From the NCBI GenBank assembly GCA_017417025.1, contig JAFPZY010000010.1, forward strand, positions 1-38,693: a stretch of DNA of 38,693 nucleotides, written 5' to 3'. Made by a program: the position numbers and the translations under genes. The notes beneath the pieces are model-generated. The model ran no database searches, was not told the DNA's origin, and was given only the letters and a program-made list of their open reading frames with translations. This document shows positions 1 through 38,693 of this stretch, one piece after another (position 1 is the stretch's first letter; each line of letters starts with the position of its first letter). The DNA comes from Paludibacteraceae bacterium (GTDB lineage: Bacteria > Bacteroidota > Bacteroidia > Bacteroidales > Paludibacteraceae).

Positions 1-515
1 TTAAAGAATACGAAGAAAAATTCAATATGAAAATCCCAGTGATTTTCGCTGGTGGGGTTTGGGATCGTTCAGACATCGACCATTATATGGGGCTTGGGTG
101 TTCTGGTGTTCAAATGGCAACGCGTTTCATCGGAACTCAGGAATGTGATGCACCAGATGACTTTAAAGACCGTTTCTTAAAAGCTACCGAAGATGATATT
201 CATTTGACAACATCCCCTGTTGGTTTACCAGGTCGTGCTATTGATAATAAATTTACTGAAACCATTACCAACGGAGTTGCGGCCTACAAGGCTCAAGAGG
301 CGCCTAAAACGCCGATTATTCCGATTGCTAAATGTTTGAACTGTTTGCAGCACAAACTCTGTGACCGCAAGACGATTCCTTACTGTATCAGTGAAGCCTT
401 GCTGAATTCTGTGGAGCATAACACGGATATGGGCTTGATTTTCTCTGGGACTAATGGTTACCGGATCAATGAAATCACGACGGTTAAAGCGATTTTTGAT
501 GAGATTGCGGTATAA
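1..515 (+). CDS. Nitronate monooxygenase-like FMN oxidoreductase, C-terminal part
   Basis: The frame is open from the window edge (codons from base 3), so the 5' end is missing and the ATG at 27 is internal. About 170 residues remain. The motif IPVIFAGGVWDRSDID followed by GCSGVQMATRFIGT matches the phosphate/FMN-binding end of the TIM barrel in the nitronate monooxygenase / 2-nitropropane dioxygenase family. A C-terminal CLNCLQHKLCDR segment with clustered cysteines follows. Proteins of this family oxidise alkyl nitronates or act as NAD(P)H-dependent flavin oxidoreductases; the exact substrate cannot be read here. The stop codon lies at the outer edge of a long inverted repeat. Base composition and codon use fit the pyrDA downstream and differ from everything beyond 2.2 kb. 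Confidence 0.8.
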   Translation, partial: KEYEEKFNMKIPVIFAGGVWDRSDIDHYMGLGCSGVQMATRFIGTQECDAPDDFKDRFLKATEDDIHLTTSPVGLPGRAIDNKFTETITNGVAAYKAQEAPKTPIIPIAKCLNCLQHKLCDRKTIPYCISEALLNSVEHNTDMGLIFSGTNGYRINEITTVKAIFDEIAV

Positions 516-671
516 GGACATCTCTAAAAACCCAGATTTGCCACTTTTGGCTAAATTTTCCTATTGCGTCGTTATTACTTCGCACCTTGCAGTAGCAAGC
601 TTTGTCGCAATGCCTAGCACTAGAAAAATTTAGCTCAAAAGTCATCAAAAGCAGTTTTTATAGATGCCCTT
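514..671. repeat. Long imperfect inverted repeat (MITE-like element)
   Basis: The left arm (514-559) and right arm (624-671) are imperfect reverse complements over about 45 bp. Both begin with AAGG(G)(A)CATCT and both contain the matching CTAAATTTT end. Inside them lie a second pair (ATTGCG at 563-568, CGCAAT at 606-611) and a small hairpin (CTTGC-AGTA-GCAAG, 586-599). The whole 158-bp unit folds as one long hairpin and starts at the stop codon of the preceding gene. Small non-coding palindromic elements such as RUP are common in streptococci; I cannot name this one. Confidence 0.6.
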
Positions 672-682
672 AATCAATACCT

Positions 683-713
683 GACAAGTTTGTTCGCAGA
701 CTTGTCTTTTTTT
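683..713 (+). terminator. Intrinsic terminator after the flavoprotein gene
   Basis: A perfect 7-bp stem (GACAAGT at 683-689, ACTTGTC at 700-706) is followed directly by seven T residues. This is a typical Gram-positive rho-independent terminator and insulates pyrDA from the upstream gene. Confidence 0.85.
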
Positions 714-794
714 ACCCTTTGTCTAAAGCCTGAAAATTTGCTAAAATAAGACTAACACTCATCTACAAAAATTGAAGAATATATGGAGACGCTC

Positions 795-1739
795 ATGCCA
801 ACTTTACAAGCCACTTTCTACGGTCACACTTATGACAATCCGTTTATGAACGCTTCTGGCGTACATTGTATGACAACGGCAGAACTTGATGCGCTCGCAG
901 ATTCAGCAGCTGGTTCATTTGTGACCAAGTCTGCGACGGCTGAGGCACGAGAAGGCAACCCTGAGCCACGCTATGTCAATGTTGATCTGGGTAGCATTAA
1001 TTCTATGGGATTGCCAAACTTAGGTTTAGATTACTATCTTGACTACGCGATTAAGCGACAAGCCAGTCATCCAGACCAACCTTTTGTGATGAGCGTTGCC
1101 TCTTATCAAGGCTTCGATGAATATGTGACCAATATGCGCAAAATCCAAGAAAGTGACTATACTGGACTGGTTGAGTTGAATCTGTCTTGCCCTAATGTGC
1201 CTGGCAAGCCACAAATGGCCTATGATTTTGAAGATACGGATAGACTTTTAACTGAAATTTTTGCCTTCTATACCAAACCTTTTGGGGTGAAATTACCACC
1301 TTATTTTGACATCATGCACTTTGATAAAATTGCGGCCGTCCTCAACCAATTTGACCTCAAATTTGTCAACTGTATCAATTCTATCGGTAATGGCTTGTAT
1401 ATTGATGAAGCGACTGATACAGTGGTCATTAAACCTAAGGGTGGCTTTGGTGGTATCGGTGGCGAATATGTTAAACCGACGGCTCTTGCCAATGTCCGCG
1501 CTTTAAAACAACGTCTGAATCCAAGCATCGAAATCATCGGTACTGGTGGGATTTTGACTGGGCGTGATGCCTACGAACATTTGCTTTGTGGCGCTTCTAT
1601 GCTCCAAGTTGGGACGCAGCTTGAAAAAGAAGGCCTTGGGGTTTTTGACCGCTTAACTAAGGGATTGCTAGCCATTTTAGAGTCGAAAGGTTATGCGTCG
1701 ATTGCTGAGTTTAAAGGCAAACTTGGGACTTTGGACTAA
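795..1739 (+). CDS. pyrDA: Dihydroorotate dehydrogenase class 1A (fumarate)
   Basis: This is the fourth step of de novo UMP synthesis: it oxidises dihydroorotate to orotate with FMN and, in class 1A, fumarate as electron acceptor, as a cytosolic dimer. Diagnostic motifs are [11 protein letters not shown] near the start, [12 protein letters not shown], the catalytic-base cysteine loop [12 protein letters not shown], the run [13 protein letters not shown], and the FMN phosphate-binding [19 protein letters not shown]. The length of 314 residues is typical of the family. I place the start at 795 because GGAG (785-788) sits 6 nt upstream; an in-frame ATG at 783 would add four residues and lacks a comparable ribosome-binding site. 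The sequence resembles lactococcal and streptococcal PyrDA and is foreign to the Bacteroidales remainder of the window. Confidence 0.95.
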
Positions 1740-1781
1740 GCATTATCAAATAAAAATTGAAGCTGAGATAAAATCTATTAA

Positions 1782-1842
1782 AAATAGGTTATGAACGACT
1801 TCCCATGTGAGTTGGAATCGTTCATAGCCTATTTCTTTTTTA
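1782..1842. terminator. Intrinsic terminator after pyrDA
   Basis: A 17-bp stem with one mismatch pairs 1782-1798 with 1818-1834 and is followed by a T-rich run. It lies 42 bp beyond the pyrDA stop and should end that transcript. The A-rich left flank could also serve the opposite strand. Confidence 0.85.
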
Positions 1843-1891
1843 TTTTGTGATAAATTGTCAAGCAACATGAGTATTCGGATATTTCTGGGAA

Positions 1892-1993
1892 ACAATACCA
1901 AAATGGTAAAAAATGTGCTGTTTTTGTGCGAAATCGGTATTCTTTCTGAGATACAGTACCATATCGGCAAAAACCGTTGATTTTGTGAGAAAT
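1892..1993. repeat. Two degenerate ~42-bp direct repeats in intergenic DNA
   Basis: Copy 1 (1892-1934) and copy 2 (1953-1993) share the pattern ACARTACCA, then GG-AAAAA, then TTTTGTG-GAAAT, with a period of about 60 bp. They lie between the pyrDA terminator and the lpdA terminator and contain no credible gene. The function is unknown. Confidence 0.4.
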
Positions 1994-2006
1994 TTAGATT
2001 TTTACG

Positions 2007-2053
2007 AAAATAAAATAAGGCTGAGAACTTTTGTCCTAGCCTTATTTTATTTT
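2007..2053. terminator. Bidirectional terminator at the 3' end of lpdA
   Basis: A perfect 16-bp inverted repeat pairs AAAATAAAATAAGGCT (2007-2022) with its reverse complement at 2038-2053. The arms are A/T-rich on their outer sides, so each strand sees a GC-containing stem followed by U residues. It is placed correctly to end lpdA transcription on the minus strand, 39 bp past its stop. Confidence 0.85.
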
Positions 2054-2091
2054 GTTTGAAATTCGCATTTCAAAGCTTTTCTTCTATAGAA

Positions 2092-2208
2092 TTAAATATG
2101 AATCGGCACACCATCAGCAAGCTCACTTGTGTCCATGATTGCTTCACCAAGTGTTGGGTGAGGGTGGACAGTCATTGAGATGTCTTCTGTTGTCAAACCA
2201 TTTTCATC
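2092..2208 (-). CDS. lpdA: Dihydrolipoamide dehydrogenase, C-terminal fragment
   Basis: Only the last ~38 residues are present, ending MTVHPHPTLGEAIMDTSELA and then DGVPIHI. The HPHPTLGEAIM motif is the dimer-interface signature of dihydrolipoamide dehydrogenase; its His-Pro/Glu pair completes the partner subunit's active site. The enzyme is the E3 component that reoxidises lipoamide in 2-oxoacid dehydrogenase complexes. The gene is cut off at about 2208, where Bacteroidales-type repeat DNA begins; reading beyond that point gives low-complexity sequence unlike E3. The truncation is probably an assembly artefact and not a real pseudogene. Confidence 0.8.
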   Translation of the reverse strand, partial: DENGLTTEDISMTVHPHPTLGEAIMDTSELADGVPIHI

Positions 2209-2212
2209 GCAT
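2203..2212. other. Junction of streptococcal-type and Bacteroidales-type DNA
   Basis: To the left are AT-rich genes with a Shine-Dalgarno sequence and intrinsic terminators, ending inside lpdA. To the right is a 60-bp tandem repeat and then DNA with TAnnTTTG promoters throughout. The unit GCATGAGATGCGGCC starts at 2209, and the base just before it differs from that in the other copies, which places the break within a few bases of 2208. No transposase, integrase or attachment-site duplication marks the join. Confidence 0.75.
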
Positions 2213-2362
2213 GAGATGCGGCCACCACCTCCTCTTCCCCTCCCGCAGGCCTTTTCGTCCCTTGCTCCGCATGAGATGCGGCCATCTCCTCCCCCTCCCT
2301 TCCCGCAGGCCTTTTTGTCCCTTGCTCCGCATGAGATGCGGCCATCTCCTCCTCCTCCCCGC
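2209..2362. repeat. 60-bp tandem repeat, 2.6 copies, CT-rich
   Basis: Copies start at 2209, 2269 and 2329, each beginning GCATGAGATGCGGCC, followed by a pyrimidine-rich stretch and CCCGCAGGCC-TTTT-GTCCC. Copies 2 and 3 contain a small hairpin (GAGATG-CGGC-CATCTC). The period is exactly 60 bp, so a proline-rich reading frame stays open across it, but there is no sign that it is translated. The third copy stops at about 2362. Confidence 0.8.
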
Positions 2363-2386
2363 CGCGCGTTTTTTCCTGCATTTATA

Positions 2387-2418
2387 TTTGCACAATCTCC
2401 CAAAAACTCGTATCTTTG
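2387..2418 (+). promoter_or_regulatory. Bacteroidetes promoter P1 upstream of the TPR-HTH regulator
   Basis: TTTG (2387-2390) and TATCTTTG (2411-2418) are separated by exactly 20 bp and match the Bacteroidetes primary sigma consensus TTTG-N(19-21)-TAnnTTTG. No start codon follows closely, so this would give a ~190-nt leader crossing the 11-bp iterons to the gene at 2614. Confidence 0.6.
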
Positions 2419-2460
2419 CAGCAGATTTTCAGCCATCAATATTGTAACATTATTGTGCAA

Positions 2461-2504
2461 TTATTGGGTGATTATTGTGTGATTATTGGGTGATTATTGG
2501 GTGA
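2461..2504 (+). repeat. Four 11-bp direct repeats (iterons)
   Basis: TTATTGGGTGA is repeated head-to-tail at 2461, 2472, 2483 and 2494; the second copy differs by one base (TTATTGTGTGA). Eleven bp is about one helical turn, so all copies face the same side of the DNA, as expected for a cooperative protein-binding array. The array lies between two promoters and upstream of a DNA-binding regulator gene, making it a candidate operator. Confidence 0.75.
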
Positions 2505-2574
2505 TTAAGCCAATAGAGCCGGAATTCTACCCTGTTATCTCCCCTGTTATTCTTGAAAGATTGGCGGAATAAAA

Positions 2575-2606
2575 TTTGCGCATATAAGAAAAAAACTGTA
2601 ACTTTG
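2575..2606 (+). promoter_or_regulatory. Promoter P2 immediately before the TPR-HTH regulator
   Basis: TTTG (2575-2578), a 20-bp spacer and TAACTTTG (2599-2606) match the Bacteroidetes consensus. The start codon at 2614 is only 7 nt past the -7 element, so the transcript would be leaderless or nearly so. The surrounding ~65 bp is closely repeated before the CoA-transferase gene (13.79-13.85 kb). Confidence 0.8.
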
Positions 2607-2613
2607 CGGCGGA

Positions 2614-4116
2614 ATGGCGATAAAAGGAACAATATCCGGTCTGTTTTGTCAGCTGCTGCCGCTTCTTGCGCTGGTGGCGTGTGCGTCATGCACACCTGCA
2701 GATGACAACAGCGTGCAGGAGGCGTGCGCCGTACTCCGCACTGCGGATAGCCTGCGTGCACAGGGTGTGCTGATTGACGATAGTACAGCCCTTGCACGTG
2801 CTGTCACAGTGCTGGGCCGTCACCCGCGCCGCCATGCCGACGACTACGTGCGCGCCTGCTATTACTACGGCTGCCTGCTCCGCAGCCGTAACAACTACAT
2901 CGCCGCCATGCAAACGTTCATCAACGCCGCACACACAGACGCAAGAGACCATACGATTCTTGGACAGACATACTGCAATATGGGAGTCATCTGTTATCAA
3001 GAGGGGAATTTCCAACTTGCTTTCGAAATGCACACTCTCTCCGCACAGCAGCATAAACTGGCAGCAGACAGTGTCAGATATAACTATGCTCTCTATGAGA
3101 TGGCATACGCTCTGATGAAACAGCATAAAAAAGATTCTGCAATGTGCGTTCTTGCCGATATTGAGAAGAATACATCCGATTCATATACATTGTCTCTTGT
3201 GAATCTCACCAAAGCATCTCTTTATAGAGATATTCAACAATATGATTCTGCCTTATATTATGCAGACAAGGAATTGACATTGAATCCAGAAGAAGCGACA
3301 GGATTGATGGTTAAGGCACAGTCTTTCTCTTTGCTTGGCATAAAGGATTCTGCGGCATATTATGCAAGATTAGCCAGAAAACATACTTCCTCTTGGGACA
3401 ATCTGATTAACATCTACTATATATTGGCTCATGATGACAACACCATTGACGAAGAAACGAGGCAACAATATCATGCGGATAGAGCCGACCTACAGACACT
3501 GACAAAACAACGGCAGGGCAGACTCGCCCAAGCGGTGATGTTGCTCCGGCAGGATATGGAAAAGAAACCAGACTACAGATGGCTGTATGCCATTGCACTC
3601 ACCATCCTGATAATCTCGGTTGTAGGCATCTCGGTTCTTCTGTTTACACGCAGACATCGTGCTTTGGTCAGACAACAGAGGCTGGAGGAGCAGAACAGGC
3701 TGGAGCGGCAGTTGCAGAATACGCAGAAAGCCATTGCGGAAAACGAACAAAACCTGGCGGCACGCAACAAGGCGTTGTGCAAAGAGATAGAAAGCGTTTG
3801 CGGCAGGTTGGCGCAGGCTGGTGACATAAGGTCGGAACTTCATTGGAATAGTTACGAACAGATGTGCAGCGTCATAAACAGACTTTTCTATCACTTGGCG
3901 GACAGACTCCGGCAAACGGACGGCATGGGGGAGACGGATATACGGCTCTGCATTCTGGTGCTTATCGGATTCACTCACGAAGAGATTGCGGACATACTGC
4001 CCTGTTCGCAAAAGAGCGTCAAGACCATGAAAAGACGGACGGCCATGAAACTTGGCACTAACGGCAGAGACCTGCGCATGTTTCTGCTGAAAATGACGGC
4101 AAACATGTCCGCATAG
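2614..4116 (+). CDS. Membrane-anchored TPR regulator with C-terminal HTH
   Basis: A 500-residue protein with four visible parts. (1) A signal sequence with a lipobox-like LVAC at about residues 20-23. (2) About 280 residues of helical TPR-type repeats, for example YYYGCLLRSRNNYIAAMQTF and ALYYADKELTLNPEEATGLM. (3) One transmembrane segment (WLYAIALTILIISVVGISVL, near residue 330) followed by a charged coiled coil rich in Arg, Gln and Glu. (4) A C-terminal LuxR-like helix-turn-helix (GFTHEEIADILPCSQKSVKT) ending in a short basic helix. This layout is a known Bacteroidetes class of envelope-sensing regulators: TPR outside, DNA-binding head in the cytoplasm. It lies upstream of the secreted and surface protein genes and probably controls them or itself through the iterons at 2461. 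The ligand is unknown. The promoter is almost on top of the start codon. Confidence 0.8.
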   Translation: MAIKGTISGLFCQLLPLLALVACASCTPADDNSVQEACAVLRTADSLRAQGVLIDDSTALARAVTVLGRHPRRHADDYVRACYYYGCLLRSRNNYIAAMQTFINAAHTDARDHTILGQTYCNMGVICYQEGNFQLAFEMHTLSAQQHKLAADSVRYNYALYEMAYALMKQHKKDSAMCVLADIEKNTSDSYTLSLVNLTKASLYRDIQQYDSALYYADKELTLNPEEATGLMVKAQSFSLLGIKDSAAYYARLARKHTSSWDNLINIYYILAHDDNTIDEETRQQYHADRADLQTLTKQRQGRLAQAVMLLRQDMEKKPDYRWLYAIALTILIISVVGISVLLFTRRHRALVRQQRLEEQNRLERQLQNTQKAIAENEQNLAARNKALCKEIESVCGRLAQAGDIRSELHWNSYEQMCSVINRLFYHLADRLRQTDGMGETDIRLCILVLIGFTHEEIADILPCSQKSVKTMKRRTAMKLGTNGRDLRMFLLKMTANMSA

Positions 4117-4205
4117 TCAGTTCGTCACGCAATTTGTCTACCACCGCAGACTTCTATCGCTCTTATTTACAGCATTTTGCTACTTATCAATTGTCTACCT
4201 GTTTT

Positions 4206-4237
4206 TTTGCTCATTATCAGCGGAAGCAGTAATTTTG
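4206..4237 (+). promoter_or_regulatory. Promoter before the small secreted protein gene
   Basis: TTTG (4206-4209), a 20-bp spacer and TAATTTTG (4230-4237) fit the Bacteroidetes promoter. It gives a leader of about 70 nt to the ATG at 4312 and would transcribe the surface-protein genes that follow. Confidence 0.75.
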
Positions 4238-4311
4238 CAGTCGAAAACACGCAATTCCGGTTGCGCTTTTCTATGGTTATTAATTTAATTGTCTAACTTA
4301 AATGTATTATC

Positions 4312-4704
4312 ATGAAACACATGAAATTGCTTTGGCTGTTTGTAAGCCTCACGCTGGCGCTTGCGCCGACCGTGCAAACCACCGCTCTGGACGATGAGGT
4401 GGAAATCGAACTGATGGAACTCGTCGGTTTCCTTCCGGGCGACAATCCGTTGGATACTCCTGTTCTTGACGATGACCCTCCGCATCCTGGTCAATTCCGC
4501 GCTACCATCGCTGGCAGCACACTCTCTGTCACTGCCGACAACAGCAATCTTACGCGCGTCATCGTGCGCAACAGCGCTGGCAACACAGTTCTGAACAGAC
4601 TCTTTGTAGGAGGCACTGTAGAGCAGCTCGGCACCACAGGCATGCACTCCATCGAAATCCAGAACGGAGGCATGACCCTCGTCGGAATGTTCAGCGCGTT
4701 CTGA
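4312..4704 (+). CDS. Small secreted DUF3244-like protein
   Basis: 130 residues with a Sec signal peptide (MKHMKLLWLFVSLTLALAP, cleavage probably near residue 25). A short acidic linker (DDEVEIELMELVG) is followed by a compact beta-rich domain: ATIAGSTLSVTADNSNLTRV, then IVRNSAGNTVLNRLF and GMHSIEIQNGGMTLVGMF. The alternating-strand pattern and its position after a TPR-HTH regulator resemble DUF3244-type exported proteins of Bacteroides and Prevotella, whose function is unknown. The fold also resembles the last strands of T9SS sorting domains but lacks their typical lysine-rich end. A second in-frame ATG lies at 4321. A GC hairpin follows the gene. Confidence 0.65.
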   Translation: MKHMKLLWLFVSLTLALAPTVQTTALDDEVEIELMELVGFLPGDNPLDTPVLDDDPPHPGQFRATIAGSTLSVTADNSNLTRVIVRNSAGNTVLNRLFVGGTVEQLGTTGMHSIEIQNGGMTLVGMFSAF

Positions 4705-4722
4705 TTCTCCCCTTATTGCTTC

Positions 4723-4749
4723 TCCCCCGCATGTCCGCCATTCGGGGGA
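4723..4749 (+). terminator. GC-rich hairpin between the small secreted gene and the T9SS cargo gene
   Basis: TCCCCCG (4723-4729) pairs with CGGGGGA (4743-4749) across a 13-nt loop. There is no clean T-run after it, so it may be a partial terminator, or a 3'-end stabiliser that raises expression of the small protein relative to the long gene downstream. Confidence 0.45.
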
Positions 4750-4808
4750 AAGGTTCATTTTACTACAAATCAAAAAAAGCACTTGATAAGAAATATAAAT
4801 ATTGACTT

Positions 4809-7085
4809 ATGAAACACACATTTCTCTTTTTAACGATGGCTTTTTGTTCCATCTCTCTAATGTTACATGCACAGCAACAACAGGCAACTGTCTTTGTTTA
4901 TGACGGCAATCCCGTATTAAGAGATGCCACTCTTTGCTTGGAAGACAATGAAAATATTTCAGTATTGGTAAGTCTGGATCCGACATTCTATCCTGACACC
5001 TTGATATGGGGGGTAAGCGGCGATCTGACCATCACTTCACTTGCTAATGACAGACGTAGTATCTACGTCAAATCCACAGGCCCCGGAATAGGTTCTGTAT
5101 CACTTTCTTACAGCAAAGGTGACTGTGGTTATATGTCTGACAGGTTTTACATCAACAAGAGTTTCAGTCCGTCAAAATATAATCTTGCTATAGACGGACC
5201 GGCTTGTGTATCCCCGGGCGATATAGTTGTTTATTCCGTAGAACCGATTCTTACCCGCAATCTTGGAGCACGTGTGGGGGTGGATCACTATTATTGGAAT
5301 GTCAACAGTGCCAACCCTCCGTATTTTGTGGACTCCTTGTGTTATAGGGCGGGCGATGGCAGTTCCGTTACTTTCCGCGTTGGCGACCTTTTGGATAATA
5401 TGCCTAATGAAATCACTCTTTATGTGGGAGAATGTAATAATGGAGAGCCTGCCAAAAAACTGACTCTTCCACTTGTCAAGCAGGCTCCAAAACCGGTATG
5501 CACACAGGAACATTATTGCATTCCTTACGGCAATGACTTGTTTGCCATGGAAATCAGCAACCCTGCTTCAGATGTACAATATACGTGGGAAGTCCCGATA
5601 GGATGGAGTATTGACCATTATAATAATGATTCCACCATCGCGTATATCCGTCCCAATGAAAGTGACCCCGGAGAAGTCACGATATCGGCTGTCTATCGCG
5701 AGAACAATGAGGTGTCATGTGCAATAACCCAAAGTGTGATTCCCGTAACCAGAAGATGGGGGCAGAATGTAAAAATAAACGCACTAACATGCTGGCAGGT
5801 CGGAGACGGGTATAAATATTTCTCTTTGAAGAATGGGATGCCAACAAAGACCCCTGTCCGTTGGGAATTCAACACAAACACATGGATGATACATCCGGAT
5901 GATGTTCTGAGCAATTCTGCAGTGAGAGTAATGCCGGCTACAACCGCACCACTGACAGATACGGTTTATGTTTACGAAGTCTCTCCTTGTGCTGATGCGG
6001 ATTTGCGTCACGACAGTCTTATCGTTTACATAAAGCCGGCAGATGTGGAAATCAGCGGCCCGCAATGTCTTGAAGCAGGACATTCCTATACTTACACGGC
6101 ATTGCGGAAAAATGGGGATACAGGACCAATGGCAACAGAATATGAGTGGAAGGTGAACAATAATGTTGTTCCGAATCAGACTACGGCGGAAGCACAGATC
6201 ACAATGCCTGCCGGAGCAAATTATGTCACTGTACGACCGTTGAACCACGGATGTGACGGCAATACCGACACTTTGCGTGTGATGATCAGTCCGACAGATC
6301 CGACCGGTCTTACATGGACAGACGAACATTGCATTAATGCCGGTATGCTCGATTCTGTCAAGCTAAGTATCAATGGTGCCGTATCAACACAAACGTATGA
6401 CTGGGATACTACAAAAACACATAATTGGCACATCAAAAGATATATAACAAACAACAGGTCTCAAGCCGTGTTCTATACTTCAGGAGAAGCTGGAAAGGAC
6501 ACCATCGAAGCATATACATCAGGACAAGGCTTCTGTCAGGAAACGGAAAGGGTGAGATATATTTTCACGACAGACACAGTTAGGTTTGTAATAGATGGTC
6601 CACATGATATAGGTTGGTGTTATTCTTTGTATTGTAATCCTGTTTTACAAAATGTGAAGACATACGATTGGTATTTTGACAATGAACTCCAATCTGCACA
6701 TTCATTTGGCATTGCCCTATACAATATAAATCAGTATAATCAGATTAGACTAACCGTAACATTTGAGAATGATTGTCAGCAAACATCTATCTTATCCCTC
6801 AATCCAGTTAATGAAATCCCTCTTCGTAAGCATAAACAGAAATCTGTGAAGATGATGGAATTATCCCCAAATCCAACCACCAACGAAGTTTTTATTCATT
6901 TTTCCCGACAAGAAGTAAATACACAGATTCTGATATTCTCTTTAGAGGGTGAAGTTATATATTCATCACAAACTTCAGATTCAGGATTAACAATATCCAC
7001 TAATGGCTGGCCGGACGGAATGTATTGTGTGACAATAAGGCAAAAAGGAGAAGTCTCTTCTGAAATGTTGATAGTTAAACATTAA
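4809..7085 (+). CDS. Large secreted PKD-like protein with T9SS type A sorting domain
   Basis: 758 residues with an N-terminal signal peptide (MKHTFLFLTMAFCSISLMLHA, cleaved before QQQQ). The body is a string of PKD/Ig-like beta domains with repeated aromatic strand motifs (YYWNVNSANPP, YTWEVPIGWS, YEWKVNN, YDWYFDNEL) and many C-containing loops. The last 77 residues (682-758) form a type IX secretion C-terminal domain: LSPNPTTNEVFIHF at the start, then SLEGEVIYSS, GWPDGMYCVTI and the terminal MLIVKH. Such tails direct export across the outer membrane and attachment to A-LPS. No enzyme motif was seen, so an adhesin or structural surface role is the best guess. The next gene starts 10 bp downstream. 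Confidence 0.8.
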   Translation: MKHTFLFLTMAFCSISLMLHAQQQQATVFVYDGNPVLRDATLCLEDNENISVLVSLDPTFYPDTLIWGVSGDLTITSLANDRRSIYVKSTGPGIGSVSLSYSKGDCGYMSDRFYINKSFSPSKYNLAIDGPACVSPGDIVVYSVEPILTRNLGARVGVDHYYWNVNSANPPYFVDSLCYRAGDGSSVTFRVGDLLDNMPNEITLYVGECNNGEPAKKLTLPLVKQAPKPVCTQEHYCIPYGNDLFAMEISNPASDVQYTWEVPIGWSIDHYNNDSTIAYIRPNESDPGEVTISAVYRENNEVSCAITQSVIPVTRRWGQNVKINALTCWQVGDGYKYFSLKNGMPTKTPVRWEFNTNTWMIHPDDVLSNSAVRVMPATTAPLTDTVYVYEVSPCADADLRHDSLIVYIKPADVEISGPQCLEAGHSYTYTALRKNGDTGPMATEYEWKVNNNVVPNQTTAEAQITMPAGANYVTVRPLNHGCDGNTDTLRVMISPTDPTGLTWTDEHCINAGMLDSVKLSINGAVSTQTYDWDTTKTHNWHIKRYITNNRSQAVFYTSGEAGKDTIEAYTSGQGFCQETERVRYIFTTDTVRFVIDGPHDIGWCYSLYCNPVLQNVKTYDWYFDNELQSAHSFGIALYNINQYNQIRLTVTFENDCQQTSILSLNPVNEIPLRKHKQKSVKMMELSPNPTTNEVFIHFSRQEVNTQILIFSLEGEVIYSSQTSDSGLTISTNGWPDGMYCVTIRQKGEVSSEMLIVKH

Positions 7086-7095
7086 ATGGCACAGC

Positions 7096-8649
7096 ATGAA
7101 ACTTTGTCCAGTCATATGCACAGGGATAGCCCTCCTGTTAAAGGGTTATGCCTGTGCAGCAACATCAGATAAAATACGGATTGCCAATGAAGACGGTTGT
7201 GAGATTGCCTATCAAAAAATCACGGACAGTACAGTTATGGTAATATCTGACACCATCGGCAAGGCATACTGGCATTCAGGAGTAACCAATTATGCAACAT
7301 GCAAATGCGCTACACTTACTATCCCATCTTCCGTATTTTATGAAGAAAAGGTATATAAAGTGGTCGCTATTTCATGTGACGCATTTTGGAGAACGACAGC
7401 CTTTAGGAAGATAATAATACCCGCTTCTGTCACATCCATTAAGCCATACTATGTTGATAGACCGGATGCAAATCCTTTTAATAATGGTGCAGTTGTCGCA
7501 GAAATAGAAGTCGAAGAAAGCAATCCATCATATTGTTCATATAGAGGAATGTTATTTTCAAAAGACAGAACGATATTATATGCATGCCCTCCTGAATATC
7601 AAGAAGATACACTCATACTGCCTAAGGGAATTGAATATTTAGGTTGCAGATCCCTGACTGATTTGAACCGCATCAAGAAAATTATAACGCCATTAACTGT
7701 AAAGAAGTCATACGGGTTAAATTTTTCCGGTTGCAAAGAGTTGTCAGAAATCATTTTTCAAGACAGTCTGCAAAGTATTGATTATGACAATTTCATACAA
7801 TGTCCCAATCTGAAGACCCTGATACTCGGTTCTAATGTTCTTGATTTTATAATTCCTCAAAGTCAGTTGTTCAGTAGCCCAATGTCAATTACAATACGAA
7901 CCAAGATTCCTCCATATTCCGGATTTTCCATACCTGAATCCTTTAACAACTCTGTCCCTAATCAAAAGGAGAATATGGCACAATCAGTCTTACATGTTCC
8001 GAGATCCTGTGTTACTCAATACAGCCTCGCTCCGGGTTGGCGGCTATTCGGAAGCATCCTCCCCATCGAACCGCCGATTGTGACAGGAGCGGAGAATGCG
8101 GAGGTCAGCTGGGTACAGAACTTCTCCGCCACGGGCTACGAGTGGGTGCTTTATGCCGATGAGTCCCGTACACGGTTGGTGATGACGCTCGTTTTCAACG
8201 CCTTCGGCAACATCACGGAACTGCGTCTCGGTGACGGCTTCATGTCCGCGCCCGCCGCCCGCCGCATGCTTCCCGCAGTGCAGAACGGAGAGGCGGATGA
8301 CGACGACACACCGCAGAAACGCTATGCGGAGTACTATTCGTTCAATATCACAGGCCTGCGTCCCGGCACGACATACTGGTACTCCTGCCGCAGTTTGTCG
8401 GACGGCAGGGTCATTGAGGAGGACAACGGCTCATTCTCAACCCTCTCTGACGGCACTACGGGATTGGAAAACAATGTATATCAGGGTTCCCCGCAACCAA
8501 CGGAAGCCGGGGAATATCATGACGTTCTGTCGCCAACAGACGGACAGCAGTCCGGCACCGCACTGCCTGTGAAAACCATTGAGAACGGCCTGCTGTACAT
8601 CCATCGCGACAACCGCACCTACACCCCCTTCGGCTGGCAAATCAGGTGA
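7096..8649 (+). CDS. BspA-like leucine-rich-repeat surface protein, copy 1
   Basis: 517 residues. A signal peptide (MKLCPVICTGIALLLKGYACA) is followed by irregular BspA-type LRR_5 repeats (FRKIIIPASVTSIKPYY, DTLILPKGIEYLGC, LSEIIFQDSLQSIDY) to about residue 310. A fibronectin-III-like domain follows (NAEVSWVQNFSATGYEWVLY to GLRPGTTYWYSCRSL). A low-complexity linker leads to a short C-terminal tail, IENGLLYIHRDNRTYTPFGW plus QIR. BspA-type proteins mediate adhesion to host matrix and other bacteria. It follows the T9SS cargo gene by 10 bp and is closely related to the gene at 9035, mainly in the C-terminal 200 residues. It lacks a classical T9SS domain; the short tail may replace it. Confidence 0.8.
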   Translation: MKLCPVICTGIALLLKGYACAATSDKIRIANEDGCEIAYQKITDSTVMVISDTIGKAYWHSGVTNYATCKCATLTIPSSVFYEEKVYKVVAISCDAFWRTTAFRKIIIPASVTSIKPYYVDRPDANPFNNGAVVAEIEVEESNPSYCSYRGMLFSKDRTILYACPPEYQEDTLILPKGIEYLGCRSLTDLNRIKKIITPLTVKKSYGLNFSGCKELSEIIFQDSLQSIDYDNFIQCPNLKTLILGSNVLDFIIPQSQLFSSPMSITIRTKIPPYSGFSIPESFNNSVPNQKENMAQSVLHVPRSCVTQYSLAPGWRLFGSILPIEPPIVTGAENAEVSWVQNFSATGYEWVLYADESRTRLVMTLVFNAFGNITELRLGDGFMSAPAARRMLPAVQNGEADDDDTPQKRYAEYYSFNITGLRPGTTYWYSCRSLSDGRVIEEDNGSFSTLSDGTTGLENNVYQGSPQPTEAGEYHDVLSPTDGQQSGTALPVKTIENGLLYIHRDNRTYTPFGWQIR

Positions 8650-8795
8650 TAGTTCTGCGTTTTTCTGAGGCAGAAGATTCAGGTTATATGTAGATTGATA
8701 AAGTTTGACGGCTGGGTGATAGTATTATGGAGGGCGATAAAGCGGAAAGATATTGTAAAGCGACTGTTATATAAAAACAAAGACAAATAAGGATT

Positions 8796-9029
8796 ATGAA
8801 AAAGACTGTAAAGATTAAACTTTCCACAAAAAAAGATGTTACAGACGGGCTTGGCAAGTTTCCGGATCAAGTTACACTATATAATAGTGAAGGGAAAATA
8901 ATGACCACATTTCATACCTCTGGGAATCAACAGTCTTTGTCAATCGTCGGTTGGCCGGATGGTGTATATCCTGTAGTGATCAATCAAGATGGGTTAATTT
9001 TATCAAATATGCTAATAATAAAACACTGA
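8796..9029 (+). pseudogene. Orphan T9SS C-terminal domain (remnant of a duplicated cargo gene)
   Basis: The 77-residue frame is just a T9SS sorting domain. VTLYNSEGKIMTTF, IVGWPDGVYPVVI and the terminal NMLIIKH line up with the last 77 residues of the 758-residue protein at 4809 (IFSLEGEVIY, NGWPDGMYCVTI, EMLIVKH). It has no signal peptide and no passenger, and it lacks the PNPT entry motif. It sits 5 bp before an LRR gene, just as the full cargo gene sits 10 bp before the first LRR gene. This indicates that the cargo-plus-LRR pair was duplicated and most of the second cargo gene was lost. It begins with an ATG, so it may still be translated, but it could not be exported by Sec. Confidence 0.75.
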
Positions 9030-9034
9030 TAAAT

Positions 9035-10549
9035 ATGTACAATCGGTTAAGTGTATATATAACAAGCATACTCCTCTTTCTCTTCGGAGGGGTATGCTTG
9101 TATGCAGATGAAATATTCTATGTACCCAATGAGGATGGTTGTATGATTACATACCAGAAACTCACAGATAATACGGTAAGAATCATAGTTGATCCAACAG
9201 AAAAAGCAACATGGAAGAGCGACTACATAGGCGACAATTTAGCACAGTGCAAGTGCGACATCCTCTCGTTACCGTCAATCATATCGTATGAGGGAAAAGA
9301 TTATATAGTGACAGAAATTGATTTTAATGCTTTTTACCATGTTTCAACCATAAAGAAAATAATAATTCCCGCTTCGGTAAACACATTATGCGGATTTGGG
9401 TTTTTCCCATACCATGCAAATCCGTTTATGATGTCTTCCATTGAAGAAATAGAGATTGATGATAAAAATCCCAATTATGTCTCATACAAGGGAATGGTGT
9501 TTTCCAAAAATATGAAAATACTGCATTCCTGTCCTCCCTGTTACCCCAAAGACACCCTTGTTCTTCCTGAAGGGTTGCAACATCTGTCAACTTTTTCTCT
9601 TTCAAATCTGGCACATGTCAAAACAGTCGTACTGCCATTAACGCTGAAATATGTTCACAATGTGGCATTTTATGACTCCGAAAGTGTACAACATATAGTG
9701 TTTCAAGACAGTGTAAAATCAATTGTACAAACCAATTTTGCCCATTTCCCGAATTTGTCTGACATTACAGTCGGAGCAATGCTTGATACTATTATGTTAA
9801 ATGAACTTTTTTGGCAACCATTATCAATGCATATTCGTGCAAAGAAAGTTCCTTATTCCGGATTTTCTATTCCAGAATCATTCAAGAATAATGTACCAAA
9901 TCAGAAAGAGAATATGGAAGCATCCATCTTATATGTTCCCCGTTCAAGTGTCACACTATACAGTCAGGCTCCCGGCTGGCGTATGTTTGGTAAAATCCTC
10001 CCCATCGAGCCGCCGATAGTGACAGGCACGGGGAACGCGGAGGTCAGTTGGGTGCAGAACTTTTCGGCGACAGGTTACGAGTGGGTGCTATATGCGGACG
10101 AGGCGCACACAAAGTTAGTGATGACACTTGTCTTCAACGCCTCCGGCAACCTCACGGAGCTACGTCTCGGCGAAGGCTTCATGCCTGCCCCATCGCTGCG
10201 CAACATACAGCAAGCTCTGCTGGATACGGATGACGGCACGCTGGAAAAACGGTATGCGGATTACTATTCGTTCAACATCACGGGGTTGCGTCCCGGCACG
10301 ACATACTGGTACTCCTGCCGCAGTTTGGCGGACGGGAATGTGATTGAGGAGGACAAAGGCTTGTTCTCCACGCTTTCCGAAGGCGGCACGGGAACGGGAC
10401 CGGGGCTGGTTCTCAACGGGCAGCCTGGCAACGGACACCCCGACAACGGACGCAACACCATACAGCCGCAGAAAACCATTGAGAACGGCCTTATATACAT
10501 CCGCCGCGGGGATAAGACCTACAATCTTTTCGGCTGGCAGCTAAAGTAA
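9035..10549 (+). CDS. BspA-like leucine-rich-repeat surface protein, copy 2
   Basis: 504 residues when started at 9035, where a signal peptide begins (MYNRLSVYITSILLFLFGGV, ending near CLYA); the frame stays open upstream to 8951 but would spoil the signal. It has the same order of parts as the gene at 7096: LRR_5 repeats (IKKIIIPASVNTLCGFGF, DTLVLPEGLQHLS), the FN3-like domain with GLRPGTTYWYSCRSL, a linker and the tail ENGLIYIRRGDKTYNLFGW plus QLK. The C-terminal third is nearly identical between the two genes, while the LRR region has diverged more, which suggests recombination or selection on the exposed part. It is probably co-transcribed with the preceding genes. Confidence 0.8.
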   Translation: MYNRLSVYITSILLFLFGGVCLYADEIFYVPNEDGCMITYQKLTDNTVRIIVDPTEKATWKSDYIGDNLAQCKCDILSLPSIISYEGKDYIVTEIDFNAFYHVSTIKKIIIPASVNTLCGFGFFPYHANPFMMSSIEEIEIDDKNPNYVSYKGMVFSKNMKILHSCPPCYPKDTLVLPEGLQHLSTFSLSNLAHVKTVVLPLTLKYVHNVAFYDSESVQHIVFQDSVKSIVQTNFAHFPNLSDITVGAMLDTIMLNELFWQPLSMHIRAKKVPYSGFSIPESFKNNVPNQKENMEASILYVPRSSVTLYSQAPGWRMFGKILPIEPPIVTGTGNAEVSWVQNFSATGYEWVLYADEAHTKLVMTLVFNASGNLTELRLGEGFMPAPSLRNIQQALLDTDDGTLEKRYADYYSFNITGLRPGTTYWYSCRSLADGNVIEEDKGLFSTLSEGGTGTGPGLVLNGQPGNGHPDNGRNTIQPQKTIENGLIYIRRGDKTYNLFGWQLK

Positions 10550-10682
10550 GCGAAGATGACAAAGATACAACCTTTACAATCGGCATGCACTCTGTCGAAA
10601 GTCATATATTAATAGTTTCTTTCAGGAGTTAGTCTGTAAAATTAACAAAAAATGCGAAAAAAACATTTTTTTCAGAATAATA

Positions 10683-10714
10683 TTTGCAGAATATAAAAAT
10701 ATTTCCTAACTTTG
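10683..10714 (+). promoter_or_regulatory. Promoter of the Rhs island
   Basis: TTTG (10683-10686), a 20-bp spacer and TAACTTTG (10707-10714) match the Bacteroidetes consensus. The following ATG at 10769 gives a leader of about 50 nt. It should drive the two small genes and the orphan Rhs gene behind them. Confidence 0.8.
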
Positions 10715-10768
10715 CAAAATTATTTTATCAAAATTACTAATTTGCAGATTTAGAACATTAAAGGAACA

Positions 10769-11005
10769 ATGTGCAAAATTTCAAAGGAAACAGCAATGAG
10801 GGCAAGTGAATCGCTAAGATTTCGCTCCAATAACAGGAATTTTATAAAATCTTCTGTACCATCTGACGGCGTAATCAATGTGTCGGCAAGGGTTTACGGG
10901 CGCACATATTCCCGCGAATTGACATTTTCGGAAATAAAACGGGCTTATGGGGTCTCTCTTGCTTCTGTAAAGAATGCCCAATTGTATAACCACCATGCAT
11001 CATAA
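10769..11005 (+). CDS. Small basic protein of unknown function in the Rhs island
   Basis: A 78-residue protein I do not recognise. It is basic, with no signal peptide or membrane segment: SLRFRSNNRNFIKSS, a central VINVSARVYGRTYSREL strand pair, and a C-terminal SEIKRAYGVSLASV helix. It has its own promoter 55 bp upstream and ends 12 bp before the next start, so it is probably co-expressed with the membrane protein at 11018. In this setting it could be a small partner or regulator of the neighbouring cassette; this is inference from position only. Confidence 0.55.
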   Translation: MCKISKETAMRASESLRFRSNNRNFIKSSVPSDGVINVSARVYGRTYSRELTFSEIKRAYGVSLASVKNAQLYNHHAS

Positions 11006-11017
11006 GCAAACAGAGTG

Positions 11018-11557
11018 ATGGAAGACAACAGCCAACATCAAAGACGCTACAACTATATATACTCCAAATTGGTCAGCGATGAGACCGACATTATAGGGCA
11101 TATCGCCTATGCTTTGTACAAGAGCGACAAAGTCTGTTTTATGGAGAAACTTCGGGCAGAAGGCAAAGAACCTACAGAAGAGGACTTGCAGCAGTTTCAT
11201 CAAATATCATGTCTCGACTCCACACTTGAACGCTATCAAATGCACGCATCAGTAATAATGGAGGCGTTTTTGAATGAAGTGCTGAAAAAGCACAAGGCGG
11301 ACATTGAAAAGAATTACTTTGAAGAACATGACAAACGGCTGAGAGAGATAGTCAAACCGCTGAAGCCTAATTTCTGGCATGGAGTTTGGCAAAGCATGGT
11401 TGGAGCATTTTTCTTTGCCATCATACTTGCCGCCTTTGCTTTTGTATATACGTTTTCAAGAAATGACACGAGTATCCAGACGGGAATTGAGGCTGCAAAT
11501 GTCACACAGCAGAATTTTTCATCTGTCGAAAACGATAGTACCATGCTGAAACATTGA
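11018..11557 (+). CDS. Single-TM membrane protein of unknown function in the Rhs island
   Basis: 179 residues from the ATG at 11018 (a GTG directly before it is less likely). The cytoplasmic N-terminal part contains YIYSKLVSDETDIIGHIAYA and a charged helical region. One transmembrane helix (WQSMVGAFFFAIILAAFAFV) lies near residues 127-147, followed by a ~30-residue outside tail. Proteins beginning with a similar YIYSKLV...DIIGHIAY block occur next to mobile and phage-like loci in Bacteroidetes, to my recollection, but have no known function. The stop codon overlaps the TTG where the Rhs frame opens. It may be the immunity or accessory gene of an earlier toxin cassette. Confidence 0.6.
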   Translation: MEDNSQHQRRYNYIYSKLVSDETDIIGHIAYALYKSDKVCFMEKLRAEGKEPTEEDLQQFHQISCLDSTLERYQMHASVIMEAFLNEVLKKHKADIEKNYFEEHDKRLREIVKPLKPNFWHGVWQSMVGAFFFAIILAAFAFVYTFSRNDTSIQTGIEAANVTQQNFSSVENDSTMLKH

Positions 11558-12600
11558 CGGAAGTGGCAATCAAGCGCATGCCGGATGTGCCGGTGCAGTA
11601 CGGCAACACCAACTCGCAATACGGTTTCTTCTACGAGACGCGCGACCACTTGGGCAACATCATCTCCGTGTGGGATGCCGGTCACCAGTGGCTGACGCAG
11701 CAGACCACCTACTGGCCGAGCGGCATGCCTTTCACGTGGCGCGGCGAGCAGCACGTGACGGAGCAGCTGATGAACGGGCACGAGTATATATCCATGCACG
11801 GGTATGACATGTACGACTTCGGTTTCCGGCATTACTATGCCACCATCGGGCGGTTCACTTCGCCTGACCCGATGTCTGAACAAGCTCCATGGCAGTCGCC
11901 ATACTGCTATGCATCTAACAACTTCACCGGAGAGATTGACTGGATGGGGCTGTTTGGCAGCAACATGATAGGTATGCCTCCTATCAGACGTTATACCGAG
12001 ATAGACAACAACGGACGTGTGACAGTGCACATTGATGATCCTGATGACAACCGTGTTATCTTTGTGGATGAGGAAACCGGAGAAAGGAGAGAGATGGGAA
12101 CGGAAATAGATGGAGAAATGTATATCTGGGGCTTTAGACCATATATACAGACATCTTATGGTAAGGCCATGTTCTATAATTGCAGGAGATACAAATATGT
12201 TTACAATTATGAAAATTTTGATAGAAGAGTAGCATGTTGGTTAGAAGCGCTGGGCATGGATTTGCTTGACGAATGGAGTGAAAAATATTATGAACCCTTT
12301 ATCATGGATTTGGCACTATTAAATCCATTACTTGATTTTATAAATAACATTTATATTATCTTTCCTGGACATGATATATACGGGAATCAAGCAACCGTAT
12401 TAGATTACATCTTTGCTGGTGCAGGATTTGTTGATGTTGGTGTATTCAAAATATCCAAGCATTTGTTAAACAAAGAATTTAAAGATTATCTTGGTAAAAC
12501 ATTGGATTGGAAAAAATACGGTGATATCATATACGATATATTGATACAATTTTATACTAATCCTAACACCCATGAACAAAATAACGAGCCGGCTGAATAA
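11554..12600 (+). CDS. Orphan Rhs core fragment with unknown C-terminal toxin-like domain
   Basis: 348 residues from a TTG overlapping the previous stop; the first ATG is at 11578. Residues ~9-135 are the end of an RHS-repeat-associated core: RDHLGNIISVWDAG, TYWPSGMPFTWRGEQ, HGYDMYDFGFRHYYATIGRF, TSPDPMSEQAPWQSPYCYAS, then NNFTGEIDWMGLFG. After this hallmark end comes a unique ~210-residue tail with no family I recognise. It has a beta-rich stretch (VTVHIDDPDDNRVIFVDEET), an aromatic/basic stretch (FYNCRRYKYVYNYENFDRRV) and hydrophobic helices (LALLNPLLDFINNIYIIFPG, VLDYIFAGAGFVDVGVF). In Rhs polymorphic toxins the part after the core is the effector. The N-terminal encapsulating repeats are missing, so this is an orphan cassette that could recombine onto a full Rhs gene elsewhere. 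Its 3' end overlaps the membrane gene at 12572 by 29 bp. Confidence 0.75.
   Translation: MTEVAIKRMPDVPVQYGNTNSQYGFFYETRDHLGNIISVWDAGHQWLTQQTTYWPSGMPFTWRGEQHVTEQLMNGHEYISMHGYDMYDFGFRHYYATIGRFTSPDPMSEQAPWQSPYCYASNNFTGEIDWMGLFGSNMIGMPPIRRYTEIDNNGRVTVHIDDPDDNRVIFVDEETGERREMGTEIDGEMYIWGFRPYIQTSYGKAMFYNCRRYKYVYNYENFDRRVACWLEALGMDLLDEWSEKYYEPFIMDLALLNPLLDFINNIYIIFPGHDIYGNQATVLDYIFAGAGFVDVGVFKISKHLLNKEFKDYLGKTLDWKKYGDIIYDILIQFYTNPNTHEQNNEPAE
11577..11771 (+). repeat. Rhs core direct repeat, copy 1
   Basis: About 195 bp, nearly identical to 13431-13628, covering the Rhs core from MPDVPVQYGNTNSQYG to RGEQHVTEQL. Such conserved core segments give the homology used to swap toxin tails between orphan cassettes and a main Rhs gene. 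Confidence 0.85.
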
Positions 12601-13360
12601 GTTGAAAGATAAAATGATGCAGAGAGAGACCCCCCAATGTTATAATTGGGAATTCTATCTTTTACAAATATTATTTTTCATGTGGTGGGTTCTTTTGTTT
12701 GCCACTATGGAAAACCAGGATGGCATAAAAACAATATCCACTTGGTTGGGAAAGTTGTGTCATGTCGCTACTCATTGGTATTTCTGGTTAGCAATTGTTT
12801 TAGGAAATTTCTTTTTTAATATAAAGTGGGATTTCTGGTGTGACATATCCGATTCATACAAACAGGAGATTAAACCGCGTTGGTATATTTTGCCTATACC
12901 TCATCGTGTCTCATTGCCTGTCATGCTGTTCAAGAGCATAAGGAACGGTTTTATATATGTTTGGCTTGTCTATTCGTGGGTATATTTATTTTATCTATTG
13001 TTACCCAAAATATCATTAGACAAAGTAGTTTTTTTGAATAACCAATGGGCACTGCTTCTTTTGATGTTCATTTTATATGTCAGTTGGTCTTTTATGCGGC
13101 AATTTCTGAACCAAAAGAATAAAATTCACGTTCAAGTCCACCGTTTGACCTACAAGTTGCATCTATGCAAACGCAAATGGCTCAGACATTCTGTATTTTT
13201 CAGAGTTGCCGTGTCTGTCTTTTCTTTGCTTATTTTGAGTGTGATGGTATTTATAGCGGCTGTTTATGGCAGTTCTCCTGTTACAAACATGTCAAATGTC
13301 TGGATTTTGCTGCTTAATATTGACGCATTTATAATATGGCTGTATCTGCTGATACCGTAA
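12572..13360 (+). CDS. Multi-pass membrane protein, candidate immunity protein
   Basis: 262 residues. It starts with a short basic stretch (MNKITSRLNKLKDKMMQRE). About six hydrophobic helices follow, including FYLLQILFFMWWVLLFAT, WYFWLAIVLGNFFF, YVWLVYSWVYLFYLLLP, WALLLLMFILYVSWSF, VAVSVFSLLILSVMVFIAAV and WILLLNIDAFIIWLYLL. I recognise no family. The start lies inside the end of the Rhs toxin-like gene (29-bp overlap), the usual position of a cognate immunity gene. A multi-TM immunity protein would suggest a toxin acting at the membrane, in line with the hydrophobic helices in the toxin tail. The stop overlaps the start of the next Rhs fragment (TAATG at 13358-13362). The gene is lower in G+C than its flanks, as usual for immunity genes. 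Confidence 0.65.
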   Translation: MNKITSRLNKLKDKMMQRETPQCYNWEFYLLQILFFMWWVLLFATMENQDGIKTISTWLGKLCHVATHWYFWLAIVLGNFFFNIKWDFWCDISDSYKQEIKPRWYILPIPHRVSLPVMLFKSIRNGFIYVWLVYSWVYLFYLLLPKISLDKVVFLNNQWALLLLMFILYVSWSFMRQFLNQKNKIHVQVHRLTYKLHLCKRKWLRHSVFFRVAVSVFSLLILSVMVFIAAVYGSSPVTNMSNVWILLLNIDAFIIWLYLLIP

Positions 13361-13707
13361 TGAAAGCATACCTCGACAATATCACAGCCGGCTTCTGCCG
13401 CATCAACAATGCGGAAGGGTATGTGCTGAAATGCATGCCCGATGTGCCGGTGCAGTACGGCAACACCAACTCGCAATACGGTTTCTTCTATGAGACGCGC
13501 GACCATCTGGGCAATGTCATCTCCGTGTGGGATGCGGGTCACGGGTGGCTGACGCAGCAGACCACCTACTGGCCGAGCGGCATGCCCTTCACTTGGCGCG
13601 GCGAGCAGCACGTGACGGAGCAGCTGATTTCTATAATAGCAAGAGATATAAATTTATATACAACAACAATTGATTTGCATGGTGTATATGGGGTGCTTAT
13701 GGTGTAA
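13360..13707 (+). pseudogene. Decayed second Rhs core and toxin-tail fragment
   Basis: The frame opens at an ATG overlapping the previous stop and carries a slightly longer Rhs core (YLDNITAGFCRINNAEGYVL, then MPDVPVQYG to RGEQHVTEQL). At 13628 the homology to the first Rhs gene jumps: the next bases match the toxin tail at 12172 (FYN-[CS]-[RK]-RYK-[YF]-[VI]-YN in the shifted frame). This amounts to a deletion of about 400 bp (11772-12171 in copy 1), which is not a multiple of three. The frame is therefore shifted, and the toxin frame meets a stop a few codons later. It is a broken paralogue of the same cassette, useful mainly as a recombination donor. Confidence 0.75.
13431..13628 (+). repeat. 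Rhs core direct repeat, copy 2
   Basis: Matches 11577-11771 with only scattered, mostly silent, differences. Because the repeats flank the toxin tail and its presumed immunity gene, recombination between them would delete or exchange that pair. Confidence 0.85.
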
Positions 13708-13819
13708 TGGACGCATGAATAGTGACTTTTAGGGCTGGGAAATGAGGCTTTTGTACGCAAAAGTGCTGCAAAAGTGCCAAAATACTCCTGTATTATTTTT
13801 GAAGGACTGCAGAAATAAA

Positions 13820-13851
13820 TTTGCGCATATAAGAAAAAAGCTGTAACTTTG
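13820..13851 (+). promoter_or_regulatory. Promoter of the CoA-transferase gene
   Basis: TTTG (13820-13823), a 20-bp spacer and TAACTTTG (13844-13851). The stretch from about 13790 to 13852 is closely similar to 2545-2607, including a long shared core across the spacer and -7 region. The leader to the ATG at 13911 is about 55 nt. Confidence 0.85.
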
Positions 13852-13910
13852 CAGGCTTGTTTGAAATAATCTCCTAAATACAGGACTAACCAACAAAAAA
13901 TAAACATATT

Positions 13911-15395
13911 ATGGCACTTCCATTTATGACAGCAGCCGAAGCTGCACAATTCGTAAAACATGGTGACGTGGTTGGCATGGGCGGATTTACCCCGGCCGGA
14001 GCACCCAAAGAAGTTCCCACTGCCATCGCTCACATGGCGACGGCTCTGCATGCAGAGGGCAAACCTTTCAAGATTGGAGTATACACCGGAGCCTCCACTG
14101 GCGACAGCTGCGATGGCGAACTCGCCCGTGCACACGCCATTGAGTTCCGCACACCCTATCAGTCTAACAAAGACCTCCGCACCGAGCTTAACAGCCAGCA
14201 GGCCCACTACTTTGACCTCCACCTGAGCGAACTCGCACAGAACCTGCGTTACGGCTTCCTCCCCAAACCCGATGTGGCTATCGTAGAGGCCTGCATCGTA
14301 AATGAGCAGGGTGAGATAGTCCCAACAGCAGGTGTCGGCATCGCACCCACCATCTGCAACATGGCTGACAAGATTATCGTGGAACTGAACGAGGCCATGC
14401 CGGCCACTATGCGGGGCATGCACGACATCTACGAGCCTCTCGACCCGCCACTCCGCCGCGAGATTCCCGTCTATAAACCCAGCGACCGCATTGGAACTGA
14501 CTGCATCAAAGTGGACCCGAAGAAAATCGTGGCGGTCGTAAAAACCAACCGCCCCAACGAAGTTGGCAAGTTCGCCGAACTGGACGAGACCACCAAACGC
14601 ATCGGCGACAACGTCGCTCTCTTCCTCGAAACGGAAATGAAAGCCGGACGCATCCCCGCCTCTTTCCTCCCCATCCAGTCGGGCGTAGGCAACATAGCCA
14701 ACGCTGTGCTCGGAGCTCTCGGAGAGAACAAGGATATTCCCGCTTTCGAAATGTACACCGAAGTCATCCAGGACTCTGTCATCGGACTGATGAAAGAAGG
14801 ACGTGTTAAATTCGCCAGCGGCTGCTCGCTCACCATCGGAGCGGACAAACTGCAGGACATCGTGGACCACATGGACTTTTTCCGCGACAAAATTGTCCTC
14901 CGCCCGCAGGAAATAAGCAACAACCCCGAAGTGGCACGCCGTCTCGGACTTATAACCATCAACACCGCGCTTGAGGCGGACATATTCGGCAACATCAACT
15001 CGACACATGTCTGCGGCACAAAGATGATGAACGGTATTGGCGGAAGCGGTGACTTCACGCGCAACGCATACATCAGCATCTATACCACTCCCTCTACGGC
15101 TAAAAACGGCTGCATCTCAAGTATCGTGCCCATGGTAAGCCACCTCGACCACTCCGAGCACAGCGTTAAAATTCTCATCACCGAGCACGGCATTGCCGAC
15201 TTGCGAGGCAAGAGCCCCATACAGCGCGCGCATGAGATAATAGAGAAGTGCGTTGACCCTGCCTACAAACCGATGATGCGCGAGTATCTCGAAAAGAGCA
15301 AAGTGGCGCACACGCAGCATAACCTGCATCTCGCTTTCGCCATGCACGAGGAGTTCCTCCGCAGCGGCGACATGCGTAACACGCGCTTCGAGTAA
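13911..15395 (+). CDS. Succinate/propionate CoA-transferase (acetyl-CoA hydrolase family)
   Basis: 494 residues, full length for the succinyl-CoA:acetate (or propionate) CoA-transferase family. Motifs: GDVVGMGGFTPAGAPKEVP near the N-terminus, FLPIQSGVGNIANAVLGAL, the catalytic glutamate in MYTEV (Glu284), and the CoA-binding GGSGDFTRNAYIS. The enzyme moves CoA between succinyl-CoA and acetate or propionate through a glutamyl-CoA thioester. In Bacteroidales it is part of the succinate-propionate fermentation route or the acetate-forming route; which acid is preferred cannot be read from sequence. It is transcribed alone from its own promoter and is followed by a broken regulator gene. Codon use is GC-rich compared with the Rhs island before it. 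Confidence 0.92.
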   Translation: MALPFMTAAEAAQFVKHGDVVGMGGFTPAGAPKEVPTAIAHMATALHAEGKPFKIGVYTGASTGDSCDGELARAHAIEFRTPYQSNKDLRTELNSQQAHYFDLHLSELAQNLRYGFLPKPDVAIVEACIVNEQGEIVPTAGVGIAPTICNMADKIIVELNEAMPATMRGMHDIYEPLDPPLRREIPVYKPSDRIGTDCIKVDPKKIVAVVKTNRPNEVGKFAELDETTKRIGDNVALFLETEMKAGRIPASFLPIQSGVGNIANAVLGALGENKDIPAFEMYTEVIQDSVIGLMKEGRVKFASGCSLTIGADKLQDIVDHMDFFRDKIVLRPQEISNNPEVARRLGLITINTALEADIFGNINSTHVCGTKMMNGIGGSGDFTRNAYISIYTTPSTAKNGCISSIVPMVSHLDHSEHSVKILITEHGIADLRGKSPIQRAHEIIEKCVDPAYKPMMREYLEKSKVAHTQHNLHLAFAMHEEFLRSGDMRNTRFE

Positions 15396-15461
15396 TAACA
15401 CCGGCCGTAAGTCCTGACAACACACGCCTCGCATGCTCTTACGCTTGTAACGGCTCTGCCT

Positions 15462-16026
15462 ATGTTGGTCTGCCTGTTTGGGGCGGTGTTAAGTGTGTGC
15501 AGGTTGGTCGGACAATACAGATACAGCACCGGTGTCGCATTAAACGCGGCTCCGTTGCTGTTCTTTATCACATCAACAATCCTCTATACCTGCTATTTCC
15601 TCTATTTCGCAGGTTATGGCAACCGGATACTGGAGGTACTCTACATTATGGCCAACCTCAGCGTATTCCCGCTCTTTTGGCTTTATCTCCGGAACCTTGT
15701 CCGCTAAAGCAGATGGAGTGCAGTAGTGCTGCTCTTGCCGGCCTTGTCGGTGGGAGTGCTGCTGGCGTTGTGCTCTGCTTTGGGCTGGGAGACAGGCTAT
15801 GGCGTAATACGCATGGTGGCTCGGTTCTTCTTCGCTGCACAGGTGCTCTTTGTCTGGATAAGCGGAAGCCTTTATGATCCGCGATTTCCGCAACAGATTT
15901 GACAACATCTACAGCGACGACCGCAACCGTGAGCTGCGTCCCGTCACTGTCATGCTTAACCTGCTTGGCATTATCTCGGTCATCTCCATTGGACTGACCG
16001 TCACTTGCTTACAGACTTGCTTCTAA
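15462..16026 (+). pseudogene. Disrupted membrane-bound AraC-type regulator, N-terminal part
   Basis: Conceptual translation from the ATG at 15462 gives hydrophobic helices (APLLFFITSTILYTCYFLYF, MANLSVFPLFWLYLRNLV), then an in-frame TAA (15705-15707), then another membrane stretch in the same frame (AVVLLLPALSVGVLLALCSA, MVARFFFAAQVLFVWI). A frameshift near 15865 continues as FRNRFDNIYSDDRNRELRPV and one more helix. This order of helices followed by a NxYSDD-like linker resembles the N-terminal half of Bacteroidetes AraC regulators with membrane sensors. The DNA-binding AraC domain is absent; the remnant runs into the convergent dehydrogenase gene (overlap 16009-16026). It is probably a dead gene. 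Confidence 0.65.
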
Positions 16027-17202
16027 AATGGCTTTTATGTCCTTCTCCGTGAGTGGGGCGTAAGCGCTTTCCAGACCTTCGTTCACGGCAATATGGTGGG
16101 CCATCTCGTCAAGACGGCTCTCGTCAATGCCCACTTCACGCAGGTGCATCGGGATCTTGATTGACTCAAAGAAGGCGTATGTTGCCTCAATAGCCTTATT
16201 CGCAATCTCCTGTTGCGGCAGCGAGGGGTCGATGTCAAAGACATTGATGCCGTACTTGACGAACCGCGGCAGGGTGTGCTCGTTCAGGATGTGCTTCATC
16301 CAGCGCGGCGTGATAATCGCCAGGCCCTCCCCGTGCGTGATGTCGTAATACGCACTCAGGGCGTGCTCTATGCCGTGGCAGGGCCAGCCTGACTCGCTGT
16401 TGCCGAGTGCCAGAATGCCGTTGCAGCCGTAGGTGCAGGCAAGCATCATCTCTGCGCGGGCTTTGTAGTCCTCGGGGTGGGCTATACACTTGCGCCCGTT
16501 CTCCATAAGCGAGCGCAGCATCGACTCGCAGAAACCGTCGTTGAGCAGCGTGGTGTCTTCTGCAAAATACTGCTCTATGGTGTGGTTCATCGCGTCGGCG
16601 ATGCCTGCGGCCGTCTGTTTCTTGCTGACGGAGAAGGTGTATGTCGGGTCAAGGAATGAGACGGCAGGGAACAAATGGCGGTCCACATAGCCTATCTTGT
16701 CGTTGGTCTCCGTGCGGGAGATTACGCCGCCGCAGTCGTATTCGCTGCCAGTAGCCGCGAGGGTTATTATATCCACTATCGGCAGTGCCGCTTGCGCTTT
16801 CACCTTGTAGGATATGAGGTCCCACGGGTCGCCGTCGTAGCACGCACCGGCAGCAATTGCCTTTGAGCAGTCAAGCACGCTGCCGCCGCCGACGGAGAGA
16901 ATAACGTCCGCCTTGTGCTCTTTGCACAGCCGCACGCCGTCTAAGACGGAAGGATTGTATTTCGGGTTCGGCTGAATACCGCTCAGTTCGATAATCTCGA
17001 AGTCCTTGAGTGCTTCATGCACGTAGTCATACAGGCTGCCTGCTGCCGGCTGATTCCTGAAAGCGGGAATCTTCTTTATGCTGCCTCCGCCGTAAGTGAG
17101 CAGGATCTTCTTGCCGAATGTGCTCATCACTTCAGGCAGTTTCTTTACTACACCCTCGCCGAAGATGAGGCGGGTGGGAGTTTGGTAATCAAAGTTTTGC
17201 AT
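16009..17202 (-). CDS. Iron-containing alcohol dehydrogenase (YqhD/BDH-like)
   Basis: 397 residues of the group III metal-dependent alcohol dehydrogenases, which use NAD(P)H to interconvert aldehydes and alcohols. Visible features are the nucleotide-binding YGGGSIKK (near residue 40) and VGGGSVLD (~104-111), and metal ligands Asp203 and His207 (GIADAMNHTIEQYF), His276 and His290 (CHGIEHALSAYYDITHGEG). An insertion of about 12 residues (IPAFRNQPAAGS, ~45-56) sits just after the first glycine motif, where relatives have a short loop. The gene follows the NRPS stop by 53 bp on the same strand with no recognisable promoter between, so it may belong to that operon and reduce the aldehyde released by the NRPS. 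It may equally be a general fermentative or detoxifying enzyme. Confidence 0.88.
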   Translation of the reverse strand: MQNFDYQTPTRLIFGEGVVKKLPEVMSTFGKKILLTYGGGSIKKIPAFRNQPAAGSLYDYVHEALKDFEIIELSGIQPNPKYNPSVLDGVRLCKEHKADVILSVGGGSVLDCSKAIAAGACYDGDPWDLISYKVKAQAALPIVDIITLAATGSEYDCGGVISRTETNDKIGYVDRHLFPAVSFLDPTYTFSVSKKQTAAGIADAMNHTIEQYFAEDTTLLNDGFCESMLRSLMENGRKCIAHPEDYKARAEMMLACTYGCNGILALGNSESGWPCHGIEHALSAYYDITHGEGLAIITPRWMKHILNEHTLPRFVKYGINVFDIDPSLPQQEIANKAIEATYAFFESIKIPMHLREVGIDESRLDEMAHHIAVNEGLESAYAPLTEKDIKAILEASL

Positions 17203-17228
17203 ATCTGTTTGTGTTATTGGTTATTTAT

Positions 17229-17270
17229 GTTATACATCAAAGAATAGGGGCTTGGTTATACATCAAAGAA
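17229..17270. repeat. 16-bp direct repeat at the 3' end of the NRPS gene
   Basis: The sequence GTTATACATCAAAGAA occurs at 17229-17244 and 17255-17270. The second copy encodes the final Phe-Phe-Asp-Val-stop of the NRPS, so the first copy is a duplicate of the gene end placed in the spacer before the dehydrogenase gene. Confidence 0.8.
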
Positions 17271-20200
17271 ACCGAGCTGGCTGATGGCTGACAGCATTCT
17301 GCCTATATACTCGTTGTCCGGCTCCGTCCAGCGGAAGCCGAGGCGTAGCAGCACTTGCGAGGTGTAGTCGTTGGTGCGGTCCACCACTTGTGTAGGTTGG
17401 TCTTTGGCTATATTCTTGTAAGCCAGCATCGTGGTTAGCAACGATGCCTTTTGTGGGTCTGCAGCCGCTTGCTGTACCAGCATACCGAACTCCTGTTGCT
17501 CTACAAAGCGGATAGGCGTGCCTATCTTCTCCAGCCCTGTCAGCACATCTCCCATAAGGCGGGTGTGGGTGTTGTAGGGGTGGAACAGTGTGCAGTCTGC
17601 AGGCGTGTGCGCAAGTAGTACTATGGCTCTTGCCGTTTCGTCTATAGGCGAGAACTCCGTCGGCTGGTCAAACTGCTCATAAGGGCAGCAGCCGAGCATG
17701 TTGAATATCTTGATGCGGCCCATGTAACTGTTGGTGGAGAAGTTTACCTGGAACTCTCCGTCGTAACTGCGTGCCGCCAGATTGCCTACGCGCATAATCT
17801 TTGCTTGTAGTCCCTTATGAGCCACTGCGTCAAGTATGAGGCGGTCGGCAAGGAACTTGGAGTGCATGTACTGGTTGCCGAGATACTGTCCGAAATAGAT
17901 ATTGCGCTCCGAGAGAACCGGTGACGGTGTATTGCCGCCAATCCATACACCTCCGGTTGAAGTGGTGGATACATGTACCAGATGTGCACCTGTAGCCAGG
18001 CAGAAGTCCACGCAGCGTTGCGCTCCGCCTGTATTGACATCCTCTATATCAGTCCCCTTGGAGAAGTGCTTGACATTGGCGGCGCAGTTGAAGACTGTGG
18101 AAATGCTGTAGTCAAGGGCAGATAGTTGCTCCTTGAAGTCGCCTGTCACGTCGCCGTTCACCACAAACAGGCGTGTGCCGAACAACTCGTTGAAATGACG
18201 GTCGAAATAGTAAAAGAGCAAGTTGCGCAGGCGGCGTTCTGCATCATGCCTGTCTTTGCCTCGCACAAGGCAGGTTATAGTCTCTGCATCAGAGTCTATA
18301 AGCTCGCGCAGCACGTGGATGCCTAAATAGCCTGTTGCTCCGGTCAGTAGTACATTGCCTAATGTCTGCCTTTCGCCATTGGCAAAAGTCTCAAGAGTAT
18401 TCTTCTGCAGGACGGTGTTGATGGGCTCGTAGTCAAAATCGGTGATGACACTGTCGCTCTCGCTTTCGGCACTTGCTTTCTCGGCTCCGTTTGCAAGTGC
18501 TGTCAGCAGGCGCGGGGTAGGATGGTTGAACAGGTCGGCGTATGCTATATGCAGCCCTGCTTTCTCCGCTTCTATAATGACGCGCGTCACCATGAGCGAT
18601 GTGCCGCCAAGCTCGAAGAAGTTGTCCGTAGCGCTTACTTTGTCAAGCGAGAGAACGTTGGCGAATATATCTGCAAAGAGTTGCTCGGTATCGTTGGCGG
18701 GGCAGACATAATCCTCTTCCTTCGCCTTCCTGTTCTCTGTCAAATCCGGTGCAGGCAGTGCACGCTTGTTCACTTTCTGGTTCTGGTTCAGCGGGATAGA
18801 GTCAATCTGCATCGTCGCTGCAGGCACCATGTAAGGTGGCTTGCGCTCCTTGATGAAGGCATGTAGTGCAGTTGTGTCTATCTTCTCGTCGCTGACTATG
18901 TATGCTGCAATGTACTTGCCGCCGTTGGGGTAGTCAAAGGCCTGGACTGTTGCGTCTTTTATGCCTGCAAACTCACGTATGACGCTTTCCACTTCCTTTA
19001 GCTCGATGCGGAAGCCGCGTATCTTTACTTGTCCGTCGCGACGGCCTACAAACTGAATGTTGCCGTCCGGCAGGTAACGCACTATGTCGCCTGTGCGGTA
19101 GCACCTAAGTCCGTCCCGTTCAACGAATGTCTCTGCTGTCTTGTCCGGCAGATTGAGGTAGCCGCGTCCCACTTGCGGACCGCTCACCCACAGCTCTCCT
19201 GCCGCTCCCGGTGGCAGACGCAGACCGTCGGTGTCCATTACGAACAGCTGCAGGTTATCCAACGGCTTGCCGATAGGGATATGCTGCTCATATTCGCCGA
19301 GGCAGTATGTGGTGGTGAATATGGTGCACTCTGTCGGCCCGTAGCCGTTGTGCATCTTGTAGCCTTTAGGCGGCGTGAGTGCGGATAACGCTTCGCCGCC
19401 CACCGACAGATGCTTGAGCGAATGGCACTCTATGTTGGTAGCAAACTGATAGCCTATCTGCGTGGTCATAAACGAGTGGGTCACGCCCTCTGCATCAAAG
19501 TAGCGCCCCAGTTCGGGCAGGTTCAGTCTCATGTCTTCGGGCACGATGCAGACTGAAGCGCCGCAGGTCAGGGCAGGATACATGTCCATCATGTTTGCAT
19601 CAAAACCGAATGAAGCGTATGCCGCCACTTTGTCGCCGGCTTGCAGGTCGTAGTAGCTGTGATACCAGTGGCAGAAAGCAACTATATTGCGGTGCTCCAG
19701 CATCACTCCTTTAGGCACACCCGTTGAGCCGGATGTGTAAAGGAGTATGAAGAGGTCCGAGGGCTTTATGTCGCTATTCAGGCGTTCCGCTGTATCTGTC
19801 TTGAGCGCGGCTTCCAGCTCTTTCTCTGTCAGGAGCATGCAGCTGTTGCCGTCCTGTTGCATGTAGTTGAGCCGCTCTTCCGGGTAAGAGGGGTCAAGCG
19901 GCATGTAGGCACAGCCTGCTTTTAGTACTGCCAGAGCACCTGTAACCATCCACTCCGACCGCTCCACTTTGATGGCAATGACGTTGGTCGTCGGGTGCAG
20001 TGCAGCCGCTATCCTGTCAGTTGTTTCATCCAGTTCGCGGTAGGTGATGCGCTTGTCGCGGAAGATGACGGCGGTGTTGTCCGGTGTCCTCGCCGCTTGT
20101 GCTCTGAACAAGGATACAATGGTCTGCGTGTCGTCGTACTTTACGTATGTCTCGTTGAAACTGTCAAGCAGTGCCTCCTGCTCTTTGTTGAGCAGCATCA

Positions 20201-23200
20201 CTGAGCGGAGCGCGGCTTTCGGAGCAGCGGCAAATGCGGCAACAGCATTGCTCACCGACTGTGCGAGGCTCTGCATCATTGCTTGGCTGTAACGCCCGTT
20301 GTCATATTCTATGGCTACGGAGGGACTGCCGTTCACTTCTACAATATAGAATGCAATCTTGAACTTCGGCACGTTCAGTTCCATATTCTCTGTCTGTAGC
20401 GGCACACCGTTCACTTTATAGTCTGATATTACGCCGAGCTGGTAGGCGAACATTATTTCGGCTGTCAGGCCGTAGTCTGCCGAAATCTGTGCAAACGGAT
20501 AGTTCTCGTGCGCAAGTGTGTTCTCAAACATCTCCGCTGTATCACTGATGAACTGCTGCACGGTCTGCCCGCCGATCTTGCTGCTCAGCGCGAGGGTGTT
20601 AACCATCATACCTACAGTGTTTGCCATCTTGAGATTGCTGCGTCCGTTGGATATGGTGGTGATGCAAATGGAGTCGTTGTTAGCGAAGCGCGCGAGGGTA
20701 TAGAATACGGCCGCCAGTGTCACACCGGCAGGAGTGGCTCCGGATGTATGTGCCAGTTGTTCCGCCGCCTGCATGTCAAGAGTAGCATACACTTGTCCAA
20801 TCTCGCCGTCTCTGGGGTTGGTGAGGTCTGCCGGCAGTTCGGTAGCACCCTCCGTCTCTGCAAGGCGCGAGTGGAAAAAGTCGTGTGCCGCTGTGTATGC
20901 TTCGCCTGTCCTTGCCGCCTGTTCTTCTGCCACGAACTGCGGATATGTACACATCTCCGGTTCTATCTTGCCTCCGTCAAGCAGCGTGCACAGTTCGTTG
21001 AAGAACACGTCGTATGATGCGCCGTCGCATACAAGGTGATGCATGTCGCAGTAGAGGTACAGACTGCTTGCCGTCCTCACTATACTGAACCTGCACAGCA
21101 GGTCTTTGTTTAGATTGAACGGCCGCACAAACTCGGCACGATAAGCTTCAAGGTTGGTCTCTTCTGTTATAATGCTTTCTATCTCAAGTTCCTGTTTCTT
21201 GTCTATAACCTGCTCCATACCGGACTCGTTGGTCTGGAAATGAACAAACAACTCGGGGTGGTTGTCCACTGCTGCCTCCACAGCTTTGCGCAGTTGCTCT
21301 TCGCTGATGTCTTGCGGCAGCCGCACACGCATTGGTATGTTGTATAGTGTGGAAGTGGGGTTCTTCATGCACTCGAAATAAACTCCCGTCTGTGCATGGC
21401 TGAGCGGGAAAGCGGCCGACTCACCTTGAACCGTTGACTGTTCTGTGTCCGCAGCACTGTCCTGTGTCTTTCTCCCCTCTGCCAGCACTTCTTCAAGAAT
21501 CTTGTTTTCAATGGTCTGTATGTCTGCGCCCTTGATGAGCAGTTTGGCATCAAGTTGCACTCCGAAGCGCTTATAGACTTGCGTGGCAAGTTTGATGGCG
21601 GATATAGAGGATAAACCAACATAGCGCAGGTCGGTGGTTATGCCGAAATCGCTGTTGCCTACAATGCCGGCTACAATATCCTTGAGTTGCTCTTCCAGCA
21701 CATTAAGCGGAGCTGCGTTTTCTTCTCTCTTTGGGCTTTCGGATGCTTTCGGTTCAGGCAGTGCACGCTTGTTTACTTTCTGGTTCTGGTTCAGCGGTAT
21801 AGTGTCTATCTGCATCGTCACTGCCGGCACCATATAAGGCGGCTTCCTGTCCATGATGAAGGCATTAAGTGTCTGAATGTCTATCTCCTCGTCGCTGACT
21901 ATGTATGCCGCTATGTACTTGCCGCCGCCCGGGTATTCAAACGCTTGAACCGTAGCGTCTTTGATGCTTGGGAACTGCCGTATTACGGCTTCCACCTCCT
22001 TCAACTCGATGCGGAAGCCGCGTATCTTTACCTGACCGTCTTTGCGGCCGACGAACTCAATGGCTCCGTCTGCACGATAGCGGACTATATCTCCGGTGCG
22101 GTAAACACGTATGCCGTGCCATTCCACAAAAGCCTCTTTCGTCTTCTCAGGCTGGTTGAGATAGCCAATTCCCACTTGCGGACCTGCAACAAGCATTTCG
22201 CCTGCTGCGCCCCACGGCACACGCTTGCCGTGTTTGGTGGTTATGAACAACTGCGCAGTGTCGTTAGGATAGCCGATAGGTATGTTAGGCTCGTTCCTTT
22301 CCACCAAATAGCTGCTTACATATACAGTCGCCTCTGTTGGGCCGTAGCCGTTCTGGAAGTGATATGAAGGAGGATTGACGCTCATCAGTTTCTCGCCGCC
22401 TGTTCCCATGAACTGCAGCCCGGGTATATCGGGGTAGTTCTGCACCATCTGCGTCGCCACCTGTGTGGTCATAAAGGTGTGGGTGATGCCTTCGCGCACA
22501 ATGAAATCGTGTATGCCTTCAAGGTCAAAGCGTATGTCGTCGCCTATTATGTATATCGCCGCCCCTGCAACAAGGCAGCCCCAGAGGTCGTGCATGAAAG
22601 CATCGAAGCCGTAGCCTGCGTATGTGGCATAGCGGCTTGTGTTTGTCAGACCTATATGGCGGCAGTGGAAGTCGCAGAATGAGAGTATGTTCTTTTCACT
22701 CAGCATCACACCTTTGGGAGTGCCGGTGGTGCCGGATGTGTAGAGCAGAATAAAAGCGTCAGTTCCTTCATATTTGGCCGCATCGTTGCGCATGAACTCC
22801 AACCGCTCGGCAGGGTACGAACTGTCTAACGGCAGTGCCGTCATGCCCGCTTTGGCAATAGCCAGAGGCACTATCACCATCTGCTCGTTGCGGGGGACGG
22901 TGTAGCCTGTCACTCTTTTGCCGCATCTTACTGTGTATTGCGGGTCTATGGTATCAGACAGTTTGTCCACTTCCGAATATGTAAGGTGTTTGTCTCCGGC
23001 CACTACGCATATTGCGTCAGGATGTTCTGCTACGTGCTTTCTGAAACGTGCCACAAGGCTGTCGCCTTCGGTGGTGTCGTATTCTTCTATGTCCGGATTG
23101 CGCGCGTCCAGCCATTGCGTCTGCTCCGGTGAGCAGTACTCAATGTCGCTTGTTGTTCCGGCGCAGGTCATGGAACGCAGTATGACGCTGTAAGTTTCAG

Positions 23201-24398
23201 CCAGTTGCTGCATGAACGCTTCCGAATAGTCTTTGCAGCTGTAGCTCATCTTGAGTGAGTACTGCTCGTCCGACTCTAACAGTTCTGCGCATAGTTTCCA
23301 TCCCGGTGTAGGGAAGCGAAGGTCAATGAACGGCACTGCCTGTCCGTCAATATGCAGACTGCGTTTGTCATTGATGACAGGTCCCTGATAAACGAACATC
23401 ACCTGGTTGTTGAGTCCCAGGTCGCGCACTGCATCCTGATAAGCGTAGTACTGGTATTGCTGTGTCTGCTGCAACTGGCTTTCGGTTTCTGCTAACAGCT
23501 CGCCGATAGTTTTGGTTTTCTGTCCCCAGTCAAGGAAAACAGGCAGCGTGTGTACCATCATTGTCACAGAACTCAGGGTGCGGCGGTCGGTGCGGCCGAA
23601 GAAGGCGGTGCAGTACGATGCCTTCTCTTCTGCCGAATAGGCGGCGAGCAGCAGTGCCCATGCCGCCTGCATTACCACGCTCTCTTTTGTGCCGAAGCGC
23701 TTTTCAATGGCCAGTATGTCTTCTTTGCTTACTGTGAGCGGGTATGATTTGTATATGTACCCCTCATCGCCTTGTAGTTCCGCTTCAGGAATGGGGAGCG
23801 AATCCGTGTCAGCCGCATCGCAGAAGGTTTTGGCATACCACTCGCGGGCTGACTCCATCTGCGTCTTGTCTGCTCTTTGTGCCTCCTCTGCCTGTGCAAT
23901 AGCCACGCCGTCCGTCATCTCTTTACTTGGTTTCCTGTCTTCGTAAGCACGGCTGATGTCGCGCAGAAGAACGGTGAAAGAGTAGCCGTCGCTCACCACG
24001 TGGTGCAGGTCCAGATAGAAGTATTGCGCTCCTTTCTCCTTCGTCTCATATATCTCTGCCCTGTAAAGCCGCTTCCCGTGTATATCCATTGTCCTGCAGA
24101 AAGTCTTTTGCACTTCCGTCCACTCCGCCTCTGTTATTTTCCTTACAGGCACGCACTCTTCTTTAGGGTGGCAGGTACCGCTCTCTATTGCGGGAATGCC
24201 TTCTCCGTCCGTTACAACTTTGCTTAGCAGATACGGATGTGCGCAAATAGTGTCATACACGGCCTGTTGCAACCGCTTGGTGTCTGTCTTTTCGGGTAGG
24301 TGGAATAGGGCGGGGTTCTGGTAGTTGCATGTGTCGTTCACTGATGTCTCGCATGCATAATATACTCCTAACTGGCTTTGGCTTAAAGGGCTTCTCAT
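17256..24398 (-). CDS. Bimodular nonribosomal peptide synthetase, C-A-T-C-A-T-R
   Basis: 2380 residues with two amino-acid-activating modules and a terminal reductase. Approximate domains: C1 1-430 (HHVVSDG at 132-138, catalytic motif intact); A1 450-860 ([45 protein letters not shown]); T1 895-965 (phosphopantetheine serine in VGLSSISAI); C2 985-1400 (HHLVCDG); A2 1430-1860 ([24 protein letters not shown]); T2 1885-1960 (LGGTSLM); R 2010-2380 ([10 protein letters not shown] nucleotide motif, catalytic YMHSK). No thioesterase or epimerase is present. The R domain should release the dipeptide as an aldehyde, which if N-free can cyclise to a dihydropyrazinone or pyrazinone, as with aureusimine-type enzymes. 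Starting with a C domain suggests N-acylation of the first residue. Hand-aligned specificity residues are about DAHFGGGVYK (A1) and DAMFSGGIFK (A2); I cannot assign amino acids. It follows the STAS gene by 7 bp. No phosphopantetheinyl transferase is in the window. Confidence 0.92.
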
Positions 24399-24405
24399 AA
24401 TAATT

Positions 24406-24708
24406 TCAACTGATGGTGAAGATGTTGTTGAATCCGCTCATGCGGAATATGTCTGACACGTCCTCGTTAAGGCGGGTAATCCGGATGCTGCCGCCTTTGG
24501 CTTCACTTTCGCGCTTCAGTTGCATGAAAAAGCGGAGGCCGGCTGAGGATATGTACTCCAGTCCGCTGCAGTCTATCACCAGTGCCTTGTCTGCTATGCC
24601 GAGCACCTGTTGCAGTTCGTCTGCCTGTTCGGTTGTTGCCACGGTATCAAGTTCTCCGTTGATAAGAACGGTGGTGTATTCTCCGTTTTTCTCAATCTTT
24701 ATTTGCAT
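24406..24708 (-). CDS. STAS-domain anti-sigma factor antagonist
   Basis: 100 residues forming one STAS domain like SpoIIAA/RsbV. The strand [20 protein letters not shown] is followed by [18 protein letters not shown], which contains the conserved serine (Ser55 by alignment) that a partner kinase phosphorylates. Unphosphorylated, such proteins bind the kinase/anti-sigma factor and free its target. Here the likely partner is the HATPase domain at the end of the upstream phosphatase gene, which overlaps this gene by 17 bp, and the PP2C domain of the same protein would remove the phosphate. The NRPS starts 7 bp after this gene's stop. No sigma factor is encoded nearby, so the output is unknown. 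Confidence 0.88.
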
Positions 24709-26767
24709 AATATCTGATGTGTTTTGTTATTTTAAGTATGTTTCTTTCTTCCTCGCGCCTGTAGTGCAACTCGTCGGCAGTCTGTCGCATCAGCGCTATC
24801 CCCAGACCGCCAATCCGCCGTTCTGCCACAGCTTTTTCAGGAGCTGTTGTTTCTTGCTTTGTCGGGTCGAATGGCTTTCCGTCGTCAGAGAGTTGTATGT
24901 TCAGTGTTTCGGATTGCAGGCTCATGTTCATGGTTATTCCCGCGGCATGTGAGTGTTTTATTATGTTCACTACGGCTTCTTCCACTGCCAATTCGGTCTT
25001 TTTCAGTGTCCTTTTGTCCATACCTGCACACAGGGCGTAGTTGTGGAGTGCAGTCCGCAGTACAGGCCATTGTTCTTCTTTGTTTTCCACACTAAGGCAT
25101 GCCGGTTGTGTCTCGCTTGTCTTTGCTATTACCAGCAGCGTCATGTCGTCCGCCTGCTCTGCTTTGCCCTTGAACTTGAGTCTCTCGTCGTTTATGGCGG
25201 TCATGTCTCCTTTTCTCAGATCCTCTGCCTCTTTCTCCACTAAAGCCGTCCAGCGTTTTGTTCCGAACATCTCGTGTTTCTCGTTCCGTGCTTCGGTTAT
25301 GCCGTCGGTGTAAAGGACTATCATATCGTCCTGCCCGAGCATCATTCCCTGCTCCTCAAACCTGTATTTCCCGTCATAGCCAAGCGGGATATCGGGCTCT
25401 GTCTTTACGCTTTCTACTTCCGACTCCTGATTCGCGACTTTTGACATTTGACTCCTAACCATCAGCGGAGGGAGATGGCCGGCATTGCAGAACAGCAACT
25501 CGCCTGTCGGTACGTGCAGCTGCCCGACAAACGCCGTGACGAACATCATTGAGGGATTGTTCTCGCTCAGCACTGCGTTCATGTCCTCCACTATGGCTTT
25601 TGGCGACTGCAAACGTCTAACGGCAGAGCGGAAAAGGTTCACCGTTGCACTCATGAACATAGCAGCTGTCACGCTTTTCCCGCTCACGTCTCCGATGATG
25701 AAGTAGAGGTCGTCCTCTTTTCTGTAAAAGTCGTACAGGTCGCCTCCCACTTCGCGCATGGGCACTAATGCCGCGTGCAGACTTACATCAGGCCATTTGT
25801 CGGCATGAACTTTCTCCCGTTCTCCTTCGCGCAGTATGCCTTTCTGTATAGTGCTGGCAATGTGCAGTTCGTGCTCCATCACCTTGTTTGCAGTCTCAAC
25901 GCGGGTGTATTCCTCTTTGTCTTGAAGCAGGCGGCGGATGAGCAGCCCCGCTGTCAGAATGCCGAATAGAAGGACAAGTGATGTTATCAGTGACATTCGG
26001 CTCACTCCGTCCCACAAGTGTTGGCGCGGAACGGCTGTCACTAAACGCATGTTCATAGGAGGCAGCAATTTCTCGGACACTATCATCTCCTTCCAGTCCT
26101 CCGTCTCTCCTGCCTGCACTATCAGTGTCCCGTTGGAACTGTATATTCTGCAAACCGCATCGTCGTAGGGGCGGGTGTCCGTCAGCAGTTGTTTTGCCCA
26201 TTCCAGCGTGTAGTCGGCGCACGCCACGCCTATTATGTTGCCGTTGTTGTCGTATGCTTTGCGCGAGTGGGTGAAGATAATGTTGTCGGTATCCGCATCT
26301 TTGTATGACGGTGTCCAGTAGCCGTTGTCGTCGCTTTCCATCGCACCTTTGTACCACTCTCGCTCAAAGTAGTCGAGTTGCTCCTCAAAGTGGTAGTTTA
26401 TGATGGAGTCGCGGCTGATACGCTGTGCGCAAACTGCATAGCGTTCGCCTTGTTTAGAAAAATAGTTCGGTACATAGCAGACATAGCAGCTGAACAGGTC
26501 GGGAAAACGCCATAGCACATTTTCTATGATAGCATAAAGACCTGCAGTGTCGTTCACGCAGTAGGGCAGGAAATGCACAATCTCCGCCGTGGCTTCGGGC
26601 ATGTCGTACACCTCAAGCAGAAAGTCCTTGCTTGCAAGGTCCATCTTATAAGTGATGCGATTCTTTATGTCGGCTTTGTTGCGGCTGTACGACACAAAGA
26701 ATTGAGTCGTCATTGCAATGACGAGGAACACGGCAGATACTATAGGCAGCGACTTTTTTATTCTCAT
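24692..26767 (-). CDS. dCache sensor, PP2C (SpoIIE/RsbU) phosphatase and HATPase kinase fusion
   Basis: 691 residues. TM1 is at ~7-27. An outside dCache-type sensor (28-255) contains EWYKGAMESDDNGYWTPSYK and the closing NIIGVACADYTLEW. TM2 is at ~258-278, followed by a coiled helix (290-312) leading into the PP2C domain (~330-548) with metal-binding GGDLYDF, GDVSGKS, YTDGITEARN and QADDMTLLVI. The C-terminal RsbW-like HATPase (~560-685) has an N-box ELAVEEAVVNIIKH, G1 DDGKPFDP and G2 GGLGIALMR. Opposing activities, STAS phosphatase and STAS kinase, are thus joined in one receptor. By family knowledge, ligand binding outside should shift the phosphorylation state of the STAS protein encoded next. 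It is the first gene of the NRPS operon, so secondary-metabolite production may answer to an external cue. A linker of about 20 polar residues (~440-458, RSQMSKVANQESEVESVK) interrupts the PP2C domain. Confidence 0.9.
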   Translation of the reverse strand: MRIKKSLPIVSAVFLVIAMTTQFFVSYSRNKADIKNRITYKMDLASKDFLLEVYDMPEATAEIVHFLPYCVNDTAGLYAIIENVLWRFPDLFSCYVCYVPNYFSKQGERYAVCAQRISRDSIINYHFEEQLDYFEREWYKGAMESDDNGYWTPSYKDADTDNIIFTHSRKAYDNNGNIIGVACADYTLEWAKQLLTDTRPYDDAVCRIYSSNGTLIVQAGETEDWKEMIVSEKLLPPMNMRLVTAVPRQHLWDGVSRMSLITSLVLLFGILTAGLLIRRLLQDKEEYTRVETANKVMEHELHIASTIQKGILREGEREKVHADKWPDVSLHAALVPMREVGGDLYDFYRKEDDLYFIIGDVSGKSVTAAMFMSATVNLFRSAVRRLQSPKAIVEDMNAVLSENNPSMMFVTAFVGQLHVPTGELLFCNAGHLPPLMVRSQMSKVANQESEVESVKTEPDIPLGYDGKYRFEEQGMMLGQDDMIVLYTDGITEARNEKHEMFGTKRWTALVEKEAEDLRKGDMTAINDERLKFKGKAEQADDMTLLVIAKTSETQPACLSVENKEEQWPVLRTALHNYALCAGMDKRTLKKTELAVEEAVVNIIKHSHAAGITMNMSLQSETLNIQLSDDGKPFDPTKQETTAPEKAVAERRIGGLGIALMRQTADELHYRREEERNILKITKHIRYYANKD

Positions 26768-26792
26768 CCTGGCAGCCGGACTTTTTCGCCTG

Positions 26793-26823
26793 CAAAGTTA
26801 GTACTTTTCTGCCGGATATACAA
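26793..26823 (-). promoter_or_regulatory. Promoter of the phosphatase-STAS-NRPS operon
   Basis: On the minus strand TTG (26823-26821), a 20-bp spacer and TAACTTTG (26800-26793) match the Bacteroidetes consensus. The ATG at 26767 is 25 nt beyond the -7 element, giving a short leader. Confidence 0.8.
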
Positions 26824-26863
26824 GACCTGCCCCGTTTTTTTACAAAAAACGAATACCTGAATA

Positions 26864-27310
26864 TCAATTGGCAATTGCCTTGCACCAACTTGCAAAGTAG
26901 CGCACGCCTGCTATAGAAAGGGCTGTGCCAAGCCCAGGGTAGAACCCTGCAAAGAACTCCGCTGGCATTCCGGGGATGTGCTTCAGGCTTATACCCAAGC
27001 CCATCATAAAAAAGATGAGTATGTAGCCGTGCAGGTCGAAAAAGGCAAAGAGCGACTTGCGACGTTCAGGGAAATTGAGTATGCGTGCTGTATAACGCTT
27101 CACGAAGTTGTTGAACATCAGCGAGAAGCATACTGCCACCACTGCGGCTGTAATGCACAGCCACCATACTCTTTCCTCGTGCACCGCGTTCACTTGCTTC
27201 ATCGCCTGTATGCCGCCGACCAGTATCTTCACGCCCGGACCGAGCCAGCAGAGCACCTGCATCAGCAGCAGGTGCTCTTTATTAACGGGTACAATCTTGT
27301 CGGTGTTCAT
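26864..27310 (-). CDS. Four-TM membrane protein of unknown function
   Basis: 148 residues with four hydrophobic helices: LLLMQVLCWLGPGVKILVGG, VWWLCITAAVVAVCFSLMF, LHGYILIFFMMGLGISL and FFAGFYPGLGTALSIAGV. A basic loop (RRKSLF) precedes the third helix and the C-terminus is RYFASWCKAIAN. I cannot assign a family with confidence; similar small membrane proteins are common in Bacteroidales. It begins 6 bp after the glutathione peroxidase stop, so it is the last gene of the redox run. The NRPS-operon promoter lies just downstream. Confidence 0.65.
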   Translation of the reverse strand: MNTDKIVPVNKEHLLLMQVLCWLGPGVKILVGGIQAMKQVNAVHEERVWWLCITAAVVAVCFSLMFNNFVKRYTARILNFPERRKSLFAFFDLHGYILIFFMMGLGISLKHIPGMPAEFFAGFYPGLGTALSIAGVRYFASWCKAIAN

Positions 27311-27316
27311 ATTCGT

Positions 27317-27931
27317 TTATTCGGCAAGAAAGGCTTCTATATCTTTCTCAAAATCCTCCGGTTCGGTGGTGGGAGCATAGCGCTTGATGGTCTTCCCGTC
27401 TTTGGAGATCAGGAATTTCGTGAAGTTCCACTGGATGTCGCTCTCGCTTTTTGCACTGTCGCTTATTTTCTTGAAGAGGGCTTTTGCTCCTTTGCCTTTC
27501 AGCCCATGGTACTCCTCTGTAGGAACCTGCTCTTTCAGATAGACGAATATCGGTTCTGCGTTCTCGCCGTTCACGTCAGTCTTCTTCATTATCTGGAAAG
27601 TAACGCCGTAGTTCAGTTGGCAGAACTCCTCTATCTGGCTGTCGCTGCCAGGGTCCTGCTCCTTGAATTGGTTGCAGGGGAAGCCCACTATAACCAGACC
27701 TTTGTCCTTGTATTTCTGGTTCATTTCCTCCAGACCTTTGAACTGCGGGGTCAGACCGCACTTGCTTGCTGTGTTCACAATAAGTAACACCTTGCCCTTG
27801 AACTGGGCAAAATCCAGTTCCTGGCCGCGGCTCGTAGGAGCCTTGAAATCATAAATTGTTGCCATGTTGTTGTTAGAATTACATGATGTCAGGCAGCAAA
27901 GAACTGCCATGACGGTTATTATTTTCTTCAT
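27317..27931 (-). CDS. Glutathione peroxidase-family lipoprotein
   Basis: 204 residues from the ATG at 27931, chosen because it gives a lipoprotein signal (MKKIITVMAVLCCLTSC, lipobox Cys17) and overlaps the flavodoxin stop by 4 bp (ATGA). The frame is open further upstream, but that start would lose the signal. It has the peroxidase triad: Cys58 in NTASKCG in place of selenocysteine, Gln in VGFPCNQF, and Trp in IQWNFTKFLI. Such enzymes reduce hydrogen or lipid peroxides, in bacteria usually with thioredoxin as reductant. The lipid anchor places it in the periplasm. It is part of a string of redox genes headed by OhrR. Confidence 0.9.
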   Translation of the reverse strand: MKKIITVMAVLCCLTSCNSNNNMATIYDFKAPTSRGQELDFAQFKGKVLLIVNTASKCGLTPQFKGLEEMNQKYKDKGLVIVGFPCNQFKEQDPGSDSQIEEFCQLNYGVTFQIMKKTDVNGENAEPIFVYLKEQVPTEEYHGLKGKGAKALFKKISDSAKSESDIQWNFTKFLISKDGKTIKRYAPTTEPEDFEKDIEAFLAE

Positions 27932-28359
27932 ACATTTGCTGTTTCTTGCTCTGTAACAAAGGTTTTTGCAAACCTGCATAGAGCGTCTATGTCTTCTTTG
28001 TCAGGATGTCCGCTGTGAATCGGACCCATGGAGCCTTTGCAGGTGAAAGAGCGGTCTGCCACTTTTATGCCGCGCTCTTCGAGTGCTTTGCGCATCTGCG
28101 GCACGGGAGAGTCGATGATGGCGCATGAACCGAAAAGGACGACGCATCTCACTTTTTCCGGTGTCAGGCTGTCGATGAAGCGGAATACACTCTTGTTCAC
28201 GCTGCCCAGGAAAACCCCTGCGCCGAGGAACAGCACGTCTACGGGCTCAGTTACAGGTTCTGTGACAGGGGCTGCGCTTGTCCCGATTACATTTCCAAGT
28301 GCGTCGGCCATTTGTTTGGAGTGACCGAATTTGCTGTAATAACGAATAGCGTACTTCAT
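27928..28359 (-). CDS. Flavodoxin-family protein
   Basis: 143 residues with a flavodoxin fold: the N-terminal phosphate loop YYSKFGHSKQMADAL, a second strand VDVLFLGAGVFLG near the isoalloxazine site, and VRCVVLFGSCAI. It is slightly shorter than classical flavodoxins and has an unusual PVTEPVTEPVD direct repeat between the first two units. It carries low-potential electrons or acts as a small FMN quinone or flavin reductase. It sits 2 bp from the end of the radical SAM gene, whose [4Fe-4S] cluster needs a one-electron donor; flavodoxin commonly fills that role. Confidence 0.85.
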   Translation of the reverse strand: MKYAIRYYSKFGHSKQMADALGNVIGTSAAPVTEPVTEPVDVLFLGAGVFLGSVNKSVFRFIDSLTPEKVRCVVLFGSCAIIDSPVPQMRKALEERGIKVADRSFTCKGSMGPIHSGHPDKEDIDALCRFAKTFVTEQETANV

Positions 28360-28361
28360 AG

Positions 28362-29465
28362 TTATATTTGTTTTTGTAGCATTTGTTCAACTTCTTCGCG
28401 GTGCTCCCAAAGAGCACAGCCGCCGGAGTGCTCGCCGCCGACGAGGTGCACGGCGCGCAGTTTCTTAAAGAGTGGCGATTGGAGTGCTCCTTTGACGCCC
28501 AGCGTCAGCACATTGCTGTCGCTGTACGGCGAGAACGGACAGGGTTCGGCATTGCCGTCCGGACCGATATGGAAGAACCCTCTGCCGGCAGCCAGACAAC
28601 CGCCCATGTGCTTCTCGTCGCCCGGGAAAGAGATAATAATGATATCATCGTACCGCTCGCGTTGGTGTGCCTGCACGGCTTCCATCATCTCCAAGTCATT
28701 CTCGCCGAAAGCGAGGTATTCTGTGCCCGGCTCGGTAGGTACGTATTCTACGTAGATGATCAACTTGCAGCCTATCTCGCGCAGATGATCCACGTACTCG
28801 TCCGAGGTGACAAGGGCGAAGTTCTCCGTGGTAACGGTGATGCTTACGCCGAAGAACAGGTCCTCTTTGTGCAGTTCCTCAACCGACATCATCGCCCGTT
28901 TGTAGATACCTTTGCCGCGACGGTCGTCCGTGCCGTGCTCTGCGCCCTCGATGCTAATCACCGGAATGAGGTTCAGGTGCTCTTTGAGGAAGGCTATATA
29001 AGATGGACCGATGAGGGTCCCGTTGGTGAAGATAGGGAAGATCATGTCCTCCACTTTCGCCACTTCCTCTAAAATGTCTTTGCGCATCATCGGTTCACCG
29101 CCTGCAAGAAGCGCGAAGTTGATACCGAGCGAAGAAGCCTCGGTAAAGATGTCCCGCCATTGTTCGGGCGTGAGGGTGGGACGGGTGCTCTTGCCGGGAT
29201 TGTCGGCAATACCGTTGGCACGCGCATAGCAGCCTTTGCACGACAAGTTGCACTCCGTAGATATGGAGCAGATGAGGAACGGCGGCACTTCCACACCGCT
29301 CTCTTTGGCGACCGCCTTACGCCGTGACTCCGACTTGATAAACGTGTTCTGCAGCCGGAAGACGGTCTTCGCCTCGTGCGGGTTGCTCAGTACGTTGCGG
29401 TACGCCTTTGCCATGATCCGCCGGATAGCGGATGACATATAGCCTTGTAGATTGATTTCTGACAT
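28362..29465 (-). CDS. Radical SAM protein, possibly with an auxiliary cluster
   Basis: 367 residues from the ATG at 29465, which follows the rhodanese stop by 7 bp; upstream ATGs would overlap that gene. The SAM-cluster motif CNLSCKGCY has cysteines at 72, 76 and 79, and the SAM-binding LLAGGEPMMR follows. Further cysteines lie at MGGCLAAGRG, NAEPCPFSPYSD and GGCALWEH, resembling a SPASM/twitch region that binds extra iron-sulphur clusters. This fits peptide- or cofactor-modifying radical SAM enzymes, but no precursor peptide is evident and the substrate is unknown. A flavodoxin gene follows directly and may supply electrons; sulphur and redox genes surround it. Confidence 0.85.
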   Translation of the reverse strand: MSEINLQGYMSSAIRRIMAKAYRNVLSNPHEAKTVFRLQNTFIKSESRRKAVAKESGVEVPPFLICSISTECNLSCKGCYARANGIADNPGKSTRPTLTPEQWRDIFTEASSLGINFALLAGGEPMMRKDILEEVAKVEDMIFPIFTNGTLIGPSYIAFLKEHLNLIPVISIEGAEHGTDDRRGKGIYKRAMMSVEELHKEDLFFGVSITVTTENFALVTSDEYVDHLREIGCKLIIYVEYVPTEPGTEYLAFGENDLEMMEAVQAHQRERYDDIIIISFPGDEKHMGGCLAAGRGFFHIGPDGNAEPCPFSPYSDSNVLTLGVKGALQSPLFKKLRAVHLVGGEHSGGCALWEHREEVEQMLQKQI

Positions 29466-29472
29466 TATTGTT

Positions 29473-29838
29473 TTAGTTCTCATTATTAGTCTTCCATGCA
29501 TCATAGCCGCCTTTCAGTTCAACAATGCGGTCAAAGCCCATTGTGTGCAGTTTTCCGGCTGCGGCATGGCTGCGTCTGCCTGCCTTGCAATACAAGGCTA
29601 TAGTTTTTGTCTTATCCAATTGCTCTGCCGCCTGTTGCGCAAAAGCAGTATCACGCCAATTGATGTTCAGTGCTCCTTCAATATGTCCTTCGGCGTATTC
29701 TTCAGGCGTGCGTACATCTACCAGCAACAAATCCGGTTGCCGGATTGCTTCTGCAAACTCGTCCGGAGACAATGCAGGGAAATCTGGTGCACATGCGGCA
29801 AAGAACATCGTGGTGGCTGCTATAATTAACTTTTTCAT
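29473..29838 (-). CDS. Rhodanese-like lipoprotein
   Basis: 121 residues with a lipoprotein signal (MKKLIIAATTMFFAAC, Cys16) and one rhodanese domain: LLLVDVRTPEEYAEGHIEGA, then the active-site loop ALYCKAGRRSH with catalytic Cys84. Single-domain rhodaneses carry sulphur as a persulphide. The lipid anchor places it at the envelope. It abuts the flavin reductase gene with no spacer and precedes the radical SAM gene, so it is part of the same transcript. Confidence 0.9.
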   Translation of the reverse strand: MKKLIIAATTMFFAACAPDFPALSPDEFAEAIRQPDLLLVDVRTPEEYAEGHIEGALNINWRDTAFAQQAAEQLDKTKTIALYCKAGRRSHAAAGKLHTMGFDRIVELKGGYDAWKTNNEN

Positions 29839-30354
29839 TTATTCTTCTATAATATATGCATCTACAATCTCGCCATAAAAGGCGGTGTGCGGGCCTTTCT
29901 CTATGCTGTAGAAACGGCGTTTCTCTTCGTCGCCAAGCAGTTCCTCTTCCTGTGTCTGGCGATAGAGTACACGGCATTCGAGCGTCAGCGGAAACTCCTT
30001 GAGTCCCGGCACGGAGATGACATTGGGATCGACGAGTGTCAGACCTGCGGTGGCAATCTTATCCATGTCTCTGCCGGACTTGCTGCCAAGCAGACCCAAT
30101 GCTTTGCGCGGAAAATCACCCACCTGCACGTTGATAGTGAACTCGCCGTTGCCCTGCAACATCTCATGTGTGAAGCGGCAGGTGCGTACGTATGCAATGA
30201 AAACCGGTTTCTCCCAAACGATGCCGAGCGTACCCCAGCCGATAGTCATGGAGTTCACTTTGTCGCCCACTTTGGTGGTAATCAGTATGCCAAGGCGCAT
30301 AGCGCGGATGATGTCGCCTGCGCACTCACGTATGTCAATCTTTCGTTTGGTCAT
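29839..30354 (-). CDS. Flavin reductase-like FMN-binding split-barrel protein
   Basis: 171 residues of the flavin reductase domain family: GILITTKVGDKVNSMTIGWG at the N-terminus (FMN pocket), then VWEKPVFIAYVRTCRFTHEM and NGEFTINVQVGDFP. Relatives bind FMN and pass electrons from NAD(P)H or rubredoxin to acceptors. It lies 1 bp from the stop of the metallo-beta-lactamase-rubredoxin gene. In flavodiiron oxygen reductases the beta-lactamase fold is joined to a flavin domain; here the flavin protein and the rubredoxin fusion are neighbours, which suggests a split electron chain. Confidence 0.88.
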   Translation of the reverse strand: MTKRKIDIRECAGDIIRAMRLGILITTKVGDKVNSMTIGWGTLGIVWEKPVFIAYVRTCRFTHEMLQGNGEFTINVQVGDFPRKALGLLGSKSGRDMDKIATAGLTLVDPNVISVPGLKEFPLTLECRVLYRQTQEEELLGDEEKRRFYSIEKGPHTAFYGEIVDAYIIEE

Positions 30355-30355
30355 A

Positions 30356-31297
30356 TTACGCCTTGTTGAATTTGGATTTGGGCTGCTTGCAACGGGGACA
30401 TTTCCAGTCTTCGGGCAGGTCCTCGAAGGCTACGCCGTCGTGTTCCGCCGGGTCATAGACATAGCCGCAGATGGAACAAACGTACTTGCCGCTACCCTTT
30501 TGCCCGGAGAAATCCACCTCGGCAAAGACTGTCGGAACGGGGTTGTCAAGATCCATGACACGCTTGGCTTCGAGGTTCTCCGGTCCTTGCGGACTGTGAG
30601 TAGAGAGATACACGGTGGGGTGATTGCGGATGAACTCACGGATGCGGTTCTGCGTGACGCGGGCGGCAGCCAGGTCATCATACACGACAGAGAGTTTGTC
30701 GGCATACAGCGCTTCGTCGCAATACGTTATATCGCCGTGGATCATGTAGAACAGGTCGCCGTCTTCCACAATGATAATACTGTTGCCGCGTGTGTGTCCT
30801 TCGGCTTTGACAAACCATATACCGTCCTGTATCTTCTGCGCCTCGGGGAAGTTATAATACGCGCCGTCTGAATAAGTCACCGGCATGAGGTTGTCAATCC
30901 CCTCCAGTTCTGCAGCTCCCAGCTCATGCGCATTGACGAATATCTGCGCGTTGGGGAAGGATTTCAACTCACCGGAGTGGTCTGCGTGACGATGGGTGAG
31001 CAGGATTTTGGTCACTTGTTCGGGCTTGTAGCCAAGTGCCTCAAACGCCTCCATGTATGAGCAGATGTCCTTGCCTGTGTAGGCGAGAGACTTCTCGTCG
31101 GGCACCTCTTCCGGCGTGCCGGCAGGCAGACCTGTGTCCACGAGGATGATGTCCTTGCCGGTGTCAATCAGGTAGTTCTGCAGACTGCCGCGATAGCGGA
31201 TGTTGTGGTCGAACTTGTCTTGTCCTTCTTCGCCTCCGAAGGCGAAAGGTTGGGTGTAGAATCCGTCTTTGCGGAATTGAATAGCTTTGATTTGCAT
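30356..31297 (-). CDS. Metallo-beta-lactamase-fold protein fused to rubredoxin
   Basis: 313 residues in two parts. Residues 1-265 form a metallo-beta-lactamase fold with the metal motif THRHADHSG (His102, His104, Asp106, His107), a later histidine in EGHTRGNS and an aspartate in [11 protein letters not shown]. Residues 270-313 are a complete rubredoxin with paired cysteines at 274/277 (CSICGY) and 300/303 (CPRC). Rubredoxin carries single electrons, so the fusion looks like an electron-fed enzyme related to flavodiiron oxygen or NO reductases. The flavodoxin domain of those enzymes is missing, and the adjacent FMN split-barrel protein may replace it. The lactamase motif is closer to lactonase-type hydrolases, so a hydrolytic role remains possible. 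Confidence 0.88.
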
Positions 31298-31315
31298 GTT
31301 GTGTATGAAGTTAGT

Positions 31316-32239
31316 TTACCAAATAACGCAGAGCAAGGTGCGCCAGAGAGTGCTATACCACTTGCGGCCGAACAGCTGCTGGAAGTCGATAAAGATGATG
31401 ATGTTGGCAAGTATATAGGGATAGGCATAGGGGTGGAACTCGAAGTGTGGAACGAACCAGCCGGCCGCTAAAATCCACACGACATTGACCATCTGCAGTT
31501 GGGAGATAATGAAAATCTGTGCTGTCAATATCTCTGCAAAATTGTAATTCGCCTTTTTAGTTCCGGTGTCATCATCAACAAACGGGCAATCTTTTCGCGG
31601 GGACTTGCGGAAAAGCAGCCACGTAAAGAAAATCCCCAAGATGGATTTGATGAGCAATCCAATTGCGATATGCTCATCGAGCCACTTGTAATACGCATCC
31701 ACTATACGCACTGTTTTGTATTGAAACTCTATTACTTCAGGGGAGTATTGCCGACGATAATTCTCGTCCGCCATCTTCTGATTCAGGCGTGTCTCGTATG
31801 AGACTACCTGTTTCTTTTCCGCCGGCACGATAAGGAGGGCTATACTCACCAAGAGGCTGGTGCCTATGAGCAAATGGAATGGGCGAATGAACTTCCGCCG
31901 CTTGCCGTTGAGGAAGTCGGCAATGACATACCCCGGTCTCCAGACAAGATGCCAGAGCGTGTGCCAATATTCATTTTCTCCCAGTTCGGCCAAGAGAATA
32001 CGGACGGCTGTAAGCCATGTAATCCGCTCGGGGCGGCGCGTCTGTTCCGGCTCTTCGCAGTTGTCCTCGTCGTAATATCTCTGCCGGCGTTGCAGTTCCC
32101 TGTATCTGTCCCTGGTGTAAGAGCGTGTCTGCTGCAACTTCCGAGACAGCTGCTGCCACCATAGGACAATCTTCAGCGGGTTTTTCTTATTCCGGTTCTG
32201 TTGTTTCATCAGGCGTGTTTGTTTGTCCCGTATCTTCAA
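31316..32239 (-). CDS. DUF3667-like membrane protein
   Basis: 307 residues. A basic N-terminal region full of Arg and Gln leads into the family block ITWLTAVRILLAELGENEYW and VWRPGYVIADFLNGKRRKFI, typical of DUF3667 membrane proteins of Bacteroidetes. Four to five hydrophobic helices follow: FHLLIGTSLLVSIALLIV, IAIGLLIKSILGIFFTWLLF, AQIFIISQLQMVNVVWILA and YPYILANIIIFIDF. The function is unknown. An ATG at 32209 would give a start ten codons shorter. It is part of the tight minus-strand gene run. Confidence 0.75.
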   Translation of the reverse strand: MKIRDKQTRLMKQQNRNKKNPLKIVLWWQQLSRKLQQTRSYTRDRYRELQRRQRYYDEDNCEEPEQTRRPERITWLTAVRILLAELGENEYWHTLWHLVWRPGYVIADFLNGKRRKFIRPFHLLIGTSLLVSIALLIVPAEKKQVVSYETRLNQKMADENYRRQYSPEVIEFQYKTVRIVDAYYKWLDEHIAIGLLIKSILGIFFTWLLFRKSPRKDCPFVDDDTGTKKANYNFAEILTAQIFIISQLQMVNVVWILAAGWFVPHFEFHPYAYPYILANIIIFIDFQQLFGRKWYSTLWRTLLCVIW

Positions 32240-32257
32240 CGGGCTTGTTTTGCTTCG

Positions 32258-33376
32258 TCAGTCCTTCGGCAGAGTCAGTTCCTTTTGCCGTCCTTTTGCC
32301 GTCCTTTTGCCGTCTTTTTGCCGTCTTTTTGCCGTCTTTGTTTCGAGACTGACAGCGGAAGGTGAGGGTTGTTCAGAAGCAAAGGGCTCGTGAAGTACGT
32401 AATGTCTGTAGCAGGAGACAGCGAGCGTGGTGAGCGGGAGTGCGATAATCATGCCTATAACTCCCATCAATGCGCCCCAGACGCTCAGGCTGAGCAGAAT
32501 AGCCGCCGGCCCGAGTCCGGTGACTTTGCCCATTATGCGGGGGACGAGCACCATGTCCTGCAAGGTCTGGACAACGACGAACACGGCCGTCATCATCAGC
32601 AGTGTGAGCCAGACAGGCTGGCCCGTCTGCGCCGACTGCACAAGGCAGAGAAGGATGCATGGAGGGATACCCAGTGCCTGCATATAGGGGACAAGGTTAA
32701 GTATGCCGATAATGATGCCCATAGCAAAGCCCATGGGCATGCCGATGAGCGTGAATCCGGCTGCGAAAAGAATGCCCACGCACAAGGCGACCAAGCCCTG
32801 TCCGCGGAAATAGGCATTCATGTTGAGGTTGATTTCGCGTACAAGGGTCCTGACCTGCGGCAGATATTTGTCGGGGACGTACTTGCTCCAGTTGGCACGT
32901 ATGGAGGGAAAGGCTATGAGCAAGAAAATGAGATACATGAACCCGACAAAGATGACCACCAGTTCGCTGAGCCAGCTCAGTCCGCCGGTAATCCAGCCAC
33001 CTATTTTGGGGACAATGTTCTTTATTCCGTCGCGCACCTCGGGATATGAGAGAACGGCCTCGAGGTTGAGGCCGTCAAGTGCGGCATGCAGTTTTTCCTG
33101 CTGCTCCTGCGTGAGGTACTTGTCCGGATCGAAGTCGGCGAAGTACTGCTCGACTCCGACCGCTGCGGCCTTTATCTCTCTGCCCATAGCCGGAATGATG
33201 AGATATACCGCCAGCGCAAGCAGAGCCGCAAACAGGACCAGCGTGAGCATGACCGACAGTCCGCGGAACCTGACGCGGCACTTGTGCTGAATGAAGCCCA
33301 CCAGCGGGTCAAGCAGATAGGCCAGGAGGAAACTGACAAAGAACGGCAGCAATACGCCGTAGAGCCTGCTCAGCAT
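32258..33376 (-). CDS. AI-2E/PerM-family membrane permease
   Basis: 372 residues with about eight transmembrane helices. The family hallmarks are the N-terminal LPFFVSFLLAYLLDPLVGFI, the central GFMYLIFLLIAFP, and the C-terminal block MGKVTGLGPAAILLSLSVWG followed by GVIGMIIALPLTT. Members include putative autoinducer-2 exporters and sodium/proton antiporters; the substrate here is unknown. The protein begins directly at the usual second half of helix 1, so it is slightly short at the N-terminus. Its last ~25 residues (KTAKRRQKDGKRTAKGRQKE) are encoded by an 11-bp tandem repeat and form a basic cytoplasmic tail that could vary by slippage. Confidence 0.85.
   Translation of the reverse strand: MLSRLYGVLLPFFVSFLLAYLLDPLVGFIQHKCRVRFRGLSVMLTLVLFAALLALAVYLIIPAMGREIKAAAVGVEQYFADFDPDKYLTQEQQEKLHAALDGLNLEAVLSYPEVRDGIKNIVPKIGGWITGGLSWLSELVVIFVGFMYLIFLLIAFPSIRANWSKYVPDKYLPQVRTLVREINLNMNAYFRGQGLVALCVGILFAAGFTLIGMPMGFAMGIIIGILNLVPYMQALGIPPCILLCLVQSAQTGQPVWLTLLMMTAVFVVVQTLQDMVLVPRIMGKVTGLGPAAILLSLSVWGALMGVIGMIIALPLTTLAVSCYRHYVLHEPFASEQPSPSAVSLETKTAKRRQKDGKRTAKGRQKELTLPKD
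32281..32335. repeat. Five 11-bp tandem repeats in the permease 3' end
   Basis: CCTTTTGCCGT occurs three times and CTTTTTGCCGT twice, head-to-tail. Eleven is not a multiple of three, so gain or loss of one unit shifts the reading frame of the C-terminal tail without touching the membrane domain. Confidence 0.9.
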
Positions 33377-33391
33377 AGTAGGTATGTTTTG

Positions 33392-33886
33392 TTATTTGCG
33401 CAGTTTCCCCGAGAGCCAGCTCCAGAGGCGTGTGACAAGGTCGGCGTAGAAGTTCAGTTCGCGCGTGGCGTTGTCGATGCGCGTCTCTAACCTGACAGTC
33501 TGCAGTTCGGCTTCGTGCTCGGCCTTGAGCGTCTCTATGTCAAGCTGTTCCTGCGTGCCGATCAGCTGCTTCGAGAGCAAGGCGATGAAGGGGTGTATGA
33601 ACAGGCTGCGGCGGCAGACAACCGCCACCACGATGATGACAATATAGGCGCAGCTGACAATCAGCGCAGCCGCCCACAGGGGCATACATTGTGCCATAGC
33701 GTCAGTGGCCGCCACGGCGACAAAAGTGAGCAGAGCCAGCGAGCAGAGGACGATGGTGAATATCAGCAGGAAAAGCCCCAACACGCGGCTCACTGCGCCA
33801 ATAAGACGCAGTTTGCCGACGTTGCCGAGCGCTTTGCCATAGACAGAGACTTCGGTTTTGAGTCTCTCTAACAGCTCGTTATCCAT
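33392..33886 (-). CDS. Phage-holin-family (DUF1469-like) membrane protein
   Basis: 164 residues with two adjacent transmembrane helices (VLGLFLLIFTIVLCSLALLTFV and PLWAAALIVSCAYIVIIVVAVV) between a charged N-terminal helix and a long C-terminal amphipathic region. The pattern LRLIGAVSRVLGLFLLIFTI and its place next to a YtxH gene match the chromosomal 'phage holin family' proteins of Bacteroidetes, which are not phage lysis genes. The role is unknown, perhaps envelope stress. It lies 2 bp from the YtxH stop and 15 bp from the permease start. Confidence 0.75.
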   Translation of the reverse strand: MDNELLERLKTEVSVYGKALGNVGKLRLIGAVSRVLGLFLLIFTIVLCSLALLTFVAVAATDAMAQCMPLWAAALIVSCAYIVIIVVAVVCRRSLFIHPFIALLSKQLIGTQEQLDIETLKAEHEAELQTVRLETRIDNATRELNFYADLVTRLWSWLSGKLRK

Positions 33887-33888
33887 AT

Positions 33889-34119
33889 TTATGCCTCTTT
33901 AGTTTCTGCGGTCTCCGGAGCCTGCTCTGCGGCGGCGTTGCCCAGTTCCTGTTTCAGTTTCTCGCAGTAGTCGCGCACCTGCTTTTTGGCTTCTTCAGCC
34001 ATGTCTTTGATGTCGTTGCGCATCTCTTCGCCGTTTTTGGGCGCGAGCAGCAGTGCTGCGGCCGCTCCTAACAAGGCTCCGCCTGCAAACAGAGCCGCTC
34101 CTTTAATCAACTCTTTCAT
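33889..34119 (-). CDS. YtxH-domain small protein
   Basis: 76 residues with one N-terminal glycine/alanine-rich membrane helix (GAALFAGGALLGAAAALLLA), directly followed by the family motif PKNGEEMR and a charged coiled-coil tail (KDMAEEAKKQVRDYCEKLKQ). YtxH proteins are general-stress-associated in Gram-positives and are common beside holin-like genes in Bacteroidetes. The tail ends in an acidic, low-complexity stretch. Confidence 0.85.
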   Translation of the reverse strand: MKELIKGAALFAGGALLGAAAALLLAPKNGEEMRNDIKDMAEEAKKQVRDYCEKLKQELGNAAAEQAPETAETKEA

Positions 34120-34188
34120 AAATCTCTGTTTTTATAGTTGTTATTGTCGCTTCTGGCGGTCAGATTACAGAAATGTAGACGGCACGGT

Positions 34189-34359
34189 TCATGCAACCGT
34201 CCATTTGCAGCGTACGGGGGAGACGATAGCGCCTTCTTTCTTGAGTTCGGCGAAGGCTTTGTCCACCTCTTTGCGGTCGGCGTTCAGGGCTTTGGTTACA
34301 TCGCCAGCCGAAACCGGCTTTCCTGCTGCACGCATGGCAGCTAAAACTTGCTCTTTCAT
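34189..34359 (-). CDS. Small winged-helix DNA-binding protein
   Basis: A 56-residue frame. It starts MKEQVLAAMRAAGKPVSAGD, continues VTKALNADRKEVDKAFAELK and ends KEGAIVSPVRCKWTVA. The helix-turn-helix followed by a short wing (IVSPVRCKW) matches a family of very small putative transcriptional regulators that is widespread in Bacteroides and Prevotella. The start is 13 bp from the stop of the ferritin-like gene. The target is unknown; the setting suggests a redox or iron role. Confidence 0.8.
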   Translation of the reverse strand: MKEQVLAAMRAAGKPVSAGDVTKALNADRKEVDKAFAELKKEGAIVSPVRCKWTVA

Positions 34360-34372
34360 AATAAACTGTGTT

Positions 34373-34834
34373 TTACATCATTTCAATGAGGAAATTCTCG
34401 TAGCCGAGCTTGTCAATGTAGTTGAGGTACTGCTTCTCCCAAGCCATGTGCTCTACCTCGCCGTCAATCCATTTCTGGATGAGTTTCTGGGTGGGATAGT
34501 CATCGGAGAAAGCAGCAGCCAGTTCGCTGAGCTCGCGGATTGCATCGGGCTGATAGTCAGTCTCTATCTGCTGTTTTGGGTCGTCGTAGAACGGGAACTC
34601 GATGGTCTTCATCGCCTCCTGGAGGTCAGCCGGTTTGCAGCCGAGTTCGACAAGGCGGTTGAGTACCTCTTCGGCCTCGTCCCACTCTTCCTCGGCTTCC
34701 TCTTTCCACTTGTCAGCGAGCTTGTTCCAGCCGTTGAGACGGTCGTAAGCCGAGAAAGCGAAATGTTGTTTACTGTTTCCGAACCATACTGCGCCCAGAT
34801 ATGCCAGGCCTTTCAATGCTTCTTCTTTTGTCAT
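34373..34834 (-). CDS. Ferritin-like diiron protein
   Basis: 153 residues, all helical. The first metal-type helix reads KWKEEAEEEWDEAEEVLNRL and a later one WIDGEVEHMAWEKQYLNYI with an E-x-x-H motif, as in bacterioferritin-like four-helix bundles. HFAFSAYDRLNG precedes the first helix. Such proteins store iron or remove peroxide at a diiron site. It is slightly shorter than bacterioferritin and lacks an obvious heme methionine, so storage is unproven. It directly follows ohrR, in keeping with a peroxide-response role. Confidence 0.7.
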   Translation of the reverse strand: MTKEEALKGLAYLGAVWFGNSKQHFAFSAYDRLNGWNKLADKWKEEAEEEWDEAEEVLNRLVELGCKPADLQEAMKTIEFPFYDDPKQQIETDYQPDAIRELSELAAAFSDDYPTQKLIQKWIDGEVEHMAWEKQYLNYIDKLGYENFLIEMM

Positions 34835-34857
34835 AGTTGTAAGTTTTTTAGTTATTG

Positions 34858-35307
34858 TTATTTGGTTATTTGTTTTAGTCCTGCAATAAGTTTGTCAAGC
34901 TGGGGAATGAGTGCGGTCAGCTCGTCAATGGAGGCGGTCTTGTCCAGGATGTCCGCGCTGAGGCATTCGGGCACATGCAAAGCCTGCCCGCGCAAGAGGC
35001 GGCCTTTCTCCGTCAGCGAGACTATGCGCTGCCTTGTGTCCCTCTCGCCTTTTGTGCGGACAATCAGTCCCGCTTTCTCCATGCGCTGGAGCAGGGGGGT
35101 GACAGTGTTGGTTTCCAGCACAAGGCGGTTGGCAATGTCGCAAACGGGGAGGCAGTCATTCTCCCAGAGGACGAGCAGCACCAGATATTGCGGATAGGTG
35201 AGTCCTAACGGCTCTAAAAGCGGATAATACGCGCTCATCATCAGTCGTGCCGCAGTGTAGAGGCGGAAGCACAATTGGTTGTCCAGTTTCAGTTGTTCGT
35301 TATCCAT
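34858..35307 (-). CDS. ohrR: MarR-family organic peroxide sensor, OhrR-type
   Basis: 149 residues with the OhrR hallmark LDNQLCFRLYTAAR, where Cys13 is the peroxide-sensing residue. A winged helix-turn-helix follows: YPQYLVLLVLWENDCLPVCD, the recognition helix ETNTVTPLLQRMEKAGLIVR, and a wing with GERDTRQRIVSLTEKG. OhrR is a dimeric repressor released from DNA when Cys13 is oxidised by organic hydroperoxides. No ohr peroxidase gene is next to it; the genes that follow (ferritin-like, rhodanese, rubredoxin fusion, glutathione peroxidase) may be its regulon. Its own promoter carries a semi-palindrome over the -33 element, suggesting autoregulation. Confidence 0.88.
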   Translation of the reverse strand: MDNEQLKLDNQLCFRLYTAARLMMSAYYPLLEPLGLTYPQYLVLLVLWENDCLPVCDIANRLVLETNTVTPLLQRMEKAGLIVRTKGERDTRQRIVSLTEKGRLLRGQALHVPECLSADILDKTASIDELTALIPQLDKLIAGLKQITK

Positions 35308-35388
35308 GATGTTGTTCTGCAGTGTTTTAGCCGCCGTAGGTTTGATTGGGCAATTCTGTTTGTGTTACTCGTTATGTCGTTCACGATG

Positions 35389-35428
35389 CAAAGTTGCTGC
35401 TTTTGTTTTAATATCGCAAGCGCTATAT
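35389..35428 (-). promoter_or_regulatory. ohrR promoter with overlapping candidate operator
   Basis: On the minus strand TTG (35419-35417), a 20-bp spacer and CAACTTTG (35396-35389, one base from TAnnTTTG) form the promoter. The imperfect dyad ATATCGCAAGCGCTATAT (35411-35428) covers the -33 element, a fitting place for MarR-type repression. The leader to the ATG at 35307 is about 75 nt. Nothing else is seen in 35308-35567. Confidence 0.6.
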
Positions 35429-35567
35429 CTAAAAAGAGGTGTTTTTATTAAAGAACGGATATATATTATTAAAAACAGGACACTTTTCTTGAGTAAAAAC
35501 GGCTCCGGCTGACATGTGCTGTTTTCTTATGCCTCTTGTCGGGGGGCGATATCGGGTGTTTGGGGCC

Positions 35568-36479
35568 CTATGGATGCCAAATCAGCCACGTCACCCCCAA
35601 GCCGACAGTGGCAAGGTTGCGCGGGGAGGAGAGCAGCGGCTCGGAGTTGTACAGGTTGAACCCTGCATTGACATCCAGTTGCACGCGCGGGTGGACAGCA
35701 TAGGTGATGCCGAAATCGAGGCAGAGGTCGTAGTGGGTGTAGCGCGTGTTGGCGGGGGTGCGGACAGCGTCGGTGTCGAAGATGTTGTAGCTTTCGACGA
35801 ACAGGCCCAGATAGTCGGTTGGCTCGAAGTTGATGCACAGCGAGGCGAAGATGTCGGGGGCGGGGGCCCAGTCGGTCCAGTGCGCCCCCACGTCATAGCC
35901 AATAGAGAGCCACTCTGTCACTTCGTGCTCGCAGAGCAGGTCGATGGTTCCGGAGACGGGCATGTCTTTTGCCATGTCCGGCGTAAGCGGGAGTCCGAGG
36001 TTGAGCATGAGCGCTGTGCGCGGCATCCAGGTCAGGTCAAGTTTGCCTGCATGGTGGTCGCAGAGCAGCAGCTTGGTGCCGACGCTCAGCGGCGCGGGGG
36101 CATAAGCGGGGCGGGAGAGAGCCTGCGCGGACTTGCTGTCCCTGCCCCTGAACGCCGCGACCCCCGTGTACTCGAGCCGCAACTCGGCCCGCTTGTGGAG
36201 CCCGAAGCGGAAGAGTGTGGAGGGGGCTGTGAGCAGATGCAGGCCCTGCATGTGTGCCAGCTCGAAGCCGCTTTCCCATTGTATCCGGCCTTTGCCGAGC
36301 ACCTCCGAGCCGGTGCCTGCCCCCGGGCGGTCGGCACTCAGCCATATCTCGTTAGCGGCGGCATGATGATGTTCGCCGTGGCGGTGTATGGTCCAGACAG
36401 TGTCCGGAGCAAGGCCGTGCGCGCACAGAAAAGCATGCAGCAGCAGGCAGAGGAGTATGATGCGCTTGCAGGGAAGCAC
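35568..36479 (-). CDS. Outer-membrane beta-barrel protein, MetA-pathway (phenol degradation) transporter-like
   Basis: 303 residues with a signal peptide (MLPCKRIILLCLLLHAFLCA). A His-rich stretch (IHRHGEHHHAA) is followed by the family start WLSADRPGAGTGSEVLGKGR and IQWESGFELAHM, then regularly spaced amphipathic strands (RAELRLEYTGVAAF, TALMLNLGLPLTP, EWLSIGYDVGAHWTDWAP, RVQLDVNAGFNLY), ending in an aromatic strand (GVTWLIWHP). This matches the 'putative MetA-pathway of phenol degradation' barrel family, whose cargo is mostly unproven. The His cluster might bind metal. It begins 9 bp after the nitroreductase stop, so the two are co-transcribed. Confidence 0.7.
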   Translation of the reverse strand: MLPCKRIILLCLLLHAFLCAHGLAPDTVWTIHRHGEHHHAAANEIWLSADRPGAGTGSEVLGKGRIQWESGFELAHMQGLHLLTAPSTLFRFGLHKRAELRLEYTGVAAFRGRDSKSAQALSRPAYAPAPLSVGTKLLLCDHHAGKLDLTWMPRTALMLNLGLPLTPDMAKDMPVSGTIDLLCEHEVTEWLSIGYDVGAHWTDWAPAPDIFASLCINFEPTDYLGLFVESYNIFDTDAVRTPANTRYTHYDLCLDFGITYAVHPRVQLDVNAGFNLYNSEPLLSSPRNLATVGLGVTWLIWHP

Positions 36480-36488
36480 AACAGCAGG

Positions 36489-37067
36489 TTACTTATATGT
36501 CACCGTCTCGCTTAACGGCTTGCGGCTGAAGTGGTTGGCATGGGGCTGTACGCCTTCTGCCGCATAGCCGCAGGGCATGAGGAACGAGGGCTTGTGGTTG
36601 GCGGGCAGGTTGAATGCGGCAGCCACTTCGGCAGGCTCGAACCACTTGACCCAGCATGTGCCAAGCCCCAGTTCGGTGGCTTCCAGCATCATCTGCGTGC
36701 CTACTATGGAGCAGTCCATGTCGCCCGAGTTGGCCCCGTCTTTCGTCCAGACCAGGTCGGTGTCGTAGCAGACGAGGAAGACCACCGGCGCATGATAGGC
36801 GCAGCGGGTCAGTTGATTGATTTTGGCTATAGCCTCCTCACTCTGAAGCACATAGATGTGCTGCGGCTGCACGTTTTTCGCCGTGGGGGCAAGGCGGCCC
36901 GCCTCCAGAATGGAGTCTATTTTAGCCTGTTCTACAGGCACTTGCGCGTACTCGCGGACTGCGAAACGGGCGCGGGCTAAATCAAGGAACGACTTTTGCG
37001 GGGTCGGGTCGCAACTGCAGGAGGCCAACAACGCCGCCATGCATGCTAAACAAAGCAGTTTTTTCAT
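36489..37067 (-). CDS. Nitroreductase-family lipoprotein
   Basis: 192 residues. A lipoprotein signal (MKKLLCLACMAALLASC, Cys17) is followed by the nitroreductase fold: FLDLARARFAVREYAQVPVE at the FMN site, AGRLAPTAKNVQPQHIYVL, a substrate-loop stretch (WTKDGANSGDMDCSIVGTQM) and the closing ELGLGTCWVKWFEP. Nitroreductases are FMN enzymes reducing nitro groups, quinones or flavins with NAD(P)H. An exported, lipid-anchored version is unusual because NAD(P)H is cytoplasmic; it may take electrons from another donor. It is transcribed divergently from the DUF456 gene. Confidence 0.85.
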   Translation of the reverse strand: MKKLLCLACMAALLASCSCDPTPQKSFLDLARARFAVREYAQVPVEQAKIDSILEAGRLAPTAKNVQPQHIYVLQSEEAIAKINQLTRCAYHAPVVFLVCYDTDLVWTKDGANSGDMDCSIVGTQMMLEATELGLGTCWVKWFEPAEVAAAFNLPANHKPSFLMPCGYAAEGVQPHANHFSRKPLSETVTYK

Positions 37068-37086
37068 ATTCTTGCGATTTTTGCTG

Positions 37087-37117
37087 CAAAGGTAATGAAA
37101 AAATATGTTTTATGCAA
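37087..37117 (-). promoter_or_regulatory. Promoter of the nitroreductase gene
   Basis: On the minus strand TTG (37117-37115), a 20-bp spacer and TACCTTTG (37094-37087) fit the Bacteroidetes consensus; the ATG is 19 nt beyond the -7 element. Confidence 0.75.
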
Positions 37118-37144
37118 GTTTTTTCCGCAAAAAACAAAAAAGAC

Positions 37145-37175
37145 TTGTCTAAACGAGAAAAAAGATGTAACTTTG
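37145..37175 (+). promoter_or_regulatory. Promoter of the DUF456 gene
   Basis: TTG (37145-37147), a 20-bp spacer and TAACTTTG (37168-37175), with the ATG at 37200 following after 24 nt. The start at 37200 is preferred over an in-frame ATG at 37095, which lies upstream of this promoter. Confidence 0.8.
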
Positions 37176-37199
37176 CGCACTTTTACAAATATCAGAGTC

Positions 37200-37673
37200 A
37201 TGGATATTGCACTTTTGGTTCTGGCGGGGCTCTGCATGCTGGTCGGCATAGCGGGCTGCATCATTCCGGGGCTACCCGGCACGCCTGTTGCATATTTGGG
37301 TCTGTGGATTGCGCAGGCGACTGAGCGCGTGGACTTCAGCTGGCGCATGCTCCTTGTGTGGGGCGTGGTGACGGTGGTGGTGTCGGTGCTTGATTATGTG
37401 GTGCCTGCGTGGGGGACAAAGAAGTTCGGCGGCACGCGCTTTGGCGTATGGGGGAGCACCATCGGCGTTTTTGTTGGCCTGTTTTTCGGTGCGGCAGGTG
37501 TGGTGATAGGTCCTTTGGCGGGAGCCGTGCTGGGCGAGTTGCTGGGCGGGAAGGCTGTTGCAGAGGCTTTCAGGGCAGGCTGGGGCAGTTTTGTAGGCCT
37601 CTTGTGCGGCACAGTGCTCAAACTGGTCTGCTGCGGGCTGATGACCGTCGCGCTCATACAGGCAATCTGGTAA
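37200..37673 (+). CDS. DUF456 membrane protein
   Basis: 157 residues, almost entirely hydrophobic and glycine-rich, with about five transmembrane segments. The DUF456 hallmarks are GIAGCIIPGLPGTPVAYLGL near the start, VVSVLDYVVPAWGTKKFGGT in the middle and the pair STIGVFVGLFFGAAGVVIGP and LAGAVLGELLGG. GxxxG-rich helices like these pack tightly, as in glycine-zipper proteins. The function is unknown. A poly-T stretch follows the stop (37680-37687). It has no close neighbour on its strand. Confidence 0.88.
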   Translation: MDIALLVLAGLCMLVGIAGCIIPGLPGTPVAYLGLWIAQATERVDFSWRMLLVWGVVTVVVSVLDYVVPAWGTKKFGGTRFGVWGSTIGVFVGLFFGAAGVVIGPLAGAVLGELLGGKAVAEAFRAGWGSFVGLLCGTVLKLVCCGLMTVALIQAIW

Positions 37674-37847
37674 GAGAGTTTTTTTTATACATTTTCCGCC
37701 TGTTTTTTGCTTTTTACTGACCTTTTCAGGCAGCTGCGGCTGTCTGTTTTTTGCACGCTAACTGCGTCTTTTTTGCGCAGTCGGCGCGTGGCTCATCCAC
37801 GCCTGCACAAAAGCAACCTTTGGCATATTGAATTACCGCAATTTAAG
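37674..37847. other. Intergenic DNA without a recognisable gene
   Basis: This T-rich stretch contains a small hairpin (ACTGCG...CGCAGT, about 37761-37782) and no promoter or coding frame that I can support. It separates the DUF456 gene from the 33-bp repeats. Confidence 0.5.
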
Positions 37848-37927
37848 ATTGGAAACTTAAAATCTGCACTACATTTTTATATTTGAAACTTAAACTTTTT
37901 GCGATATTTTCATATTGGAAACTTAAA
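37848..37927. repeat. Three 14-bp direct repeats with exact 33-bp period
   Basis: ATTGGAAACTTAAA at 37848 and 37914, and ATTTGAAACTTAAA at 37881, are spaced exactly 33 bp apart, about three helical turns. The spacers share T-rich composition and a TTTGC or CTGC piece but not sequence. The last copy runs into TAAATTTTGC, a near-match to a -7 promoter element. It may be a regulator-binding array upstream of the remnant gene at 37930. Confidence 0.65.
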
Positions 37928-37929
37928 TT

Positions 37930-38317
37930 TTGCATTTTTATTTGGCTATTATACGGGTTCGTCTATATTGCAGTTGGCAAAATCGGAGGCTGATATGTCA
38001 AGACGGCAAAGATAAGACCTTCAAGCAAATAAAAGATATTCCTGACAGTTATCTTGCCGTTGATGACACAGAGATAGGGTTTGGCAACCGCATACCCCTC
38101 TGGCTGTTCGGCTTCCTCTATTGAATTAACATTTCCAAAAGTAAAAATCAGCACAACTATAACGGCACCGTCAATATCCTCCGCGACGGACAGCTTTACA
38201 TCCTCCGCAACGGCCGCATCTTCACCTCCGCCGGCATGCAACTCAAATAATGACCTTGCCATGCCTGCCGGCCTGCAGATAACTGCCTTCACTTCGGCAG
38301 GTGTGCAACTCAGATAA
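37930..38317 (+). pseudogene. Remnant of a surface protein gene with two C-terminal tail copies
   Basis: An open frame from 37930 stops at TGA (38122-38124). The same frame then continues 38125-38250 and ends TVNILRDGQLYILRN, then GRIFTSAGMQLK-stop. That tail matches the ends of the two LRR proteins (LLYIHRDNRTYTPFGWQIR, LIYIRRGDKTYNLFGWQLK): a Gly-x-x-Tyr-Ile-x-Arg core, an aromatic, then Gly-x-Gln-x-Lys/Arg. A second, shorter tail in another frame (ITAFTSAGVQLR) ends at 38317. With no signal peptide or passenger, this is what is left of one or two deleted surface-protein genes. A peptide from 37930 alone is unlikely to be functional. Confidence 0.55.
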
Positions 38318-38343
38318 AGCATTGTCAGGTCTTCTTTACGGCA

Positions 38344-38371
38344 GCAGCGGGACGTTTGTGCGTCCCGCTGC
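38344..38371 (+). terminator. Perfect 11-bp hairpin after the tail remnants
   Basis: GCAGCGGGACG (38344-38354) pairs perfectly with CGTCCCGCTGC (38361-38371) across a 6-nt loop. A short TTGTCTT follows rather than a clean T-run. Its place after the tail stop codons suggests it was the terminator of the lost gene. Confidence 0.65.
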
Positions 38372-38379
38372 TTGTCTTA

Positions 38380-38693
38380 CCTCCCCCCCTCACCACCTCT
38401 TGCCTCCTCTCATAACAAATCTCACATCCTCCCTCACCACCTCTTATCTCCCCTCATAACACCTCTTACATCCCCTCATAACACCTCTTACATCCCCTCG
38501 TAACAAACCTTATCTCCCTTCATACCACCTCTTGCCTCATCCCACAACACCCCCCACCTTCTCCCATAACAAACCTTACCTCCTCCTGCAACCCCACCTT
38601 CTCCCATAACAAACCTTACCTCCTCCCGCCCCCCCTCCTCCTCACATAACAAACCTTACTTCCTCCCGCCCCCCCACCTTCTCCCATAGCAAA
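38380..38693. repeat. G-poor CT-rich degenerate tandem repeats at the window end
   Basis: About 310 bp almost without G on this strand. It is built from variants of CATAACACCTCTTACATCCC (about 22 bp) and then CATAACAAACCTTACCTCCT with C-rich spacers (about 40 bp, at least four copies). The runs of C (up to eight) mean the opposite strand is G-rich and could form structured DNA. No reading frame is supported. The sequence is still repetitive at the window edge. Confidence 0.8.

Follow-up and report, generated by a model that had tools for sequence, protein, structure and literature searches.

A predicted partner switch encoded with a reductase-terminated nonribosomal peptide synthetase in Bacteroidales

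The window analysed here is a 38,693 nt stretch (contig JAFPZY010000010.1, assembly GCA_017417025.1) from a Paludibacteraceae bacterium of the gut, probably the rumen. Four open reading frames, all on the minus strand, predict a membrane receptor, a STAS protein, a nonribosomal peptide synthetase (NRPS) and an iron-type alcohol dehydrogenase (Table 1). The places given to them in a first-pass annotation were confirmed to the base, as were the 17-bp overlap of the receptor and STAS genes, the 7-bp gap between the STAS and NRPS genes and the 53-bp gap between the NRPS and dehydrogenase genes. A sequence just upstream of the receptor gene matches the Bacteroidota-type promoter pattern (TTG, a spacer and TAnnTTTG). 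The strict form of this pattern is absent from the end of the receptor gene to the start of the NRPS gene. As that annotation also stated, neither a sigma factor nor a cyclic-nucleotide enzyme is encoded within the operon. A porin-like protein is also encoded in the neighbourhood of the unit.

Table 1. Features of the operon, with positions in the window.
Feature	Position	Strand	Details
Promoter match, TTG-N20-TAACTTTG	26793-26823	-	Bacteroidota-type; just upstream of receptor gene
Receptor (dCache-PP2C-HATPase)	24692-26767	-	691 aa; membrane protein with extracytoplasmic PDC/dCache, SpoIIE-type PP2C phosphatase and RsbW-type HATPase_c_2 kinase; ORF and Pfam
PDC/dCache sensor part	26111-26539	-	pocket residues R136, W138, Y155, D157, D185
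SpoIIE/PP2C phosphatase domain	25127-25717	-	Pfam
HATPase_c_2 domain, RsbW-like serine kinase	24722-25087	-	Pfam, E=4.9e-23
STAS protein	24406-24708	-	100 aa; Pfam; TIGR00377 (anti-sigma-factor-antagonist superfamily) over cut-off
STAS Ser55 codon	24544-24546	-	expected phosphorylation site, from alignment with solved anti-sigma antagonists
NRPS (C-A-T-C-A-T-R)	17256-24398	-	2380 aa; ORF, Pfam and NCBIfam
First C domain	23079-24398	-	motif HHVVSDG; bounds approximate
First A domain	21729-23036	-	Pfam; bounds by eye
First carrier domain	21444-21686	-	GLSSI Ser; Pfam; bounds by eye
Second C domain	20169-21410	-	HHLVCDG; Pfam
Second A domain	18756-20108	-	Pfam; closest among solved structures: LgrA entries (linear gramicidin synthetase)
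Second carrier domain	18498-18674	-	Pfam
Terminal reductase, NAD_binding_4	17259-18347	-	Pfam; YxxxK pair
Iron-type alcohol/aldehyde dehydrogenase (Fe-ADH)	16009-17202	-	397 aa; Pfam and NCBIfam

Of the proteins with solved structures, Rv1364c (3ke6) is closest to the receptor in sequence. The sensor part of the receptor scores above the Pfam cut-off for MCP-like_PDC_1 (53.6 vs 27) and just under that for dCache_1 (41.5, cut-off 45). The N-box and G boxes of an RsbW-type HATPase are intact. Residues were compared in the 60 of 74 cluster members that are longer than 600 aa; the PP2C metal-binding Asp 343/360/488/541 are kept in 60/60, and the N-box Asn601 is found in all 58 that bear a HATPase domain. 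The expected phosphorylation site of the STAS protein, Ser55, is conserved in 65/65 aligned proteins (the cluster of 66 without one member, a longer ORF). These counts, like those of the pocket residues below, rest on called genes, with a few contigs included twice. The residues of the kinase, the phosphatase and the STAS phospho-site are intact and conserved.

Amino-acid and AI-2 dCache sensors (CahR) are recognised by five residues equivalent to PctA R126, W128, Y144, D146 and D173, as described in PMC7584622 and PMC9540692. All five have counterparts in the window sensor (Table 1), the equivalence being derived from spacing and from alignments to 4xmq and 6mni. The full set is present in 31/36 near receptors, the window counted, vs 1/24 distant ones, both in an unselected count. 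A sensor profile made from motif-bearing receptors matched PctA chains with E=1.9e-5. The invariant columns of alignment A3 are circular in this respect, because its receptors were picked for already having the five residues.

The domain order C-A-T-C-A-T-R proposed for the NRPS was borne out by Pfam, which detected two Condensation stretches, AMP-binding, two PP-binding domains and a terminal NAD_binding_4 reductase, the Tyr and Lys of whose YxxxK pair are invariant (10/10 aligned). Two modules ending in a thioester reductase is the architecture of the gut peptide-aldehyde type, and the predicted product is an N-acyl dipeptide aldehyde, the first C domain being likely an N-acylating starter. 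A sister clade that lacks this domain still has the receptor and STAS genes. The aureusimine synthetase AusA, like the window NRPS, is modular with a terminal reductase, and it has the order A-T-C-A-T-R, without a first C domain; although the AusA model NF047350 was the best NCBIfam match, the identification was rejected at 1032 bits against a cut-off of 2500.

The dehydrogenase, which the first-pass annotation had counted in a four-gene unit, is a local passenger. Among the clustered loci its cluster adjoins the NRPS in the window only; the sole other locus with a relative, L110, has it ~3.6 kb from the NRPS, and a place as fourth core member was rejected as no adjacency is conserved outside the window. 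Its nearest NCBIfam model is PRK15138 (271 bits, cut-off 645). The receptor, STAS and NRPS genes do recur together, and these three form the conserved core.

In the genus, the close STAS type (≥68% identity) occurs in 44/49 genomes that have this NRPS and in 0/129 others, as counted by hand from listings; genome G158, with a 120-residue NRPS fragment (73% identity) and no close STAS, was left out of the NRPS genomes. More widely, a PP2C, STAS or HATPase_c_2 match lies within 6 kb at 62/71 NRPS-reductase loci of Bacteroidales and Clostridia that contain a C domain and have ≥3 kb on each side, and both STAS and PP2C do so at 57/71. Relatives that as a rule carry the NRPS without the phosphatase and STAS genes, which the annotation had named as evidence against its reading, are contradicted by these figures. 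A-R enzymes without a C domain have partners in 1/5 cases vs 62/71 (Fisher p=0.0025, relatedness ignored). Association counts use six-frame HMM matches because longest-ORF calling gave antisense errors (L116, L117). The nine loci without partners comprise three from the same genus as the window (L037, L039, L144), two whose titles say Prevotella (L091, L096) and four on the Clostridia side (L130, L162, L174, L180). A sample of Clostridia orders gave partners at 3/6 well-flanked C-containing loci and any partner in 9/24 fetched regions, many of which end at contig ends. The Clostridia form is on record from cultured isolates at L127 and L129, and L129 has a STAS gene.

Where the receptor is just upstream, the end of the STAS match lies at most 117 nt from the NRPS start (34/34 loci). 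A reductase tree of 108 rows requires at least 10 changes, counted over its 77 linked rows, in where STAS lies relative to the NRPS (upstream, downstream or both); the state "none" on this tree takes in two loci that have partners, L149, where there seems to be an overlap between STAS and the first C match, and L127, with PP2C and MATE-HATPase. At L142 the NRPS is kept (A1 78%) and a distant pair occupies the same place (receptor 26%, STAS 37%), and at L143 a receptor without HATPase adjoins the NRPS with no STAS in between. Among the clustered loci no other neighbour is kept so often beside the NRPS, and no fusion of the NRPS with STAS, HATPase or PP2C was seen at the loci examined. Over 49 loci, divergence of STAS tracks that of the whole NRPS (r=0.83); partial co-divergence is weak, the best value being 0.34 for the N-terminal half of the second C domain, and singles out no NRPS domain. 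A plasmid search with the STAS protein returned 14 records, with identity <60% in every one.

The tendency of related bacteria to keep receptor, STAS and NRPS together points to control of this chemistry by an external signal, with no part for the usual sigma factor. The reading that we hold to be somewhat the more probable is that the three form one unit, a partner switch dedicated to the peptide-aldehyde pathway and acting after transcription. The sensor would bind a small molecule from outside, with an amino acid or AI-2 as the likeliest candidates, and binding would tip the receptor between its phosphatase and kinase activities and so set the phosphorylation state of Ser55; the STAS protein would then control the pathway of the neighbouring NRPS post-transcriptionally, by binding the NRPS or by acting on a step tied to it, such as export. 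We infer the ligand, the direction of the switch, the target of STAS and the identity of the product from sequence. Direct binding of STAS to the NRPS is the step we prefer, as plausible although by itself less likely than not. To our knowledge, such a gate would be the first post-translational one of its kind on any NRPS.

An output at the level of transcription is rather unlikely. The STAS protein would here free or bind a regulator, not of SigB type, of the operon or of a larger regulon of which the NRPS is one output. Sigma factors are the targets of classic partner switches, additional region-2 (ECF-size) sigma genes occur in the genomes, and the target of SypA in Vibrio is likewise described as not known in PMC8256260. 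Against this, a single region-3 sigma factor was found in 23/24 genomes and none in the 24th (54% complete), and on the contigs that carry the NRPS in these genomes no region-2 sigma gene comes within ~9 kb of it. A SigB/SigF-type target was rejected, as none was found in these genomes, which are incomplete (window genome 89%). Nor does the window genome have a stand-alone RsbW over cut-off, because both above-cut-off HATPase_c_2 genes are fused inside receptors. Less probable is that STAS controls export instead of synthesis, by docking on the HATPase of a MATE exporter, with an exporter encoded elsewhere in the window genus. HMM searches found 14 distinct MATE-HATPase_c_2 fusions among the loci, four of them weak (≤31 bits), and Pfam confirms L113 and the first copy at L124; such fusions sit beside the NRPS in distant relatives, Clostridia and some Bacteroidales, and an unfused MATE adjoins it at other Bacteroidales loci. 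However, the window operon contains neither a MATE gene nor a fused MATE-HATPase, its genome has no above-cut-off HATPase_c_2 beyond the two receptors, and parts of the ATP site are missing from some of the fused domains.

Co-expression alone, with the receptor and STAS reporting stress or product and acting elsewhere while the NRPS escapes post-transcriptional regulation by them, is very improbable. No result here shows physical contact, and the window genome has its paralogous receptor on one contig and its paralogous STAS on another, but the linkage has survived the position changes and the regulator swap described above in a way that no other neighbour matches. An accidental neighbourhood, of which the dehydrogenase next door is an example and for which the 9/71 partnerless loci speak, was rejected on the genus (44/49 vs 0/129) and wider (62/71) counts, and we give it next to no weight. 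The window genome (2.18 Mb, 89% complete) has only two SpoIIE, two STAS and two above-cut-off HATPase_c_2 genes and the arrangement recurs in relatives, so that chance juxtaposition is very unlikely.

The phosphatase and kinase domains of the receptor are the same as those of Mycobacterium Rv1364c and Bacillus RsbU/RsbV/RsbW, which control a sigma factor, whereas no such sigma factor was found here. Direct action of a partner protein on a cyclic-di-GMP enzyme is known from Pseudomonas HsbR-HsbA-HsbD and SiaABCD; SiaC of the latter is not known to belong to the STAS family. Among natural products, the pigment indigoidine is made by an NRPS. Its production in Vogesella is controlled by an RsbW-like domain protein of TciK-TciR, a two-component system with a receiver-RsbW protein, for which the account in PMC12826045 reports no conserved PP2C-STAS-NRPS operon. 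In SiaABCD, according to PMC8457831, SiaC activates the diguanylate cyclase SiaD, so that the resemblance is in a partner protein acting directly on an enzyme, the effector there being a cyclic-di-GMP enzyme. SypE of Vibrio fischeri combines an RsbW-like kinase and a PP2C in one protein, and SypA, which belongs to the STAS proteins, is phosphorylated on serine 56 (PMC8256260, PMC12826045), an arrangement like that predicted here, again with no known sigma factor as output. Unlike the window receptor, SypE has a receiver domain and no periplasmic sensor in those descriptions, and its output is biofilm formation rather than an NRPS.

The gut dipeptide-aldehyde NRPS family is modular with a terminal reductase, as here, and includes a Clostridium cluster that yields N-acyl dipeptide aldehydes; the account in PMC8518294 mentions no dedicated partner switch, and describes related compounds as protease inhibitors acting on gut epithelial cells. 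The preferred reading, a dedicated post-transcriptional switch, would mean that, in Bacteroidales and Clostridia of the animal gut, natural-product synthesis is linked to a kind of signalling device known chiefly for controlling sigma factors. Ignorance of triggers is a long-standing obstacle to the discovery of gut natural products, and should amino acids or AI-2 prove to be what the receptor senses, the candidate triggers of these pathways would shrink to a short, testable list.

It is possible, though doubtful, that Ser55 phosphorylation switches a STAS-bound NRPS on or off and that receptor and STAS together make up a general chassis for different effectors, which would be the NRPS in the window, a RelA/SpoT-type enzyme in the operon of the paralogues and, in Clostridia, a kinase-fused MATE exporter. 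Judging by the MATE-HATPase fusions and by the paralogue linked to RelA/SpoT, partner switches may act directly on enzymes and transporters more commonly than has been recognised. The paralogous STAS gene adjoins a RelA/SpoT-like gene at 18/18 loci examined.

The four ORFs lie on the minus strand at exactly the positions given in the first-pass annotation. The receptor and STAS genes overlap by 17 bp, and gaps of 7 bp and 53 bp separate STAS from the NRPS gene and the NRPS gene from the iron alcohol dehydrogenase (Fe-ADH) gene. The candidate promoter is a match to a pattern of the Bacteroidota type. Of the 34 loci with enough sequence, 8, including the window, have the strict form of this pattern in the 300 bp preceding the receptor; between the receptor end and the NRPS start it was found in 1 of 37 (L082). 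Where the receptor lies immediately upstream (34 loci), the STAS gene (detected by HMM) always ends ≤117 nt before the NRPS start.

Features of the operon and of two exporter fusions in related loci
Feature	Location	Strand	Basis
Receptor	24692-26767	minus	ORF and Pfam: extracytoplasmic PDC/dCache sensor, SpoIIE phosphatase, HATPase_c_2
STAS protein	24406-24708	minus	ORF and Pfam STAS
NRPS (C-A-T-C-A-T-R)	17256-24398	minus	ORF and Pfam
Fe-ADH	16009-17202	minus	ORF
Putative promoter match, Bacteroidota-type, upstream of receptor	26793-26823		pattern match
MATE-HATPase fusion	L124:9259-11016		Pfam, E=3.5e-15
MATE-HATPase fusion	L113:11395-13170		Pfam, E=1.7e-9

The first-pass annotation proposed that a partner-switch sensor gates production, or some step of it, by an aldehyde-releasing NRPS in the same operon. 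The window genome, 2.18 Mb long at 89% completeness, contains few of the parts: SpoIIE and STAS genes number two each, and so do HATPase_c_2 genes over the cut-off, which lie one in each of the two receptors. In this genome the NRPS is the sole carrier of Condensation domains. A chance meeting of receptor, STAS and NRPS is therefore very unlikely, and conservation among relatives, the nearest of which are mostly MAGs titled Bacteroidales, Paludibacteraceae or Bacteroidaceae, many of them ruminant-derived, settles the point in favour of a conserved linkage. Of 178 genomes sampled from the genus, 48 (tallied by hand) have strong NRPS matches (>1300 bits and ≥60% identity), and one more, G183, was added as its contig stops just inside the NRPS start (L145). 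STAS matches listed for the genus fall into two classes, at ≥68% identity (close STAS, 44 genomes) and ≤45%. Close STAS is present in 44 of the 49 NRPS genomes, G183 counted, versus 0 of the other 129 (Fisher value 1.6e-36, relatedness ignored). Among the five NRPS genomes lacking it, three are cut by contig ends (G043, G088 and G157), G138 (L142) carries a distant receptor-STAS pair in the same place, and G127 (L143) lacks a STAS gene between its receptor and NRPS genes. An NRPS subtype of lower identity (36-50%) is present in part of the 129, often beside a distant receptor-STAS pair.

A wider scan of genome contigs gave 188 stretches encoding relatives, of which 80, representing 78 distinct loci, were used. 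Pooled with the loci from further genomes, the NRPS-reductase units numbered 131 (119 without duplicates), and 76 had ≥3 kb on both sides, 71 with a C domain and 5 being A-R enzymes without one. A STAS, PP2C or HATPase_c_2 partner lies within 6 kb in 62 of the 71 C-containing loci, many of which are closely related, versus one of the five A-R enzymes (Fisher p=0.0025); STAS and PP2C are both present in 57 of the 71. Clustering of neighbours at 98 NRPS loci, duplicates included, found the receptor at 70, STAS at 62 and, next, a MATE exporter at 20. Gene order varies (receptor-STAS-NRPS, NRPS-receptor-STAS, NRPS-STAS-receptor and receptor-STAS-porin-NRPS-MATE), L071 has a receptor-STAS pair on each side of the NRPS, and STAS position changes at least 10 times among the 77 linked rows of a 108-row reductase tree, a quick tree with some long branches. 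The nine loci lacking partners are L037, L039 and L144 from the window's own genus, the Prevotella-titled L091 and L096 (the pair is present in their near neighbour L086) and a further four from the Clostridia side. In an order-level sample of 392 Clostridia genomes, 25 with a strong reductase, a partner of any kind turned up in three of the six well-flanked loci that contain a C domain and in 9 of the 24 regions retrieved, and the rule is therefore weaker there.

Judged by conserved residues, the partner switch is intact. The aligned STAS proteins all have serine at the predicted phospho-site, Ser55 (65 of 65), four Asp of the phosphatase are kept in 60 of 60 receptors, and kinase Asn601 is kept in all 58 of these that have the HATPase domain. 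Among solved structures, STAS is related to anti-sigma antagonists and the receptor to Rv1364c and RsbW. A search of 24 NRPS-bearing genomes found a single region-3 sigma factor in each of 23 and none in G065, which is 54% complete; most of these proteins measure ∼290 to 340 aa, the size expected for the housekeeping factor. The region-2 sigma genes of the 24 genomes are on contigs other than that of the NRPS, or ∼9 kb or more away (nearest in G135). Thus, no SigB/SigF-type target is in evidence among these 24 incomplete assemblies.

The reading we favour is a dedicated partner switch whose output is the NRPS pathway and which would act after transcription. A co-divergence test did not single out the protein that STAS would contact. 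Precedents are SypE-SypA, with an unknown target (PMC8256260, PMC12826045), SiaC, which acts directly on a cyclase (PMC8457831), and TciR, which resembles RsbW and controls indigoidine production (PMC12826045). Among the matches listed from open-licence literature on NRPS or biosynthetic clusters with STAS, SpoIIE or anti-sigma, and on NRPS reductases with Bacteroidales and the rumen, no paper describes a receptor-STAS-NRPS unit, and nothing relevant was among the matches listed for MATE with HATPase.

Some low-identity STAS matches adjoin more distant NRPS genes. In all 18 loci examined for a paralogous STAS (L132-L140, L153-L161), a RelA/SpoT-domain gene comes directly after it. An APH-family gene stands third in 15 of them, and the contig stops there in the other three. 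The window genome has this set on contig C29 (L132:7563-9808) and its receptor on C51 (L131). In Clostridia and some Bacteroidales, a MATE exporter with a C-terminal RsbW-type HATPase_c_2 domain, its ATP site partly missing in some cases, occurs near the reductase NRPS. HMM searches detected 14 distinct fusions, four of them weak, with further loci being L127, L129, L163, L164, L168, L172, L188 and L125. L124 reads NRPS, MATE-HATPase, STAS, a second MATE-HATPase (under the Pfam cut-off), GH3, HAMP-SpoIIE and a free HATPase. The RelA/SpoT-linked STAS and the kinase-fused exporters point to partner switches acting on enzymes or transporters.

The GH3-family acyl-amido synthetase gene, assigned by Pfam on the L124 copy, immediately precedes the phosphatase gene in one Clostridia and one Bacteroidales locus (L124:13241-14941 and L055:5877-7574). 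L100 (18701-26176) and L121 each have tandem reductase NRPS genes with a MATE gene after each. Thirteen loci with NRPS types more remote from that of the window (including L034, L035, L097, L100, L101, L121 and L126) have, next to STAS or NRPS, a member of a protein cluster, c5, labelled porin-like by eye; Pfam gave no match for the L034 member, and c5 might provide a way out through the outer membrane.

Of the domains compared, the sensor changes fastest, with a median identity to the window of 45% among 32 near receptors, versus 62% for the phosphatase, 52% for the kinase and 75.5% for STAS. In 36 near receptors, picked by phosphatase identity with the motif disregarded, W138, Y155 and D185 are invariant and the full R136-W138-Y155-D157-D185 set occurs in 31; in distant receptors the pocket is altered (full set in 1 of 24). 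These residues correspond to PctA R126, W128, Y144, D146 and D173, and a profile built from sensors with the motif hits solved dCache chemoreceptors, PctA among them. The five residues have been used to define AI-2 binding dCache domains, including those of rumen bacteria (PMC7584622, PMC9540692), and an amino-acid motif shares several of them (PMC10104139). The pocket matches the PctA set, so the best guess for the ligand in the window genus would be an amino acid or AI-2.

From the C-A-T-C-A-T-R architecture, the predicted product is an N-acyl dipeptide aldehyde, by comparison with a Clostridium cluster that yields such compounds (PMC8518294). A sister clade without the first C domain (matches begin at ∼residue 446) keeps receptor and STAS, so the linkage is independent of that domain; its product should be a free-amine aldehyde and its pyrazinone. 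In L076, L088, L093, L104 and L119, all of the clade lacking that domain, an upstream gene shares 4 bp with the start of the receptor gene, and the L069 member of its cluster is a sodium:neurotransmitter symporter family protein.
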